DNA from: Planctomycetota bacterium | Lineage (GTDB): Bacteria; Planctomycetota; UBA1135; GCA-002686595 | Direction: 5' to 3' | DNA length: 64,000 nucleotides | Assembly (NCBI GenBank): GCA_016795245.1 | Contig: JAEUIA010000064.1 | Location: 92,318-156,317, forward strand | Shown here: in pieces, positions 1 to 64,000 of the stretch | Layout of the letters: every line of letters begins with the position of its first letter | How positions within the stretch are numbered: position 1 is the first letter of the stretch | Translations under genes and position numbers: made by a program | Notes under the pieces: model-generated | What the model saw: only the letters and a program-made list of their open reading frames with translations | Told to the model about the DNA's origin: nothing | Databases searched by the model: none

Positions 1-366
1 CTCTTGCCCGTGATTCGCCACCTCGGATTCCCCGAGGAGCGCACGCGCATCGTGCTCAACAACAACTTCGAGCGCGCTCCGGGCGGTCTGACGCTGCCCG
101 ATGTCGAGGCGCGCTTGGACGCCGACGTCGATCACGTGATCCCGTACCAGAAGAAGCTGATCACGGCGTTGAACACCGGTCGGCCCTACATCTTGCACGG
201 CACACAACTCTTCGGTTTCGGCAAGTCCATTCGTCGCCTCGTCGACGACTTGATGTCCGACGTGCCCGAAGACGACGGCGTCGCCGAAGAAGCCCCAGCC
301 GCGCGCCCGCAGCCGAAGCGTGCCCGCCCCGGCCAAAATCCCAAGACCGCGTTCGCAGGCGAGTGA
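1..366 (+). CDS. tadZ: Tad pilus CpaE/TadZ-like ATPase, C-terminal fragment
   Basis: The gene runs in from the left edge, so only its last 121 codons are visible. The visible part reads as the end of a MinD/ParA-type P-loop ATPase of the CpaE/TadZ group. It has a segment with a hydrophobic strand and an Asn-rich turn near IVLNNNFERA, then the stretch DHVIPYQKKLITALNTGRP that is typical of the last third of CpaE proteins, and finally a charged, Pro/Arg-rich tail. Such proteins localise the Tad secretion machine at the inner membrane. The Walker A motif would lie upstream of the window, so ATP binding cannot be checked. The family call is supported mainly by the tadA-tadB-tadC genes directly downstream on the same strand. 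Confidence 0.75.
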   Translation, partial: LLPVIRHLGFPEERTRIVLNNNFERAPGGLTLPDVEARLDADVDHVIPYQKKLITALNTGRPYILHGTQLFGFGKSIRRLVDDLMSDVPEDDGVAEEAPAARPQPKRARPGQNPKTAFAGE

Positions 367-414
367 TCGTCGAACGCGAAACCAGAACCAGAGAAAGTGC
401 AGCAAGGAAACAGC

Positions 415-1845
415 GTGGACCAGCCGATCGATCGCGACGCCCTACGAGCTCGCTTCACGCGTAATTTGAACAACGACGTGGCCGCGCGTCTGAAGAAGGA
501 CGACGCCACGGACACGCTGCACCGCGTCACGCACGAGACCGAATCGCCGGCGCTCAGCGCACGCGCGCCCAACGTCGATTACCTTTCGATCAAGTCGCGC
601 CTGCACAGCCGCTTGCTCGACGAGATCGGCGAGCGCGCGATCTACGGCACCGGCGAAGAAGCGATCGCGAAGGCCGTTCAGGAATTCGTCACGCGCGTGC
701 TGCAGACCGAGGACATTCCGCTCAACGCGACCGAGCGCGAACGGCTGGCGGAAGAACTCACGCAAGAAACGCTGGGCCTGGGTCCGCTCGCGCCGCTCCT
801 GGCCGATCCGGCCGTGACGGACATCCTGGTGAACGGTCCGGACAAGATCTGGGTCGAGCGCTTCGGCCGCCTGACGCGCACCGACGTGCGCTTTCGCGAT
901 CAGGAACACATCATGCGCGTGATCGAGCGCATCGCCGCGCGCGTCGGCCGTCGCATCGACGTCGCTTCGCCGATGGTCGACCTGCGCTTGCCCGACGGCT
1001 CGCGTGTCAACGCCACGGTCCCGCCGGTCAGCCTCGACGGTCCGACGATTTCGATTCGCCGCTTCGGTCGCCAGCGCCTCAAGCGCGCGGACTTGCTGCG
1101 CTTCGGCATGATCTCGCGCGAGATGCTCATGTTCTTGCAGCAGACCGTCGTGGCGCGCAAGAACGTCCTGATCTCGGGCGGCACGGGCGCGGGCAAGTCG
1201 ACGTTGCTGGGCGCGCTGGCCGAAGCGATCCCCGAACACGAGCGCATCGTGACGATCGAGGACACGGCGGAGTTGATCCTCGATCAAGACCACGTCGTGC
1301 GCCTCGAGACGCGCCCGCCGAACATCGAAAACCGCGGCGTCATCACCGCTCGCGACCTCGTGATCAACGCCCTGCGCATGCGTCCGGATCGCATCATCGT
1401 CGGCGAGTGTCGCGGGCCCGAAGCGCTCGACATGTTGCAGGCGATGAACACCGGCCACGACGGCGGCTTGACCACCGTGCACGCCAATGCGCCGCGCGAT
1501 GCGCTCAACCGTCTCGAGACGATGGTGCTCATGGCCGGTATCGAGCTGCCTTCGCGCGCCATCCGCGAACAGATCGTGTCGGCCCTGCACTTCGTCGTGC
1601 ACGTGCGGCGCTGCGACGACGGCGTGCGCCGCGTCGAGAGCATCGCCGAAATCACCGGGCTCGAGGGCGGTACGCCGCTCCTGCAGGACATCTTCCGCTT
1701 CCACCAGACCGGTCACGCCGGCCGCAAGATCACCGGTACGTTCCAGCCGACCGGGATCGTGCCGCGCATGATGCACGAGCTGCGCGACAAGGGATTCGCG
1801 GTCGACATGGACATGTTCCAGAAGACCGAAGTCACGCCGACATGA
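415..1845 (+). CDS. tadA: Tad pilus assembly/secretion ATPase TadA (CpaF)
   Basis: Hexameric type II/IV secretion ATPase that powers Flp pilus assembly at the cytoplasmic face. The protein (476 aa from this start) has the usual order: an N-terminal helical domain, the segment [21 protein letters not shown] typical of the family, and a Walker A motif GGTGAGKST near residues 254-262. It also has an Asp box region (TIEDTAEL), the Walker B-like [20 protein letters not shown], and the His box [14 protein letters not shown] place the start at the second GTG (415) because an AAGGA sequence lies six bases before it; a GTG at 397 is in frame but has no such site. Its last codon overlaps the tadB start (ATGA). 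Its length is normal for CpaF. Confidence 0.96.
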
Positions 1846-2696
1846 TCCCGTACCTGATCAGCATCGGCGCCGTCCTCGTGGTGGGCGCGCTCGTCTGGTT
1901 CCTGCGCGTGCAGCGATTGCGCACCGTGGCGCGCCAGCGTCTGTACGAGGAACTCGAGGAGGAAGGCGAAGACCGCGCCTACCTCGAGCTGACTCCGTCG
2001 TTGCGGCGCCATCGTCTGGTGCCGTGGATCGTCGCCGGCGTCACGGCGACGCTCCTGTTCACCGTGTTCGGGCTGCCGCTCATCTACTGCGTGGCGCTCA
2101 CGGTGATCATCGGCGTGATGGGCTACATCATCGAAAGCTGGATGGCGGCCCGCGCAGCTCTGAAGCTCGAAACCCAGCTCGCGAACAGCATCGATCTGAT
2201 GGTCGCCGCGCTGAGCGCCGGATCGGGCGCCATGGAGTCAGTCGAGAGCGCAGCCAACGAAGCCGGCAAGCCGCTCAAGCCGGAGTTGCAGGAAGTCCTC
2301 GGTCGCATCCGCTTGGGGGAGAAGCCCGCGCTCGTGTTCGAGGATCTGGCCACGCGCATTCCGCTCGAGAACTTCCGCCTGTTCGCGTTCACGATGGCCG
2401 TGCACGGCGAAGTCGGCGGCAGTCTCGCGCCGACGCTCTCGACCGTAGGCAAGTCGATTCGCGACCGCATCGAGATCGGACGGCGCGTGCGCGCTCAATC
2501 GACTCAAGCGCAAGCGTCGGTCATCGGCATCGTCTGCATCACCTATTTCCTCGGCCTGCTCATGTGGCGCACGAACCCGATCAACTTCGAGGAGTTCGTC
2601 ACACACCCCGTCGGCGCGAATTTCATGGCGGGCGCGATGATGCTGCAGGCCGTGGGCCTGCTGTGGATCACGCGACTGTCGCAGATGAAGTTCTAG
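1842..2696 (+). CDS. tadB: Tad pilus inner-membrane protein TadB (GspF-like)
   Basis: Inner-membrane platform protein of the Tad apparatus, 284 aa. It opens with a membrane segment (about residues 4-22), has a charged cytoplasmic stretch, then a pair of membrane segments around residues 62-95. The GspF-like cytoplasmic domain follows (ANSIDLMVAALSAGSGAMESVE onward), and two membrane segments end the protein. The open frame extends far upstream inside tadA, but the ATG overlapping the tadA stop codon gives a normal TadB N-terminus. TadB and the following TadC probably form the hetero-oligomeric base on which TadA acts. No odd features were seen. Confidence 0.93.
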   Translation: MIPYLISIGAVLVVGALVWFLRVQRLRTVARQRLYEELEEEGEDRAYLELTPSLRRHRLVPWIVAGVTATLLFTVFGLPLIYCVALTVIIGVMGYIIESWMAARAALKLETQLANSIDLMVAALSAGSGAMESVESAANEAGKPLKPELQEVLGRIRLGEKPALVFEDLATRIPLENFRLFAFTMAVHGEVGGSLAPTLSTVGKSIRDRIEIGRRVRAQSTQAQASVIGIVCITYFLGLLMWRTNPINFEEFVTHPVGANFMAGAMMLQAVGLLWITRLSQMKF

Positions 2697-2703
2697 AACG
2701 CAC

Positions 2704-3645
2704 ATGCTCCTCCTCCTCGAAACCTCCACGAAACTGTTCGCGATCATCGCGTTGTGGCTCGCTGCCATCGCGATCGGAACGGTCATCGTCCGTCGCTGGC
2801 GCGCACGTGAGCTTGCTCGTCGCCGGGCATGGGCCGAAGAAGAAGCGATCGACACGGCCAACGAACTCGACGTCGAAGACCTCGCTAGCCACTCGTTCCT
2901 GCGCCGCTGGCTGTACCTGGCCGGGTTCCGCAAGATCTCCGCGTCGAGCGTGTTCATCATCGCGACCGGAGCGTGCTGCATCATCGGGGGATTGCTGGCG
3001 CTAGTCGCCACACAGACCGGTGTCACGACGCGCGCCGTCGCCGCCGCGAGCGAAGTGCCGGGCGGTATCGCCGACCTCGCACGACCGGTGCTGATCGGCG
3101 CTCCGTGGATCCTCATCGCGATCTTCGCACTGCTTCCGTGGTCGTACGTGAACAACGCCCGCAAGCGGCGCGTGCGCGAGATCGAACAAGACATGCCGGT
3201 CACGCTGGAGTTGCTCGCGACCATGAGCGAATCCGGAATGGCTTTCGACGGCGCACTCGACAAGGTCATCGGTTCGAGCGCCACGGATCGCCCGCTGTTC
3301 CGCGAGCTGCGCACTTTCCAACTCGAAACGCTGGGCGGCGTCTCGCGCCTGCAGTGCTTCCGCCGTCTCGCGCGCCGCGTCGAAGTGCCTTCGCTGTCGC
3401 TGTTCACGTCCGCGCTCGTTCAAGCGGAGCAGATCGGCTCCGGTTTCACGAAGGTGCTGCGCAACCAGGCCGACGACCTGCGCAGCCGCCGGCGCGAAGA
3501 CGCGAACATGCTGGCGCAGGCGTTGACGGTGAAGCTCGTCTTCCCGCTCGTCTTGTGCTTTCTGCCCGGGATCTTCGTCTCCACGCTGGGACCGACGTTC
3601 CTGCAATTCATCAAGCTCACCGACAGCCTGTCCTCAGGCCGGTGA
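2704..3645 (+). CDS. tadC: Tad pilus inner-membrane protein TadC (GspF-like)
   Basis: Second GspF-like membrane protein of the Tad system, 313 aa, starting seven bases after the tadB stop. It has an N-terminal membrane segment, two central hydrophobic segments (about residues 84-103 and 122-145), and a domain with DMPVTLELLATMSESGMAFDGALDKV, the T2SSF signature. The C-terminal segment VFPLVLCFLPGIFVSTLGPTF is the characteristic TadC ending. It is expected to partner with TadB at the cytoplasmic membrane. The next large gene begins about 190 bases later. Confidence 0.93.
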   Translation: MLLLLETSTKLFAIIALWLAAIAIGTVIVRRWRARELARRRAWAEEEAIDTANELDVEDLASHSFLRRWLYLAGFRKISASSVFIIATGACCIIGGLLALVATQTGVTTRAVAAASEVPGGIADLARPVLIGAPWILIAIFALLPWSYVNNARKRRVREIEQDMPVTLELLATMSESGMAFDGALDKVIGSSATDRPLFRELRTFQLETLGGVSRLQCFRRLARRVEVPSLSLFTSALVQAEQIGSGFTKVLRNQADDLRSRRREDANMLAQALTVKLVFPLVLCFLPGIFVSTLGPTFLQFIKLTDSLSSGR

Positions 3646-3782
3646 GAGGACTTTCACCCCCAAATTTCCTGAGAGCTTTTCCCACCAGTCTTCCCACTAC
3701 GGACGGAGTTGAATCGACACCGTCCGAACTGCTCCCCCGAGCGGCGTGGGACCGTTACGCAACCGTGATGCAAGGAGAAGAG

Positions 3783-3842
3783 ATGCGATACCCCACGAAC
3801 AACTCGCGCAAGCACCCCCGGTGTCCGGAGGCATGGTCATGA
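3783..3842 (+). CDS. 19-codon ORF coupled to the secretin gene
   Basis: A very short reading frame encodes MRYPTNNSRKHPRCPEAWS. It is preceded by AAGGAG (3772-3777) five bases before its ATG. Its TGA stop overlaps the ATG of the secretin gene as ATGA, and the secretin's own GGAGG lies inside it. The good ribosome site plus overlap suggests it is translated and helps load ribosomes onto the secretin message, as leader ORFs do. The peptide has no recognisable domain, and there is no run of one amino acid that would point to attenuation. It could equally be a chance ORF in a 190-base leader. Confidence 0.4.
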   Translation: MRYPTNNSRKHPRCPEAWS

Positions 3843-6196
3843 GAATGCTCGACGCACTCCAGCGTTCACGTCGCACGCGACCGAGCACGGTCGTGCCCCT
3901 CGTTCTGGGCGCCTTGGCCGTGATGGGCTTGATGGCGGCGATCCCCGCCGCGATCGGTCCGCAGGATCAAGGTTCGGCACTGGTCGAGGTGCTCTCGGCC
4001 GGCAAGCGCGACAAAGAGACGCGCACGATCCAAGAGCACATGGACGCGTGGCTCACGTTTTCGAAGGACATCACCGCGATCGCCAGCGCCGACGACGTCG
4101 TGCTCAAGGTGCCGAAGGAATCGGTGCAGAAGCGCCAGGTGCGCCTGGTCGCGGCAGCCGTGGGTCGCACGGTGATCACGCTCACGTACGCCGACAACTC
4201 CACCGAGCAATTGGTGTTCACGGTCAAGCGCGACATGTCCGTGCTCGAAGCCGCGATGCACAGCATCCATCCGAGCATCTCGGTCGACGTCGCTCCTGAC
4301 CGCGATGCGATCGTGCTCACGGGCATGGTGCCGGACGGTTCCTATTCCACCCGCGCCGCACAGGCCGCGCTCGATTACGCGAACTCGAGCCGCCCGGACC
4401 AGAAGGGGACGAGCGGCAAGGTCATCAACCTGATCCGCGTCCAGGAAGTCGCCTCGAATCTGGAGCAACGCCTGCGGTCCGAGATCGAACTCTTCGGCGG
4501 CCAGGAAGTCAGTGTGCGCCGCATCCAGCAAGGCAGCGCCGCCGACGACGCGCGCGACATCTTCGTCGTCTCGGGCACGATGCCGACGAACGCCGGGGTC
4601 GAGCGCGCGACGACGCTGGTTCGTTCCGCCGTCGGTGACCGCGAACTCGCGGCGCCGCGCGTCATCGTGCTCATGAACAGTGTCGAGGTCGGCGAAGCGA
4701 TCGAGCAGGTCATCGAGCGCGCCATCCACGAGCAAGTCAATGCGCCGCGCGTCAAGGTCTCGCGCGTCGCGGCGGCCGATCCTAGCGGTGACTCGGACAT
4801 CCTGGTGCTCACGGGAACCGTTCCGAATCAGACGGCCCTCGTGCGGGCCCTGACGCTGGCGTCGAAGGTCTTCCAACAGCAGTTGATCGTCAAGCGCAAG
4901 CGCGCCGGCGAAGACAAGCGCACCACGGAGGTCACCGCAGGCGGTTCGACGATCACCTCGGAGACGATTCCGTTGCGCGTCCAATCCTCGAGCAACGATA
5001 TTCACGCTACGGCTGATGAGTCGGGCGCGCTCCGTCGCAACACCGGCGGGCAGCCCGGTCAGAACAGCGACTCGGCCCTGCTCGGCGTGTTCGGTGCCGG
5101 CGGCCAGAGCTCGATCGGCGGTTCGGACTTCAACAGCCTGATCAACAACCAGCTCGACACGAACATCGCGCGCGCCAAGGCCATCGAACTGGCCGAGGGA
5201 CGCATCATCTCGTTCCTGGTCGTCGAGGACCTCCCGCAGGTTCGCATCGACATCAAGCTGTACGAGCTCAATCGCACGGCTCTGCTCGATTGGGATTCGT
5301 CGCTCAACAAGCTGGGCGTCGCGGATTTCAACACGAACGGTATCGACCCAAACAACGTCGCGCGCCGCGCCGACGGCTCGGTCCTGACGAATGCGAACGG
5401 CGACCCCGTCTTGGGTTCGCGCAACACGGACATCGCCAACGTCCTCAACTTCCTCGAAGGCGGCTTCGGCAACACCTTCCAGGTCGGCGGCGGTCACTTC
5501 GCGGTCGACGCGGCGTTCCGCCTGCTCGAAACGCAGGGCATCGCGCGCGCGATCGCCAGCCCGTCATTGACGGTGCTGTCGGGTGAACTCGCCGCGTTCG
5601 GTGACGGCGGATCAGTCAGTGTGCGCACGAGCATCACGACCGGCGTCGGCATCAACAGCGATGTCGGAGTGTTCTCGTCCGTACAGAAGCTGTCGTTCGG
5701 CGTACAGCTCGCTGTCCGTCCTCTGATCGACGAACACGGCTACATCACGCTCGACGTCGTGCCGGCCGTCTCGAACCCGGACTTCGAACTGACTCAGCTG
5801 GTACGCACCAGCACAGGCACGCCCCAGGAAACAATCGCCTTCGCCGAGCGTTCCATGCGCACCAGCGCACGCCTGCGCGACGGCGACACGCTCCTGATCG
5901 GCGGTCTGCAGGACCGCTCGCGCAAGGATCGCACGACGAAGACGCCGGGTCTGGCGAGCCTCCCGCTCATCGGCTGGATGTTCCACGACAAGAGCTTCGA
6001 GGACCGCGACCGCGAGCTCGTGATCTCCGTCAATCCTTCGATCGTGCGTGAAGCGCCGAAGGAAGCGCGTCTGTGGGCCTATCCCAGCGCGACTGAAATG
6101 ATGCCGCGGCCGCCGAAGAAACCCGCTCCGCCGCCTGCCCAAAAGGGCGAAGCGACGGACGGCTCGAACACGGCGTCCAACGCCGAGGCGAAGTGA
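3839..6196 (+). CDS. rcpA: Tad pilus outer-membrane secretin (CpaC/RcpA)
   Basis: Outer-membrane channel for the Flp pilus, 785 aa and long for the family. A basic N-terminus and hydrophobic stretch (about residues 19-42) form the export signal. A pilus/secretin N-terminal region follows, with BON-like repeats containing sequence such as DAIVLTGMVPDGSYSTRAAQ and DILVLTGTVPNQTALVRA, so the periplasmic part is expanded. The C-terminal secretin domain holds LDVVPAVSNPDFELTQ, then RDGDTLLIGGLQDRS and TPGLASLPLIGWMF, the classic secretin ending, and finishes with a Pro/Lys-rich tail. I chose the ATG at 3839 because GGAGG lies seven bases before it; an in-frame ATG at 3833 is too close to that site. 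Confidence 0.92.
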   Translation: MRMLDALQRSRRTRPSTVVPLVLGALAVMGLMAAIPAAIGPQDQGSALVEVLSAGKRDKETRTIQEHMDAWLTFSKDITAIASADDVVLKVPKESVQKRQVRLVAAAVGRTVITLTYADNSTEQLVFTVKRDMSVLEAAMHSIHPSISVDVAPDRDAIVLTGMVPDGSYSTRAAQAALDYANSSRPDQKGTSGKVINLIRVQEVASNLEQRLRSEIELFGGQEVSVRRIQQGSAADDARDIFVVSGTMPTNAGVERATTLVRSAVGDRELAAPRVIVLMNSVEVGEAIEQVIERAIHEQVNAPRVKVSRVAAADPSGDSDILVLTGTVPNQTALVRALTLASKVFQQQLIVKRKRAGEDKRTTEVTAGGSTITSETIPLRVQSSSNDIHATADESGALRRNTGGQPGQNSDSALLGVFGAGGQSSIGGSDFNSLINNQLDTNIARAKAIELAEGRIISFLVVEDLPQVRIDIKLYELNRTALLDWDSSLNKLGVADFNTNGIDPNNVARRADGSVLTNANGDPVLGSRNTDIANVLNFLEGGFGNTFQVGGGHFAVDAAFRLLETQGIARAIASPSLTVLSGELAAFGDGGSVSVRTSITTGVGINSDVGVFSSVQKLSFGVQLAVRPLIDEHGYITLDVVPAVSNPDFELTQLVRTSTGTPQETIAFAERSMRTSARLRDGDTLLIGGLQDRSRKDRTTKTPGLASLPLIGWMFHDKSFEDRDRELVISVNPSIVREAPKEARLWAYPSATEMMPRPPKKPAPPPAQKGEATDGSNTASNAEAK

Positions 6197-6206
6197 GGTG
6201 CACGCC

Positions 6207-6896
6207 ATGATGAAACTACATTCATTCGCCGTCCTCGGCCTGCTGCTGCTGGTCTCGAGTTGCACCAGCTACTCGTTCGGCCACCGCAGCACCAACACGA
6301 ACCCCGACGAGCGCCTCGCCAAGCTCATCCGCGCCTACGAATCGTCGCGCAAGAGCAACGGCGAGAACGCCAACGAGATCCTCGTCGACGCGGAAGCCGC
6401 GTGGGTGGAGATCGAGCGCCTGGCGTTGGAGTTCCCGCGCCACCCGCCGACCTTGATGGCCAACGCCGTCATCGCCTACGACGAGCGCCAGCCGCTGAAG
6501 GCCAAGAGCTATTTGGACGCTCTTTTCTCGGTCGAAAACTCACATCCGGACGGCGCGGTCTTGCGCAGTCGCATCGCCATCGACGAGGGCAACATGCCGC
6601 TCGCGCGGCGCGTGCTCGAGTTGCAGATCGCGTACACGCCGTACGAATCCGCCGTGCACGAGGCCTACTCGTCGGTGCTCTACATGAGCCGCGACCTGGA
6701 AGGCGCTGCGCGCGAAATCAACCTGGCGGAGCAGCACGGTGCGCCTGCGTGGCGCGTGGCCTTCAACCGCGGCTTGATCGCCGAGGCCATGGGTCGCGCA
6801 GCCGACGCGCAGCGCTACTACCAGGCCGCTCTGGACGGAAATCCGGACTTCGCTCCTGCTCGCGCCAGATTGGCCGGACAAAAGGCGGGATCCTGA
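6207..6896 (+). CDS. tadD: TadD-like TPR lipoprotein
   Basis: Predicted outer-membrane-associated lipoprotein of 229 aa. The signal peptide ends in the lipobox LVSSC (Cys19 from this start). The mature part is built of helical TPR-like repeats: segments around AVIAYDERQPLKAKSYLDALF, ARRVLELQIAYTPYESAVHE and GRAADAQRYYQAALDGNPDF. In Tad systems such a protein (TadD) helps pilus biogenesis, probably as a pilotin-like scaffold next to the secretin. The start at ATG 6207 follows GAGG by eight bases; a GTG at 6198 is also in frame. The role is inferred from position between the secretin and flp genes, because TPR repeats alone are not specific. Confidence 0.8.
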   Translation: MMKLHSFAVLGLLLLVSSCTSYSFGHRSTNTNPDERLAKLIRAYESSRKSNGENANEILVDAEAAWVEIERLALEFPRHPPTLMANAVIAYDERQPLKAKSYLDALFSVENSHPDGAVLRSRIAIDEGNMPLARRVLELQIAYTPYESAVHEAYSSVLYMSRDLEGAAREINLAEQHGAPAWRVAFNRGLIAEAMGRAADAQRYYQAALDGNPDFAPARARLAGQKAGS

Positions 6897-6902
6897 TACA
6901 AT

Positions 6903-6946
6903 CCTGCTCAGTCCCTGCCCGGCTCGGCCGGGGGGTGGTGAGCAGG
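6903..6946 (+). other. Intercistronic stem-loop before flp
   Basis: CCTGCTCA (6903-6910) pairs perfectly with TGAGCAGG (6939-6946), and the loop contains a further CCCGG/CCGGG stem. No T-rich tail follows. The hairpin sits seven bases after the TadD-like stop codon, within the 138-base spacer before the pilin gene. It could end part of the upstream transcript or protect a processed pilin mRNA, so that pilin is made in excess over the assembly proteins. The function is inference. Confidence 0.55.
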
Positions 6947-7034
6947 CCACCTATTGGAAACGGTGTGGGTCAAGGCAGCACGACCCACGTCGCACGAACG
7001 TTCGGCTGTCAATTTGAATCGTAGGAGTCATCCA

Positions 7035-7367
7035 ATGAAGCTCATGCAGAAGTCCAACCGCCAGAAGCGCGGTGCCGCGTTGGTCGAATACGCCCTGATC
7101 GTCGGTGGTGTCGCGCTCGTCGCAGCCGCCGCCGTCTCGATCTTCGGTCACAAGACCGCCAGCCTGATCGGCGCCAGCGCGTCGATCCTCCCCGGCGCCC
7201 AAGCGAGCGACAACGGCACGATCGCCGCCGGTCGCATCATGGACACGGTCAAGGACGCGAACGGCGTCATCACGATCAGCCCGGGCAACAACAACAACCT
7301 CGGCAACAACCTCGGTCTGACGCAACAGCAGATCGACGCCCTGGTCACGGATCCGAACAACAACTGA
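7035..7367 (+). CDS. flp: Flp/Fap-type pilin with long Asn-rich tail
   Basis: Major pilin subunit, 110 aa from the ATG preceded by TAGGAG. The N-terminus holds the class III prepilin site KRG followed by AALVEYALIVGGVALVAAAAV, with the glutamate and tyrosine of the Flp signature. A TadV-type peptidase would cut after that Gly. Typical Flp pilins are around 55-70 residues. This one continues for some 60 further residues rich in Asn, Gly and Thr (GNNNNLGNNLG and DPNNN at the end), which may form a surface-exposed domain. No prepilin peptidase gene is in the window. The gene closes the Tad cluster and has its own terminator. Confidence 0.93.
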   Translation: MKLMQKSNRQKRGAALVEYALIVGGVALVAAAAVSIFGHKTASLIGASASILPGAQASDNGTIAAGRIMDTVKDANGVITISPGNNNNLGNNLGLTQQQIDALVTDPNNN

Positions 7368-7430
7368 TCGGGTTCTGATCCGCCAGCAGGGACGCGCAGC
7401 GAGGGGATCACTCGCGCAGCCTGAAATCGA

Positions 7431-7476
7431 ACGACCTCGTTCCCTTGGCAAGGGGGAGCGAGGTCGTTTGTCTTTT
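7431..7476 (+). terminator. Rho-independent terminator after flp
   Basis: The inverted repeat ACGACCTCG (7431-7439) / CGAGGTCGT (7459-7467) has a C/G-rich upper stem, and TTTGTCTTTT follows at 7467-7476. This is a standard intrinsic terminator 63 bases after the pilin stop. It also separates the Tad operon from the converging gene on the minus strand. Confidence 0.88.
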
Positions 7477-7506
7477 CGACGACGGCGAGGCTGCAGGTCG
7501 GCGCGT

Positions 7507-8001
7507 TCAGAAGCCTGGAAAGTGCGCAGCGATGAAGCTGTCGAGGACCTGCTCCAACGCCTGGTGCTCGGGTTGCGCCACCAGCCAGCTCGCGTTGTGA
7601 CCGCGCGTATCGGTGCCCTCGCGCAACAACGTCAGCGACTTGCGCGGCGTCGGGATGGGGGAGGCCGGTCCGTCGCACACGACTCCGGCGCCCGCTTGGG
7701 AGAGCGCGATGTGCAGCTGCCGGGCCGCATCCACGCCGATCTGCACGACGACGGCTTTCGATCCCGCGCCGTCGAGGGTGGAGCGCACGCGCCGCGCGGA
7801 TCCTGCTGCGTCGACGATCAGCGTGTCGTCGATGAAGCCAACGAGCGTCCCCTGGGTGATCGCGTACACGACCAGCGGATCATTCACCCACGGGTTCGCA
7901 CACGGCGGGGCTGCGGGTTGGAGAGGCGGCTGGGCGGGCGCGGACGGCGCCGTCAGGAGCGGGAGGGTTGCGAGCACGGAGAGGACTGCAATGCGGATCA
8001 T
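7507..8001 (-). CDS. Secreted hypothetical protein
   Basis: A 164-aa protein of unknown function. It starts with a clear signal peptide (MIRIAVLSVLATLPLLTAPSAPAQ, cleavage expected near APAQ) followed by a short proline-rich stretch. The mature part shows alternating hydrophobic segments, for example LVVYAITQGTLVGFIDDTLIVDA and KAVVVQIGVDAARQLHIALSQAG, consistent with a small beta-rich fold. I see no catalytic motif or metal site. Two cysteines (about residues 34 and 109) could form a disulfide in the periplasm. It is transcribed in the same direction as the TPR lipoprotein gene upstream, with a 133-base gap, so a shared operon is possible but not shown. Confidence 0.7.
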   Translation of the reverse strand: MIRIAVLSVLATLPLLTAPSAPAQPPLQPAAPPCANPWVNDPLVVYAITQGTLVGFIDDTLIVDAAGSARRVRSTLDGAGSKAVVVQIGVDAARQLHIALSQAGAGVVCDGPASPIPTPRKSLTLLREGTDTRGHNASWLVAQPEHQALEQVLDSFIAAHFPGF

Positions 8002-8134
8002 GATTCACTCCAAGTTGGCGCCAGGTCTCCAGGCAGTACCACCGCGGGTCGTGCGGGGTCACGCCGCCGGCTGTAACGAGCTTGTCGGTCTTCCATGAAC
8101 GCCGCGGCAGTTGGGGAAAAGTCGTCGGCGCCCG

Positions 8135-9013
8135 CTACGGGATCCGAGCGCGCTCGGCTTCGGCCGCGATGTATCCGAATGCCGCCGGCGGTCCCTCGGC
8201 GAGCACGCGATCGAACGCGGCGCGAGCGGCGCGCAGGTCGCCGTCGAACAGGCGCTTCATCCCCAGGCCGAATCCGCGCGTGGCGAGGTCGTTCTTGCCC
8301 GTTGCGGACGACTGCATGAGTTCGTCCTCCGTGATGTCGCCGCGGAAGAATCGGAGCAGCGCGAGGTAGCTCTCGTTCTCGTGGATCTGCATCTCTGGGT
8401 GAATCGCTGCCAAGAGCCGCGCCGCGTCGTCCTCGCGTCCCAGGTGCTTCAGCGTCAGCCAGGACCAGTACGTGTGCGAGACGAGTCGGTCGTCGTTCGC
8501 GCGCGCGGTCTCGAATCCGGCCTCGTACGCGCGCCACGCGGACTTGAAGTCGCCGCGCAAGAAGTGCGCGAGACCGAGGTGATAGTCGATATTCGAGCGC
8601 AACGTCCCGATCGGAATGCCGGCCTTGTTCGGCGCGCCGTCGGGCTCGACCTCGTCCGGTCGCAACGCCGCCAGATCGCGTGCGCGCTCGAGGTCCTTCA
8701 CCGCGTCGTCGAAGCGCCGCAGCGTGATGTACCGGTGACCGCGAAAACGCTGCAACCACGCGCTGTCGGGATGCACCTGAAGTCCGCGCGTGAAAGCCGC
8801 GACCGCGTCCTCGTAACGTCCCACGTATCCGAGGCGACGGCCGAGCCACACCGCCGCCATCTCGTCGTTCGGAGTGCGCTCGAACTGCGCTTCCGCGGCC
8901 TCGAGATCGAGCGCCTGACGCGACTGTTCCGCAGGCTCGGACGTGCTCGAACAGGCTGCGGAAAATGCCGCGATCGCCAAGATGGCCGCCGCGATAGTCT
9001 GTGCATACTTCAT
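8135..9013 (-). CDS. TPR-repeat lipoprotein
   Basis: Predicted lipoprotein of 292 aa. The start chosen is the ATG that gives a normal signal peptide ending in SAAC (Cys21); an upstream GTG would add 21 residues before it. The mature protein is helical with TPR-like units, for example AAVWLGRRLGYVGRYEDAVAAFTRGLQVHPDS, then DDAVKDLERARDLAAL, HFLRGDFKSAWRAYEAGFETA and DGDLRAARAAFDRVLAEGP. TPR proteins act as binding scaffolds, and the partner here is unknown. A conserved-looking Arg/His-rich stretch (RFRGHRYITLRRFDDA) lies between repeats. No enzyme motif is visible. Confidence 0.8.
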   Translation of the reverse strand: MKYAQTIAAAILAIAAFSAACSSTSEPAEQSRQALDLEAAEAQFERTPNDEMAAVWLGRRLGYVGRYEDAVAAFTRGLQVHPDSAWLQRFRGHRYITLRRFDDAVKDLERARDLAALRPDEVEPDGAPNKAGIPIGTLRSNIDYHLGLAHFLRGDFKSAWRAYEAGFETARANDDRLVSHTYWSWLTLKHLGREDDAARLLAAIHPEMQIHENESYLALLRFFRGDITEDELMQSSATGKNDLATRGFGLGMKRLFDGDLRAARAAFDRVLAEGPPAAFGYIAAEAERARIP

Positions 9014-9416
9014 GCGCGGCAGTCTATCCGGCCCCAGACCGGACGAAGAAATGCAGGACTGAGCACTGCCAACCACGGGCCTGCTCTACGGCAAATGCGA
9101 TCAGGGATGCGACATTAGGGATCGAGCAGATCCTGAATTCGAATCGCGTGTGCGGATCCGTCTTCCCGTCATGTCCGCGAGCAAGCGGACGGCCATTCCG
9201 ATCAGCGCACAGACTCGGCAGCGCACACCCCTGTCGTTGCCGCGAGGTGGCCGTGATCGCGGGCGAATGGCGCTGGGCTGCGCTGCCACCTCGTGGTCGT
9301 GCGTACCCTCGATAGAGTCCGATGCACTCCCCTCCAGATCGTCCTGCAAGCGGGTTTACGCGAGATGGACGACTCGCCGAGTCCAAGCGGAGTCGGGATC
9401 GGATAGAATAAGTGTC
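9014..9416. other. 403-base divergent intergenic region
   Basis: The region lies between a minus-strand TPR lipoprotein gene and a plus-strand small basic protein gene. Open frames cross it, but none has a plausible start with ribosome site or a recognisable product. No repeats or stable RNA were recognised. A TAGAAT hexamer near its right end is listed separately. Confidence 0.5.
9404..9409 (+). promoter_or_regulatory. Possible -10 element, leaderless start
   Basis: TAGAAT ends seven bases before the ATG at 9417, so transcription would begin at or next to the start codon. The upstream hexamer at proper spacing (around 9381) matches the -35 consensus poorly, and there is no clear ribosome site. 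A leaderless transcript is therefore possible but weakly supported. Confidence 0.3.
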
Positions 9417-9719
9417 ATGGCGCGCAGCTCCAACCGTGACCGAATTGCGCGTGCCGCACTGGAAGCCCACGCGGCTGCGCTCGAAAAAGCCGCCAAGAGA
9501 GCCGCCAAACCTCCCAAAGCGGCCAAGGTCGCCAAGGTCGCAGGCGCCGGCAAATCCACGCGCGTCAAGATCGTGTGGCAGGTGTGCAGCCCCAATGGCG
9601 CGGTGGTCGCGACGTTCGCGTACCCCGACAAGGCCGCGGCTGAAATCAAGCTCGGCGCCGTGCAGGCATCGACCGGACGCACGCACGTTCTGCGCGGCAC
9701 GAAAGTGCCGATGGACTGA
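9417..9719 (+). CDS. Small basic hypothetical protein with Lys/Ala-rich N-terminus
   Basis: A 100-aa protein that I do not recognise. The first 45 residues are helical and lysine/alanine-rich (AKRAAKPPKAAKVAKVAGAGK), like the tails of bacterial histone H1-like proteins. The rest is a compact segment beginning RVKIVWQVCSPNGAVVATFAYPDKAAAEIKLGAVQA and ending HVLRGTKVPMD, which could form a small alpha/beta domain. The ATG was chosen because it removes an upstream stretch of poor coding character. DNA or RNA binding by the tail is an inference from charge alone. Two further small genes follow on the same strand. Confidence 0.65.
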   Translation: MARSSNRDRIARAALEAHAAALEKAAKRAAKPPKAAKVAKVAGAGKSTRVKIVWQVCSPNGAVVATFAYPDKAAAEIKLGAVQASTGRTHVLRGTKVPMD

Positions 9720-9824
9720 CGTCCACTCACTACGCGAGTGGTGAGAGACTTGGGCCAGCAGCACGAACGCGCACGTCGCCTCACCAGGCGACTTCTTCAA
9801 CCGATCCTTCCAGGAACTGTGATC

Positions 9825-10286
9825 ATGTTCGATCCTCAGATGGCGCTCTTGTGCAAGTTCCTCGACCGCTGTCTCACGGAGGCGGAGGCGAACCCTGTGG
9901 GTACTGAACCCTGGAACAAGGCACGCAAGGCTGTCGCCGATGCGAGCGCCAAGGAGGTGGAACTCGCCGCCGTGATCGAGCAGCGCGACGCGGCGCAGCT
10001 GCGCGCGATCGTCACCGAGTGGAACAGTGGCAAGCGTCTCTTGCCCGAGCAGGATCGCGAAGTCTTGAAGCGCGCGATGAAGGCCTTTCGCAAGAGCCTC
10101 AAGGTCACACGCCTCGACGCCGAGTCGTCGATCAACGCCAACCCGATGTCGAGCGGCCGGCAATCGAACATCGTCGGCATCGTCCCCCCGGCGCGCTATC
10201 CGCGTGAAGTGTGGGACGAGCTGCTCCGGCAGGGGCGGTTGCTCGGCGGGCGCCAGGGCATCTTCGAATTGCCACCGGAGCCCTGA
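9825..10286 (+). CDS. Hypothetical helical protein
   Basis: A 153-aa protein of unknown function. An AGGAA sequence lies about nine bases before the ATG at 9825. The sequence is mostly helical and charged (NKARKAVADASAKEVELAAVIEQ, then EQDREVLKRAMKAFRKSLKVTRLD). Its C-terminus contains VPPARYPREVWDELLRQGRLLGGRQGIFELPPEP, a basic segment that resembles the tail of a nucleic-acid-binding or regulatory protein but matches no family I can name. It has no signal peptide and no membrane segment, so it is likely cytoplasmic. It lies 105 bases downstream of the Lys/Ala-rich protein gene. Confidence 0.7.
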   Translation: MFDPQMALLCKFLDRCLTEAEANPVGTEPWNKARKAVADASAKEVELAAVIEQRDAAQLRAIVTEWNSGKRLLPEQDREVLKRAMKAFRKSLKVTRLDAESSINANPMSSGRQSNIVGIVPPARYPREVWDELLRQGRLLGGRQGIFELPPEP

Positions 10287-10382
10287 GCCGGCGAGTCTGC
10301 CGCCCCCAACCTTGCAGGTTCGACCTTCGGCTACGCGACCCGCGCACGCTGCGGCCATCCCATCCTCGGTGCCACGCCTCGC

Positions 10383-10411
10383 TTGACAGAACCTCGTCCG
10401 CGCGCTTTTCT
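10383..10411 (+). promoter_or_regulatory. Candidate sigma70-like promoter for the 36-aa protein
   Basis: A perfect TTGACA (10383-10388) is followed 17 bases later by TTTTCT, a weak -10 match. The downstream gene is the short Lys-rich ORF starting at 10474. The -35 hexamer is convincing; the -10 is not. Confidence 0.35.
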
Positions 10412-10473
10412 CTGCGTGTGACCCCGCGGTCACCCTCCTCCCCTCAACCACTTCTGACTCACGGAGCCATCCC

Positions 10474-10584
10474 ATGGCAAAAGGCCAACAACAACCCAAA
10501 GACACGAAGAAGCCGAAGCTCTCCATCAAGGAGAAGCAAGCCAAGAAGGCCGCCAAGAACGCGGCCAAGGGCGTCACGCGCTGA
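10474..10584 (+). CDS. Very small Lys-rich protein (36 aa)
   Basis: A short frame from ATG 10474 encodes a highly basic peptide starting MAKGQQQPKDTKKPKL and ending AKKAAKNAAKGVTR. About a third of its residues are lysine or arginine. From memory it resembles very small lysine-rich proteins beginning MAKGQ that occur in many bacteria, but I cannot check this. An ACGGAG sequence lies about eight bases upstream. It may bind nucleic acid, which is inference from charge only. Confidence 0.6.
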   Translation: MAKGQQQPKDTKKPKLSIKEKQAKKAAKNAAKGVTR

Positions 10585-10702
10585 GCGCGAGTCGGCGACA
10601 CACGCCTTCAACAAGAACGACACGGCGAACTCGTCAGGCAGTTCGCGTCCATCGGCGTGCTCACGATCCTTGCGGACGTGACTGCACGCCGATGCATTTC
10701 TG

Positions 10703-11551
10703 CTACGAATTGCGCGCCGGCGCCTTGGCCAGCTTCTCTTCGTCGATGCGGAAGAGCCGCGCCGCCGTGCGCCAGGCGACGTTCTCGAGCTGCTCCTGCT
10801 TGAAGTTCAACTCACCGAGCAGCTTGACGTACGGCTTCATGCGCACGAGCGGCCAGTCGGAGCCGTACATGAGCTGCTTACCCGGATCGCCCATGTACGT
10901 GATCATGTCCTTCAGGCGCATCGCGACGTAGCGCTCGAATTCGTAGCTGAATTCACCCAACGTCAGTCCCGAGATGTCGGCGAAGACGTTGTCGTTCTTG
11001 TAGAGGACCTCAGCCGCGTCCTGAAACCACGGGTTCCCGAGGTGGCACATCACGAACTGTACATCGGGATAGTCGACCGCAACGTCGTCCACCAGCAGCG
11101 GATGCGCCATGCGCACCTTGGCGGTCTTCGAGTACGTGTCACCGGTGTGGATCATCACCGGCACCGAGTACTTGGCGGCGATGCGGAAAACGGACTCGAG
11201 CGACGGGTCGTTGATCGCGTACTGGTCGTAGCCCGGGTACAGCTTGATGCCCTTGACGAGGCCGTCGCGGATTCGTTCTTCGAGCGAAAACAGGTCGGTG
11301 CGGACGTCGCCGCGCCAGCGCAGACCCTCGACGAGGGTGATGCGCGGATGGTTGACCAGGAGGCCCAGCAGCTCCTCGACGCTGGGCCGGTCCAGATCGA
11401 CCTTGTAGGACGTGATCACGACGGCGTGCGCGATCCCGATCTCGTCCATCTTGGCGAACAACTCTCGCGCGTTTTCCGCTGTCGGGCGGCGCGTCGACTC
11501 GTGATAGTTGTTCAGATGGACGTGGGCGTCGATCAGGTACTTGTAGGTCAC
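10703..11551 (-). CDS. Amidohydrolase family 2 (TIM-barrel metal-dependent hydrolase)
   Basis: Putative metal-dependent hydrolase or decarboxylase of the amidohydrolase_2 group, 282 aa from GTG 11551. The metal-site motifs are in the expected order: DAHVHLN near the N-terminus (residues 8-14), the conserved lysine region GLVKGIKLYPGYDQY, VMIHTGDTY, FVMCHLGNPWFQDAAEVL, and the late aspartate in YGSDWPLVRM. It lacks a signal peptide, so it acts in the cytoplasm. The substrate cannot be deduced. It is divergent from the COG0523 metal GTPase gene only 38 bases away, so the two may share regulation and the GTPase might supply the metal. Residues upstream of the chosen GTG read as non-coding. Confidence 0.85.
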   Translation of the reverse strand: MTYKYLIDAHVHLNNYHESTRRPTAENARELFAKMDEIGIAHAVVITSYKVDLDRPSVEELLGLLVNHPRITLVEGLRWRGDVRTDLFSLEERIRDGLVKGIKLYPGYDQYAINDPSLESVFRIAAKYSVPVMIHTGDTYSKTAKVRMAHPLLVDDVAVDYPDVQFVMCHLGNPWFQDAAEVLYKNDNVFADISGLTLGEFSYEFERYVAMRLKDMITYMGDPGKQLMYGSDWPLVRMKPYVKLLGELNFKQEQLENVAWRTAARLFRIDEEKLAKAPARNS

Positions 11552-11589
11552 GGGGTGCGGGTTCCTGATCGGGCTCGAAGGATGTTGGT

Positions 11590-12570
11590 GTGATCGCGCT
11601 GCACGTACTGACCGGGTTCCTGGGCTCCGGCAAGACAACGCTCTTGTCGGCGCTCTTGCAAGACCCGAAGGGCGAGAGGATAGCAGTCCTGGTCAACGAA
11701 GTGGGAGAGCTTGCGCTGGACCACCACCTGTTGGAGCGCATCGACGAGGACATCCTGGCACTGCCCTCGGGCTGCATATGCTGCACGATGCGCAGTGAGC
11801 TCAGTGAGGCTGTCGAACGCATCCTGGCGCTGAAGCCGGACCGCATCGTGATCGAGACCACCGGGCTGGCGGATCCCGCGCCGATCTTGCACGGCTTGAC
11901 GTCGGACCCGAGGTTTGCCGACCTGATGCACGTCGCCGGTGTCATCGCCGTCGTGGACGCATCGCGGATCGAGACGTTGATCGACGCTCACCCGGAAGTT
12001 CGTCGACAACTCGACCTCGCCGATCGGATCGTGCTGACGAAGGGGGACCTCGTCCCCGACCGCGTTCCGCTCGCCCGCGACACGCTGGCCGTCGCTGCGC
12101 CCGGGTGCGCGGTGCGCGAGGCGGATTCCGGGCGCATCGACTCGGGTTGGCTGTTCGCTCCCGCGCCGCTCGAGCGCATCCGCGATTCAGGCACCGCGCA
12201 CGCCTGGTTGCACCACACGCACGGGGAATCCTCGTTTCGAACGCACTCCGTCCAATTGCCTGCCGCCGCTCGCATCGATCTGATCCAGCTGTGGCTGCGC
12301 CTGGTGACGCAGCTCGACGGGCATCGATTGCTGCGCATCAAGGGGCTGGTCGAGTGCAGCGAGACCGGCGACATGTTCGTGCTGCAAAGCGCCGAGCACG
12401 CACTGTCGCCGCCGCGCAAGCTGGCACGCGTTCCGGCCGGCGTACGCGGCGTGCAGATGGTGCTGATCGAGCGCGGCATGCCGACCGAGGCCATGAGCCA
12501 GGTCATCGCTGCGCTGCGCGAGGCTGTGTCGGCCACCCCGCGCATTGAGCCGGTTCGCCCTGAGTCATAG
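11590..12570 (+). CDS. COG0523/CobW-family metal-chaperone GTPase
   Basis: G3E-family P-loop GTPase of 326 aa, of the group that delivers metals such as zinc or cobalt to client proteins. Walker A is GFLGSGKTT (residues 9-17). The hallmark CxCC metal-binding motif is CICC at residues 62-65. The Walker B-like segment IVIETTGLADP and the base-recognition segment LTKGD (TKxD instead of NKxD) follow. A histidine cluster (HAWLHHTHGESS) and the CobW C-terminal domain come next. The GTG start is preceded by GAAGGA. The client is unknown; the adjacent divergent amidohydrolase is a metal enzyme and so a natural candidate. No Zur-like site was recognised. Confidence 0.92.
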   Translation: MIALHVLTGFLGSGKTTLLSALLQDPKGERIAVLVNEVGELALDHHLLERIDEDILALPSGCICCTMRSELSEAVERILALKPDRIVIETTGLADPAPILHGLTSDPRFADLMHVAGVIAVVDASRIETLIDAHPEVRRQLDLADRIVLTKGDLVPDRVPLARDTLAVAAPGCAVREADSGRIDSGWLFAPAPLERIRDSGTAHAWLHHTHGESSFRTHSVQLPAAARIDLIQLWLRLVTQLDGHRLLRIKGLVECSETGDMFVLQSAEHALSPPRKLARVPAGVRGVQMVLIERGMPTEAMSQVIAALREAVSATPRIEPVRPES

Positions 12571-12578
12571 ACTCAGGT

Positions 12579-13625
12579 GTGGCCACCAAGCGACGAAAAC
12601 GCAAACCCGGTCGCACCCAAGTTTGGGTCGGCTGGTCCGACGAGAAGCTCCTCGATCTGCGTTTCAAGGACCTCGACCTGAGCTTGAGCGGCACCCTGGT
12701 CGAAAGCTGCGTCGAAGACCTGGGCGCGGAACTCGAAGCACGCGGCGTGAGGTTTCGACCGCACGTGTGGTTGTCGGCCGAGTGGATGTCGCCGCTGGGC
12801 GTACCGGGTATCGCAATTCCCTTCTATCTCGCGCATCCGCGACTCGCGCGCCTCGAGCGTCGGCAGTTGCTCGAAGTCGAGGGCGGCACGCGCAAGGAGT
12901 GCATGAAGATCTTGCGCCACGAGTGCGGGCACGCCGTGCAGCAAGCGTACCGACTGCAACGGCGCCGTCGCTGGCAGCAACTGTTCGGTTCGTCGACCAA
13001 ACCGTATCCAGATGCGTACCGTCCGAACCCGGCGAGCAAGCGCTTCGTGCAGCACCTGCGCATGTACTACGCGCAGAGTCACCCCGACGAGGACTTCGCC
13101 GAGACGTTCGCCGTGTGGATGGGGCCGCGCACGCGCTGGCGCAAGCGTTACGCGGGGTGGCCGGCCCTCGACAAGCTCGAATTCGTCGACGAGACGATGG
13201 CCGAGATCGGCGCTCAGCCGGCCGCCGTGCGCAGCCGTGAGCACGTCGAGCCTCTGGGATCGAACACAAAGACGCTGCGCAAGCACTACGCGGAGCGGCG
13301 CGGACGCTTCCAGCCCAGCGCAGTCAGCTCCTACGATCGCCACTTGCGCGCGCTCTTCACGCCGGAAGCGGACGCTCCCGATGCCGAGCGCGCGACGCGC
13401 TTTCTGACGCGCAATCGCGGGGAGATCCGGCGGCTGGTTTCGCGCTGGACCGGCGAGTATCAGTTCACGCTCGACATGGTGCTCGCTGAGATGATCGTTC
13501 GCTGTCGCGAACTCGGCTTGCGCGCGGTCGGCGATGAGGAGCAAATGCGCATGGATTTCGCCGTGGTTCTCACTGTGAACACGATGCACTCTCTGTACAG
13601 CAAGTCGTCCTGGGTCGCCCTATGA
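12579..13625 (+). CDS. Putative zinc metallopeptidase (HECGH, gluzincin-like)
   Basis: A 348-aa cytoplasmic protein with a zinc-peptidase motif HECGHAVQ (His114, Glu115, His118). A downstream segment EDFAETFAVWM has Glu175 in the place expected for a third zinc ligand. The N-terminus is strongly basic (MATKRRKRKPGR). The sequence around PFYLAHPRLARLE and the C-terminal helical region are not from a family I can name with confidence. Its last codon overlaps the ATG of the ATP-grasp gene, so the two are translated together. The pairing suggests a peptide-forming and peptide-cutting system, which is inference. The GTG start lies just after the CobW gene stop; the ribosome site is weak. Confidence 0.8.
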   Translation: MATKRRKRKPGRTQVWVGWSDEKLLDLRFKDLDLSLSGTLVESCVEDLGAELEARGVRFRPHVWLSAEWMSPLGVPGIAIPFYLAHPRLARLERRQLLEVEGGTRKECMKILRHECGHAVQQAYRLQRRRRWQQLFGSSTKPYPDAYRPNPASKRFVQHLRMYYAQSHPDEDFAETFAVWMGPRTRWRKRYAGWPALDKLEFVDETMAEIGAQPAAVRSREHVEPLGSNTKTLRKHYAERRGRFQPSAVSSYDRHLRALFTPEADAPDAERATRFLTRNRGEIRRLVSRWTGEYQFTLDMVLAEMIVRCRELGLRAVGDEEQMRMDFAVVLTVNTMHSLYSKSSWVAL

Positions 13626-14644
13626 AGCGCTTGCGTGTCCTTCATCTGACCCAGCCATGGATGCTCCCGCCGCCGGATCCGGAGAACTACGGCGAGAAAG
13701 AGCGCAAGGTCTGGAAGACCGACTACGACGTCGTGTCGACGCTGCGGGAATTGGGGCACGAAGTTCAGTCCTTGGGAGTCGAAGACGAACTGCAACCGAT
13801 TCGCAGTGCGATCGAGGGCTTCAAGCCGCACATCGTCTTCAATCTGGTCGAGGCCTTCGCCGGGATGGCGGAGCTCGATCAACACGTCGTCAGCTACCTG
13901 GAATTGCTGGGTGTGCCGTACACCGGTTGCAGCCCGCGCGGGCTCGTGCTCGCGCGCAGCAAGGCGTTGAGCAAGAAGATCCTGGCCTACCACCGCATTC
14001 GCAGCCCGAAGTTCGACGTGTTTCCGTTGAACCGCAAGGTGCGTCGGCGCGCGGATCTGCCTTTGCCGCTGTTCGTGAAGAGTCTCACCGAAGAATCATC
14101 GCAAGGCATCAGCCAGGCCTCGATCGTCGAGACGGACGCCAAGCTCGCGGAGCGTGTCGCTTTCATCCACAGCCACCTCGGCACGGACGCGATCGCGGAG
14201 CAGTACATCGAGGGCCGCGAGCTGTATGTCGGTGTCGTCGGCAACGAGCGTGTGCAGATCCTCCCGACCTGGGAGATCACGTTCGAGAATCTGCCGGCCG
14301 GTCACGCTGCGATCGCGACCAGCAAGGTGAAACACAACCCCGAGTACCAGGAGAAGGCCGGCATCATGCAGGGACCGGCCGAGGCCCTGCCGCCCGAGGT
14401 CGAGCGTTCGATCGCACAGGTGACGCGCCGCATCTACCGCGCCCTGGAGATCGACGGTTACGCGCGCATCGACTACCGCTTGGGCACCGACGACAAGCTC
14501 TACTTCCTGGAAGCCAATCCGAATCCGGAGATCGCGCGCGACGAAGAACTCGCCAGTTCAGCCGAGATCGCGGGCCTCGAGTACCCGGATCTGATCAAGA
14601 AGATCGTGAATCTGGGGCTGAAGCGCGGGCGGCGTCTGCGCTGA
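13622..14644 (+). CDS. ATP-grasp ligase (D-Ala-D-Ala ligase-like)
   Basis: ATP-dependent carboxylate-amine ligase of 340 aa. It has the N-terminal Rossmann-like lobe (LRVLHLTQPWMLPPPDPENYGEKE), the segment GVPYTGCSPRGLVLARSKALSKKIL typical of D-Ala-D-Ala-ligase-like proteins, and the central ATP-binding part LPLFVKSLTEESSQGISQ with EQYIEGRELYVGVVG. The metal-binding end is YARIDYRLGTDDKLYFLEANPNPEI. Such enzymes form peptide-like bonds. It is longer in the N-terminal region than standard Ddl, and it is coupled to a metallopeptidase gene, not to cell-wall genes, so a different substrate is likely. It is probably not the housekeeping ddl. Confidence 0.88.
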   Translation: MKRLRVLHLTQPWMLPPPDPENYGEKERKVWKTDYDVVSTLRELGHEVQSLGVEDELQPIRSAIEGFKPHIVFNLVEAFAGMAELDQHVVSYLELLGVPYTGCSPRGLVLARSKALSKKILAYHRIRSPKFDVFPLNRKVRRRADLPLPLFVKSLTEESSQGISQASIVETDAKLAERVAFIHSHLGTDAIAEQYIEGRELYVGVVGNERVQILPTWEITFENLPAGHAAIATSKVKHNPEYQEKAGIMQGPAEALPPEVERSIAQVTRRIYRALEIDGYARIDYRLGTDDKLYFLEANPNPEIARDEELASSAEIAGLEYPDLIKKIVNLGLKRGRRLR

Positions 14645-14668
14645 GTCGAGTTTCACGCACCGCGCCGT

Positions 14669-16123
14669 TCAGCGTTCTGCGAACTCGCCGAGGATCCGGT
14701 GTGCGCGCTCATTTTCGTCCAAGGTCTGACGGCCGCGTGAACCCATCATCCACGCCACGCCACCCAGCACGACGACCGCGAGCAGCAGACCCCACTCGAG
14801 CGGCCACACCAACGCCGCACCTGAACCAGGAACGATCATCACGCCCAGGATGAGAGCCGCACCGAGTCCGGCACAGATCGGAACGATGCGCCCGAGCGGC
14901 AGGCGATAGGGTCGAACCATGTTGGGTCGGTCGCGGCGCAAGCGCGCCAAGGAGAACGTGACGCCCAGGAACGCGAGTGCGATGCAGAACGAGCCGACGT
15001 CGATGAACGCGACCATCGCGCCGCGGCCCAGGCACGCTCCGGCGGCGGTGAGCACACCGGTGACGACGACTGCGGCCGCAGGTGTGCCGAAGCGCGCATG
15101 CGTGCTGCCCAGAACGGGCGGTGCGATGTGTCCGCGGCCGAGCGCGAACAAGACGCGCGATCCGGCCAGGAAGAACCCGTTCCAACTGGTGAGCAACCCG
15201 AGCAGCGCCGCGACGAGCACGAGATCGGCGAGCAGCGGCGAGCCCATCGACGTGCGGAACGCGGCGGCGGTCGGCATGTCGGCGGCGGCGATCGTCTGCC
15301 ACGGTCCGGTGCGCGCCACGCTCCAGATCAGCGCGCAGTAGAACAAGGTCGCACCTATGATCGAGAGCAGGATCATCATGGCCAGCGCGCGCGGCGACAC
15401 CGACTGTTGTGCTTCCTCCGCGCCTTGCGGAATGGTGTCGAATCCGACGAACCAGAACGGTGCCGTGACGAAAACCGCCGCGATCCCGGCCAGGATTCCC
15501 GGCGTGCCCTCGCCCGTGAACCACGGTTCGGTGTTGGCGCTCGCGCCGCCGCCCAGGCCTGCGCCGATGAAGACGAGTGTGACAGTGACGAAGCCGACGG
15601 TCAGCAGCGTCTGCAAACGAGCCGCGCCGCTGACGCCGCGATAGTTGATCCACGTGATGGCACCCGTCGTCACGGCGGCGAGCAGCAGGTGCGAACCGAA
15701 CACCGTTTCACCACCGATCACGTATACCGGCCACACGTCGAGTCCGGGTACGAGTTGGCTCAAGACTCGCCCGACCGAGATGGCTTCGAAGGCCGACACG
15801 GACAGGTACCCGAAGGCCAGGAACCAACCGACCAAGAAGGATTTGCCGGTGCCGAAAGCCATGTACGCGTACGCGACCTCGCCTCCGGCGACGGGCAACA
15901 TCGCGCACAACTCGGCGTAGCACAGCCCGATCGCGAGCATCAGCAGGCCGCCCGCCGCGAATCCGATCACCGCGCCCATCGGGCCCGCGGCATTCAGCCA
16001 CGTGCCCATGGCCGTGACCCAGCCCACGCCGATCATCGATCCGAACGCCAGCGCGAAGAAACCGATCCGCCCAATCCCTCGGCGCAGTTCCGGTCGTGAC
16101 GCATTCGTGTCGACCGAGTTCAT
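14669..16123 (-). CDS. APC-family amino acid permease
   Basis: Integral membrane transporter of 484 aa. It has the APC first-helix signature GFFALAFGSMIGVGWVTAMGTWL, then about twelve hydrophobic segments including GYLSVSAFEAISVGRVLSQLVPG and FGFDTIPQGAEEAQ-like sequence (FVGFDTIPQGAEEA), the typical helix 6 region. These proteins import amino acids or polyamines by proton or sodium symport or by exchange; the substrate is not clear. The start chosen (MNSVDTNASRPELRRG) gives a normal short cytoplasmic N-terminus; an upstream in-frame ATG would add 34 residues unlike the family. It converges with the ATP-grasp gene. Confidence 0.9.
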   Translation of the reverse strand: MNSVDTNASRPELRRGIGRIGFFALAFGSMIGVGWVTAMGTWLNAAGPMGAVIGFAAGGLLMLAIGLCYAELCAMLPVAGGEVAYAYMAFGTGKSFLVGWFLAFGYLSVSAFEAISVGRVLSQLVPGLDVWPVYVIGGETVFGSHLLLAAVTTGAITWINYRGVSGAARLQTLLTVGFVTVTLVFIGAGLGGGASANTEPWFTGEGTPGILAGIAAVFVTAPFWFVGFDTIPQGAEEAQQSVSPRALAMMILLSIIGATLFYCALIWSVARTGPWQTIAAADMPTAAAFRTSMGSPLLADLVLVAALLGLLTSWNGFFLAGSRVLFALGRGHIAPPVLGSTHARFGTPAAAVVVTGVLTAAGACLGRGAMVAFIDVGSFCIALAFLGVTFSLARLRRDRPNMVRPYRLPLGRIVPICAGLGAALILGVMIVPGSGAALVWPLEWGLLLAVVVLGGVAWMMGSRGRQTLDENERAHRILGEFAER

Positions 16124-16313
16124 CCGAGCATTATCCGTGCTTGGAGCGATCAATTCCACGCCGAACCACGCTGCGTGGGCATATACGCAGCATTCTGCAG
16201 TTGCCGATGAGGTCACACGCTTCAACGTAGGAACGGAGTGCCCTCAGCGCGTATCCTGCTGACGTGGATGATGTGCCGATGACCCGACACTGTTCAGCAC
16301 CTACAGCGCCCGC

Positions 16314-17564
16314 ATGAAATTCAGAACCTGGATGCTGCCTGCGGCGATGGCGGCCGGCGGAGTTGCCGGTGTCGCGTTGGGCGCGGGACTCGGTCATCGC
16401 TGGACGGATCCGGCGCTCGAACCGCTCGTCTTGAGTGTGCGCTTGTGCGGCAACGTGTTTCTTGCGCTGCTGAAGGCGTTGACGATTCCTCTCATCGCGC
16501 TGAGCATCGCCATGGCGGTCCAGGAACTCGGCCGTGGTCGCGACGTGGCGGCGCTCACCATCAGGACGGTTCTGTATTTCGTCGCGACGACTTTCGTGGC
16601 CGTCGTCACGGGGCTCGTCCTCGTTCAGTTGATCCACCCCGGCACAGCCGCGCTGACGAGTTCGGGTGCTCCCGTAGCGTTGCCCGAGCCGCGCAGCGCC
16701 TGGCAGGCGATCTTCGACCTCGTGAGCGGGATGTTCCCGTCCAACCTGTTCAACGCCGCAGTCGAGAACAACGTGCTCGGTTTGCTCGTGTTCAGTCTGA
16801 TCTTCGGCATCGCGCTGTCGAAGCTCGGCGAGCGCGCGAAGCCGCTCGTGCAAGCGCTGTCGATCGCGAACGAGGTGTTGTTCCTGACCGTCAAGTGGGT
16901 CGTGCACCTCGCACCGATCGGCATCCTCGGGCTCGTCGCCGATCGACTCGGGCGTGCAGGCGGTGGTGCGGCGACGTGGACCGAGGTGCAGCATCTGGGC
17001 TGGTACAGCGCGACGGTCGTCGCGGGCCTGGCCTTCCATGCGTGCATCACGCTGCCGCTCGTGTTGCGCTTCTTTGCGCGGCGCAACCCGTTCCAGTATG
17101 CGCGCGGGATGTTGGAGGCCCTGATCACCGCTTTCGGTACGGCGTCTTCGGCCGCCACGCTGGGCGTGACGGTGAACGGTGTGGTCGAGAAGAACGGAGT
17201 GTCGCGCCGTTCAGCTGATTTCGTATTGCCGCTCGGTACGACGATCAACATGAACGGCACCGCGCTGTACGAGGCGGTGGCGGTCGTGTTCATCGCCCAA
17301 ACGCTGGGTCTCGAGCTGACCGGCGTGCAACTCGCGATCGTCGCGATCACAGCGACGTTGGCCGCGATCGGCGCGGCGGCGATCCCCGAAGCCGGACTCG
17401 TGACCATGGTCCTGGTGCTGACGGCCGTCGATCTGCCGACCGAGAGTATCGGGTTGTTGTTGGCGATCGACTGGATCCTCGATCGCTTCCGGACGGCGGT
17501 CAACGTCTGGGGCGATTCTGTAGGAGCGGCAGTGGTCGATGCTCACCGGCCTGGTCCGGGTTGA
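16314..17564 (+). CDS. Dicarboxylate/amino acid:cation symporter (DAACS, GltP/DctA-like)
   Basis: Sodium- or proton-coupled transporter of 416 aa in the glutamate transporter family. The signature parts are present in order: the N-terminal helices, FGTASSAATLGVTVNGVVEKNGV (helical hairpin 1, serine-rich), LPLGTTINMNGTALYEAVAVVFIAQ (helix 7 with the NMNGT cation/substrate motif), and IPEAGLVTMVLVLTAVDLPTESIGLLLAIDWILDRFRTAVNVWGD (hairpin 2 and helix 8). The Arg/Asp pattern near the end (DRFRTAVNVWGD) suits an acidic substrate such as glutamate, aspartate or a C4-dicarboxylate. It stands alone, divergent from the APC permease across 190 bases. Confidence 0.92.
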   Translation: MKFRTWMLPAAMAAGGVAGVALGAGLGHRWTDPALEPLVLSVRLCGNVFLALLKALTIPLIALSIAMAVQELGRGRDVAALTIRTVLYFVATTFVAVVTGLVLVQLIHPGTAALTSSGAPVALPEPRSAWQAIFDLVSGMFPSNLFNAAVENNVLGLLVFSLIFGIALSKLGERAKPLVQALSIANEVLFLTVKWVVHLAPIGILGLVADRLGRAGGGAATWTEVQHLGWYSATVVAGLAFHACITLPLVLRFFARRNPFQYARGMLEALITAFGTASSAATLGVTVNGVVEKNGVSRRSADFVLPLGTTINMNGTALYEAVAVVFIAQTLGLELTGVQLAIVAITATLAAIGAAAIPEAGLVTMVLVLTAVDLPTESIGLLLAIDWILDRFRTAVNVWGDSVGAAVVDAHRPGPG

Positions 17565-17599
17565 TCGAGCGCTACGGAGTGATCGATGTGCTGTAGTGA

Positions 17600-18352
17600 A
17601 TGTCTGGGTCACGCGGGGTCCGGTCCGTGAAAGACGGCCTTCAGCGGTGTGGCGCGGCCATCGCAGCTCTGTATGCAGAGCTCGATTGGTCGAAACTCGG
17701 CGCCAATTACTGCGAAGGCGACGGGAGTTCCTTCTTCGACGACGATCTGCGCGAGTTGACGCTCGAAACCGGCTACAGGATTGCGGACGAGATCAGCTCG
17801 GCCGTCGCCGGCGGACGCACAGGCCGCAGCTTGTACTTCGGAGCCGCCGTTGCCGAGTTGGTCCCGATTCTGGCGGAGCATCTCGTGCTGGAGCGTGACG
17901 TCGTGTGGCTCAACCTGCCTGGCGACGAGCTGAGGGAGATCACGCGGGCCATGCACAAGGTCCGCGATGAACTGGGATTCGAATTGCCGATGCCGTCCAC
18001 GCATGGAATCGAGTCGTGTGCCCAGGCCGGGTTCGATCACCTGTGGATGGTCAGCGTCTTGACGGACCCGGACGCATTTCCTGCACTGCACGACGAGCTC
18101 TACGAGCGCAGCGGCGGGCCGCTCGCGACGGGGCGCGGATCCTCGGGGGCAGAGCGTGCGCGCGCCGAAGCACTTGTCGAACGCTTCTTGGATTGCGCAT
18201 CGAGTTCTGCGCTCGTCACGACGACGGATGAAGAGCTCACACTGATCGAACCTGCCGTGCAACGTCGCGGCGGCGAGTGGACCGTGCCGGAATCGTGTAT
18301 AGAGACCGCGATCGTGGGCGACATGCTGCGCTTTTGTCGCTGGTCGCGCTGA
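17600..18352 (+). CDS. Hypothetical cytoplasmic protein
   Basis: A 250-aa protein that I do not recognise. It is acidic and mostly helical, with no signal peptide or membrane segment. Notable stretches are DWSKLGANYCEGDGSSFFDDDLREL, then SLYFGAAVAELVPILAEHLVLERDVVWLNLPGDE, and PMPSTHGIESCAQAGFDHLWMVSVLTDPDAF. The phrase VWLNLPGDE followed by a helical segment is loosely reminiscent of nucleotide-binding folds, but no P-loop is present. The C-terminus ends in RFCRWSR. The ATG start has only a weak ribosome site and lies 35 bases after the symporter gene, so it may be co-transcribed with it. Function unknown. Confidence 0.65.
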   Translation: MSGSRGVRSVKDGLQRCGAAIAALYAELDWSKLGANYCEGDGSSFFDDDLRELTLETGYRIADEISSAVAGGRTGRSLYFGAAVAELVPILAEHLVLERDVVWLNLPGDELREITRAMHKVRDELGFELPMPSTHGIESCAQAGFDHLWMVSVLTDPDAFPALHDELYERSGGPLATGRGSSGAERARAEALVERFLDCASSSALVTTTDEELTLIEPAVQRRGGEWTVPESCIETAIVGDMLRFCRWSR

Positions 18353-18359
18353 AGCCGGC

Positions 18360-18716
18360 TCAGTTCAAGAACAGATCAGTTACCCCCAAGGTGAGCAGCC
18401 CCAGCACTGCCACGCACGAGAGCACGGCGAGCACGAGCGCGGTGCCGAACATGCCGGCTGAGTGTGCCCAGGCGCCGCGCGCGGAGAGTGTGCGAATGAG
18501 CGCGAACGGCGCAGAGGCGAACAGGACGCTCGGACCGAGCATCGTGAGCGGATGGCCTCAACAGAAGACGGGAATCATCACCATCCCGAGCGGTGGAATG
18601 AACGCCAAGGTCAGCGCGCCGGCTGCGGCGATGGGTCGACGTCGCACGAACAGGCCGGCGAATACGCTCAAGAGCGCGAACGACGCAAGCGCGATAAACC
18701 AGGCGACGCCATCCAT
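18360..18716 (-). pseudogene. Small membrane protein ORF interrupted by in-frame TGA
   Basis: Reading from ATG 18716 gives a 52-aa hydrophobic segment (MDGVAWFIALASFALLSVF onward) ending in Cys52. A TGA at 18560-18558 follows, and then in the same frame a further 65 residues (GHPLTMLGPSVLFASAPF onward, ending VTDLFLN) that are also membrane-like. Both halves look coding and would form one protein of about 118 aa with three or four membrane segments. The simplest reading is a nonsense mutation (TGG or CGA to TGA) or a sequencing error. An alternative is selenocysteine: a seven-pair stem with loop GGTCC lies 15-33 bases downstream of the TGA, in the position of a bacterial SECIS. The second half could also be a separate 60-aa ORF from ATG 18542. 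Confidence 0.5.
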
Positions 18717-18811
18717 GTCGGGATTGTAGTCCACATCCGACCGGACGAAAACGCGTGTCGCCAGGGTAGTGATTGGCAGCGACGGTGCGCCGGTGATTCT
18801 GCACGACGACC

Positions 18812-19495
18812 CTAGTCCGCACGGTACAGCACGCGCAGATGACGCCCGGGTTTGTCGGCCGGGCCAGAATCAGGGATGTCCTCGAACGCCGCTTCTAGAA
18901 GTCCGAAGTGTTCAAAAGTGCGCAGTTCCGAACGCAACAGCGGCCATGGGAGCTCCCCGGTGTCCTCGTGCGGTTCGCGCGCGCGTGTGACGACGAGCAA
19001 TTCGCCGCCGGGTGCGATGAACTGCGCGATGCAGGCAAATGCGCCCGCGCGCCTGTCTGCGGGCAAGGCCTGTAGTGTGTAGCTCTCGAACACGAAGTCG
19101 AAGGCGCGCGCCCACGTCGCAGGTGGAGCGAACAGGTCGGCCGCTTCGTAGCGCACGGTCGAGTTCGGAAAACGCTTGTGGCACCACTCGATCGCAGTGG
19201 GGGAGACGTCGAAGCCCATCGTGTCGAACCCGGCGCGCGCGAGCACTTCCGCGTCCTCGCCCAGGCCGCAGCCGACGACGAGCGCACGTCGCCCGGTGCC
19301 GTCTACCTTGTGCTTGCGCATCCACTCGACGAGCAAAGGATGCCCGTCCAGATCCGCCCACGGAATGCGCGCTTCGTCACCGTTGGCCTCCGCGTACAGT
19401 CGCTCGAACCAGCCCAGTGCGTCGCCGCGCTGCAGCGATTCGTTTGCAATCGCTCGGGTTCGAGCGCGGGCCTCATCTTGGGTCGGTCGGTTCAT
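18812..19495 (-). CDS. Class I SAM-dependent methyltransferase
   Basis: A 227-aa methyltransferase. The SAM-binding motif I is RRALVVGCGLGEDAEVLARAGFDTMGFDVSP, where the final Asp follows strand 2. Motif II/III is the segment FDFVFESYTLQALPADRR, and motif IV is QFIAPGGELLVVTRA. A proline and tryptophan-rich N-terminal stretch (GWFERLYAEANGDEARIPWADLDGHPLLVEWM) resembles the thiopurine methyltransferase group of small-molecule methylators, so the substrate may be a thiol, halide or other small nucleophile. This last point is a family-level guess. The start codon ATG gives a normal N-terminus. It appears monocistronic. Confidence 0.88.
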   Translation of the reverse strand: MNRPTQDEARARTRAIANESLQRGDALGWFERLYAEANGDEARIPWADLDGHPLLVEWMRKHKVDGTGRRALVVGCGLGEDAEVLARAGFDTMGFDVSPTAIEWCHKRFPNSTVRYEAADLFAPPATWARAFDFVFESYTLQALPADRRAGAFACIAQFIAPGGELLVVTRAREPHEDTGELPWPLLRSELRTFEHFGLLEAAFEDIPDSGPADKPGRHLRVLYRAD

Positions 19496-19608
19496 CGGTG
19501 ATCTTGCCAGGCTGTTCGGCCCGTGAGAGTTGTTGCCGCGATCGCGTTGGTCGCGCGCCGCTCACGCGAAATCGGTCTCAGGTCTAGAAGTGCTTTCCGC
19601 CACCGAAG

Positions 19609-20199
19609 TCAACGCGCCGTGGCGGGAGCTTCGATCAAGAGCCTCTGCCCCGGTCCGTCGAGCACGAAGATGCGTTGGCGCAGCGCATCGTACCCGAGCA
19701 GGCCGGTCTCACCGCCTGTGTCCCTGATCGTCAGGTCGACCCGCTGATTGCCCAGTGGAAATCCCAGCACCTTCCAGGCGCGACGTGTTTCCTTGCCGGC
19801 CAACGTCGTGGATTCCGTAGCCGTGCCGGCGTTCACTCCCAGCGCTTCCAGCGCGTGCGGCGGGAGCGCCGTGTGCGTCGAACCGGTGTCGACATGCAGA
19901 TCGACGGTCTTGTCCGCATCCATCAGATGCAAGGGCATGATCGGTATGCGGTCCACGCCGCCGATCTCCATGGATTCGAGCGGGGTGCCGGACTCAATGA
20001 ATGCTGACAGGCTCTTCAACAACCCTTCAGACGGCAGGATCACGAGCTCACGGCGTGCGTCGAGGAACAAAAGCGCCCAGTCGCCGATGCTCATCGATCC
20101 AGCGTCACACCTTGCTCCGGCATCCTCGCGACGCGCGGCGAAGCACTGGAGCAGCGCACTTGCCCCTGTGGACCACAAGAGCAGCGCGGCCGACAGCAT
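19609..20199 (-). CDS. Retropepsin-like aspartic protease domain protein
   Basis: A 196-aa protein with an N-terminal hydrophobic signal-like segment (MLSAALLLWSTGASALLQC). It has an aspartic-protease active-site motif VDLHVDTGSTHTALP (Asp104-Thr-Gly), the second hydrophobic-Gly element GLLGYDALRQRIFVLD near the C-terminus, and strands between them. These are the hallmarks of the single-domain clan AA (retropepsin-like) proteins, which work as dimers. Bacterial examples are mostly uncharacterised. It would act outside the cytoplasm or in the periplasm. The region between the signal and the catalytic motif is not recognisable. It lies downstream of the DUF2911 gene on the same strand, 48 bases apart. 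Confidence 0.8.
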   Translation of the reverse strand: MLSAALLLWSTGASALLQCFAARREDAGARCDAGSMSIGDWALLFLDARRELVILPSEGLLKSLSAFIESGTPLESMEIGGVDRIPIMPLHLMDADKTVDLHVDTGSTHTALPPHALEALGVNAGTATESTTLAGKETRRAWKVLGFPLGNQRVDLTIRDTGGETGLLGYDALRQRIFVLDGPGQRLLIEAPATAR

Positions 20200-20247
20200 G
20201 TGCCGTCAGCCGCGCGTGCCAGGAAGCGCCGAGTTCGAGAGCTCGGT

Positions 20248-21132
20248 CTACTGCAGGCGAGCGATCAGAGCCTGGTTCAGGCGCTTGTACTCGTCACCCA
20301 GCGAACCACCCTTCTTCTCGGCCATGGCGAGCGATTGACGGGCCGCGGCGAGCGCGCCTTCTTTGTCGCCCAGCTTCGCAAGGATCAGACCCTTGCGGTA
20401 GACGATCCACAGGCCGTCCGGTTGTTCGGCGAGAGCGGCGTCGATCCACGTCAGGGCCTGCTTCAGGTCGAGATCGTGCTCGTAGTAGAACATCGCCGCG
20501 GCGAGGTAGGGCTTCTTGCCCTCCGCGGACATCGCAGCCTTGATCTCAGGGACGAGCGTCTTCACGAGGTCGAGTTCGAGTTTCACCGCGACGCGCGTCT
20601 TGTCCCAATCGATCGTGAGCAGCGCCGACTCGTCGCGCAATTCGTGCGTGCCGATCGTCAAGGTCTCGACCATGTCTTGCAAAGCGACGGGCTTGGCGGT
20701 CACGCGCACGAGATCGTTCTTTTGATCGTAGGCGTAGGAACCCCAGCCATCGGTGGCCTTGTTCAGGATCACGGTCCATTCGGTTGCTCCGGGAATCGTG
20801 ACCAGCGCGTACGTGCCGGCCGGAATCGCCTGACCGCCGAACTTCAAGTCCGTGCTGAACGTGACCTTGGTCGCGGCGTTGGCGCCGGTGCGCCACACTT
20901 CGCCGAAGGGCACGAGTCCGCCGAAGATCTTGCGGCCTTTGACGCTCGGGCGTGAGTACTCGACTTCGACATCGGTCGTGCCGACGCGCTGTTTGAAGGA
21001 TGCCGCGGGGCTGGCCTGCGGAAACTCGAGCTTCTTGTCTTGGAGCGGTTGAGCGTGGGAGTTCACGGAAACGACGGTGGCCGCGACAGCGGCGAGCGCG
21101 ATGAACGCGCCGATGAGGATGTGTTGCTTCAT
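20248..21132 (-). CDS. DUF2911 domain protein, secreted, with C-terminal TPR
   Basis: A secreted 294-aa protein. After a signal peptide (cleavage near SHAQP) comes the DUF2911 domain with its hallmark VEVEYSRPSVKGRKIFGGLVPFGEVWRTGANAAT, then FGGQAIPAGTYALVTIPG and further strands. The domain is widespread in Bacteroidota, Acidobacteriota and Planctomycetota and has no known activity. The last 90 residues are helical with TPR-like units (LAAAMFYYEHDLDLKQALTWIDAALAEQPDG, then KLGDKEGALAAARQSLAMAE). The start ATG is the natural one for the signal peptide. It is followed on the same strand by the retropepsin-like gene. Confidence 0.92.
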   Translation of the reverse strand: MKQHILIGAFIALAAVAATVVSVNSHAQPLQDKKLEFPQASPAASFKQRVGTTDVEVEYSRPSVKGRKIFGGLVPFGEVWRTGANAATKVTFSTDLKFGGQAIPAGTYALVTIPGATEWTVILNKATDGWGSYAYDQKNDLVRVTAKPVALQDMVETLTIGTHELRDESALLTIDWDKTRVAVKLELDLVKTLVPEIKAAMSAEGKKPYLAAAMFYYEHDLDLKQALTWIDAALAEQPDGLWIVYRKGLILAKLGDKEGALAAARQSLAMAEKKGGSLGDEYKRLNQALIARLQ

Positions 21133-21289
21133 AGTGCCGGCATTCTAGTGAATGTCGTCCGCAATGTGCAGCGGTGCCGTGTGCGGGCAGCATTCACGTC
21201 CCGCTGTGAGCGGTTCAGTCACAAAAGCGTCGTTCCAGCGAACTCGCTGAGTTTGCAGAAAAGTAGGAATCCGAAATAGCGCCGCCGCT

Positions 21290-22972
21290 TCAGGCGCTCT
21301 TCCGCGGCGAAAGCGCCTGGAGCGCCACCGCTGTCACGACGACGATCGCCGGCGCGATGAGGTTGTACCAGAGGAAGGCGATCTCCAGATCCGTGAAGTG
21401 GATCACGAAGATCGCCGCCTGTGCGATCAAGGCCGCAGCGAAGATCGCGCCGCCCTGCACTCGCCGCACGAAGAACGCGACGAGGAAGATGCCCAGGATC
21501 GTGCCGTAAAACAGGGACCCGAGGATGTTGACGGCTTGAATCAGGTTCTCGAACAGTGAGAACACCGCCGCGAAGCCCAGCGCCAGCAGGCCGTAGCACA
21601 CTGTCGCGATTTGAGTCGCGCGCACCTGACCGGCGTCGGTGCGCGTCTTGCGCAGTACGTCGACGGTCGTCGTCGTCGCCAACGCAGACAACTCGGCGCT
21701 TGTGCTGCTCATGCCGGCGCTGAAGATCATCGCCAGGAGCAGTCCGATCACGCCCACGGGCAGGTAGTCCATGATGAACGTGATGAAGATGTAGTCCTTG
21801 TCGTTGGGCTCGCGCTCGGGCGCGAGCTCGCGCAAGTGCGCGCGGAACTCCTGCTGCAGGGTCGCGCCTCGTGCCTCGACGGCCTTCAACTCGATCAAGG
21901 TGGATTCCGACAGGACCGGATCCGCATGGCGCCGCGCTTCGGCCCAGCGCGCCGCGAGTTCCGCGCGCTGCTCCATCGCCGCACCATACTCATGCTCCAG
22001 GTCGGCTGTTCTGGACGTCTGATCAGCGTTGCGCGCAGCCGTCAAGTTGGCTTCGTTCCAGTGCAACGGCGCCGGGTGGAACAGGTAGAACACGAACACC
22101 AGGACGCCCGTCAGCAGGATCCCGAACTGCATCGGGATCTTGAGCACGCCGTTCATCCACAGTCCGATGCGCGCCTGCTGCATCGATTGGCCGCTCAAGT
22201 AGCGCTGGACCTGGCTCTGGTCGGTGCCGAAGTACGAGAGCTGCAGGAAAAATCCGCCGATCAGTCCGCTCCACAGCGTGTACTTGTTCGCCGGATCCCA
22301 GGACAGGTCGATGACGTCGAGCTTGCCCAACGCTTGGGCCGCGGCGAGGCTCTCGCCGAACGACAGCGACGGGCTCAGGTAGTACACGACGAGCGCGAAC
22401 GCCGTGAAGATGCCGAGGAACATCACGGTCATCTGCTGTTTGTGCGTAACGCCGACCGCGCGCGCGCCGCCGCTAGTCGTGTAGATGATGACCAGCGCGC
22501 CGATGAACAAGCACGTCCACGAGAGCGGCCAGTTCAGCACCTTGCTGAGGATGATGCTGGGCGCGTAGATCGTGATGCCGGCCGCCATGCTGCGCTGCAC
22601 CAGGAACAGACCTGCGGTCAACAGGCGTGCACGTTGATCGAAGCGGCGGCCGATGAACTCGTATGCGGTGAAGACCTTCCACTTGTAGTAGAGCGGAATG
22701 AACACGGCGCCGATGACGATCATCGCGAGCGGCAGCCCGAAGTAGAACTGCACGAAGCCCATGCCGTCGAGGTAGCCCTGGCCCGGCGTGCTGAGAAACG
22801 TGATCGCGCTGGCTTGCGTCGCCATCACGCTCAAACCCACGCCCCACCAGCGCGAGTCGGAACCGCCGCGCAGGAAGTTCTCGCGCGTGTTGTCGCGGCG
22901 GGTCTTCCACACGCCGAAGCCGACGATGAAGCCCAGCGTGCCGAGCAGGACGCACCAGTCGAAAAGGCTCAT
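21290..22972 (-). CDS. Sodium:solute symporter (SSS family)
   Basis: Integral membrane cotransporter of 560 aa. It begins MSLFDWCVLLGTLGFIVGFG and carries the SSS signature near RGGSDSRWWGVGLSVMATQASAITFLSTPGQGYLDGMGFVQFYFGLPLAM, with thirteen or so hydrophobic segments. A non-membrane insertion of about 90 residues, rich in Ala, Glu and Arg and probably coiled coil (DLEHEYGAAMEQRAELAARWAEARR and after), sits between two helices. It is an embellishment I know from some Bacteroidota and Planctomycetota members. The start overlaps the stop of the PIG-L gene as ATGA, so the two are coupled. A sugar-like substrate is suggested by that partner but is not proven. Confidence 0.9.
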   Translation of the reverse strand: MSLFDWCVLLGTLGFIVGFGVWKTRRDNTRENFLRGGSDSRWWGVGLSVMATQASAITFLSTPGQGYLDGMGFVQFYFGLPLAMIVIGAVFIPLYYKWKVFTAYEFIGRRFDQRARLLTAGLFLVQRSMAAGITIYAPSIILSKVLNWPLSWTCLFIGALVIIYTTSGGARAVGVTHKQQMTVMFLGIFTAFALVVYYLSPSLSFGESLAAAQALGKLDVIDLSWDPANKYTLWSGLIGGFFLQLSYFGTDQSQVQRYLSGQSMQQARIGLWMNGVLKIPMQFGILLTGVLVFVFYLFHPAPLHWNEANLTAARNADQTSRTADLEHEYGAAMEQRAELAARWAEARRHADPVLSESTLIELKAVEARGATLQQEFRAHLRELAPEREPNDKDYIFITFIMDYLPVGVIGLLLAMIFSAGMSSTSAELSALATTTTVDVLRKTRTDAGQVRATQIATVCYGLLALGFAAVFSLFENLIQAVNILGSLFYGTILGIFLVAFFVRRVQGGAIFAAALIAQAAIFVIHFTDLEIAFLWYNLIAPAIVVVTAVALQALSPRKSA

Positions 22973-25518
22973 CGATCTTCGCTGTGTGCGCGGCGCGAGA
23001 CGAGGTTCGCGAGGAGTCTGTACGCGCCGGGCACGCCGGCGGGCAACTGTCGGAACAGGCTGATGCCGGTGTAGATGAAGCGTCCCTTCCCGTGGTCGCA
23101 CGCGATCAACGCGCCGTTCAGAGGTTGTTCGCCGGGATCGTTCCAGGCGATCAGCGGTGTGTAGTGCGCATCGATGTCGCCTACGAAGTACAGGCCGCGT
23201 TCCTGCACCCAGCCCTCGAAATCATGCGCCGTGAGAGCATTGGGCTCGTTCATCAGTGGATAGTCGGGTGCGAGAAACTTGGGCGGCGCTTCTTCGACCG
23301 TGACGCGGTTGCGCGTGAGCGAGAACGGATACGGACCGATGACGTTCGCGCTCATCACCAAGTCGCTGCCGTTCGTGTTGTACTGCACAAGCAGCGTTCC
23401 GCCGCGCTCGACCCAGGCCAGCAGCGTCGATTGGAAGCGCGCGAGCGCCGCGACCGTGTTGTAGGCGCGGATGCCGGTCACGATCGCATCGTACTTGTCC
23501 AGGTCTTCACCGCGCGCGGACGAGGGATCGATGCGCACCACGTTCAAGCCCAGTCGATAGAGTGCTTCGGGCACGTCGTCGCCGGCGCCATCGATGTAGC
23601 CGATGGTCTCGGCGTTCACGGTGACGTCCAGCGGCAACAAGTTGATCTCGGCCGGCGAGTACCAGGTCTGCGGCAGGATGTGCGGATAATCGATGACGTG
23701 CATCGTGCGGCTCGCCGTGCCTTGCGGCCCGGTGAAGCTCACGCTCGCCTTGCCGCCGGAGGCAACCCGCGTGCGGCGCAGTCCAATGTCGAGTGTGCGC
23801 CGATCACCGCGCTTCAAGCTTGTAATCGTCGGCGGGGAAGTTGCGACCGACCAGCCGTCGGGCAATGCGATCTGCAGCTCACCGCTCAGATCGGCCAGTG
23901 CTTCGATTTCGACAGAGACAGTTGTCTGGTCGGCGCGCACGATGGCTACAGGCTCGACGACACGGATGGAGGCGATCGGCGTGATGACGACCGGTCGCGT
24001 GCGTTCACCCGCAACGCGATCGACCCACTTGTACATGGGTGATCTGGACCAGGGGATCACGAGTCCGTCAGAAAGCCTCAGGCCTCGCTTCCAGATCGAT
24101 GTGTTCGATGTGGATGCGGGTTCTATGCCCGTGTATCCCGCTCTGATCGGGTGGTACAGGCCGTCATGGGGCGCCTCCAGCCAGTACGGTTGGTCGACCA
24201 ACAGCCCGGCCGTCAGGGTACTGACATCTTCCCAGAGCATCGGGTGATTCGCCTCGAGAGTTCCCCGCGCTGGGAACCACGACTCAGATGCCGGTTCAGG
24301 AACCAAATCGGAGAGCAACTTCCCAGGACGTCGCTGAAGCACGGAGTAGTCGATCTTCAGCCATTCTCCCACCGTACCCGCGGCGGCACGCGAAACATCG
24401 CACGTCGCTTCGATGGCGACGCCACAGGTCTGCAGGATCAAGTCGCGCGCAGCCGAGGCCTTGCGCATCGCCCAATCACGTTGCAGATCATCCGACGATG
24501 ACAACTCGTCGAGTACGCGCACAACAGCTGAGATCTTCAGTGCGCTCAATTCAGGAGCCTGTGGCTGGAACGTATCGATCACAGCACGCAACGGTTCCAG
24601 TACACGCTGACCTCCACGCAAGCGCGCCCAGGTCGTCTCGATGCCGGAGAAGAGATCCGACGTCGGGCCCGCGACGCCCTTGTCGAGCCGCAGATACTCG
24701 AGGGATTCACCGCGCGTCTCGGCCGCGCCGAAACCCTGGCTCTTGTGCTGACTGCGGCTGCGACCGGCGAGCTCGGTGTAGCTCAAGCCGAGCAGCGGGT
24801 CGTACCCGCCGACATCGACGGTGACCCATTGCGTCGGATTCGCCTTGGCGTACGCCGCCAGGTCCCTGCGCCACCAGGTGCTGCCATTGAAGTACAGACG
24901 CTTCGTCTGCCACGGCTGCAATCCAGCCGCGACCTGCTCCGGGAACGCTTTCGGATCCGCCGCCATATCGAAAGCCTCCGCCGCCAGGATCGACGAGGCC
25001 GTGTGATGTCCATGGCCGCCGCTGCCGTCGCGGTCGAAGCGCGTGATGATCACGTCGGGCCGAAACGTGCGAATGACGCGCACGACGTCGCTCAAGACCT
25101 CCTGCTTGCCCCACTTGGCGAAGGTCTCCTCGGCCGTCTTGCTGTAGCCGAAGTCGACGGCGCGCGTGAAGAATTGCTCGCCGCCGTCGATGCGCCGCGC
25201 TTCGAGCAGCTCCTGCGTGCGGATGATCCCGAGCGCATCGCCCAGCTCGGGTCCGATCAGGTTCTGTCCTCCGTCGCCGCGCGTCAGGCTCAAGTACGCC
25301 GTGCGCACTTGCAGACCGTTGGCGAGGTAGCTGATCAGCCGCGTGTTCTCGTCGTCGGGGTGAGCTGCAATGTACAAGGCGCTCCCCACGACTTCGAGTC
25401 CGTGCAGCGCGTGCAGGATCCGGGCGCTGTCGAGTTGCACCGGCGGTCGCTGTGCGTGAACCGGGGCGAGCAGGAAGAGTGGCAGCGCCAGGGCGCGGAG
25501 GACGATTCTCTGGATCAT
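22969..25518 (-). CDS. Secreted PIG-L family deacetylase, large form
   Basis: An 849-aa protein exported by an N-terminal signal peptide (MIQRIVLRALALPLFLLAPVHAQ). The LmbE/PIG-L zinc motif AHPDDE is at residues 52-57 and the second histidine motif HGHH at 169-172. The phrase SLTRGDGGQNLIGPELG belongs to the same domain, which hydrolyses N-acetyl groups from GlcNAc-type sugars in known members. The remaining 500 residues contain beta-sandwich-like segments (DLSGELQIALPDGWSVATSPPT) and a C-terminal part with GGTLLVQYNTNGSD and CDHGKGRFIYTGISLFRQLPAG that resembles a glutamine-amidotransferase-like fold. It is coupled to the SSS symporter gene, suggesting deacetylation of a sugar outside the membrane before uptake. 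Confidence 0.9.
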   Translation of the reverse strand: MIQRIVLRALALPLFLLAPVHAQRPPVQLDSARILHALHGLEVVGSALYIAAHPDDENTRLISYLANGLQVRTAYLSLTRGDGGQNLIGPELGDALGIIRTQELLEARRIDGGEQFFTRAVDFGYSKTAEETFAKWGKQEVLSDVVRVIRTFRPDVIITRFDRDGSGGHGHHTASSILAAEAFDMAADPKAFPEQVAAGLQPWQTKRLYFNGSTWWRRDLAAYAKANPTQWVTVDVGGYDPLLGLSYTELAGRSRSQHKSQGFGAAETRGESLEYLRLDKGVAGPTSDLFSGIETTWARLRGGQRVLEPLRAVIDTFQPQAPELSALKISAVVRVLDELSSSDDLQRDWAMRKASAARDLILQTCGVAIEATCDVSRAAAGTVGEWLKIDYSVLQRRPGKLLSDLVPEPASESWFPARGTLEANHPMLWEDVSTLTAGLLVDQPYWLEAPHDGLYHPIRAGYTGIEPASTSNTSIWKRGLRLSDGLVIPWSRSPMYKWVDRVAGERTRPVVITPIASIRVVEPVAIVRADQTTVSVEIEALADLSGELQIALPDGWSVATSPPTITSLKRGDRRTLDIGLRRTRVASGGKASVSFTGPQGTASRTMHVIDYPHILPQTWYSPAEINLLPLDVTVNAETIGYIDGAGDDVPEALYRLGLNVVRIDPSSARGEDLDKYDAIVTGIRAYNTVAALARFQSTLLAWVERGGTLLVQYNTNGSDLVMSANVIGPYPFSLTRNRVTVEEAPPKFLAPDYPLMNEPNALTAHDFEGWVQERGLYFVGDIDAHYTPLIAWNDPGEQPLNGALIACDHGKGRFIYTGISLFRQLPAGVPGAYRLLANLVSRRAHSEDR

Positions 25519-25678
25519 GAGCAGCGGCTACGCACGACGTTGGTCGATTGAGACAGGTCAGGCCGAGCGGACAGATTACGCGATTGCGCCACCGATCGCG
25601 CGACGAACGAAGGTTGCACGAGAATCTTGCGGTGCTATCCCGCGAATCGACTGTAGCGAGTGTGTCGGTCGTCCACAG

Positions 25679-25951
25679 TCAGCGCAGACATACGATCGCA
25701 AGTGGCACGGCTAGCGCGACGAGGAACACAGCCGCTGATCCGCACCCGGCCTTGGACGCAGTACCCGCAAAGCGTTCTGGGTGCGCGACGCGCAACTCGC
25801 GTTCGATCGTCTCGACGACCTCCTTGGACTCCCTCAATCCCAGGCCGCTCACGTTGCGCAATTCCTTGATCGCTTCGATCTTGCGCCCCGCGTAGATCGC
25901 TTCGGTGATCGCGGTGCGTTGCTCGGGAGGCAGGATGGGGTTCGTCGTCAT
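25679..25951 (-). CDS. Membrane-anchored protein with L7/L12 C-terminal-like domain
   Basis: A 90-aa protein. Residues 25-47 (IEAIKELRNVSGLGLRESKEVVE) match the core of the ribosomal protein L7/L12 C-terminal domain, where a Gly-x-Gly-Leu turn precedes the second helix. A hydrophobic segment (about residues 71-89) follows, making a C-terminal tail anchor. Many bacteria encode such L12-like domains outside the ribosome, and their role is not established. The ATG start was chosen by removing a short non-coding extension. It is a stand-alone gene between the PIG-L operon and the TMTC-like gene, all on the minus strand. Confidence 0.8.
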   Translation of the reverse strand: MTTNPILPPEQRTAITEAIYAGRKIEAIKELRNVSGLGLRESKEVVETIERELRVAHPERFAGTASKAGCGSAAVFLVALAVPLAIVCLR

Positions 25952-26062
25952 GAGATACCGTGCCTGGATCAAAATCTCGTTATTCGCAGCCGCTGGTAGC
26001 CGGCGGCGAGCCGAACTCCACCGTATCGATCGCGCGCGAGTTTGTCGTGCGACGATTTCGAT

Positions 26063-28102
26063 CTATGGTCTGTAGACATGGCCCGCCCGATAGGACGCGA
26101 GATGAAGATCGACTCGGGCTGTGAACGCCGGGTCGTTGGACGCCAGCGCCTGTGCGCGCGAGCGCTCGGCCGCGCGTACGGCCTCCTGGAAGCGGCCTTC
26201 CTCGGCGTGCAACACGGCGTAGATGAGCGACAGGATGTGATGCTCATCCCCGATCAACGCTCGCGCGCGATCGGCAGCAGTGCGCGCTTTTTCCAGGTTG
26301 CGCAACTTGGGGTCGGCCTGCACGGAGCGTATCCAAGCCAGCGTCAAGAGAGCATTCGCGTCGTTGGGGGCGATCGCGATCAGCCGCTCGTTGTACGCGA
26401 GTGCCGTCGCATCATCGCCGCGCATGCTCGCCACGGTGCCGAGCCCGCGCAGCGCGTCCACGTCATTCGCGTCGATTACGAGCAGCTTCTCGAAGATCGC
26501 TGCTGAGTCGGCGAGCCGCTGCGTGAGGCCGTAGAGCGTTCCGAGCTGCAGCAAAGTCGCTCGGAAACGCGGGTCCAGGCGTAGCGCGGACTCGAAAGCC
26601 TTCGCCGCTTCATCCGCCTTGCCGGTCCGAATGAGTGCGAGCCCGAGATTGTGGTAGGCGAGCACGGACTCACGCACGCCGAGCTCCGCACGGAACGCAG
26701 AGATCGCTTCCTCGATACGGTTCTCGCGACTGAGGAGCACACCCAAGCCCAGATGCGCGTTGGGCAATTTGGGCACGAGGGCCAGCGCCGCGGTCAGATG
26801 TTCGCGCGCGAGCTGCGGATCACTGTCGATCACGGCGTTGGCCAGGATCTGGTGCGCGAGCGCATTGCGCCCGTCGGCGACCTGGAGCATGTGTTCCGCG
26901 AGCGTGCGACTGTCCTTCCAGCGCAGCGCTTGCGCCCCGGCAGTCCACGCCAAGAGCAGGCTTGCGATCACCGCCAGACCCATGAGCGGTGCGCGCCATG
27001 CGGGACGCCGTTCGATGAGCTCGCGTGCCGACATCACGACCATCAACGCCAGACCCACGGACGGCAAGTACGAATAGCGATCCGCCATCGATTGACCGCC
27101 GACCTGGACCAGTCCGAGCACGGGCACGAGCATCCCGATGAACCAACACCATCCGACGCTGAGCCAGGGGCGTTGCTTGCGCCAGGTCCAGACCGCGTAC
27201 GTGATAATGCCGATGATGATCGCAGCATCGACGGGCAGGAGCGCGCTCTCGAACAGATCGAACGGGTAGTAGGCCGACAAGTCGGTCGGCCAGATGTGCT
27301 TCCCGAGGTAACGGACGAGTGCAACCGGCGCGTTGGCGAGTCGTTGCATGAACGAGATTCCCTGCGCCGTCGTCATCGCACCTTCGCCGCGCTGCACGAC
27401 GTACGTCACGACGCAAGAGATCACGGACAGCGCCGCCAGCGGAATCTTCTCGCGCCAACGCCAGCCACCGCGCGCCAGCGGCCACACGTCCAAGAGCAGG
27501 AGCAGGAACGGGAGCGTGACCAGCATCGGCTTGCTCATGAGTCCGGCTGCGAAGGCCAGGAAGAGGAGCACGTACCGCAGCGCCCCCGGCGATTCCGTCC
27601 AGCGTTTGTAGGCCAGCAGCGTGGCCCAGAAGAACACGCCCGACAAGACATCCTTGCGCTCCGAGATCCACACGACCGATTCGACGCGCAAGGGATGGAT
27701 CGCGAAGAGCAGCGCGACTACGAAACTCGCCCACAGCGAGCGCGTGAACCGCGTCAGCGTGACGAAGGCGAGCACGGCTGCGAGTGCGTGCAGCACGACA
27801 TTCACTGCGTGATGGGCGGCAGGATTCACGCCGAACACCTGCACATCCAGCATGTGTGTCAACGTCGTCAACGGATGCCAGTTGCCCGCGTGCGCTCCGC
27901 TCCAGGCCCACACGAATCCGTCCCACGACAGCCCCGCGAGCACGTGCGCGTTCTTGAACACGTAATCGGGATCGTCGAGCAGGATCCAGCCGTTGCCGAT
28001 GGCCCCGCCGAAGGTCGCGAGCACCGCGACGACGAGGACGCAGCTGAGCAAGAGCCTGCGCCTGCTTTCGCTGTCCGTGGCCTGAATCCGCGACGGTTCC
28101 AT
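26063..28102 (-). CDS. TMTC-like multi-pass membrane protein with C-terminal TPR repeats
   Basis: A 679-aa membrane protein. About ten hydrophobic segments fill the first 400 residues, including HPLRVESVVWISERKDVLSGVFFWATLLAY, the hallmark of the bacterial relatives of TMTC O-mannosyltransferases. The early acidic segment ILLDDPDYVFKN corresponds to the glycosyltransferase-C loop with the acidic pair. After residue 400 the chain turns to TPR repeats (NALAHQILANAVIDSDPQLAREHLTAALALVPKLPNAHLGLGVLL and more). A dolichol-phosphate- or polyprenol-sugar-dependent protein glycosylation role is the family-level inference; no experiment defines bacterial members. The start ATG gives a normal cytoplasmic N-terminus. 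Confidence 0.85.
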   Translation of the reverse strand: MEPSRIQATDSESRRRLLLSCVLVVAVLATFGGAIGNGWILLDDPDYVFKNAHVLAGLSWDGFVWAWSGAHAGNWHPLTTLTHMLDVQVFGVNPAAHHAVNVVLHALAAVLAFVTLTRFTRSLWASFVVALLFAIHPLRVESVVWISERKDVLSGVFFWATLLAYKRWTESPGALRYVLLFLAFAAGLMSKPMLVTLPFLLLLLDVWPLARGGWRWREKIPLAALSVISCVVTYVVQRGEGAMTTAQGISFMQRLANAPVALVRYLGKHIWPTDLSAYYPFDLFESALLPVDAAIIIGIITYAVWTWRKQRPWLSVGWCWFIGMLVPVLGLVQVGGQSMADRYSYLPSVGLALMVVMSARELIERRPAWRAPLMGLAVIASLLLAWTAGAQALRWKDSRTLAEHMLQVADGRNALAHQILANAVIDSDPQLAREHLTAALALVPKLPNAHLGLGVLLSRENRIEEAISAFRAELGVRESVLAYHNLGLALIRTGKADEAAKAFESALRLDPRFRATLLQLGTLYGLTQRLADSAAIFEKLLVIDANDVDALRGLGTVASMRGDDATALAYNERLIAIAPNDANALLTLAWIRSVQADPKLRNLEKARTAADRARALIGDEHHILSLIYAVLHAEEGRFQEAVRAAERSRAQALASNDPAFTARVDLHLASYRAGHVYRP

Positions 28103-28283
28103 GCCGACAATCGTTCAGGGCCTGCACCCAAGAATCCAGACAAGAATCGCGGAGCGATCTCCGACCGGTCGCTGGAACACGCGTTGCGATGGGCACAAGT
28201 CTGGATCGGATCGCCGCGATCGAGTAACTCGGGCCTCAGCGCTTCAGTCCGAGCGCGCGCGAACCCTCACTCAGGAGTCGAAC

Positions 28284-29633
28284 ATGTCGAAAGCCGTGCA
28301 GCAGGAAATCGAGCACTTCATGGAGGGCGTCGTGAACCGCAATCCCGATGAGCCGGAGTTCCAACAGGCCGTTCACGAGGTGGTCGAGAGCGTGATGCCG
28401 TTCTTGCTCGAGAACAAGAAATACAAGGAAGCCCGCGTGCTCGAACGCATGACGGAGCCCGACCGCGTGATCATCTTCGCGGTCCCGTGGGAGGACGATT
28501 CGGGGGAGTTTCGCATCAATCGCGCGTACCGCGTGCAGTTCAACAGCGCGATCGGACCGTACAAGGGCGGGTTGCGCTTTCATCCCTCGGTCACCCTCAG
28601 CGTGCTGAAGTTCCTAGGCTTCGAACAGACCTTCAAGAACAGCCTTACCGGTCTGCCCATGGGCGGAGGCAAGGGTGGCTCGAACTTCAACCCGAAGGGA
28701 CGCAGTGATCGCGAGGTGATGCGCTTTTGCCAGTCGCTCATGACCGAGCTCTCGCGACACATCGGCGAGGATACGGACGTGCCGGCCGGCGACATCGGCG
28801 TAGGCACGCGCGAGATCAGCTACCTGTTCGGGCAGTACAAGCGCATGAGCAATCGCTTCACCGGCATTCTGACGGGCAAGGGACTTTCGTTCGGCGGCAG
28901 TGCCGTGCGCAAGGAAGCCACCGGATACGGAGCCGTGTATTTCGCGGACGATGTCATGCAACACCACGGTGACGGTCTGAGCGGCAAGGTCGCAGTCGTC
29001 TCCGGATCCGGAAACGTGGCGCTCTACTGTATCGAGAAGCTCGTGCAGCTGGGCGCGAAAGTCGTCAGCGCATCGGACAGCGGGGGAACCGTGTACGACC
29101 CGCAAGGTATCGACCCGGACAAGCTCGCCTGGCTCAAGGACCTCAAGGAGAACCGTCGCGGGAGAGTCGCAGAGTACGCCGAGAAATTCGGCTGCGAATT
29201 TCGCGCGGACGCGACACCTTGGGACATCGAGTGCGACCTGGCGTTCCCGTGCGCGACACAGAACGAGCTCGACGCGACAGCCGCCCAACACCTCGCGAAG
29301 AACGGCGCCAAGCTGGTCGTCGAAGGCGCCAACATGCCGACGACAGCCGAAGCCATGACGGTCTTGCGCGAGGCCGGCGTGCTCGTGGCGCCCGCCAAGG
29401 CCGCGAATGCCGGTGGGGTCGCTGTGTCCGGACTGGAGCAGAGCCAAAATGCGCTGCGCATCTCCTGGCCGCGCGAGGAGGTCGACGAGCGCCTGAAGAA
29501 GATCATGAAAGAGATTCACCGCCGCTGCGTGGAGCACGGATCCACGAACGGCAAGGTCGACTACGTCCACGGCGCCAACGTCGCGGGCTTCGTCAAAGTC
29601 GCGGACGCGATGCTCAGTTACGGAATCGTCTAG
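28284..29633 (+). CDS. gdhA: NADP-specific glutamate dehydrogenase
   Basis: Hexameric glutamate dehydrogenase of 449 aa that fixes ammonium into 2-oxoglutarate. The substrate-binding and catalytic motifs are intact: GPYKGGLRFHPSV (Lys94), LPMGGGKGGSNFNPKGRSD (Lys130) and DVPAGDIGVGTREI (catalytic Asp). The Rossmann part begins KVAVVSGSGNVALYCIEKL, where GSGNVA is the dinucleotide-binding loop. Length, the PKGRSD phrase and the overall match to E. coli-type GdhA point to NADPH use. The ATG follows AGGAG by six bases. It is a single gene; no clear promoter or nitrogen-control site was seen in the 181 bases upstream. Confidence 0.96.
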   Translation: MSKAVQQEIEHFMEGVVNRNPDEPEFQQAVHEVVESVMPFLLENKKYKEARVLERMTEPDRVIIFAVPWEDDSGEFRINRAYRVQFNSAIGPYKGGLRFHPSVTLSVLKFLGFEQTFKNSLTGLPMGGGKGGSNFNPKGRSDREVMRFCQSLMTELSRHIGEDTDVPAGDIGVGTREISYLFGQYKRMSNRFTGILTGKGLSFGGSAVRKEATGYGAVYFADDVMQHHGDGLSGKVAVVSGSGNVALYCIEKLVQLGAKVVSASDSGGTVYDPQGIDPDKLAWLKDLKENRRGRVAEYAEKFGCEFRADATPWDIECDLAFPCATQNELDATAAQHLAKNGAKLVVEGANMPTTAEAMTVLREAGVLVAPAKAANAGGVAVSGLEQSQNALRISWPREEVDERLKKIMKEIHRRCVEHGSTNGKVDYVHGANVAGFVKVADAMLSYGIV

Positions 29634-29666
29634 CTTCCTGCCGTCGCCAAACCCGCGGCCTGCGCC

Positions 29667-29951
29667 TCAATACTCACGCTTCATGCGCTCCAACTCGGCG
29701 GCCACCATTCGCTCGCGCAAGCCCACACCGCTACCGGTTGCGAGGACGACGATGCCGTGCACGGCCAGGCCGATGCCCCAACCCATGAGCGGCATGAGAT
29801 GCCAACGCGGGCCGCCCGTGAAGTGGTTGATGCCGAACAGGCCCAGATTCACGAGCACGTACACGAGCGCATGCACGTAGAACCCGAGTTTGCGGTCGAC
29901 GCGCCTGCGCGCCCGTTGCTCGATGTCACCGTCCGTCCACGAGTCCTTCAT
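29667..29951 (-). CDS. 2TM-domain small membrane protein
   Basis: A 94-aa protein with the 2TM domain layout: a charged N-terminus (DGDIEQRARRRVDRKLGFYVHALVYVLVNLGLFGINHF), a first membrane helix, a short loop GGPRWHLMPLMGWGIGLAVHGIVVLAT with the second helix, and a basic C-terminal helix (ERMVAAELERMKREY). The His in FYVHA and the Trp/Pro loop are typical. The family occurs alone or fused to histidine kinases and its role is unclear. The ATG was chosen because a strong GGGGAG lies just upstream, removing 35 non-coding residues. It converges with gdhA. Confidence 0.85.
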   Translation of the reverse strand: MKDSWTDGDIEQRARRRVDRKLGFYVHALVYVLVNLGLFGINHFTGGPRWHLMPLMGWGIGLAVHGIVVLATGSGVGLRERMVAAELERMKREY

Positions 29952-30103
29952 GTTCGCTCCCCGAATTCGAAGTTCGGCCTGTGATCCGTGCCGCTTCAAG
30001 ATCGTACCCGAGAACTTGGAATCCCGAACGACTCCGGAGCGTCGAACGAGCTGCACACAACAGGGGTTGCGGAGTCCGCAGGGGCCTTACCGAGATCGTG
30101 CGC

Positions 30104-31054
30104 TCACCGCGGCCAGAGCAGCGCGACGTACACGCCGTAGCCCAGCACGAGCAGGGCGCCCTCCCAGCGCTGCAGTCTGCGGCCGCTCCACAGGATCGGC
30201 AGCAGCAAGACTGCAAACGCGAGCGCGACGTAGTTGTCCGTCGTTCGAATTCCGTCACCGACCAATGGCCGCACGATCGAAGACACGCCCAGGATGCCGA
30301 GCAGATTGAAGATGTTCGAACCGATGATGTTGCCCAGCGCGATGTCGGGCTCCTTCTTCAGTCCGGCGACGATGCACGTGACCAGTTCCGGCATGCTCGT
30401 GCCCAAGGAGACGATCGTCAGCCCGATCACGGCTTCGCTGATTCCGAAACTCCGCGCCAGGGTCACCGCCCCGTCCACGAGATAGTGTGACCCGCCGGCC
30501 AACAGCGCGAGCCCGCCGCCGATGAAGAGCACGTCGCGCCATGGACTCCACGTCGGCTTGGGGGTGCCCAGCGCGTGCTCGGCTTCGGCCTGTACTGGAG
30601 ACTTCAGCTTGCGTGCGATGAAAACGGTGAAGACCGTGTAGACGACGATTCCGGCTGCGAGAAACGCGCCCTCCGTGTTGCTGATCTTCTGGTCCATCAA
30701 CATCCAGGTCACGACCAGCGTCGCACCGATCATGATCGGTGTATCGATGCGCAAAATCTGAACCTGCACGTTCAACGGACAGAGCACCGCAGTCAGCCCG
30801 AGGATCATCCCGATGTTGAGGATGTTCGACCCGATGACATTCCCGATCGCGATGTCGCCCTGACCAGCAAACGCTGCATTCACGCTCACGACCATCTCCG
30901 GCGCGCTCGTGCCGAACGCCACGACGGTCAATCCGACGACCAGCGGCGTCATGCCGAGGCGCAACGCCATCGCTGAGCTGCCGCGTACGAGGGCCTCGCC
31001 CCCGAAGTAGAGCAAGACGAGTCCCAGGAGGAGCAGGAGTACGGGTGTGATCAT
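30104..31054 (-). CDS. Calcium/sodium antiporter (CaCA family, YrbG-like)
   Basis: Membrane exchanger of 316 aa with the two inverted alpha-repeats of the CaCA family. The first holds VVAFGTSAPEMVVSVNAAFAGQGDIAIGNVIGSNILNIGMILG and the second IVSLGTSMPELVTCIVAGLKKEPDIALGNIIGSNIFNLLGILG. The paired GTSxPE and GNxIGSN motifs form the ion-binding centre. It probably exports calcium in exchange for sodium or protons. A short cytoplasmic loop (RKLKSPVQAEAEHALGTPKP) separates the halves. A winged-helix regulator gene ends 20 bases upstream on the same strand, so the two are likely co-transcribed. Confidence 0.93.
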   Translation of the reverse strand: MITPVLLLLLGLVLLYFGGEALVRGSSAMALRLGMTPLVVGLTVVAFGTSAPEMVVSVNAAFAGQGDIAIGNVIGSNILNIGMILGLTAVLCPLNVQVQILRIDTPIMIGATLVVTWMLMDQKISNTEGAFLAAGIVVYTVFTVFIARKLKSPVQAEAEHALGTPKPTWSPWRDVLFIGGGLALLAGGSHYLVDGAVTLARSFGISEAVIGLTIVSLGTSMPELVTCIVAGLKKEPDIALGNIIGSNIFNLLGILGVSSIVRPLVGDGIRTTDNYVALAFAVLLLPILWSGRRLQRWEGALLVLGYGVYVALLWPR

Positions 31055-31074
31055 GGAGTGTTCAAGGCTTCGAA

Positions 31075-31485
31075 TTATCGTCGGGCTCGCCGCTTTGGCG
31101 TGCGCCGCGCTGAACCGGACTGCGGCTGGCCTCGAACTGAAATGGATGCGACTCGCGACCTGCGTGCGTGTGTCGCCAGGTCGACCAGTTCGCGCACCGT
31201 TCGGTGCGATTCGAGCGGATGCCGCAGCGGCTTGTCGAGGTGCAGGTCGTAGCCGTTGCGCCGACCGTGCCGTTCACGCGTGACCAGGCCCTCTTCCTCG
31301 AGGTCGGCCAGGATCTTCTGCACCGCGCGCTCGGTGATGCCCACGCGCGCCGCGACCTCGCGCAGGGTCTGCTCCGGGTTTCCCGCCAGGCACACCAGGA
31401 CGTGCGCATGGTTCGAGAGGAACGTCCAGCTGTGCCCGCCGGCTGGGGCGGTGCGGCGAGAAGGGGGCTTGATGCGGCTTGACAT
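31075..31485 (-). CDS. Winged helix-turn-helix transcriptional regulator
   Basis: A 136-aa DNA-binding protein. After a basic N-terminal tail comes [64 protein letters not shown], a MarR/ArsR-type winged helix with the recognition helix near [16 protein letters not shown] and the wing [10 protein letters not shown]. The C-terminus is Arg-rich and disordered-looking. No sensor domain is visible, so the ligand is unknown. The ATG at 31485 was chosen because a longer frame lacks coding character upstream and because a repeat-rich candidate operator sits immediately before it. It is followed by the CaCA antiporter gene, a natural target. Confidence 0.85.
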
Positions 31486-31511
31486 ACGAACTGTGATTCG
31501 TGTATTCGTGT
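31486..31511. promoter_or_regulatory. Candidate operator: inverted plus tandem repeats
   Basis: ACGAA (31486-31490) and TTCGT (31497-31501) form an inverted repeat six bases apart. Overlapping its right half is a perfect tandem repeat of ATTCGTGT (31496-31503 and 31504-31511). The cluster lies directly upstream of the winged-helix gene and before purE on the other strand. Autoregulation by the adjacent regulator is inferred. Confidence 0.55.
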
Positions 31512-31514
31512 TCC

Positions 31515-31542
31515 ATAGTAGCAACTGATCCGCAGTTTCCAA
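31515..31542 (-). promoter_or_regulatory. Candidate promoter for the regulator/antiporter genes
   Basis: On the minus strand TTGGAA (31542-31537) and TACTAT (31520-31515) are 16 bases apart, each four of six to the sigma70 consensus. Transcription would start near or in the candidate operator repeats, so a bound regulator would block it. Confidence 0.4.
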
Positions 31543-31555
31543 GTCGATCCACGTC

Positions 31556-32059
31556 ATGAATTCATCCAAATCCGAAGGCGCCCCCCTGGTCGGCGTCGTC
31601 ATGGGCAGCGCCTCCGATTGGCCGACGCTGAAGCACGCGGCCGATTGCCTCGTCGAGTTCGGAGTGCCTCACGAGGCGCGAGTGGTTTCCGCTCACCGCA
31701 CGCCTGAACTCCTGAGGACCTACGCGCGCGAGGCCGAGTCGCGCGGACTGCGCTTTTTGATCGCAGGCGCAGGCGGTGCCGCTCACCTGCCCGGAATGCT
31801 CGCCGCCTGGACGGCGCTTCCGGTGCTGGGTGTGCCGGTCGAGAGCAAGATGCTGCGCGGCGTCGATTCGCTGTTGTCGATCGTGCAGATGCCCGCGGGA
31901 GTTCCGGTGGCGACCTTCGCGATCGGGGATCCGGGCGCACGCAACGCCGCGCTGTTCACAGTTCGCGCACTCGCGCGCGAATGGCCGGAATTGCGCAAGA
32001 AGCTCGACGCGTTTCACGAAGCGCAGGCGAGCAAGGTCCTCCAGGCGAAATTGCCGTGA
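31556..32059 (+). CDS. purE: N5-carboxyaminoimidazole ribonucleotide mutase
   Basis: Class I PurE of 167 aa. It rearranges N5-CAIR, made by PurK, to CAIR in de novo purine synthesis. The class motifs are present: [16 protein letters not shown] (AIR phosphate-binding loop), VVSAHRTPE with the catalytic His, [16 protein letters not shown], and [36 protein letters not shown]. Length is normal for bacterial PurE. The following purK start overlaps its stop (GTGA), so both are made together. It begins a four-gene operon that continues with a bicarbonate transporter. Confidence 0.97.
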
Positions 32060-33225
32060 GTCAGGTTTTCCTGCCGGGTGCGGTCCTGGGAGTGCTGGGC
32101 GGCGGACAACTCGGGCGCATGTTCGCGCTCGCGGCACGACGCATGGGATATCGCGTCACGGTGTTCGCGCCTGATGACGACACACCTGCCGGCCAGATCG
32201 CAGACCGTGAGATTCGCGCGGAGTACGAGGACCTCGCAGCGGTCGAGCAATTCGCCCGCGAAGTGGACGTGGTGACGTTCGAGTTCGAGAACATCCCTGC
32301 CGCAACGGCCGAGGCGGCGGCGCGTCACGTGACCGTTCGCCCGGCCGGCACACTCCTGCATCAGACACAGGATCGCGCGCGCGAGAAGCGTGCGCTCACC
32401 GAGCGGGGCCTGCCGGTCGCGACCTTCGCAATCGTGACCACGGACGCAGACCTCGAACCCGCCGCTCGCACCGTCGGGTGCCCGGCAATCCTGAAGAGCA
32501 CGGCTTGGGGCTACGATGGTCGGGGCCAGCGTCGCGTCATGCGCGTCGAGGACGTGGCAGCGCAGTGGCGCACCCTGGATTCGCAGCCGTGTGTGCTGGA
32601 ACGTTTCGTGCCCTTCGTCGCCGAGTTGTCGGTCGTCGGTGCGCGCGGGAGCGACGGGGAGATCGTGCTGTACGAGCCGTTCCAGAATCGCCACCGCGAT
32701 CACATCCTGGATGTGACGGTCTGTCCTGCTCCGATCTCCAGCAGGGTACGCGAGGACGCGTTGGCGATCGCGCGCGAAGTGCTGACGCGCTTCGAGGTGG
32801 TCGGCGTGCTGTGTGTCGAGCTGTTCCTGCTCGCGGACGATTCGCTCGTGGTGAACGAGTTCGCCCCGCGTCCGCACAACTCCGGTCACGTCACGATCGA
32901 CGCCCATGCTTGCAGCCAATTCGAACAGCAAGTGCGCGCTGTGTGCGGCTTGCCGTTGGGCTCGACCGAGCGCACTGTGCCCGCCGCGGCGATGGTCAAC
33001 CTGCTGGGTGATCTCTGGGATGGAGGTACGCCGAATTGGACAGCCGCCCTTGCTGACCCGCGTGTGCGACTGCATCTCTACGGCAAGCAAGACGCCCGAA
33101 GCGGTCGCAAGATGGGGCACTTGTCCGTGGCGGACACGACCGCCGAAGCCGCTGAGCGCCGTGCGCTCGATGCGCGCTCCGCGCTCTCGGGAAGCAGGAA
33201 GGCGCCCGCGTGGACTGGTCGCTGA
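32056..33225 (+). CDS. purK: N5-carboxyaminoimidazole ribonucleotide synthase
   Basis: ATP-grasp enzyme of 389 aa that joins AIR with bicarbonate, using ATP, to give N5-CAIR for PurE. The N-terminal Rossmann-like start is [27 protein letters not shown], followed by FEFENIPA. The ATP-grasp part has [38 protein letters not shown], and [32 protein letters not shown]. The GTG start overlapping the purE stop gives a usual N-terminus. The 3' end overlaps the next gene (sbtA) by 16 bases. Bicarbonate is the direct carbon substrate, which explains the next genes in functional terms. Confidence 0.97.
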
Positions 33226-34196
33226 TCTCGGGGAACCTGCTCACCCCGCCCATCTTGTTCTTCTGCCTGGGTGTGGCTGCAGCGCTCTTGCGGTCCGACC
33301 TGGAGGTCCCGCAGCCGATCACACGTGCGCTCTCGCTCTATCTGCTTTTCTCGATCGGCATGCACGGCGGTGTCGAATTCGCGTCTGCCGGATTCGGGTT
33401 CACGGCACTCAAGCCGCTCTTGGCGGGCATCGCGGCCAGTGCGCTCTTTCCGTTGGCGACGTTCGCGCTGCTGCGGCGCAAGTTGGGCCCGGCTGACGCG
33501 GCCGCGATCGCGGCGACGTACGGATCCATCTCGGCCGTCACCTTCGTGACGGCGTGCAGCTTCCTCCAAGACCGCGAGATCGCCTGGTCCGGCAACATGG
33601 TCGCCGCGATGGCGCTGATGGAGTCACCTGCGATCCTCGTCGGCGTGCTGCTCGCGCGACGTTCCGGCGTCGGCAACAAGGCCGGAGCAGGCGGCCATGG
33701 CTCGATCCTGTCGCTGTCGCGCGAGGCCTTCCTCAACGGCGCCGTGTTCCTCCTGATCGGAGCACTCGTCATCGGTGCGCTGGTCGGCGAAACTGGATGG
33801 AAGAGCGTCGCGCCGTTCGCACACGACCCGTTCAAAGGCGTGCTGTGCCTCTTCCTGCTCGACATGGGCCTCATCGCGGGGAGACGCCTGGGAGCGCTGC
33901 GCGAATCCGGAGGAATGCTCCTCACCTACGCCATCTGTGCGCCGCTCGTGCACGCAGCCATCGCCGTAGGCGCGGCGTATGCTCTGGGCCTCGGACGCGG
34001 TGATGCGCTCCTGTTGACGGTACTCTGCGCTTCGGCGAGCTACATCGCCGTGCCGGCGGCGATCCGTTCGTCACTGCCGGAAGCCAATCCAAGCCTGTTC
34101 TTGCCCATGTCGCTGGCCATGACCTTTCCCTTCAACATCTCGGTGGGTATCCCGCTCTACATGGCCGTGATCGACGCAACCTGGAGGGCGGCATGA
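33210..34196 (+). CDS. sbtA: Sodium-dependent bicarbonate transporter SbtA
   Basis: Membrane protein of 328 aa with about ten hydrophobic segments arranged as two inverted repeats. The family features are visible: LSLYLLFSIGMHGGVEFASAGF near the N-terminus, ATYGSISAVTFVTACSFLQ (the sodium/bicarbonate-site serine region), AMALMESPAILVGVLLAR, and a C-terminal LCASASYIAVPAAIRSSLPEANPSLFLPMSLAMTFPFNISVGIPLY. In cyanobacteria SbtA imports bicarbonate for carbon fixation. This organism shows no carbon-fixation genes here, but the transporter overlaps purK, a bicarbonate-consuming enzyme. The start is GTG 33210. Confidence 0.95.
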   Translation: MDWSLISGNLLTPPILFFCLGVAAALLRSDLEVPQPITRALSLYLLFSIGMHGGVEFASAGFGFTALKPLLAGIAASALFPLATFALLRRKLGPADAAAIAATYGSISAVTFVTACSFLQDREIAWSGNMVAAMALMESPAILVGVLLARRSGVGNKAGAGGHGSILSLSREAFLNGAVFLLIGALVIGALVGETGWKSVAPFAHDPFKGVLCLFLLDMGLIAGRRLGALRESGGMLLTYAICAPLVHAAIAVGAAYALGLGRGDALLLTVLCASASYIAVPAAIRSSLPEANPSLFLPMSLAMTFPFNISVGIPLYMAVIDATWRAA

Positions 34197-34486
34197 TCCC
34201 GGTCAAACGCATCGAGATAGTTGTCGACGCGCCGCACAGCGAATCGATTACGCGCTTGCTAGGGAGTCACGGCCTGGAGGGATGGACTCTCTTGCGCGGC
34301 GCAAGCGGGATGGGACAGCGCGGACGCCAGCACGACGACGACATCACCGGTGTTTCCAGTAATCACCTGATCGTCACGACCTGCACTCCCGAGAAGCTCG
34401 CGCTCTTGTTGGAGGACTTGCGCGCCATGCTCGCGAGATACGGCGGCATGTGTCTCGTGAGCGATGCGCACTGGCTGCGCCACTGA
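34193..34486 (+). CDS. sbtB: PII-like SbtB regulator
   Basis: A 97-aa protein of the PII superfamily. It begins VKRIEIVVDAPHSESITRLLGSHGLEGWTLLRGASGMGQRGRQ, with the strand/helix order of PII and a T-loop around GMGQRGRQHDDD. It then continues SSNHLIVTTCTPEKLALLLEDLRAMLARYGGMCLVSDAHWL. SbtB trimers bind nucleotides such as AMP or ATP and control SbtA. The redox-active Cys-containing C-terminal loop of several cyanobacterial SbtB proteins is not seen. The start overlaps the sbtA stop (ATGA), so transporter and regulator are made together. It ends the operon and is followed by a strong hairpin. Confidence 0.9.
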   Translation: MIPVKRIEIVVDAPHSESITRLLGSHGLEGWTLLRGASGMGQRGRQHDDDITGVSSNHLIVTTCTPEKLALLLEDLRAMLARYGGMCLVSDAHWLRH

Positions 34487-34495
34487 GGCCGCACG

Positions 34496-34522
34496 CTGCT
34501 GCGTGCTCGGACCACGCAGCAG
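34496..34522. terminator. Hairpin between sbtB and the converging propeller gene
   Basis: CTGCTGCGTG (34496-34505) pairs with CACGCAGCAG (34513-34522) around a seven-base loop. A run of T's is lacking, but the perfect ten-pair stem in the 53-base gap between converging genes suggests a terminator for one or both. Confidence 0.6.
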
Positions 34523-34539
34523 TTGAAACTCGATTCCAC

Positions 34540-37146
34540 TCAGGGCGTCGAATCGCCGAACAGGCCCTGCAGCACCAGGTCCCCGTTCTTGTTCATACCC
34601 GTTTCGAAGGGCAGATCCGCAACCGAGTGACCGCCGGCGGTTTCGACCAGCAGCACGAGGACAGCGGGCTTGGCGATCAAGGCCGCGCTGGAGTACGAGT
34701 TCGCGCCCTTCAGGCGCAGCCAGCCGGATTCGTGCGTGGACGCGCCGAGGATCTCGTTCGAGGCATGGTTGGTGCTCACGAGGAAGCTGTGGTTGAACAC
34801 GCCGGAGATGTCGGAGAGGCGGCGCTTCGCCCAGCACTGGAATGTCGTCTGGCCGGAGAACGCTTCCTCGTTGTCGTTGTAGGCGAGGAAGTCGACGGTA
34901 GCCGTGAAGTTGCCGCCGCCGCTGAGGTTCAAAAGGATGAGTTCGCTCACGGCCTTGAAGCTCTGTCCGAGGAAGCGCGGCACGAGCATCTCCTCGCCGA
35001 CGCACGTGTACTCGAGCCCGTTCAGATCGCGCAGCCCGTCGTTGTCGTGGTCCGTGGCCGAGCCCTCCTCACCGATCCCGAGGAACGTGAACGGGTTGGT
35101 GCCGTACGACAGCGACTGAATGCCGTCGATGATCAGCGACTGACCGATCAGGTGGTTGTGCACGATGGCCGCGCCGGTCGTCTTGTGCTTGGCGAACACG
35201 TACACGTAACCCTGAGCGAAGTTCGGATTGTGCGCCGACGTGACGACTGAAAGCGTGTCGCGCGGCGTCAGGGTGTGCGTGCGGTTGTATTCCAGGCAGT
35301 TGAGTTGCGTTCCCGTCGGACCGAAGCGGCCGATGTAGACGAATTCCACATTCACATCCGAACCCAACTCGGTCGCGTTCGTGACGGTGAGCAACGTCAT
35401 GTCGCCCAGACGGTTGTCGAACTCCGGGAACACCAGCAAGCTGCCCGGTGTACGGACGCCGACCGGGCAATCGTCCGACGGGCCGGGCCCGCCGATGGGT
35501 TCGATCGTGAGATCGAACAGGATCGGAGTCGCCGTCGACGCCGCCGGACGCGTCATGTTGACGCGCACCTCGACGAAGCGCCCGAAGATGCCGGTGAAGG
35601 CCACGCCGTTCTGAGCGGGCTGGAACGCCACGGCGGAAAGCGCCGCGGCGTTGTCGGACGCGCGGAATTCGACCGTGAGGCCGGTCGTCGCCGGCACGCT
35701 GGCGTTCCACGAAATCTTGCCGTACTGCGTGTTCGCCACTCCGCTGTCGTACGTGACCTGCCAGTATCCGCCGGCGTTCAAGTTCACGAACGGCGCGATG
35801 CCGGTCATGTCGCTGTAGTCGTAAGGCACTGCGTTGCGTCCGAGCGGCACGGTCAGATCGACAGCGCCTAGTCCGTCGCCGCCGCCGTTGGGATCGATGC
35901 GCTTCGCCGTGTTCGAGAGCGTGCACGTCACCCACACCTTGCCGGCGCGGTCGACCGCGAGTCCGCGCGGGCTCTGACCGTCGGCGCCCAGGTCGATCGT
36001 CTTGAGGATGTTCCCGGCGTTGTCGAGGCGCGTCACGTTCTGTCCGAAGCTGTGATCGACCCACACGTTGCTGTCGATCGGCGTCACGCACACGGAGCGC
36101 GCACCGCCGGCGCCTCCGGAGGGTTTCGGGAACCCGGCCGCGATCGTGCCGTTCGGCAGGATCTTCGTGACCGTGTTCTGGATGAACTGGCAGATCCAGA
36201 CGTTGCCGGCCGGATCGAGGCCGAGCCCGTGGTTGCCGGGGACCGGAATGCACAGCGACGCGGCGGTGCCGAGGTCGTAGCGCATGACGGTGTTGTCGGC
36301 TTCCGAAGTGGACCACAGGACGTTGTTGCCGTCGACGACGCCGCCGTGACCGCCGCAAGCAGGGGCTCCGAACGTGGACAAGAATGCGCCGTTCGTCCCG
36401 CGCAGCTTGTCGAACGAGGTCGGGACGAACGGATAGCCGCCCACGAACACGTCATCGTTCGCATCGATGGACACGTGGCGCACGTTGCGGCCGTTGGTGC
36501 GCTGGAAGACGAGGATCGCTTCGTCGACTGCGTCCTGCACGATGCCGTCGGCGCCGCCGTCTCCGTCCGTGATGTTCGGCCAAGGCAGGATGTCGCCCAA
36601 GCCGCGCGAGGTGCGGATCAGTCCGTCGCCGTTGCGGTCGACGCAGGTGTTGAAGCGGAACGGACCCTTCAAGTAGAGCCCGTTCGCATCCGGGACGCCG
36701 TTCGCATCCGTGCGCACGCCGCCGATGCAGATGCCGATCTTGACCACCGAGCCGCGTTGACCGGGCAGGCCGGTGACGGTCGACGCCTCGTCGCGGTTTC
36801 CGACCCAGACGTTGCCTTGCGAATCGACTGCCGTGCGCGAAGGACTGCGCGCCAGTCCGTCCGGCGACGTGGCGTACTCGCCGATGACCGCGCCCGTGTT
36901 CGTGTCGATGCGGATCAGCGAGCCGTTCCCTGAAGCCGCGACGTGGATCAGCGGCAACGGACCCGGCTGACCGGCGACGTTCAACTGCAACTGGTCGGGA
37001 ACCGCATCGTGGTTGACGTTGACCAGTGCACCTTCGTCGAAATCGGCATTGGTCGTGTACGTGCGCGCCTGCTGCGCTTGCGCGTCTCCCGCCAGTGCGA
37101 GAGCAGCCATGGCTGCAAATACGAAGATGCGCTGAGACGGAATCAT
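34540..37146 (-). CDS. Large secreted beta-propeller (NHL/Vgb-like) protein
   Basis: A secreted protein of 868 aa from the ATG that starts MIPSQRIFVFAAMAALALAGDAQAQ, a clear signal peptide. An upstream in-frame ATG would precede it by 55 non-family residues. The N-terminal half has repeated phrases of the type SRTAVDSQGNVWVGNRDE, then GNNVLWSTSEADNTVMRYDLGT and SPRGLAVDRAGKVWVTCTLSNTAKRIDPNGGG, the NHL/streptogramin-lyase-like (Vgb) blades. The C-terminal half contains beta-sandwich-like stretches and ends in a region (GGHSVADLPFETGMNKNGDLVLQGLFGD) of no known family. Binding of an extracellular ligand or adhesion is plausible, but no catalytic motif was found. Confidence 0.8.
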   Translation of the reverse strand: MIPSQRIFVFAAMAALALAGDAQAQQARTYTTNADFDEGALVNVNHDAVPDQLQLNVAGQPGPLPLIHVAASGNGSLIRIDTNTGAVIGEYATSPDGLARSPSRTAVDSQGNVWVGNRDEASTVTGLPGQRGSVVKIGICIGGVRTDANGVPDANGLYLKGPFRFNTCVDRNGDGLIRTSRGLGDILPWPNITDGDGGADGIVQDAVDEAILVFQRTNGRNVRHVSIDANDDVFVGGYPFVPTSFDKLRGTNGAFLSTFGAPACGGHGGVVDGNNVLWSTSEADNTVMRYDLGTAASLCIPVPGNHGLGLDPAGNVWICQFIQNTVTKILPNGTIAAGFPKPSGGAGGARSVCVTPIDSNVWVDHSFGQNVTRLDNAGNILKTIDLGADGQSPRGLAVDRAGKVWVTCTLSNTAKRIDPNGGGDGLGAVDLTVPLGRNAVPYDYSDMTGIAPFVNLNAGGYWQVTYDSGVANTQYGKISWNASVPATTGLTVEFRASDNAAALSAVAFQPAQNGVAFTGIFGRFVEVRVNMTRPAASTATPILFDLTIEPIGGPGPSDDCPVGVRTPGSLLVFPEFDNRLGDMTLLTVTNATELGSDVNVEFVYIGRFGPTGTQLNCLEYNRTHTLTPRDTLSVVTSAHNPNFAQGYVYVFAKHKTTGAAIVHNHLIGQSLIIDGIQSLSYGTNPFTFLGIGEEGSATDHDNDGLRDLNGLEYTCVGEEMLVPRFLGQSFKAVSELILLNLSGGGNFTATVDFLAYNDNEEAFSGQTTFQCWAKRRLSDISGVFNHSFLVSTNHASNEILGASTHESGWLRLKGANSYSSAALIAKPAVLVLLVETAGGHSVADLPFETGMNKNGDLVLQGLFGDSTP

Positions 37147-37350
37147 GATGCTGGCTCGATGGTGACGTTCAGTGGATGGGGGGGCGACGCCTCGCAGACG
37201 GAGGGGGACCGTCAGGTGGGGGAACATCCGAGGTGTCGCCTCAATGAAACATCCTACCCTGAAATTGGAAGATCCTTCCACATCCCCTGGAAAGAAGCTG
37301 CGCAAGGCCACTCTACCAAAGTGCAGCGTGAACGATTTCTCACGCGCGAG

Positions 37351-38670
37351 CTAGGGTTCGATCTCTTCGTGCGGCACCACGGCGGCGCTGCTCGACGTGG
37401 GCTCGGCGCCTTGGGCACGAGGTTGCATGCCGCGCGCGCGCCAGGTCCAGACCGCGCCCAGAAACGCGACGAGGCCCGACACGACCCACACGGTCACAGC
37501 GAGTGAGCCCGTGGCGTCGAACAGCAATCCCGCGAAGAGCCCTCCGCTCGCGAACGCGAGATCCATGCCCAGGAATTCGATCGCGAACACACGCCCACGG
37601 AACTCGTCCGCGACATGCCGCTGCCAGTAGACCGTCGACGCGATCCACAGCGTCGAGCCGCCTAGATGCGCAACTGCGACCCACAGTGCAGCAACGTAGA
37701 GATCGTGAGCGAAGCCGAACAGCGTGTAGCCGAACGCGGCGACCACGAACCCCAGGCTGGTCTGCAGTTTCAGAGCAGCATCCGTCTCACCGATCCAACG
37801 TCGGCTGAGGATCGGACCCAAGCCGGTGCCCACTCCGCGCGCTGCATACAACACGCCGGTAGCGAGGGCTGCGCCGCTGCCGGTCTCGTCGCTTTCGCTC
37901 GCTCCGAAGCGCTGATGCCCGGCGAGCGCGAGGATCACGAGGTATCCACCGGCCGCGCCCCAGAAAGTTTTCGCCCAGAGCATCGGCGTGATTCCGAGTT
38001 GTCGAACGTGCGCCAGCCCGCGGCGCAAGTCGGCCAACAGCACGAGGTCGCGCCAGCGCAAAGGCTCGTTCGGTACCGGAGTGGGCACGAGCTTCAAGCC
38101 GAACAGACACGCCGCGCTCGCGAGGTACGTGACGGCGTCGATCACGAACACCGCTTGCACGCCGAGCCGGTCGACGAGGATCCCGCCGGTGAGGGCACCG
38201 ATGCCGAGCATCATGCTCCACGTCGCCGCGGACAGAGTGTGGGCCGCGTGCAGGTCCTTGCGTGCCACCGTCGACGGCAGCGCACCGGCGCGAGAGGCGT
38301 CGAAGAAGATCGCGACACCCATCTGCGCCCCGACGCCCGCGTACAGCCAAACGAGGTGCTCCGGTTCGCGCACGAAACACAGGCAGGCCACGATTCCCGC
38401 GCGCACGAGATCCGCCGTGACCATCAGGAGGCGGCGCGGCAAACGGTCCGCGATCGGGCCTGCGATCGGCCCCAAGAACGCGGAAGGCAACAGTCGCAAG
38501 ACCAGCTCAGCGCCGAAGAGCACACCGATCCCGGTCAGGTGTTCGTGGCCGCCTAGCGTGCCGATCAAGACGATGACGGCCACCCGATTCAGCCAGTCGC
38601 CGGCCTGGCTGATCACTTGCGCGGCCCAGAGACGGGCGAAGAGCGGATTGTCGAGGACTACGCGCAGCAA
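37351..38670 (-). CDS. MFS transporter
   Basis: Major facilitator superfamily protein of 439 aa with twelve predicted membrane segments. The helix 2/3 loop has GPIAGPIADRLPRRLLMVTADLVRAGIV, the MFS motif A. The overall pattern (FARLWAAQVISQAGDWLNRVAVIVLIGTL at the N-terminus) is that of MFS_3 / enterobactin-exporter-like and macrolide-exporter-like proteins. It is probably an efflux pump for a small molecule. The start codon appears to be TTG, because no ATG or GTG gives a sound N-terminus; the ribosome site is weak. The C-terminus is a hydrophilic tail with a run of serines. It is divergent from the SDR gene 55 bases away. Confidence 0.88.
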   Translation of the reverse strand: MLRVVLDNPLFARLWAAQVISQAGDWLNRVAVIVLIGTLGGHEHLTGIGVLFGAELVLRLLPSAFLGPIAGPIADRLPRRLLMVTADLVRAGIVACLCFVREPEHLVWLYAGVGAQMGVAIFFDASRAGALPSTVARKDLHAAHTLSAATWSMMLGIGALTGGILVDRLGVQAVFVIDAVTYLASAACLFGLKLVPTPVPNEPLRWRDLVLLADLRRGLAHVRQLGITPMLWAKTFWGAAGGYLVILALAGHQRFGASESDETGSGAALATGVLYAARGVGTGLGPILSRRWIGETDAALKLQTSLGFVVAAFGYTLFGFAHDLYVAALWVAVAHLGGSTLWIASTVYWQRHVADEFRGRVFAIEFLGMDLAFASGGLFAGLLFDATGSLAVTVWVVSGLVAFLGAVWTWRARGMQPRAQGAEPTSSSAAVVPHEEIEP

Positions 38671-38725
38671 GGAGACAAGACGCTACTCGACGCCTGTGCG
38701 GTTGAGATTGGTATTCTCGTCGGCG

Positions 38726-39478
38726 ATGAAGGAACAAGACCTCGCCGGCCGGCACGCCCTGGTCACCGGCGCCAGCCGTGGCATCGGACGCGCCATCGTC
38801 CTCGAATTGGCGCAGCGCGGCGCGCAAGTCGTCGCTTGCTCGCGCGACATGGGCAAGCTGGAGGAAACGCTGACTTTGGCGCAGCGCTCGGGCGGCAAGG
38901 TCTCGGCGCTCGCCGCCGACATCACAGCACCGAACTTCATCGCCGAACTCAGCCGCGGCGCGCGTGCGATCGACATCGTCGTTCACAACGCGACCTCGTT
39001 CCCGGCTTACGCGCTGCTCGAGGACTTCAAACCGGCCGACGCGGCGCTCGTGCACGAAGTCGTCGTCCTCGCTCCGATGCGGATCACGGCGCACCTGTTG
39101 CCGGACATGAAGGCACGTGGATTCGGACGCATCCTGTTCATGGGTTCGATCGCCGCGAGTGTGGGTGCGACGCGCCAGTCGCCGTACGCCACGGCGAAGG
39201 CGGCGCTGCACGGCCTCGTGAAGAGCCTCGCGATCGAAACGGCGCGCAGCGGCATCACCTGCAATCTCATCGAGCCGGGGCTCGTCCTGACCGAGCGCGT
39301 CGTGTCGTCGATTCCCGAGGCCACGCGCGCAGCACTCGTCGCCAAGACGCCGATGGGCCGGACCGGAACTCCCGAGGAAATCGCCGCCGTCATCGGATTC
39401 CTCGCCTCTCCGCGCGCGAGCTACGTCACCGGCGCCTGCATCCCGGTCGCCGGCGGACTCGGTCTGGGAGTGCAGTGA
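38726..39478 (+). CDS. Short-chain dehydrogenase/reductase (SDR)
   Basis: NAD(P)-dependent oxidoreductase of 250 aa. The glycine motif is TGASRGIG (residues 14-21), and VHNAT stands in place of the usual NNAG. The catalytic Ser is in LFMGSIAAS, and Tyr and Lys are in SPYATAKAALHGLVK. The C-terminal GTPEEIAAVIGFLASPRASYVTGACIPVAGGLGLG is the usual SDR tail. The frame is open far upstream, but the ATG at 38726 gives the normal N-terminus (MKEQDLAGRHALVTG). The stop overlaps the next gene's GTG, so the DUF2071 gene is coupled to it. The substrate is unknown. Confidence 0.93.
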   Translation: MKEQDLAGRHALVTGASRGIGRAIVLELAQRGAQVVACSRDMGKLEETLTLAQRSGGKVSALAADITAPNFIAELSRGARAIDIVVHNATSFPAYALLEDFKPADAALVHEVVVLAPMRITAHLLPDMKARGFGRILFMGSIAASVGATRQSPYATAKAALHGLVKSLAIETARSGITCNLIEPGLVLTERVVSSIPEATRAALVAKTPMGRTGTPEEIAAVIGFLASPRASYVTGACIPVAGGLGLGVQ

Positions 39479-40239
39479 ACGCGACGGCGAGCCGCGTCGA
39501 TCCGTTCAGCGAGACTGCGCACCGTCCGTATCCGCTGCCGCGCGCGCCGTGGGTCATGGCGCAGACCTGGCACGATCTGTTGTTCGCGCATTGGCCCGTA
39601 GCCTCCGACAGCGTGCGACCGCTCCTGCCCGCCGGGTTGGAACTCGACACCTTCGAGGATCACGCTTGGATCGGCGTCGTGCCGTTCCGGATGAGCGGTG
39701 TGCGGATGCGCTTCACGCCTTCAGTCCCGTGGCTCGCGGCGTTTCCCGAACTCAACCTGCGCACGTACGTGAAGCTCGACGGTCGAGCCGGCGTGTGGTT
39801 TTTCTGCCTCGAAGCAGCTCGATTGCCGGCGGTCCAAGTCGCGCGCAGTTGGTTTCACTTGCCGTACTTTCATGCGCGCATGGAGTGCACCGCGGTCGGA
39901 AACGACATCGAGTACAGCAGCGAGCGCATCCATCGCCGTGCACGCCCGGCCAGTTTTCGCGCGCGCTACGGGCCAGAAGCTCCGGTCGTGCGTGCGCGAT
40001 CAGGCACGCTGGAACACTGGCTCACCGAGCGCTACTGCCTCTACGCGGCCGATGATCGCGGGCGGTTGATGCGCGGAGAGATCCATCACGTGCCGTGGCC
40101 GCTGCAGGAAGCGCACGCGCGCATCGAAACCTGCACGCTGCCGGCCGCGCACGACCTGGAGCTCCCGTCGTCGCCGCCGCACTTGCGCTTCGCGCGTCGG
40201 CTCGACGTTCGCATCTGGGCGCCGTCGCGCTGCGACTGA
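39475..40239 (+). CDS. DUF2071 (YqjF-like) protein
   Basis: A 254-aa protein with the DUF2071 layout. It opens with PWVMAQTWHDLLFAHWPVASDSVRPLLPAGLELDTFEDHAWIGVVPFRMSG, then FPELNLRTYVKLDGRAGVWFFCLEAARLPAVQVARSWFHLPYFHARM, and ends in strands typical of acetoacetate-decarboxylase-like folds. B. subtilis YqjF is a relative; members are uncharacterised apart from a few stress genes. The GTG start overlaps the SDR stop (GTGA), so translation is coupled and the SDR and DUF2071 proteins may act on one substrate. It has no signal peptide. Confidence 0.9.
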   Translation: MNATASRVDPFSETAHRPYPLPRAPWVMAQTWHDLLFAHWPVASDSVRPLLPAGLELDTFEDHAWIGVVPFRMSGVRMRFTPSVPWLAAFPELNLRTYVKLDGRAGVWFFCLEAARLPAVQVARSWFHLPYFHARMECTAVGNDIEYSSERIHRRARPASFRARYGPEAPVVRARSGTLEHWLTERYCLYAADDRGRLMRGEIHHVPWPLQEAHARIETCTLPAAHDLELPSSPPHLRFARRLDVRIWAPSRCD

Positions 40240-40249
40240 GGGCACGAGA

Positions 40250-41083
40250 TCAATCGACCAACGCGCTCTTCAAGAACGCGCGCGCGACCTTCCAGGCCTC
40301 GGCGGCCGAGCCCTGGTCGTAGCGTGCGCTGGACGGATTCGCGAATGCATGTTCGGCGTCGTACATCTGGATCGTCACGTCCTTGCCTGCACCGCGCAGA
40401 CCTGACTCGAACTTGGCGATGTCTTCCGTCGTGATGCTCTTGTCGCGCGAACCAAAGATGCCGAGGACACGTGCCTGCACGCCGGCGAGCGCCTTGGGGT
40501 CCGTCACGAGGCGTCCGTAGTAGATGACGGCCGCGTCCAGCGTCGGCTCGGCGAGCGCCAGATTCAGCGACTGCGCGCCGCCGAAGCACCAGCCGATCGA
40601 CGCCGTCCGCGGCGCCAGGATGCGCGGATCCGTCTCCAGGAACTTCACGGCCGCGCGCATGGTCGTGACAGCGCGCTCCTTGTCGACCGACTTCATCGCT
40701 TCGCTGGCTTGATTGGCGTTCTCTGCGACGATGCCGCCGTACAGATCGACGGCCAGCGCTGCATATCCTTCTGCGGCGATGCGATCAGCCCAGTGCTCGA
40801 TGTTGGCGTTCAAGCCCCACCATTCGTGGATCACGATGACGCCCGGCATCGGTGCGGTCTTGCCCGCGGGCAGCGACAGGTAGGCATTCGTCCCGCCGAT
40901 CTGAATCCGCGTCCCCGTGCGCGGCGGTGCGACGTTGTCGGGCGGCGAGTGCATCGCGACGAACTCCTCTTCGCTGACGGAGGTGGGATGGAACACGCTG
41001 GCGGCGTCTGAGTGGCGATCATCCGTGGAATTGCACGCGGCGGCCAGTGCGACGACGGTGAGTGCGAACATGTATGTCTTCAT
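40250..41083 (-). CDS. Dienelactone hydrolase family lipoprotein
   Basis: Alpha/beta hydrolase of 277 aa. A lipoprotein signal peptide ends at Cys17 (LAAAC), unusual because most dienelactone hydrolases are cytoplasmic. The catalytic Cys lies in the nucleophile elbow GWCFGG, the Asp in FGSRDKSIT, and the His in YDAEHAFANPSS, giving the Cys-Asp-His triad of the family. The strand before, PGVIVIHEWWGLNANIEHWADRIAAEGYAALAVDLYGG, is the oxyanion region. Activity on lactone-like substrates outside the cytoplasm is inferred. It converges with the DUF2071 gene ten bases away. Confidence 0.9.
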   Translation of the reverse strand: MKTYMFALTVVALAAACNSTDDRHSDAASVFHPTSVSEEEFVAMHSPPDNVAPPRTGTRIQIGGTNAYLSLPAGKTAPMPGVIVIHEWWGLNANIEHWADRIAAEGYAALAVDLYGGIVAENANQASEAMKSVDKERAVTTMRAAVKFLETDPRILAPRTASIGWCFGGAQSLNLALAEPTLDAAVIYYGRLVTDPKALAGVQARVLGIFGSRDKSITTEDIAKFESGLRGAGKDVTIQMYDAEHAFANPSSARYDQGSAAEAWKVARAFLKSALVD

Positions 41084-41111
41084 ATGTCCTCGTGTGATTT
41101 TCGAGCGGTGT

Positions 41112-42254
41112 TCAGCGCATGAGGGGTTGGCCGTGGTGCTTCAGTCCACGAAACGCCTGGAATAGATTCGAACCCTCGATCACCTCGGCCACCACACCGT
41201 GCCCGACGGCGTTCCAATGGTAGTCGGTATCGAATTCGAAGCGTTGGTGATCACGTTCGAAGCGTTCGATGAACGGAACCTGCAGGTCGATGACTTCGTA
41301 CGAAAGGCTCCGGGCCTTCGAGATGAAGGCCGCGCGCATGACGGCGAAGTAGCTCTTGCCGGCCGCAGCGAGCTTGTAGGGGTCGTAGAGCTCCGGACGC
41401 ATGCCGTCGACCACGAACAGGATGCGTTCGTGGCTCATGCCGCTCATCTTGGGCAAAAATCGAAAAAACGTGTCGAGCGCATTCAGTGAATCAGCCAACC
41501 GCTCCGGCGTGTACGCAGTTGCCGTGTTGCCGACGAACTGTTGTTCGACGCGCTGCTTGCCGCTGAGGCGTCCGATCAAGGCCGACACGCGGCTCGAGAG
41601 CTTCAGGTTCAAGTGCAGATAACGGGCCAGCGCGGACTTGTAGACCACCGGACCCAGCGCCTTGCTCTTGTAGTCGAAGCGCTTCAACTCCAACTTGCCG
41701 TCCGCGCCTGGGACGAAGTGGTGCTGTCCGACGGCGACCCCGTACTTCGCGAGGGACTCGTCGAAATCGTTGCCGACCACCGAGATGACGAGCACGTCTG
41801 GCGAATAGTTCTCGCGGGCGTATTGCGCCCACACGAGGTACTGCGACAAGGGCGCGGCAGCGGCGGCGAAGCTGTACACGCGCGCATCGGACGCGTACTT
41901 CCGTGCCAGTCGACCGTGCGCCGTGTCGGCGTAGGAAACCATCTGCGCTTCGATGAATGAATCGCCCACGATCGCGACGAGCGGCCGCTTGTCCACGGCG
42001 ACGTAGTCCTGATCGTTCACGAACCCCACGTTGTTCACGTGACCCTCGTTCGCCAGCGCGAAGTTCCAATCGCGCGAGAACACGAACGACCTGTCAGGCT
42101 CGAAGTGATAGACGGGATGCTCGGCATCGACCGTTGCAGGTCGCAGGCCTGTGCTCACCGGGCAGAACTGCAGCACGAGCTCCATGAGGAGGAACGTGAT
42201 CACGCAGCCGAGGAAGAGCGCTTTGAAGCGAGAGCGTCGTTTCGTCTCGGTCAT
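41112..42254 (-). CDS. Membrane-anchored SGNH-type hydrolase-like protein
   Basis: A 380-aa protein with an N-terminal membrane anchor (about residues 10-30). The block I motif GDSF is at residues 97-100 (VAIVGDSFIEAQ), a GND appears in ISVVGNDFDES, and the closing FDTDYHWNAVGHGVVAEVI supplies the catalytic Asp/His. This is the SGNH fold used by esterases and by acyltransferase partners such as AlgX/AlgJ that acetylate exopolysaccharide. The substrate here is not evident, and no alginate or cellulose genes lie nearby. The ATG was selected because it starts the anchor; an upstream GTG/ATG adds 30 residues without support. It is 28 bases upstream of the lipoprotein gene and on the same strand. 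Confidence 0.83.
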   Translation of the reverse strand: MTETKRRSRFKALFLGCVITFLLMELVLQFCPVSTGLRPATVDAEHPVYHFEPDRSFVFSRDWNFALANEGHVNNVGFVNDQDYVAVDKRPLVAIVGDSFIEAQMVSYADTAHGRLARKYASDARVYSFAAAAAPLSQYLVWAQYARENYSPDVLVISVVGNDFDESLAKYGVAVGQHHFVPGADGKLELKRFDYKSKALGPVVYKSALARYLHLNLKLSSRVSALIGRLSGKQRVEQQFVGNTATAYTPERLADSLNALDTFFRFLPKMSGMSHERILFVVDGMRPELYDPYKLAAAGKSYFAVMRAAFISKARSLSYEVIDLQVPFIERFERDHQRFEFDTDYHWNAVGHGVVAEVIEGSNLFQAFRGLKHHGQPLMR

Positions 42255-42325
42255 GTGCCGCGCAGTATCGCCGACTCCGGCCCGGCCGACAAACCCGCGC
42301 TCGGATCGAGTACGCTCTGCGCCCG

Positions 42326-42964
42326 ATGTTGACTGTTCACGCACATCCGTTGCTCGAAATCGCCGCGTTCGAAACGCGCTTCGCAGCTCCGCTGGAGGCC
42401 GTTCCTACGCCCGAATCCGTGCGCGTCCTCGCAACGCTCTCCGCCGCGGCTCCGTTCGCGACCGATGACGCGGTCAAGAAGGCCGTCCGCGACCTGTTGC
42501 GCCAGGCGGGCTACAAACCGACCGGGCGCGGCAAGCCGGCGAGCGAGTACTTGCTGGGGGCGGCAGCCGAAGCGCCCTTGCCTGCCATCAACATCGCCGT
42601 CGACGCCTGCAACGTCGTATCGCTGCACTCGGGGCTGCCGATCAGCGTCGTCGACCTGGACCTGGTGCGCGAGCCGCTCGCGGTCCGGGTCGCGGAATCA
42701 GGCGCGGCCTACGTATTCAACGCCTCGGGCCAGACCATCGATCTCAGCGGGCTGTTGTGTCTGTGCGACGCCGACGGCCCGTGCGCCAACGCCGTCAAGG
42801 ACGCTCAACGCACGAAAACACACGCGGGAACGCGACGGACTCTTTCGATCGTGTGGGGCACGCGCGCGCTGCCGGGGCGCGCGCAGCAGGTCGCGAACTG
42901 GTATCGCGGACTCCTGGCGCAGTCCGCTTCGATCAACGACGTCGACGTCCGGCCGCAAGAATAG
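42326..42964 (+). CDS. B3/B4 tRNA-binding-domain protein
   Basis: A 212-aa protein resembling the B3/B4 domain of the phenylalanyl-tRNA synthetase beta chain, found as a stand-alone family. Key stretches are DAVKKAVRDLLRQAGYKPTGRGKPASEYLLGAA, then PLPAINIAVDACNVVSLHSGLPISVVDLDLV, and FNASGQTIDLSGLLCLCDADGPCANAVKDAQRTKTHAGTRRTLSIVWGT. A pair CLCD followed by CAN provides cysteines that may bind metal. A role in removing mischarged tRNA or in RNA binding is only a family-level suggestion. It begins 71 bases from the SGNH gene in divergent orientation, and its end overlaps the desaturase gene by 32 bases. Confidence 0.85.
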   Translation: MLTVHAHPLLEIAAFETRFAAPLEAVPTPESVRVLATLSAAAPFATDDAVKKAVRDLLRQAGYKPTGRGKPASEYLLGAAAEAPLPAINIAVDACNVVSLHSGLPISVVDLDLVREPLAVRVAESGAAYVFNASGQTIDLSGLLCLCDADGPCANAVKDAQRTKTHAGTRRTLSIVWGTRALPGRAQQVANWYRGLLAQSASINDVDVRPQE

Positions 42965-43880
42965 GCGCGGGTACGGGCTTCAAGTCCCAGATCACGCCCA
43001 TCCACGACAGCACCTTCAGCCCGTAGTACGTGACGTCGTACTCCCACCAGTAGAAGCCCTGACGCGCGGAGGCCGGGTAGTGGTGGTGATTGTTGTGCCA
43101 GCCCTCGCCCATCGTCACGACGGCGAGAATCGGGTTGTTGCGGCTCTTGTCCTTGGTCTCGAAGCGACGTGAGCCGAACATGTGCGACAGCGAATTGATC
43201 GTGCACGTGCCGTGGAACAGCACGACGGTCGAGATGATCGTCCAGATCAAGAGCTGCAAGCCGTTGGTGCCGAGGCCCGGCGCGACGGCGTCGAGCAGCA
43301 CGCCCAGCCCGAAGCTGCCGGCGAACAGCGCGATCGGCACGAGTGAATCGAAACGGTCGAGGAAGCGCAGCTCCGGGAACTTCGCCAGCTCCGGAACCTG
43401 CTCCAGGTGCGTGGCAAAATTCGCGCGCGACATGATCCAGCCGATGTGGCTCCACATGAAGCTGTTGTGGTGCGGCGAGTGAACGTCGTCCTCCTCGTCC
43501 GAGCGCTTGTGGTGCAGCCTGTGGTGCGCAGCCCACCACAAAGGCCCGCGCTGGACGGCCGAGTTGCCCCACATCGCCAGGACGAACTGGAAGGCGCGCG
43601 AAGTCTTGAACGTCTTGTGGCTGAAGTAGCGGTGATAGAAGCCCGTGATCGCGAACATGCGCGCCACGTAGAGGGCGACGGCGAACAGCACCGCGAACGG
43701 GCTCCAGCCGACCCAGATCACGCCCAGGCAGAACACGTGCAAGCTCAGGAAGGGCATGCAGCGGACCCAGTCGACTCTTTGCGGCTCGTCCTTCGGGATG
43801 CCTTCCGCCCCGGCCCAGGAGTCGAACCAACGCGCCACAGTGAGGTGAAAGCCTGTTCGGCGTTGAGTGGTGGATGTCAT
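42933..43880 (-). CDS. Acyl-CoA / fatty acid desaturase
   Basis: Integral membrane di-iron desaturase of 315 aa, of the stearoyl-CoA 9-desaturase type. The three histidine boxes are in place: HRYFSHKTF, then HRLHHKRSD, and EGWHNNHHHYP. Three or four membrane segments surround them. It introduces a double bond into acyl chains and so would keep membranes fluid; electrons would come from ferredoxin or a cytochrome. The C-terminal end overlaps the B3/B4 gene on the opposite strand by 32 bases. The start MTSTTQRRTGF is the natural one. Confidence 0.93.
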   Translation of the reverse strand: MTSTTQRRTGFHLTVARWFDSWAGAEGIPKDEPQRVDWVRCMPFLSLHVFCLGVIWVGWSPFAVLFAVALYVARMFAITGFYHRYFSHKTFKTSRAFQFVLAMWGNSAVQRGPLWWAAHHRLHHKRSDEEDDVHSPHHNSFMWSHIGWIMSRANFATHLEQVPELAKFPELRFLDRFDSLVPIALFAGSFGLGVLLDAVAPGLGTNGLQLLIWTIISTVVLFHGTCTINSLSHMFGSRRFETKDKSRNNPILAVVTMGEGWHNNHHHYPASARQGFYWWEYDVTYYGLKVLSWMGVIWDLKPVPAPILAAGRRRR

Positions 43881-44042
43881 GGATTTCGCGGAGAGAGTCG
43901 CGCAGAGGATCTATCGGTTCGATCGTCGTTCGTCCGCGATAACGGAAGTCGGGAGCCCCCTCCAGCGGTCGCGAAATGGGACCCTGGCCCCACAATCGGC
44001 CACCAAGATAGGCCAGGGAACTAGGCGGCGCCATCAAGTTCA

Positions 44043-44063
44043 CCCCGAACACGCAATTCGGGG
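44043..44063. terminator. Hairpin after the oxidase operon
   Basis: CCCCGAA (44043-44049) and TTCGGGG (44057-44063) pair around a seven-base loop, 42 bases beyond the last oxidase gene on the minus strand. A T-rich tail is absent, so intrinsic termination is not certain. Confidence 0.4.
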
Positions 44064-44104
44064 CGAACCCTTACCGGGGGTGCCTGCTCGGGCTCACGTG
44101 ACCG

Positions 44105-44404
44105 TCAGAGCCAGGTGCGGCTCGTGTAGTCCGCCATGGTGATCACGACCATGATGATGAACCAAAGGAAGCCCGCCATGACGAACAGCCAGGTGAGCTT
44201 CGTCGAGTACTTCACGTGCATGAAGTAGAGGATCACGAAGGCGGCCTTCGTCACCGCGATCGCGAGCGCGATCGGCATGTTCAAGGCACCGAGGTCCTTG
44301 GTCGCCGACCAGACGGTGATCAGCGTCCCGAAGACGAGCACGGTGAAGACGCCCCAGTAGACCCGGAGCGGCAAGACGTGAGGTGTGTGCGTGTGCGTGC
44401 TCAT
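44105..44404 (-). CDS. ctaF: Cytochrome c oxidase subunit IV family protein
   Basis: A 99-aa membrane protein with three hydrophobic segments: YWGVFTVLVFGTLITVW, NMPIALAIAVTKAAFVILYFMHV and LTWLFVMAGFLWFIIMVVITM. This is the small subunit IV (CtaF/CyoD-like) of caa3-type oxidases. The His-rich N-terminus (MSTHTHTPH) is common in it. It stabilises the core and has no cofactor. The frame is open upstream inside ctaE but in a different reading phase from that gene; the ATG at 44404 gives the family length. It is the last gene of the respiratory operon. Confidence 0.88.
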   Translation of the reverse strand: MSTHTHTPHVLPLRVYWGVFTVLVFGTLITVWSATKDLGALNMPIALAIAVTKAAFVILYFMHVKYSTKLTWLFVMAGFLWFIIMVVITMADYTSRTWL

Positions 44405-44412
44405 GACGGCTC

Positions 44413-45108
44413 TCAGTGACCCAACCCGGTGGTGTGTGCACCGAGCAGATAGAGCATGGGGAACAGGAAGATCCAGACGAGGTCGACGAAGTGCCAGTAC
44501 AGGCCCGAGATCTCGATGCCGACGTAGCGCTGCGGAGTGAAGTGACCCTTGCGCGCCTTGAGGAACACCCAGGTCATGATCCCGAGGCCCACGACCATGT
44601 GGAAGGCGTGCAGGCCGGTCATCGCGAAGTAGATCGAGAAGAAGATGCGCGCTTGCGGGCCCCAGGCGCCGAACGCCTCGACGTCGAACGACGGGCCGGG
44701 CATCAGGTGGTGCTCCCACTTCGACATGTACTCGAAGTATTTGACGACGAGGAAGACCGCGCCAAGGATCATCGTGAACACGATGTTCCACAGCATCACG
44801 CCGCGCTTGGCGGTCTGGGCGCCGCGGATCGCCATCGCCATCGTGAGACTCGAGACGATCAGGACGAGCGTGTTGAGGCCGCCCAGCTTCCAGTCGAGCT
44901 TCGAGCTCGCGAGCATGAACGCCTCGGGATACATGTTCCGGTACACCACATAGGCCGTGAACAACGCACCGAAGAACATCACTTCGGTGATCAGGAACGT
45001 CCACATGCCCAGCTTCTCGGCCTCCTCCTGTTGGTGGAGGTCGATGAAGTGGTGCGCGGTGGGGGGCGGGACCCCCGCGGGCAGTACGTGGTCAGACAAT
45101 GGGGTCAT
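44413..45108 (-). CDS. ctaE: Cytochrome c oxidase subunit III
   Basis: Membrane protein of 231 aa with the seven- or five-helix pattern of heme-copper oxidase subunit III. It begins [34 protein letters not shown], contains [33 protein letters not shown], and ends [24 protein letters not shown]. The conserved Glu in the first segments and WHFVDLVW are as usual. The ATG was set so that AAGG lies just before it; the first 17 bases overlap the end of ctaD. It carries no redox centre but supports proton uptake and stability of the oxidase. Confidence 0.94.
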
Positions 45109-46804
45109 CCTTGTAGTGCGGATTGGGGTTCTGATGTCCCGGTCCGACGGTGATCGTCGGTTCACTGCCGTAGGCGTAGGCTTCTTCCGTCACGACGGGA
45201 ATCGACTCGAAGTTGTGCGTGATCGGCGGTGACGGAATGGTCCATTCGAGACCCTTCGCGCCCCACGGATTCGCGGAGGCCTTCTTGCCCCACTTCAGCG
45301 ACCACAGGAGGTAGAAGACCGGGAGCATGTAGCCGACCGCGAGTACCGAAGCGCCGGCCGACGACAAGATGTTCAGCAGTTGGAACTCGGGCGGATAGAC
45401 GTGGTAGCGCCGCGGCATCCCCATGTAGCCCAGGAGGAATTGCGGGAAGAACGTCAGGTTGAATCCGATGAAGATCGTGACGGCCGCGAACTTGGCGATG
45501 AACTCCGGGTACATGCGCCCGAACATCTTCGGCCACCAGAAGTGCAGGCCGCCCATGTAGGCCATGAGCATTCCGCCGACCATGACGTAGTGGAAGTGCG
45601 CGACGACGAAGTACGTGTCGGTCAAGTGCACGTCCACCGACATGATCGCGAGGAACACGCCGGTGAGTCCACCGATCGTGAACAGTCCGATGAAGCCGAC
45701 CGCGTACATCATCGGCGTCGTCAGCTCGATCGTGCCCTTGTAGAACGTGGCGGTCCAGTTGAAAACCTTCACCGCCGACGGCACGGCGACGAGCATCGAT
45801 ATGACCGAGAACACGATGCCCGCGTACGCCGACTGGCTGCTGACGAACAGGTGGTGGCCCCACACGAGGAAGCCGAGCACCGCGATCGCGAGCGTCGAGA
45901 AGGCGATGAAGCTGTACCCGAACACGCGCTTCTTCGAGAAGCACGAGATGATCTCGCTGATCACGCCCATGCCCGGCAAGATCATGATGTAGACGGCGGG
46001 GTGGCTGTAGAACCAGAACAGGTGCTGGAACAGCACCGGGTCGCCGCCCAAGGTCGGGTCGAAGATGCCGATGTGGAACAGGCGCTCGAGACCGACGAGC
46101 AGGATCGTCGTGGCGAGCACCGGTGTTCCGAGCACCATGATCAGGCTGGTCGCGTACTGCGCCCACACGAAGAGCGGCAGCTTGAACCACGTGAGTCCGG
46201 GCGCGCGCATCTTGTGCACGGTGACGATGAAGTTCAGGCCCGTGAGGATCGAACTGAAGCCCGTGATGAACACGCCGATCGCCATCGGGACGACGTGCGT
46301 GTTGGCGTAGGTCGAGCTGTAGGGCGTGTAGAACGTCCAGCCCGTGTCGACGCCGCCGGTGAGGGCGACGTAGAGCGTCGCGGCGCCGCCGACGACGTAG
46401 ATGTACCAGGACAGGAGGTTGATCTTCGGGAAGGCCAGGTCCTTCGCGCCGATCATGATCGGCATCAAGAAGTTGCCGAGCACCGCCGGGATCGAGGGCA
46501 CGAGGAAGAAGAAGATCATCACCAGGCCGTGCATGGTGAAGAGCTTGTTGTACGTGTCGCTCTGGAGCATGTCGCCCTTGGGCGTGGCCAGCTCCAGGCG
46601 CATCAACGTGGCGAACACGCCCCCGATCGCGAAGAAGAACGAGATCGAGACCAGGTAGAGGATCGCGATCCGCTTGTGGTCGATCGTGAAGAGCCAGCTC
46701 TTCCAGCCGTACCCGTTGTTCAGGTACGTGGATGTTTCGCGGCCGCTGTCCGGCTCGACGCGATGCGGATCCTGGTGAGCTGCGGGACTGATCGTGTTGC
46801 TCAT
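45092..46804 (-). CDS. ctaD: Cytochrome c oxidase subunit I
   Basis: The 570-aa catalytic subunit of an A-type heme-copper oxidase. Twelve membrane helices carry the heme ligands ([17 protein letters not shown] and [20 protein letters not shown]), the copper-B His and crosslinked Tyr region ([23 protein letters not shown]), and the segment [17 protein letters not shown]. It reduces oxygen to water and pumps protons across the cytoplasmic membrane. The start overlaps the ctaC stop (ATGA), and the end overlaps ctaE. Sequence and gene order (C-D-E-F) fit a caa3 oxidase. Confidence 0.97.
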
Positions 46805-47796
46805 TTCTTGGCTCCGCCGTCCGCGGCTCCGCTGTTCTCTTCGCTGCCCTTGAGGGACTTGATGTACGACGCGAGTTGGATGATCTGCTCCTCGCTGAGC
46901 TGGCCTTCGTAGGTCGGCATGACCGGCTCGAAGCCGGCGACGACCTTGGCCAGCGGGCGCATGATCGACTCGCGGATGTAGGAATCGTCGACCGTGACCT
47001 TGCCGCCGTCCTTGAGCGCGACTTCCTTGCCGTAGATACCGGCGAGCAGCGGTCCGCGCGCGGGCGCGCCGTCGATGGTCGTGGTCTTGTCGCTGACCGG
47101 GTGGCAGCTCACGCAGCGCATACCCTCGAACAGCTTCTTGCCGGTCTCTTCGGGCGATTCACCCGCGACGACACCGGCGAGCCAGTTCTGGTAATCGTCC
47201 TGCGTCATGACCGTCACGGTGCCGACCATCTGCGAGTGTTTGGTGCCGCAGTACTCGGCGCAGAAGATGTGGTAGGTGCCGAGCTTCGTCGCTTCGAACC
47301 ACTGTTGGGTGTAGCGACCGGGAACGACGTCCTTCTTCGTGCGGAAAGCCGGGATGAAGAAGCTGTGGATCACGTCCTCGGACGTCTGCGTCAACCGAAT
47401 GGCCTTGTTGACCGGGATGTGCAGCGTATTGATCTCGCGCTGGCCGGTCGGGTGCTGGACCTTCCACATCCACTGCTTGCCGACGACGTAGAAGTCCATC
47501 ACGTCCGCGGGCGGACGCATCAGTTGCACGTACACGGCTGTGCCCCAGCCGAAGAGGCCCATCAAGATCACGAGCGGGATGCCGGACCACAAGAGCTCGA
47601 GTTGCGTCGAGCCTTCGATCTGGGTCGCGACACGCCCGTCGTTCTTCTTTCTGAACCAGACGACGAACGTCACGACGGCCGCAAAGATCAAGACCGTCAT
47701 GACGACGGTGAGCGCGACCAGGAACCACCAGACCAGGTCGATCTGGAAGCCCATCTTCGAGGCGTTATCGGGGAGTAGGGGGAAGTCGTTCCACAT
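46801..47796 (-). CDS. ctaC: Cytochrome c oxidase subunit II with C-terminal cytochrome c
   Basis: A 331-aa subunit II anchored by two membrane helices (about residues 20-45 and 70-92). The CuA site is CAEYC (179-183) followed by His187 and Met190. The C-terminal 110 residues form a cytochrome c domain with the heme site CVSCH (228-232) and a later Met in VMPTYEGQL. This fusion defines caa3 oxidases, so no separate soluble cytochrome is needed between the complexes. A Ser/Gly/Lys tail ends the protein. The start at ATG 47796 has no leader-type signal but a normal transmembrane start. Confidence 0.96.
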
Positions 47797-47805
47797 GGCT
47801 TGGGC

Positions 47806-48672
47806 TCAGGACGCGGCCGCAGCGCGCGTGAGGCGTCGTTCGCGGCGTACCATCACGAACATGTAGCTGCCCATCCCGACGACCGTGAGGACGCAGAAGA
47901 GGCGGATAAAGTTCGAGATGAAGATGCCGTACTTCCCCGTCGTGGGGTCGTAGTGGTAGCAAAGCAGCAGCACGCGATCGGTCAGGGAGCCGATCGCGCC
48001 GCCGGAAGCTTCGATGAGGGAATAGCGCAGATCGCGCGGTTGGAATTCGACGTCGAAGAAGTAGCGCGACACGCGACCCTTGGGCGTCAAGACGACGAGC
48101 CCGCCGGCGTGCGCGTACTGTTCGATCTCGGGGTCCCACATGAAGCGGAACCCGGTCGCCTGGGCCAGAGCGGCGATCGAGGGCTCGTCGCCGGTCAAGA
48201 AGTGCCACGCCGGAGCCGCTTCGGGACGACCGAGCAGGTCGATGTAGTTGGCCTTCTTCTTGGCTGCGAGTTCGGGCGCTTCACGGTGGTTGATGCTGAC
48301 CGTCAGGATCTCGAAATCCTTGCCGGGCTCCAACCCCAGCGCGCGCAGAGCGCGCACGAAGCCGTTCAAGACTTGCGTGCACAGCATCGGGCACTCGTAG
48401 TAGACGAACAGGAGCACGACGGGCTTCTTGCTGTCTTCCGACATGTACGACGACAGGCGCACTGCGGCGCCGGTCTCGTCGCGGAATTGCAGGTCGAGCG
48501 GGACCTGGTTGTCGAGCAGCTGGTCGAAGCCGACCTTCTTGGGCACTTCGGACACCAGCTGCGCGCGCGCCTCACCCGACAACGCCAGCGCCAACCCGCA
48601 CGCGGCGAGCGCGGAGGCCGCGGTTCGCCGCAGTGTGCGCCAGAAGCGCGTGCGTGTGTAGGTGGGGTTCAC
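47806..48672 (-). CDS. SCO1/SenC-like copper chaperone
   Basis: A 288-aa exported protein. An N-terminal Arg-rich signal segment (cleavage near EARAQ) is followed by a thioredoxin-like domain with the copper-binding CPMLC (Cys94 and Cys98) and the His188 ligand in QYAHAGGLVVL. It would insert copper into the CuA site of the adjacent subunit II. The last membrane segment (FIRLFCVLTVVGMGSYMFVMV) gives a C-terminal anchor, which is not universal in the family. It lies between the alternative complex III genes and the oxidase genes, ten bases upstream of ctaC. Confidence 0.93.
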   Translation of the reverse strand: MNPTYTRTRFWRTLRRTAASALAACGLALALSGEARAQLVSEVPKKVGFDQLLDNQVPLDLQFRDETGAAVRLSSYMSEDSKKPVVLLFVYYECPMLCTQVLNGFVRALRALGLEPGKDFEILTVSINHREAPELAAKKKANYIDLLGRPEAAPAWHFLTGDEPSIAALAQATGFRFMWDPEIEQYAHAGGLVVLTPKGRVSRYFFDVEFQPRDLRYSLIEASGGAIGSLTDRVLLLCYHYDPTTGKYGIFISNFIRLFCVLTVVGMGSYMFVMVRRERRLTRAAAAS

Positions 48673-48693
48673 GGTGTGCCGGGTGGTCTGGGG

Positions 48694-49152
48694 TCAGTTG
48701 CGCGACTTCGCGGTGGGGAAGCCCTGCTTGAGCTTCATCTCCATCGCGCGCTCGATCGGAATGCGCACGAGGCCGATCTGCTCATCGATGTACTGGTAGG
48801 ACTGGAGCTCGGCCTTCCACTCCGCGTTCCACTGCTTGAACATCTTGCGGTTGAAGTACGGCTCCTTGGTCTCGTCGCTCGTCTCTCCGAACACGCCTTT
48901 CGTGATGCCGCGCTGGGCTTCGAGGCGCGGTTCGGGCGGGATCTGGCGCTCCGCGGCGAGCGGGTGAAGCGCGACGTCCGCGTTCGGAACCGGCATCTGC
49001 ATGTAGAGCTGAATCAGTCCGTACATCGCGACCAGCACGAGCGCCGTCGCGAGGAAGAGCCAGAACAGGAACTTGATGATCGGGCCGAAGTGCGCATCGG
49101 TCGGCTCGTAGCCGCCGTGACCGCCTCCGCCGTGTGTGTGTTGGTGGGACAT
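48694..49152 (-). CDS. Single-pass membrane protein of the ACIII operon
   Basis: A 152-aa protein with a His/Gly-rich N-terminus (MSHQHTHGGGGHGGYEP), one membrane helix (FLFWLFLATALVLVAMYGLIQLY) and a charged exported domain. Its sequence is not one I can match. In alternative complex III operons a small protein often sits after actF, and this may be a minor subunit or an assembly factor such as ActG-type proteins. It is on the same strand, 22 bases upstream of the SCO gene. Function unknown. Confidence 0.75.
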   Translation of the reverse strand: MSHQHTHGGGGHGGYEPTDAHFGPIIKFLFWLFLATALVLVAMYGLIQLYMQMPVPNADVALHPLAAERQIPPEPRLEAQRGITKGVFGETSDETKEPYFNRKMFKQWNAEWKAELQSYQYIDEQIGLVRIPIERAMEMKLKQGFPTAKSRN

Positions 49153-49176
49153 GTGGTGCGTGCCTCGTGCTCCCGA

Positions 49177-50409
49177 TCAGTGGTGAGCGCCGCCGAGCGC
49201 GGCCTCGAGTTGCAGTTCCTGGCGCGGCGAAGTGAGCGGATGAGCCTTCAGGCGGCCGATGAAGTACCAGACCCAGATGCCAGTCAGCGCGACGGGCGCG
49301 GCGAAATCGAGCCAGTGCACGGACAAGCCGTCGGGTTGGAACGGCGGGGCGACCTGCCAGTACACGTCGACGAAGCGCATCACGATCAGGAGTGCCGCGA
49401 CGAAGGGCACGAACGATGCGTCCTTCTTGATGCGGCGCATGAGCAGCAGGAAGAACGGCAGCGCGAAGTGCAGGACGAGCAGACCGATGGCGATCGCCTG
49501 CCAGCCGTGGCTCGTGCGCAGCACGTACCAGGGCGCTTCTTCCTTCAAGTTCGCCGACCAGATGATCAGGAACTGCGAGAAGCTCGTGTAGGCCCACAGC
49601 ATGACGGTCGCGAACATCAGCGTCGCGAGATCCGCGAACAGGTTCGGCTTGGCGAAGTGCTTGAAGGGCTCGAGGTGCTTGACGCGCGACAGGAAGATGA
49701 TCGCGAACGCGAGCGTCGAGAGACCCTGGCCGACGATGAAGATCACGCCGTACATGGTCGAGAACCACAGCGGCTGCACGGACATCGCCCAGTCGAAGGC
49801 GGCGAAAGTCATCGTCAGGAAGAAGAACAGGAAGCCCGGGCCCGAGATCAGGCGCGTCATGCCGTCGGCCTTCGCGTCGCCGGTCTCGTCGTACTTCTTG
49901 GCGTTCTTCAGGATCCAGAAGCCGGTGATGATCCACGACAGGAAGTAGAACGCGGCGCGCCCGACCATGAACGGTCCGCTGAGCCACAGTTCCTTCTCGG
50001 GGCTGAATACCTTGCGGTTTGCCTCGGCGAACGCGTGGTCCGTGCCCGGGTACAGCCACCACGAGCCCGCGCCGTGTCCGTCGCCGCCGGCGGCTGCTTC
50101 AGGATGCGTGAGCATCGCGTAGGCGAGCGGGAGGAACAGCAACACCATGAACGGGATCGTGCGGATGCCCGCTTGGAAGATGCGCCGTGCGCCGAGGCCC
50201 CAGAAGCCGCCGGTCAGGTAGTTGATCATCGTCATCCCGAGGCTGCCGAGGGCGAACCCGAGCGGGATGAAGAAGGCGAACAGGTACGACTGGAAGAACT
50301 GATGCGGGTTCTGCGTGAACCCGATGACCAGTCCGATCAGGCCGGCTACGCCGACGAACAGCGCGAGGCGCTGCATCCCGTCGAGCTTGGCACGTGTTTG
50401 GTCGTTCAT
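49177..50409 (-). CDS. actF: Alternative complex III subunit ActF
   Basis: A 410-aa multi-pass membrane protein related to ActC and NrfD. About ten helices are visible, starting GMQRLALFVGVAGLIGLVIGFTQNPHQFFQSYLFAFFIPLGFALGSLGMTMINYLTGGFWG. The loop RVKHLEPFKHFAKPNLFADLATLMFATVMLWAYTSFSQFLIIWSANLKEEAPWY is typical. It is the second quinone-binding-type subunit of quinol:cytochrome c oxidoreductase. The start ATG follows the actE gene by 37 bases. Confidence 0.94.
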   Translation of the reverse strand: MNDQTRAKLDGMQRLALFVGVAGLIGLVIGFTQNPHQFFQSYLFAFFIPLGFALGSLGMTMINYLTGGFWGLGARRIFQAGIRTIPFMVLLFLPLAYAMLTHPEAAAGGDGHGAGSWWLYPGTDHAFAEANRKVFSPEKELWLSGPFMVGRAAFYFLSWIITGFWILKNAKKYDETGDAKADGMTRLISGPGFLFFFLTMTFAAFDWAMSVQPLWFSTMYGVIFIVGQGLSTLAFAIIFLSRVKHLEPFKHFAKPNLFADLATLMFATVMLWAYTSFSQFLIIWSANLKEEAPWYVLRTSHGWQAIAIGLLVLHFALPFFLLLMRRIKKDASFVPFVAALLIVMRFVDVYWQVAPPFQPDGLSVHWLDFAAPVALTGIWVWYFIGRLKAHPLTSPRQELQLEAALGGAHH

Positions 50410-50446
50410 GGATCTAGTGTTTCTTCGGCTCCGTGGGGTCGGCCGG

Positions 50447-51046
50447 CTACTTGGGCTTCGTGGCGGCGGTCAACTTCGCGCGTTCCTCGGGGGTCAAGTC
50501 CGAAGCCTTCGTGTTCTGGCTCAACTGCAACGTCTGCACGTAGGCGGTGATCGCCCAGCGGTCCTCGACGTTGATGCGGTCGGCGTAGTCGTACATCGCG
50601 CCGAACCCATTCGTCAGCACGTCGAAGAAGTAGCCCGGGGGCGACTGCTGCAGACGCTCGATGTGATAGCTCGGCGGGCGCTTCATGCCGCGCTGCACGA
50701 TGACGCCGTTGCCGTCGCCTTGCGGGCTGTGGCACGGCTGGCAATAGATCGCGTAACGGGCGCGGCCGCGCTGCAGGATCTCGGCGGTGATTTCGAACGG
50801 ATACGTCTCGGCGAACTTGCCGTCGATGCGACCGCGGTAGAGGTGGTCGTCTTCGTTGAGGTGTCCGCGCGCGACCGTATTCGGAACAGCCTTGCGGTTG
50901 TTGCGACCGTCGGCGAAGAACGCCGAGGCGCCGTCGGCCTTGTACTTGGGCTGATCGTGCATGTCTTGTCGGCACGCGGTCGTGAAGACCAGCGCCGACG
51001 CCAGCACGAGAGCCTGTGAGAGCCGGGAGTGGAGGATGGGCTTCAT
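50447..51046 (-). CDS. actE: Alternative complex III monoheme cytochrome c lipoprotein ActE
   Basis: A 199-aa lipoprotein cytochrome. The signal peptide ends in the lipobox TTAC (Cys25), the heme site is CQPCH in RARYAIYCQPCHSPQG, and an axial Met-bearing segment (GMKRPPSYHIERLQQSPPGYFFDVLTNGFGAMYDYADRI) follows. It receives electrons from ActA/ActB and passes them to the oxidase. The ATG overlaps the actD stop by one base (TGATG). The frame stays open upstream, but that part is actD in another phase. Confidence 0.94.
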   Translation of the reverse strand: MKPILHSRLSQALVLASALVFTTACRQDMHDQPKYKADGASAFFADGRNNRKAVPNTVARGHLNEDDHLYRGRIDGKFAETYPFEITAEILQRGRARYAIYCQPCHSPQGDGNGVIVQRGMKRPPSYHIERLQQSPPGYFFDVLTNGFGAMYDYADRINVEDRWAITAYVQTLQLSQNTKASDLTPEERAKLTAATKPK

Positions 51047-51594
51047 CAGTGCGGAACCTCGTCCACCGACAACGGCGCGAGGCGCGTCAAGAACTCGCGC
51101 GTCTTCACCATGTCGAACTTGGGATCGCTGGAGGCGATCAACAGGAAGAAGCGGCTGCGCGTGGCTTCGTCGAAGCGCGGCACGTTGAACACCGGGTGAT
51201 ACGGCTGCGGCAGGCCGTTCAAGGCGAGCATGCCGAACACCGCCGTAAGCGATGCGAACAGAATCGTCGTCTCGAACATCGGAACGACGAACGCCGGCCA
51301 GCTGTTGAACGGGCGACCGCCGATGTTGAGCGGATACTGCAACACCGAGACCCAGTAGCACAGGCTGAACCCGACGAGCATGCCGGTGATGCCGCCGACG
51401 AGCACCAGCAGCGCGACGTTGTTCTTGTACCCGAGCACTTCGGGCAAGCCGTGGACGGGCATCGGCGAGTAGCACTCCATCATCTGGAAGCCCTCGGCTC
51501 GCGCAGCCTTCGCGGCGGCGATCAAGGGCTCCGTGTCGGAGTACTCGGCCAGGTAGCCGTAGATCGGTTGGATGTTCTCTGATGCGGAACTCAT
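51046..51594 (-). CDS. actD: Alternative complex III subunit ActD (DUF3341)
   Basis: A 182-aa membrane protein with the DUF3341 pattern. It has an N-terminal cytoplasmic domain (IYGYLAEYSDTEPLIAAAKAARAEGFQMMECYSPMPVHGLPEVLG), then two membrane helices (VALLVLVGGITGMLVGFSLCYW and FVVPMFETTILFASLTAVFGMLAL), then a soluble end with PRFDEATRSRFFLLIASSDPKFD. It packs against ActC. The ATG with AGGGTG upstream was chosen over a longer frame beginning in the actC gene. The stop overlaps the actE start. Confidence 0.93.
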   Translation of the reverse strand: MSSASENIQPIYGYLAEYSDTEPLIAAAKAARAEGFQMMECYSPMPVHGLPEVLGYKNNVALLVLVGGITGMLVGFSLCYWVSVLQYPLNIGGRPFNSWPAFVVPMFETTILFASLTAVFGMLALNGLPQPYHPVFNVPRFDEATRSRFFLLIASSDPKFDMVKTREFLTRLAPLSVDEVPH

Positions 51595-51616
51595 GTGTTC
51601 ACCCTGCCCTGAAGGG

Positions 51617-53065
51617 TCAGTGGCTGCCTGCTCCCGCGGTGTGCGCATCCGGTCCATGTGAACCAGGCTTCTTGCCGTGCGACGGACCACCGGACTTACC
51701 GGTCACGCCCGAGCGCGGAACGAGCAGCTTCACTTCGAAGATCGCGATCATCGGCAGGAGCCGGATGAAGTGCATGAACATGAAGAGGAAGAAGCCGATG
51801 GTGCCGATGTACATGCCCCAGTCCCAGATGGTGGGTGAGTACATGCCCCAGCTCGACGGCAGGAAGTCGCGGTGCAGGCTCTGCACGATGATGACGAAGC
51901 GCTCGAGCCACATGCCGATGTTCACCGACATCGACACGAAGAACAGCATCCACACGTTGGTGCGGAACCTCTTGATCCAGAAGAGCTGCGGGATCGTGCA
52001 GTTGCACAGAATCAACGACCAGTACAGGTGGTTGTACGGACCGGACATCCGGTTCGTGATCATGTACGCCTCGTAGGGCGAACCCGAGTACCACGCGATG
52101 AAGAGTTCGAGCGCGTACCCGTAGGTGACGATCAGGCCCGTGGCGAGCAGCACCTTCGCCATGTTGTCGAGGTGCTTGTCGGTGATGAAATCCTTGAGCC
52201 CGTAGAACGCGCGGATCGGCAGCGCGAGAGTCAACACCATCGCGAAGCCGGCGAAGATGGCGCCCGCGACGAAGTACGGCGGGAACACGGTCGTGTGCCA
52301 GCCGGGGACCAACCCCGCGGCGAAGTCGAACGACACGACCGAGTGCACCGAGAGCACGAGCGGCGTGGACAAGCCCGCCAGGAGCAAAGACGCGGTCTCG
52401 TAGCGATCCCAGTGGCGTGCGGCACCGCGCCAACCCATCGCGAGCAGGCCGTACACGACCTTCGAGATCTTGTTCTTGGCGTGGTCGCGGAACGTCGCGA
52501 GGTCGGGGATCATCCCCATGTACCAGAAGAGCATCGAGACCGTGGCGTAGGTCGAAACTGCGAAGACGTCCCAGATCAGCGGCGAGCGGAACTGCGGCCA
52601 CATGCCCATCGTGTTCGGGTACGGCATCAGCCAGAACGCGAGCCACGGACGACCGGTGTGCAAGAGCGGGAACATACCCGCGCACATGACCGCGAAGATC
52701 GTCATGGCTTCGGCGAAGCGGTTGATCGACGTGCGCCACTCCTGGCGCAGCAACATGAGAACCGCGCTGATCAGCGTTCCGGCGTGGCCGATACCGATCC
52801 ACCACACGAAGTTGATGATGTCGAAGGCCCAGCCGACCGGGACGTTGTTACCCCAGATGCCGATACCGGTGAAGACGAGGTTGACGACCGTGACGCCGAG
52901 CATCAACACGCCCAGCGAGGCGATGCCGGTGACGGCCAGCCAACCGATGGGCGTCTTCTTCGGTTCGATCAGCGCGATCTCGCTGATCTTGTCGGTGATC
53001 GTCCCCAGCGTGTGACCGGGTCCGATCAATTCCGAGTGGTCGTCGTGGAGGGCTTTTTCGCTCAT
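51617..53065 (-). CDS. actC: Alternative complex III subunit ActC (NrfD-like)
   Basis: A 482-aa integral membrane protein with ten predicted helices of the NrfD/PsrC type, for example [45 protein letters not shown] sequence ([20 protein letters not shown]). It carries the presumed quinol site and is essential to complex III function. Short phrases such as [19 protein letters not shown] and [25 protein letters not shown] are family hallmarks. The start [10 protein letters not shown] lies 49 bases after the actB stop; a TTG eight codons earlier lacks support. It has a Gly/His-rich C-terminal tail. Confidence 0.95.
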
Positions 53066-53114
53066 GGGGAGAGTTCGGTGCGTTTCCAACGCTCGCGCAA
53101 CCGGCGAGTCCGAA

Positions 53115-56100
53115 TCAGGTCGTCTCCAACTCAGGATTGGGATTGCGGATCTTCGCCAGGTACGTGGTGCGCGGGCGCGTCTGCAACTCTTCGTCGAGCA
53201 GCGAGTAGTTGTGCGGCTCGCGCTTCTGCTTCGCCACGGCGCTGTTCGGGTCGCTGATGTTGCCGAAGGTGATAGCCGACGCCGGGCAGACCTGCTGGCA
53301 GGCGGTGACGACTTCGCCGTCGCGGATCGTGCGATCTTCGCGCTTGGCGGTGATGCGCGCGGAGTTGATGCGTTGCACGCAGTACGTGCACTTCTCCATC
53401 ACGCCGCGCGAGCGCACGGTCACGTCAGGATTGCGCTGCAGCTTGAGCGTCTCGGTCGCGTAGTCGCTGTAGAGCAGGAAGTTGAAGCGCCGCACCTTGT
53501 ACGGACAGTTGTTCGAGCAATACCGCGTGCCCACGCACCGGTTGTAGGTCATCTCGTTCAGCCCCTCGGGGCTGTGCGTGGTCGCGCCGACCGGGCACAC
53601 CGTTTCGCAGGGCGCGTTCTCGCACTGCATGCACGGCAGGGGCTGATGGTGGAAGCGCGGATTCTCTTTCGGACCGTCGAAGTAGCGATCGATGCGGATC
53701 CAGTGCATCTCGCGACCGCGCAGGACCTGGTCCTTGCCGACGACGGGGATGTTGTTCTCCGCCACGCAGGCCGTGACGCAGGAACCGCAGGCCGTGCAGG
53801 CGTTGAGGTCGATGACCATGCCCCACTGGTACTGGCTCACGTCGCGTTCGCCGCGCGCGATCTCGCCTTCGACCGCGGTCGCGTAGAGCGACGTCGGATG
53901 GTGGCCGTGGTCGGGACGACCGACGCGGGCTTCCGCGTCCAGGCTGTTCGGGTCCGCGGCGAAGCTCGCGACCGTGCGCACTCGCAGGATCTCGCGCTTT
54001 TCGACTTCGTGCTGGACGACTTCGTAGTCGACGTGTTCCTGAGTCGAAGCGATCGCGATGTTGTCGCCGGTCTTCTTCGGTTCAGTCCCGATGAACGACC
54101 ACATCGCCGTGGTCGTGCGCAACGGATAGGCATTGAAGCCCGCGTTCACACCGACGTGGCCGCAGTGCGTGCGCCCGCCGCCGAAAAACACGGTGGCGCA
54201 TTCGTCAGCGTGGCCCGGGCTGACCCACACGGGCCCCGAGACTGAACGTCCGCCGCTCTCGATCGTGACGACATCGCCGACGGCGATGCCGAGTCGCGCA
54301 GCAGTCGTGGGGGAGAGCTGGATTGTGTTGTCCCACGTGATCTTGGTGATCGGCTTGGGCAGTTCTTGCAGCCAACCGTTGTTCGCAAAGCGCCCGTCCC
54401 ACACCGTCGGGTCGGGCTTGAAGGCGACCTCGAAACCGCCGGCAGGGTTCGCATCCTTGTCGTCGAACGCGCGCAGCGTCAGTGATAGAGGTGCGGCTTG
54501 CGTGCCGGCCACGAGGCCGTCGTGCAGCCAGCGACGCCAGTTGACGTCGAAGGCGTCGGCCTTTTGTTTCTGCCAATAGCCGCGCACGAGATCGTAGGAG
54601 CTCTGGCCCGGCAGATTCGCGAGCGCGGCCGTGACGTCGTGCGCGGTCTTGCCGCCGAAGAGCGGCGCGATGAGCGGTTGAACGAGCGTGACCGTGCCGT
54701 CGAAGGCCTTGGCGTCGCTCCAACTCTCGAGGAAGTGAGCGAGCGGGATCTGCCAGTCGCACTCGAGCGCGGTCTCGTCGACGTGCGTCGAAACCTGAAC
54801 GCGGAAGGGCACCTTGGCGAGCGCGGCCTTGAAGTCGAGGTCGGCCGGAGCGTCGAACAGCGGGTTCGAGTCGATCATCACGAGCGTCTCGACGCGGCCC
54901 GAACGCATGTCGTCGGCCAGCTTGCGCATGGCTTCGACCTGACCAGTCGCCTGCGGCAGACACTCGATCGGCGGCAGGTAGCGCACGGTCTTGCCGACGT
55001 TGGCGAGGTGCGCGTTGATCGCGTGCACGATCGCATGGACGGCGGGTGCTTGCGAATCGCCGCAGGTGACGATCGACGAACCGCGATTGGCCTGCAGATC
55101 TCTGACCACCGCTTCGGCGAAGCGCACGGCCGCGGCAGACGCGCCGGCGGGTGCGGTGATCGGCAGGCCCAGGCCCTTCGCGATCAAGCGCGCGAGGGTG
55201 CCGACTTCGCTCGCGCGCAGCGGCAGGCGGTGGTCGGCCATCGCGCCGGTTTGAGTGGGCGAGCTTTCGACGACGTACAGGCGGTTCATCAACGTCGAGC
55301 CCGCGCGCACGCGGCGACTGTTGGTGAACTCGCGCGCGGCGCGAACCTGCTCCGGACCGCCGCCGAGGAAATCGTGTTCCAGGCTGACGATCGTGCGCGC
55401 CTTGTCGTACTGCGCATGCACGGAGACGTCGGCGCCGAACGCGAGGATGTTGCCGGCTCGCGCGTTGTCGCGGTTCACCGCATCGAATTGCGTCCAGGTC
55501 GCGCGCGGGTAGAGCGCGAGCAGCTCGCGCGCCTGGTTGGCGAGCGTCGGTGACATGACCGTGCGCGACAAGACGCGCAGGCCGGAGCCTTGACGCGCTT
55601 CCTGCACGTTCATCTGCGCGCGGATCGCGACCAGGAATTCTTCCCACGTGCTGATGCGGCCGCGATTCGAGACCGTCGTCGCACGATCAGGGTCGTAGAG
55701 TCCGAGCACTGCGGCCTGTGCGAAGGAATCGGTCGCGCCCAGGCTCGCGGGGTGGAGTTCGTTGCCCTCGGCCTTCGTCGGCCGGCCCATGTGGTTCTCG
55801 ACCAGCAGACCGATCGAGCCGCCGGCCCACGGCATCGCGGTGGCGAAGTACAGCGGTTGTCCGGGGATCAGGTACTCGGGGCTCTTCGCGAACGGGACGA
55901 TCTTCTCGTCCGGCTGGCGTGTGCACGAATTGAAGCCGGCGAGCGCGAGCGAAGCTCCCATGAGCTTGAGCACCGTGCGACGCTCCGGCAGGTCGAGCAT
56001 CCGCGCCGCTTGCGTCGGGTACTCGCGCGCCATGAAGTCCTTGAAGCGCTCGGTGCCGGCCAGTTCCTCCAGGCTCTGCCAGAACGCCGGGCCACTCTTG

Positions 56101-56189
56101 CCGGCGAGTTCCGCCGGAACGGGTTCGGGCACGGCAGGAGCCAGAGAGGAGGTCGACGGACGCGGCTTGATCTCTTGGCTCTCGATCAT
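53115..56189 (-). CDS. actB: Alternative complex III subunit ActB (iron-sulfur, molybdopterin-like)
   Basis: A 1024-aa fusion subunit. A twin-arginine-like segment [18 protein letters not shown] near residues 70-90 indicates export with folded cofactors. Residues about 100-720 form the molybdopterin-oxidoreductase-like domain that lacks the cofactor in this family. The C-terminal 250 residues hold ferredoxin-type clusters: [39 protein letters not shown] and CQQVC. The clusters connect ActC quinol oxidation to ActA hemes. The start is the ATG overlapping the actA stop (ATGA); a frame extends six residues upstream without support. Confidence 0.96.
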
Positions 56190-56911
56190 CGGTGGCAAAT
56201 GGAGCAATTGACTTGGGTGTGGACGCCGTACTCGCGGGCGAGATTCTGCTGCAAGGCTTCGAGCTCACGCTGGATCTCGAGGTCGTTCTTCTGCGGATGA
56301 CCGTTCGCGTCGAGGCTTGCGGCGCGCGTCTTCTCGAAGAACTGCGTGGTCCAGTCCATCTCGTACACCGCTTCGCGCGGGCGCAGGTTCTTGATCGGGT
56401 CGCGGTGGCACTCGAGGCACCACTCCATGTTCAGCGTGTTCTCGCGCAGCATGAGCGGCATGCGATCGACGCGTCCGTGACAGGACTCGCAACCGACACC
56501 CTTCTTGATGTGGATCGAGTGATCGAAGTAGACGAAGTCGGGCAGGTCGTGCACGCGCAGCCACTCGATGGACTTGTCCTCGCGGAAGCTCTCGCGAACG
56601 GGCTCGAGGATCTCGGCGTCCTTCCAGACCTGGCTGTGACAGCCCATGCAGGTCTTCGTCGGCGGAATGCCGGCCTTGGCCGAGACTTCGACCGTCGTGT
56701 GACAGAAGCGACAATCGATGCCGAGGCCCGCGACGTGGTGATCGTGGCTGAACGGAACCGGTTGTTCGCGAACTACGCCCTGTTGCGTTACGTAAGGCGA
56801 ACGATTGAAGAGCAGGGCTGCGTAGCCGACCGCCGTGAGCGCAACCAGTGCTCCACCGACGATCGAGATCTTCGAGAGGGAGTTGAAGCTTTTGTGGAAG
56901 ATCTGTGCCAT
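56186..56911 (-). CDS. actA: Alternative complex III pentaheme cytochrome c ActA
   Basis: A 241-aa protein anchored by one N-terminal helix (ISIVGGALVALTAVGYAALLF). Five CxxCH heme sites are present: CRFCH (67-71), CMGCH (88-92), CESCH (141-145), CLECH (165-169) and CSICH (236-240), the last almost at the C-terminus. Histidines at FSHDHHVAG and FDHSIHIKKG serve as distal ligands. ActA carries electrons from the ActB clusters toward ActE and the oxidase. It is the first gene of the operon. Its promoter lies about 100 bases upstream. Confidence 0.96.
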   Translation of the reverse strand: MAQIFHKSFNSLSKISIVGGALVALTAVGYAALLFNRSPYVTQQGVVREQPVPFSHDHHVAGLGIDCRFCHTTVEVSAKAGIPPTKTCMGCHSQVWKDAEILEPVRESFREDKSIEWLRVHDLPDFVYFDHSIHIKKGVGCESCHGRVDRMPLMLRENTLNMEWCLECHRDPIKNLRPREAVYEMDWTTQFFEKTRAASLDANGHPQKNDLEIQRELEALQQNLAREYGVHTQVNCSICHR

Positions 56912-57015
56912 TCGGACTGGAGGGGGGCGCGGGGGCTGGGCCTCGCGTGTGGCGCGTCGCGGCCACCCAAGGAGAGATTCGTGGACTGGCCTGCTCAGGA
57001 TGCGAAGGGGCCAGC

Positions 57016-57044
57016 GTTATAGGGTTCGCGGAAGCACGCGGCAA
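57016..57044 (-). promoter_or_regulatory. Sigma70-like promoter of the act/cta operon
   Basis: On the minus strand TTGCCG (57044-57039) is followed by a 17-base spacer and TATAAC (57021-57016), a near-consensus -10. Transcription would start near 57009 and give a leader of about 98 bases before actA. Confidence 0.6.
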
Positions 57045-57476
57045 GCAATCGCGTGACAGGTCGCGCGCGTGACGAGATCCGTCCGGAGGTCGGCCGAGCG
57101 TTGCGCTCATCCCGACGAAGCGAGCAGGGTGCCGCGAGCCGTGCTCGAATGGCGCTGCGTGGCTCAAACTCGTTCGCTCGCGGAAGGGTCACCCTGTCGG
57201 CCTTGGTGTGCCGTCGCACTCCGCTCGTCTCCGTCGGCCACGGAGGTCCCCCGCGGGCGCGTGGGTTCTGATCACGCCGATCTGAGCCCGGCACGCGGTG
57301 TTTCAACGCGCTGACGGCTGCTCCCGGAACCGCCAGATCCCAGGGCCGGCCCGATCGGAATCGATGGGGTGGTAAGTGCCGTCTAAATTACCTCTAAGCG
57401 GCGATCCGCATTCTCGTGCGGGTGCGGCGCTGAATATGGTCAACGGACGACGGAGCTCCCAGGCCGCCAAATGATG
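57045..57476. other. Intergenic region between the respiratory and phosphate operons
   Basis: Together with the flanks this is about 730 bases without a convincing gene between actA and pstS. Short open frames occur, but none has a ribosome site with recognisable protein. The middle holds GC-rich sequence with no tRNA-like or repeated structure that I recognise. The Pho-box-like repeats near 57382 and 57477 are listed separately. Confidence 0.5.
57382..57399 (+). promoter_or_regulatory. Pho-box-like direct repeat (first copy)
   Basis: TCTAAAT (57382-57388) and TCTAAGC (57393-57399) are seven-base units separated by TACC, an 11-base period as in PhoB boxes. It lies about 240 bases before pstS. 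Confidence 0.4.
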
Positions 57477-57516
57477 ACTAAATGGACATCATATGCATAT
57501 CAAATGCATCCATGTA
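57477..57516 (+). promoter_or_regulatory. Pho-box-like array of 11-base-period repeats
   Basis: Seven-base units ACTAAAT (57477), ATCATAT (57488), ATCAAAT (57499) and a weaker CCATGTA (57510) follow each other every 11 bases, with GGAC, GCAT and GCAT as four-base spacers. Two full units are ATCATATGCAT and ATCAAATGCAT. Spacing and position, about 125 bases before pstS, match a PhoB/PhoP-type binding site for phosphate starvation. The regulator itself is not in the window. Confidence 0.6.
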
Positions 57517-57640
57517 TCGGTGGGCCGTGCCGTCCCCGGAGCGCACTTCTTCCAGGTCTTCGCCCGCGCTTGATCGAATCTTGACGAGGCGGTGCTCTCC
57601 TACCGGCCACACCCCAATCCAAATAGGAGAACCTGGACCC

Positions 57641-58654
57641 ATGAATCGACTGGCACACTCCGCCCGGATCGCCGCCTTCGCGCTCTGCACCTTCACCGGC
57701 CTCGCTGCGGCACAGGCCGTCAAGGTCGACGAGAAGATCCCCGTGTACAAGCCCACCGCGGGGGTAGCAGGCAACATCAAGAGCGTCGGCTCCGACACCA
57801 TGAACAACCTGATGACGCTGTGGTCCGAGGGCTTCAAGAAGCACTACCCCGCCGTCACCACGGAAATCGAAGGCAAGGGCTCCGGCACAGCGCCGCCCGC
57901 GCTGATCGCCGGGACCGCGAACTTCGGCACCATGAGCCGGATGATGAAGGACAAGGAGATCGACGCGTTCGAAAAGCAGTTCGGCTACAAGCCGACAGCT
58001 GTGCCGACCGCGATCGACATGCTCGCGGTCTACGTGCACAAGGACAATCCGATCCAGAGCCTGACCCTGGCGCAGGTCGACGCGATCTTCTCCAAGACGC
58101 GCAAGGGCGGCGCGGATCGGGAACTGGTCACGTGGGGCGACCTGGGCCTCACCGGCGAATGGGCCGCGCAGCCGATCAGCCTGTACGGACGCAACTCAGC
58201 CTCGGGCACGTACGCGTACTTCAAGGAGCACGCGCTCTTGAACGGAGACTTCAAGGACTCCGTCAAAGAACAACCCGGCAGCTCGAGCGTCGTGCAGAGC
58301 ATCACCCATGATCGTTACGCGATCGGGTACAGCGGGATCGGTTACATGACGGCTGGCGTGCGCGCCGTGCCGTTGGCGAAGGACGTGCGTTCCAAGGTGA
58401 TCGAGGCCAGGCCGGAATCCGCGTACACGGGGGAGTACCCGCTCGCGCGCTTCCTGTACCTCTACATCAACTTGAAGCCTGGCACAGCACTCGAGCCTCT
58501 GCGCCGTGAGTTTCTGATGTTCGCACTGAGTCGTGCCGGTCAGGAAGAAGTCGTCAAGGACGGTTACTTCCCGCTCACGGCCAGGCTCACGGTCGATGCG
58601 TTGAAGAAGGTCGGAATCGAGAGCCCGACGATCGAGGCCGGGGCACCGCGCTGA
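57641..58654 (+). CDS. pstS: Phosphate ABC transporter substrate-binding protein
   Basis: Exported phosphate-binding protein of 337 aa. A signal peptide (MNRLAHSARIAAFALCTFTGLAAAQ) precedes the mature protein. The PstS motifs are visible: the phosphate-loop region GNIKSVGSDTMNNLMTLW, then IEGKGSGTAPPALIAGTANFGTMSRMM (Ser/Thr ligands), and ISLYGRNSASGTYAYFKEHAL with the Arg/Ser contacts, plus AIGYSGIGYMTAGV. The ATG is set by the signal peptide and AGGAGA ten bases before; an in-frame ATG at 57482 would lie within the Pho-box-like repeats. It is the first gene of the Pst operon. Confidence 0.95.
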   Translation: MNRLAHSARIAAFALCTFTGLAAAQAVKVDEKIPVYKPTAGVAGNIKSVGSDTMNNLMTLWSEGFKKHYPAVTTEIEGKGSGTAPPALIAGTANFGTMSRMMKDKEIDAFEKQFGYKPTAVPTAIDMLAVYVHKDNPIQSLTLAQVDAIFSKTRKGGADRELVTWGDLGLTGEWAAQPISLYGRNSASGTYAYFKEHALLNGDFKDSVKEQPGSSSVVQSITHDRYAIGYSGIGYMTAGVRAVPLAKDVRSKVIEARPESAYTGEYPLARFLYLYINLKPGTALEPLRREFLMFALSRAGQEEVVKDGYFPLTARLTVDALKKVGIESPTIEAGAPR

Positions 58655-58704
58655 GCGCAAGCCCGCAAGCGCACCGACGACGCAGCCGACGCACACCGCG
58701 CAGT

Positions 58705-61242
58705 GTGCGTCTGGCTGAGGCCGTTGCGCGCCTGTGCATTTCGATCGGCGGCGCCGGCACGATCGCGGCGGTGGCGTTGATCTTCGTGTTTCTCGTATGG
58801 GTCGTCGTGCCGCTCTTCGGCGGTGCCGGACACGAACTGCGCAATCAGAAAACCGTCGCGAGCGCCGCCGCCTCCGCTCCGCCGTTCGCGTTCGGTGTCG
58901 ACGAGTACCGCGACCTGGGCTTCGTGTTGAAGCACGACGGAACGCTCGTGACCTGGCGGACCGACGACGGCAAGGTGCTGGACACGCGCGCGTTGTTCAC
59001 TGTTCCCAGGCTCAACAGCGTTTCGACTCGCAGCCCGGACGGGGACCTGGCGTTCGGGTTCGACGACGGCAGCGTGCGCCTGGGCCGCATCTCATTCCAT
59101 GCGACCTACGCGGACATGACGTCACGGCCTGAACTCGCGGAAGTGACCGCCGATCGCCCCGTGATCGTCGCTGGCGGACAACTCGCGCGGCGCACGCAGG
59201 AGGGCCAGCTGCGGTTGACCGGGATCGCCGTCTCGATCGACGAACCGGTTCAACTCGGGCTGACCGCGCCCATCACGGCGTTGGACGTCTCGTCGCACCG
59301 CGACACCACCAAGGTGGTCGCACTCGATGCGCGAGGCGAGATCGCCGCGGCGCGGATCGAGACGCGCGAGAACCTGATGACCGGTGAGGTCACAGTCGAT
59401 ATTCGCTCGCACTCCGTGCCCCTGCGCCCGCGCGCGACGGGTCCACCGACGCGGCTCTTCTTGACGGGGCCGGGTGACGTCCTCTTGGTGACATGGGACG
59501 ACGGCATCCTGCAGCGACACGACCTGCGCGACGTCGAAGCGCCGCGACTGGCCGAGGAGTTCGATCTCGTCGACGGCGAGGGATCACTCACCGCGGCGGC
59601 ATTCCTGATCGGAAAGACGACACTGATCACCGGCGACTCGCGCGGTCGAGTGCGCGGATGGTTCGGGACGAAGCCGGCAGAAGCGGAAACTCCAGACGGC
59701 ATTCGATTCGTTCGGACGCACGACCTGGACGCCGAGGGACCGGCAGTCACGGCCTTGGCCTCGTCCTCCCGCAGTCGCGTGGTGAGCGCGGGATTCGCCG
59801 ACGGATCCGTGAAGACCTTTCACGTGACCAGTCACAAGCTGCTCATCGACACTGCCGTCGAGGGAGGCGAACCGATCACCGCACTCGTGATCGCGCCCAA
59901 GGAGGACGGCCTCATGGCGCAGGCCGGTGCGCACGTCGCAGCGTGGAACATCACGCTCGAGCATCCCGAAGCCTCGCTCTCCGCGCTCTTCGCACCGGTG
60001 TGGTACGAGGGCTACGACCAGCCGCGTCACGTGTGGCAGAGCACCGGCGGCACCGATGATTTCGAACCGAAGCTGGGCTTCTGGCCCCTGATTTTCGGCA
60101 CGCTCAAGGCCACTTTCTACTCGATGCTCTTCGGAGCGCCGCTCGCCATCCTCGCGGCGATCTTCACGAGTGAGTTCTTGCACAAGCGCCTCAAGGGGCC
60201 GTTGAAGTCGATCACCGAGATGATGGCATCGCTGCCGAGCGTCGTGCTCGGATTCATCGCCGCGATCGTGATTGCACCTTACGTGCAAGGACTCGTCTCG
60301 ACCGTGCTGGCGCTGTTCTTCACTGTGCCCTGCGCATTTCTCCTCGGAGCCCATCTTTGGCAGCTACTGCCTCAGAACGCCTACGTGCGCTTGTCGGGGG
60401 CGCCTCGCTTCGTCGCGATGGGCGCGTGTTTGCCGGTTGGAGTATTGGCGGCGTTCGCCGTCGGTCCCTTCTTCGAGCGCACGTTTTTCGACGGCGACAT
60501 CATCGCCTGGCTCGCAGGAGCGCAAGGCGATTCGGTTGGAGGCTGGCTCCTCTTGCTGATACCAGTCACGGCACTGCTCTACGTGTTCGCCGCGAGTCGA
60601 TTCGTCGGCCCGTGGCTCCGAAGTATGTCAGCCGGGTGGAATCGACCGCAGGCCGCGCGCTTCGAATTCGCCAGGTTCGGAGCGTCGTTGGTGCTCGTAT
60701 TCGCGACCGCGCTGGGAGCCGCTCACGTCTTGGACGGCGTCGGGTTCGATCCGCGCGGAGGCGTGTTCGATACGTACGTCCAGCGCAATGCGCTGATCGT
60801 CGGGTTCGTGATGGGATTCGCGATCATCCCGATCGTTTATACCCTGGCCGAGGACGCTCTCTCTTCCGTTCCAGCGCACCTGCGGCTGGCATCGTTGGGC
60901 GCCGGTGCAACTCTGTGGCAGACCGCCATGCGGGTCGTCGTGCCGACCGCGATGAGCGGACTGTTCTCCGCAGTGATGATCGGTCTTGGTCGCGCGGTAG
61001 GGGAGACGATGATCGTGTTGATGGCGACAGGCAACACTCCGATCATGAGTTGGAGTGTGTTCGACGGCTTTCGGACGCTGTCGGCGAACATCGCTGTCGA
61101 ACTGCCCGAAGCCGTGCGCGACAGCACGCACTACAGGGCGCTGTTCCTCGCGGCGTTGTGTTTGTTCGCGTTGACATTCGTGCTCAACACATTCGCTGAA
61201 CTCGTGCGGCAGCGGTTTCGCAAGCGGGCGTACCAGTTGTGA
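58705..61242 (+). CDS. pstC: Phosphate ABC transporter permease PstC with large propeller-like insert
   Basis: Permease of 845 aa, two to three times the size of E. coli PstC. One membrane helix near the N-terminus (residues 10-38) is followed by about 400 residues of exported domain with WD40-like repeats, for example GDVLLVTWDDGILQRHDLRD and FADGSVKTFHVTSHKLLIDTAVEGGEPITALVIAPKEDG. The remaining helices carry PstC sequence: GAPLAILAAIFTSEFLHKRLKGPLKSITEMMASLPSVVLGFIAAIV and the EAA loop LRLASLGAGATLWQTAMRVVVPTAMSGL. Large PstC forms occur in some Proteobacteria, so the enlargement is not unique. The GTG start is weakly supported; its stop overlaps pstA. Confidence 0.93.
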   Translation: MRLAEAVARLCISIGGAGTIAAVALIFVFLVWVVVPLFGGAGHELRNQKTVASAAASAPPFAFGVDEYRDLGFVLKHDGTLVTWRTDDGKVLDTRALFTVPRLNSVSTRSPDGDLAFGFDDGSVRLGRISFHATYADMTSRPELAEVTADRPVIVAGGQLARRTQEGQLRLTGIAVSIDEPVQLGLTAPITALDVSSHRDTTKVVALDARGEIAAARIETRENLMTGEVTVDIRSHSVPLRPRATGPPTRLFLTGPGDVLLVTWDDGILQRHDLRDVEAPRLAEEFDLVDGEGSLTAAAFLIGKTTLITGDSRGRVRGWFGTKPAEAETPDGIRFVRTHDLDAEGPAVTALASSSRSRVVSAGFADGSVKTFHVTSHKLLIDTAVEGGEPITALVIAPKEDGLMAQAGAHVAAWNITLEHPEASLSALFAPVWYEGYDQPRHVWQSTGGTDDFEPKLGFWPLIFGTLKATFYSMLFGAPLAILAAIFTSEFLHKRLKGPLKSITEMMASLPSVVLGFIAAIVIAPYVQGLVSTVLALFFTVPCAFLLGAHLWQLLPQNAYVRLSGAPRFVAMGACLPVGVLAAFAVGPFFERTFFDGDIIAWLAGAQGDSVGGWLLLLIPVTALLYVFAASRFVGPWLRSMSAGWNRPQAARFEFARFGASLVLVFATALGAAHVLDGVGFDPRGGVFDTYVQRNALIVGFVMGFAIIPIVYTLAEDALSSVPAHLRLASLGAGATLWQTAMRVVVPTAMSGLFSAVMIGLGRAVGETMIVLMATGNTPIMSWSVFDGFRTLSANIAVELPEAVRDSTHYRALFLAALCLFALTFVLNTFAELVRQRFRKRAYQL

Positions 61243-63011
61243 GCGGCTTTTCCGACACACGTTCATCGAATCGCGCTCGCGGGCCGGTGGTGAAGCGCCG
61301 ACGTTCGCAGCGGCGCGGGACTTCGCTGTTGTCGCACGCTGAACCGTTCGTGTGGCTGACCGGGGGAGCTCTGGTGATCGCGGTGGCGATGATCATCGGG
61401 CTCATGGTGCTGATCGTGAAGGAAGGTGGGTCGACCTTCTGGCCTCAACGGGTCGTACGCATCGATTCGACGGATGGAACGTCCCGCATGGGCGAGATCT
61501 CGTCCACCGAGATGTACGTTCCAGGTCCGCACGTGATGGCGGGGTTGTCGGATGACACGGCACGACGCGTGCGGGATGTGATCGCGGCCGATGGTGGCGT
61601 GCGGCGCCGCATGTTGCGCAGTGGCAATTTCGACCTCACCGGCACGCACTACACGTGGATCGATGACTTCGCGGCATCCGGCGAGTCTCTCCCCGAGTGG
61701 GCTGTCGTAGTCGAGCGCATGTCGTGGGGCAGGTTCTACGGATTTCCGAAAGCCTTCGTCATCGAGAATGAGGTCGTCGCACGAGGACCGGAAGCAGCCT
61801 GGAGTCGGTTCAAGTCCGTGCACGCGTCCGTTCGTGCTCGATTTGAGGAGCGACAAGATCTCGAGACCGGCGCGATCGGCGCGATCAATGCTGAAATGGA
61901 AGCAGGGCGTCTGGCGCTGCGTAAGGCAGAGCTCAGCTCCGGCACCGGGTCCTTTGAGTACGAGCAGGCGCGTGCGCTGAATGACGAACAACAAATCGAA
62001 CTGAAGTCGAGGTTCGAATCGGCCCGAGATGCAGTGCGCACACTGGACGCGGAGAACGCTCGCTATCAGCTGTTGTTCGAGACAGCGGACGGCGCCGAGA
62101 TGACGATCCCGGCCGTCGATATTGTGCGAGCCTATGCTGCGAACCAGCTGGGGTTCGTCGAACGCGTAGCGGTGTACCTGTCGCGCTGGTGGGAGTTCTT
62201 GAGCGAGGCGCCACGCGAGGCCAACAGTGAAGGCGGTGTCTTCCCTGCGATCATCGGCACGGTAGTGATGACCCTCGTGATGGCGATTCTCGCGGTGCCG
62301 TTCGGGGTCCTGGCGGCGTTGTATCTGCGTGAGTACGCGACGCAAGGCTGGCTCGTGAGCATCGTGCGGATTGCTGTGAACAACCTGGCAGGTGTTCCGA
62401 GCATTGTGTTCGGCGTGTTTGGCCTGGGCTTCTTCTGCTATGTCGTCGGTGCGTCGGTGGACACCCTGTTGTACGCGGAGAAGTTGCCCAATCCGACATA
62501 CGGCAAGGGCGGCTTGATCTGGGCTGCATTCACACTCGGCTTGCTTACCTTGCCGGTCGTCATCGTCGCAACCGAGGAAGCACTGGCCGCGGTTCCGCGA
62601 TCGATGCGCGAAGGCAGTTACGCCTGCGGTGCGACGAAGTGGCAGACGATTCGACGAATCGTGTTGCCGCGCGCCCTGCCCGGCATCATGACCGGGATGA
62701 TCCTAGCCATCGCGCGAGGAGCCGGCGAAGTGGCGCCGCTCATGCTCGTTGGAGCCGTCAAGCTGGCGCCCGAACTTGTCGTGGAGGCGAACAGCACCGC
62801 GCCATTCGTCCACCTTCACCCCGAGCGCAGTTTCATGCACCTCGGATTTCATATCTATGACCTCGGGTTCCAAAGCCAGAACAGCGAGGCCGCCAGACCG
62901 ATGGTGTACACGACGACGCTGTTGCTCATTGCAATCATCGTAATCTTGAACATCACGGCTATCTGGGTTCGGGAACGCCTGAAACGTCGCTACGCGGCTG
63001 GTGCGTTCTGA
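61239..63011 (+). CDS. pstA: Phosphate ABC transporter permease PstA with extended exported region
   Basis: Permease of 590 aa. A basic N-terminus and first helix (about residues 35-60) precede an exported region of about 260 residues with coiled-coil character ([44 protein letters not shown]). The transport domain starts [39 protein letters not shown] and includes [19 protein letters not shown] and the EAA loop [31 protein letters not shown]. The extension matches the DUF3333-type long PstA of some bacteria. The GTG overlaps the pstC stop (GTGA). Confidence 0.93.
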
Positions 63012-63025
63012 AGGAAGTGAGAATC

Positions 63026-63844
63026 ATGACAAACACGTTCCGAGTGCAAATGCCACACAAGACTGAGGTTCACGCCGGGGTGCTCGAGGAAGACCCCGTC
63101 CTCGATATCGAAGGGTTCCAGTTGTGGTACGGGTCGAAGCAGGCGCTCTTCGATGTCTCGATGAGAATCCCACGCGGTAAGGTGACCGCACTGATCGGGC
63201 CATCCGGATGTGGAAAGTCGACGCTGCTGAGATCCGTCAACAGGCTCAATGACCTCGTCGAATCGGTTCGAATCGAGGGCAACATGCTCCTCAATGAAGA
63301 CGCGATCTACGGTCCAGGCGTGGATGTGATCGAACTCCGTAAGCGGATTGGCATGGTGTTTCAGAAGCCGAATCCATTCCCGATGAGCATATTCGAGAAT
63401 GTGGTGTATTCGCTGCGCATCGACGGCGAACGAGACAGGCGCGTCTTGGCTGAGTCTTGCGAGCGAAGCTTGCGAGGTGCCGGGCTTTGGGATGAAGTGA
63501 AAAGCCGGCTGAGTGAGTCGGCACTTCAGTTGTCGGGAGGGCAGCAGCAGCGGTTGTGCATTGCACGCGCCATTGCGGCCGAGCCGGAGGTGTTGTTGCT
63601 CGATGAGCCGTGCTCGGCGCTTGATCCGATTGCGACCGGGCGCATCGAGGATCTCATTGAGGAACTCAAGGGGAGCTACTCGATTCTCATGGTCACGCAC
63701 AACATGCAGCAGGCCAGCAGGGCGAGCGACTTCACGGCATTCATGTACTTGGGGCGGATAGTTGAGTTTGGGCGGACGAATGACATGTTCATGACGCCGC
63801 ATTTGGGTCAGACTGAGGATTATGTGACTGGGAGGTTCGGCTGA
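63026..63844 (+). CDS. pstB: Phosphate ABC transporter ATP-binding protein
   Basis: ATPase of the Pst system, 272 aa. Walker A is GPSGCGKST (about residues 58-66), the Q-loop is [15 protein letters not shown], the signature [15 protein letters not shown], Walker [14 protein letters not shown] and the H-loop MVTHNMQQA. These match PstB closely, including [13 protein letters not shown] and the MQQASRASD stretch. The ATG at 63026 was chosen because AAGGAAG lies about eight bases upstream; a GTG at 63017 touches that site. It ends near the window edge; phoU may follow but is not visible. Confidence 0.97.
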
Positions 63845-64000
63845 CTCCCGTATCGCCCCCAAACTGGCCCCGTTTGGTGTTGCCAGCTCGCTCAGAACTG
63901 CCTGAATTTCCGCAACCGCGTCCACTCCTGCTCGTCGTGATGCCTGGCGGCACCATCTCCGTGTCGCCCAGGACACACCGATGGACCTCGAAAACCCGTA
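63845..64000. other. Right-end non-coding stretch
   Basis: No gene was recognised in the last 156 bases. CCAAAC (63859-63864) and GTTTGG (63872-63877) could form a small stem after pstB, but there is no T-rich tail. A downstream gene may begin beyond the edge. Confidence 0.4.

Follow-up and report, generated by a model that had tools for sequence, protein, structure and literature searches.

The window, the whole stretch of 64,000 nucleotides analysed here, carries an array of four overlapping genes, purE-purK-sbtA-sbtB, which we consider probably to be a purine module for low CO2 that is driven by ATP and bicarbonate and works beside a PurK-independent route. The components of the array are known, and the combination of purEK with sbtAB was not found described in the open-licence literature that we searched. 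New here are two kinds of purE that are nearly mutually exclusive, with four genomes that hold both and that all carry an sbtA-linked purEK, and the palindrome ACGAA-N6-TTCGT beside a divergent winged-helix gene.

Organization of the operon

The preliminary description of this DNA had read the four genes as purE, purK, sbtA and sbtB overlapping end to start, and their coordinates, overlaps and identities all held. PurE and purK share 4 bases (GTGA), purK and sbtA 16 bases, and sbtA and sbtB 4 bases (ATGA); PurE and PurK pass the equivalog cut-offs of NCBI, and SbtA and SbtB pass those of Pfam (Table 1). The reasoning from the PurK step, which uses bicarbonate and ATP, was also sound. That description mentioned neither the divergent winged-helix gene nor the palindrome, and the second, purC-linked purE, on another contig, lay beyond its view. 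Both the ATP-grasp domain (PF02222) and PurK_C (PF17769) were matched in PurK using Pfam, and the protein scored far below the PurT cut-offs of NCBIfam. The best PDB relatives of the window PurE are class I enzymes; matches to 3rg8 and 2h31, which we take to be class II PurE, were far weaker. The match of SbtA to PF05982 is near full length (profile positions 1-307 of 308) and no NCBIfam model matched this protein, while the sole NCBIfam match of SbtB, PG0541_fam, scored 31.6, under its cut-off of 45.

Table 1. Features of the operon and its upstream region (positions in the window)
Feature	Position	Strand	Evidence or remark
Small winged-helix gene (MarR_2/HTH_24-like), predicted regulator	31075-31485	-	Pfam MarR_2 36.6 bits, cut-off 27
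Inverted repeat ACGAA-N6-TTCGT, predicted operator	31486-31501		Directly upstream of the winged-helix ATG, between the winged-helix gene and purE
purE, N5-CAIR mutase (class I-like)	31556-32059	+	TIGR01162 199.8 bits, cut-off 149.6
purK, N5-CAIR synthase (HCO3- + ATP + AIR)	32056-33225, GTG start	+	NF004677 470.6 bits, cut-off 441
sbtA-like, Na+/bicarbonate transporter superfamily, SASYIA subfamily	33210-34196, GTG start	+	Sbt_1 PF05982 372.5 bits, cut-off 27
sbtB-like PII-type protein, 97 aa, without CGPxGC R-loop	34193-34486	+	P-II PF00543 37.7 bits, cut-off 25; DUF190 35, cut-off 23.4

The window lies on contig C38; the genome measures 4.47 Mb and is 92.55% complete. In f49, one family of the phylum, SbtA proteins reach 79% identity with the SbtA of a Candidatus Brocadia record, in line with an assignment to Planctomycetota. 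Neither Rfam models nor tRNA genes were matched in the window, and a scan for sigma-70-like promoters across 31380-34620 found none. The 4-base overlap of purE and purK is a likeness to bacterial purEK operons; in contrast to these, the operon in the window continues with sbtA-sbtB and is preceded by the divergent winged-helix gene and the palindrome. Just downstream of the winged-helix gene lies a gene of the Na+/Ca2+ exchanger type (PF01699; 30104-31054, minus strand), and an open reading frame at 28101-29633 on the plus strand resembles, by eye, an NADP-type glutamate dehydrogenase, the true start of which likely falls within the frame.

Recurrence of the linkage

Matches to Sbt_1 (PF05982) were present in 18 of 81 genomes of the window's family, 25 of 154 of its class and 66 of 392 drawn from its phylum (65 over the cut-off). 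PurE and PurK were sought in 80 of the 82 distinct Sbt_1 genomes, G273 and G497 (weak or broken) being left out. In 20 of these 80 sbtA-bearing genomes, spread over seven families, purE and/or purK lay beside sbtA on the same strand, and we read the loci of the 19 linked genomes besides the window. Randomly placed purE and purK would give the adjacency in about 0.4 of 80 genomes, an estimate that ignores shared ancestry. The arrangement, first noticed in this one genome, is thus not confined to it.

Three gene orders were seen among the 20 linked genomes. The order purE-purK-sbtA occurs in the window's genome (G000) and in G009, G068, G069, G070, G257, G264, G290, G300, G318 (with a gap of 1 kb), G332 and G413; purK-purE-sbtA in G018 and G072; and sbtA-purE-purK in G134, G342 (with a gap of 0.3 kb) and G133, where sbtA is shortened. 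In addition, G065 has purK-sbtA at a contig end, G261 has a broken purE-purK-sbtA set, and G410, a genome without a PurK_C match, has purE-sbtA-sbtB. The sbtA of G133 (locus L150, 5063-5413, minus strand) has shrunk to a remnant of 116 amino acids, which match the family at its two ends, and its overlap with purE is preserved. Ahead of purE-sbtA-sbtB in the anammox-like genome G410 (locus L159, 4784-7506, minus strand) we saw, by eye, a gene like acetyl-CoA synthase/CO dehydrogenase.

The linkage was also found outside the phylum. In a family of Pseudomonadales (that of G505, the genome of locus L039), 26 of 206 genomes carry Sbt_1 and 13 of the 26 show the linkage, twelve as purK-purE-sbtA-sbtB and one as sbtA-purE-purK. 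The family of a Chitinophagaceae genome has Sbt_1 in 43 of 294 genomes, and none of 30 loci fetched from it had purE or purK within 1.5 kb of sbtA. Among the best 80 named Sbt_1 loci of those listed, linkage in some form was present in three (L039, L052 and L107) and absent in 77. Locus L052 has purK at the contig end and a winged-helix gene between purK and sbtA, and in L107 one gene separates purE from sbtA; both stand outside the counts of 20 in 80 and 13 in 26. Locus L098 was considered and not counted, its PurK-like match being weak and on the opposite strand. Linked genomes are thus in the minority, and the linkage has been gained or lost several times: it is absent in 60 of the 80 sbtA-bearing genomes of the phylum, and on the SbtA tree at least 16 changes of this label are required, a figure in which the fast tree method and partly short flanks leave error.

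Some genomes show another gene beside purEK. A gene for beta-carbonic anhydrase overlaps purE in the purE-purK array of G052 (locus L254) and directly precedes purE-purK in G055 (L261); such arrays may be a different way of supplying the same PurK step. The idea that SbtA replaces beta-carbonic anhydrase in the family was not supported: strong carbonic anhydrase matches (at least 97 bits) occur in 14 of 18 genomes with SbtA, compared with 38 of 63 genomes that lack it (Fisher p 0.27). The weak match in the window's genome is a short beta-carbonic anhydrase-like protein in which CMDSR and HHTDC stretches were read by eye.

These distributions bear on whether the transporter is dedicated to PurK at all. 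SbtA could serve general bicarbonate or sodium/pH homeostasis, its place in a purEK operon only coupling its abundance to growth demand and PurK receiving no supply of its own, and both the separation of SbtA from purEK in most sbtA-bearing genomes and the need of other carboxylases for bicarbonate are consistent with this. However, the three gene orders, the tight overlaps and the parallel array of beta-carbonic anhydrase with purE-purK single out the PurK step, and we regard the homeostatic role as unlikely.

The transporter and its predicted substrate

The structural model of SbtA had its best matches, by a wide margin, among the solved structures of SbtA. In the cyanobacterial transporter Slr1512, main-chain atoms of F110, G111, A112, A320 and S322 bind Na+, and docking placed HCO3- at S114, Y140, S324 and S327, where replacement by alanine lowers transport to 10-40% (PMC8352866). 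The Na+ residues map to Y104, G105, S106, C273 and S275 of the window protein, and the HCO3- ligands to S108, M134, S277 and A280. Two side-chain ligands (S108 and S277) are therefore kept, whereas Y140 is replaced by M134 and S327 by A280. S108 and S277, and also A280, are invariant in 53 proteins of the subfamily. Because of the replacements at M134 and A280 we place the window protein in a subfamily that we call SASYIA and not with the Slr1512 type. Compared with the cyanobacterial pair Slr1512-Slr1513, a Na+/HCO3- symporter and its PII-like regulator, the window SbtA is about 25% identical and has two HCO3- ligands replaced, its SbtB has 97 residues and no R-loop, and the operon contains purEK in place of a carbon-concentrating role.

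Neighbours that recur beside this subfamily in 136 loci, once clustered, were genes for carbonic anhydrase, SulP, RuBisCO and shell proteins; the counts are rough, because the simple gene caller predicted spurious genes where loci were GC-rich, and the Pfam names come from ten representatives. An isocitrate/isopropylmalate dehydrogenase-type gene was also seen at most three genes from sbtA in L058, L102 and L141, of which L058 (a Sulfurovum record) was scanned with Pfam. Gene context and the modelled fold point to inorganic carbon, as bicarbonate, as the predicted substrate, because the subfamily elsewhere adjoins carbonic anhydrase, SulP and RuBisCO genes. Against bicarbonate stand the replacement of two of the four published ligands and the alpha-cyanobacterial relatives without proven transport. 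The latter are a paralogue of SbtA in alpha-cyanobacteria that is described as lacking proven transport in the sections seen of PMC10117731, and the SbtA of Prochlorococcus MED4, for which the passages covered of PMC4275256 report no detectable activity. A Prochlorococcus protein of the SASYIA subfamily is 47% identical to the window SbtA, and judging from other Prochlorococcus records the MED4 protein probably belongs to this subfamily as well.

A different anion has been connected with a relative. The Shewanella protein SO_3758, which shares the SASYIA motif with the window SbtA, is linked to formate tolerance in the part seen of PMC12093963, where its A269T substitution (A276 in the window) raises tolerance and the authors lean to efflux. 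The transporter might thus import or export formate or some other small carboxylate, with purine synthesis served or protected through that anion, and the two differing bicarbonate ligands would agree with this. The partners found, with ten representative neighbours named by Pfam, are, however, PurE/PurK and genes for carbonic anhydrase, SulP and RuBisCO, and the window PurK scores clearly as PurK (Table 1) and not as PurT, which makes a formate transporter distinctly unlikely.

The PII-like protein

The model of the window SbtB (pLDDT 91.3) has the ferredoxin-like fold of PII proteins, with CPII and SbtB as top matches. The closest solved relative in both fold and sequence is CPII of Thiomonas intermedia (5d4o, 26% identity), a carboxysome-associated protein of which several entries are bound to ADP, AMP and bicarbonate. 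A C-terminal redox R-loop, CGPxGC, occurs in some SbtB proteins only; it is absent from the window SbtB, which ends at residue 97, and CGP was found in none of 32 aligned SbtB rows.

Among the 20 linked genomes, a P-II-type gene follows sbtA in G000, G009, G264, G300, G332 and G410, a more distant one is present in G065, G069 and G070, and none was detected near sbtA in the remainder. By analogy with CPII as the nearest solved relative, adenylate feedback through SbtB is plausible, and several of the linked operons have no detected SbtB beside sbtA. PII proteins have several targets each, and sbtB is the last gene of the overlapping array, but the view that this protein mainly regulates PurK/PurE or another target, with the transporter as its membrane anchor, is very unlikely, as in 57 of the 136 loci sbtA is followed directly by a P-II-type gene of the sbtB cluster, and most of these loci lack purEK.

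A predicted divergent regulator and a nearby palindrome

The start of the winged-helix gene was taken at the ATG at 31485, since the upstream ATG at 31602 would enter purE. Relatives of the gene lie beside purE or sbtA in seven other loci (L151, L152, L154, L139, L140, L142 and L052). The gene points away from purE in the window and in G257, G264 and G290, and away from sbtA in G417 and G450; it follows sbtB in G259 and stands inside the purK-sbtA interval in L052. Its presence with sbtA where purEK is absent suggests that the winged-helix gene is the transporter's own and that its regulon took in purEK. The protein did not define a specific regulator family: 7956 of 7999 scored homologue candidates passed, and the family is broad.

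The palindrome ACGAA-N6-TTCGT has its sole exact copy in the 64 kb window at this site, with 0.08 expected. An exact copy was present in three of the seven other regulator loci (G257, G417 and G450), each time between the winged-helix gene and sbtA or purE, within 1,425 bases of promoter region for which 0.0007 would be expected; the palindrome was spotted by eye in these regions and counted afterwards, and G417 and G450, which share a genus code, seem to be closely related. L152, L154, L142 and L052 had looser resemblances only and no exact copy. As a rare motif the palindrome did not hold up, as 2.04 Mb of loci contained four copies, two of which are one site fetched twice, versus 1.4 expected. 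For spacings of 3 to 10 bases between ACGAA and TTCGT, the copies numbered 0, 0, 2, 3, 1, 0, 0 and 0 in the fetched loci and 0, 0, 0, 1, 1, 0, 1 and 0 in the window. The palindrome is notable for its place alone, not its number.

Two kinds of purE

A further purE in the window's genome (locus L144 on contig C136, 5240-5743, minus strand) overlaps the end of purC and has no purK partner. Scores against PF00731 over the 81 genomes of the family fell into two groups. A purE of at least 196 bits was present in 38 genomes, 37 of them with PurK_C, the exception being G044, in which purE lies at a contig end; another 38 had a purE of 168-191 bits as their only one, and none of these had PurK_C. Neither kind was found in five genomes. 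Four of the 38 high-scoring genomes (the window's genome, G068, G069 and G070) hold both kinds, the second copy scoring 180-194 bits, and all four carry the sbtA-linked purEK. PurK-less purE and purE-purK are therefore nearly mutually exclusive in this family, PurK being called by PurK_C (PF17769) alone, so that a PurK without this domain would be missed.

In the set of 80 genomes, a second full-length purE was present in 13 of the 20 linked and in none of the 60 unlinked genomes. Like the second purE of the window's genome, nine of 14 further purE copies that were fetched adjoin purC, and one of the 14 is itself part of a purEK pair (G413). Sequence gave no support to the second PurE as a class II AIR carboxylase: its best PDB match was 3trh, matches to class II entries were weak, and the resemblance of the second copies is to class I. 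A PurE tree did not unite the copies lacking purK in one well-supported clade (support at the base 43), L169 and L172 falling on the purK side.

Passages of PMC3261824 describe class I-like PurE without PurK in several archaea, attributed to high CO2, and an E. coli PurE that can function without PurK at high bicarbonate. Because PurE is reported there to work without PurK at high CO2 or bicarbonate, we infer, by analogy, that the purK-free purE may serve CO2-rich and the sbtA-linked route CO2-poor conditions. It is the missing PurK that suggests use of CO2 by the second PurE.

A model for purine synthesis at low CO2

In the module that we propose, the SbtA-like protein would import bicarbonate together with sodium, PurK would spend this bicarbonate and ATP to carboxylate AIR, and PurE would turn the resulting N5-CAIR into CAIR. 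From the cytosolic side of SbtA, SbtB would throttle the transporter in response to adenylates, and perhaps to bicarbonate as in CPII, and the palindrome would be the site at which the divergent winged-helix protein acts on the operon. When CO2 is plentiful, the second, purC-linked purE would carboxylate AIR directly from CO2. Of this picture, the genes and their overlaps, the recurrence of the linkage, the division of purE into purK-less and purK-linked kinds and the shared palindrome are read from sequence, whereas the substrate, the direction of transport, the action of SbtB, the operator and the use of CO2 by the second PurE are predictions. We put forward more tentatively, as a possibility somewhat short of even, that the two routes are switchable, a cheap PurK-free PurE serving CO2-rich conditions and PurEK, paid for in ATP and equipped with a bicarbonate pump, an adenylate/bicarbonate sensor and a dedicated repressor, serving CO2-poor ones.

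SLC4A7 is a transporter unrelated to SbtA. In human cells, an mTORC1-SLC4A7 axis raises bicarbonate import for purine and nucleotide synthesis, as told in the part seen of PMC10912719; the likeness to the module proposed here is bicarbonate import tied to de novo purine synthesis, and the difference is that control there is translational and involves no operon. SbtA-family transporters and PurK are discussed as separate traits that fit low CO2 in a review of the dissolved inorganic carbon toolkit of autotrophs, and the passages covered of that review draw no link between sbtA and purEK genes (PMC10880623).

Work on bicarbonate import has centred mostly on autotrophs. Recurrent linkage of a transporter to purEK would show a single anabolic step with its own carbon supply: if the model is true, purine synthesis has such a supply when CO2 is scarce, and if the two routes are also switchable, nucleotide synthesis has inorganic carbon as a nutrient under control, just as carbon fixation does in cyanobacteria. 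A simple growth assay could then report on the substrate of this transporter subfamily, for which no proven function was found in the literature searched. Sbt_1 proteins would gain a testable role beyond carbon fixation, and the retention of two kinds of purE by some genomes would be accounted for.
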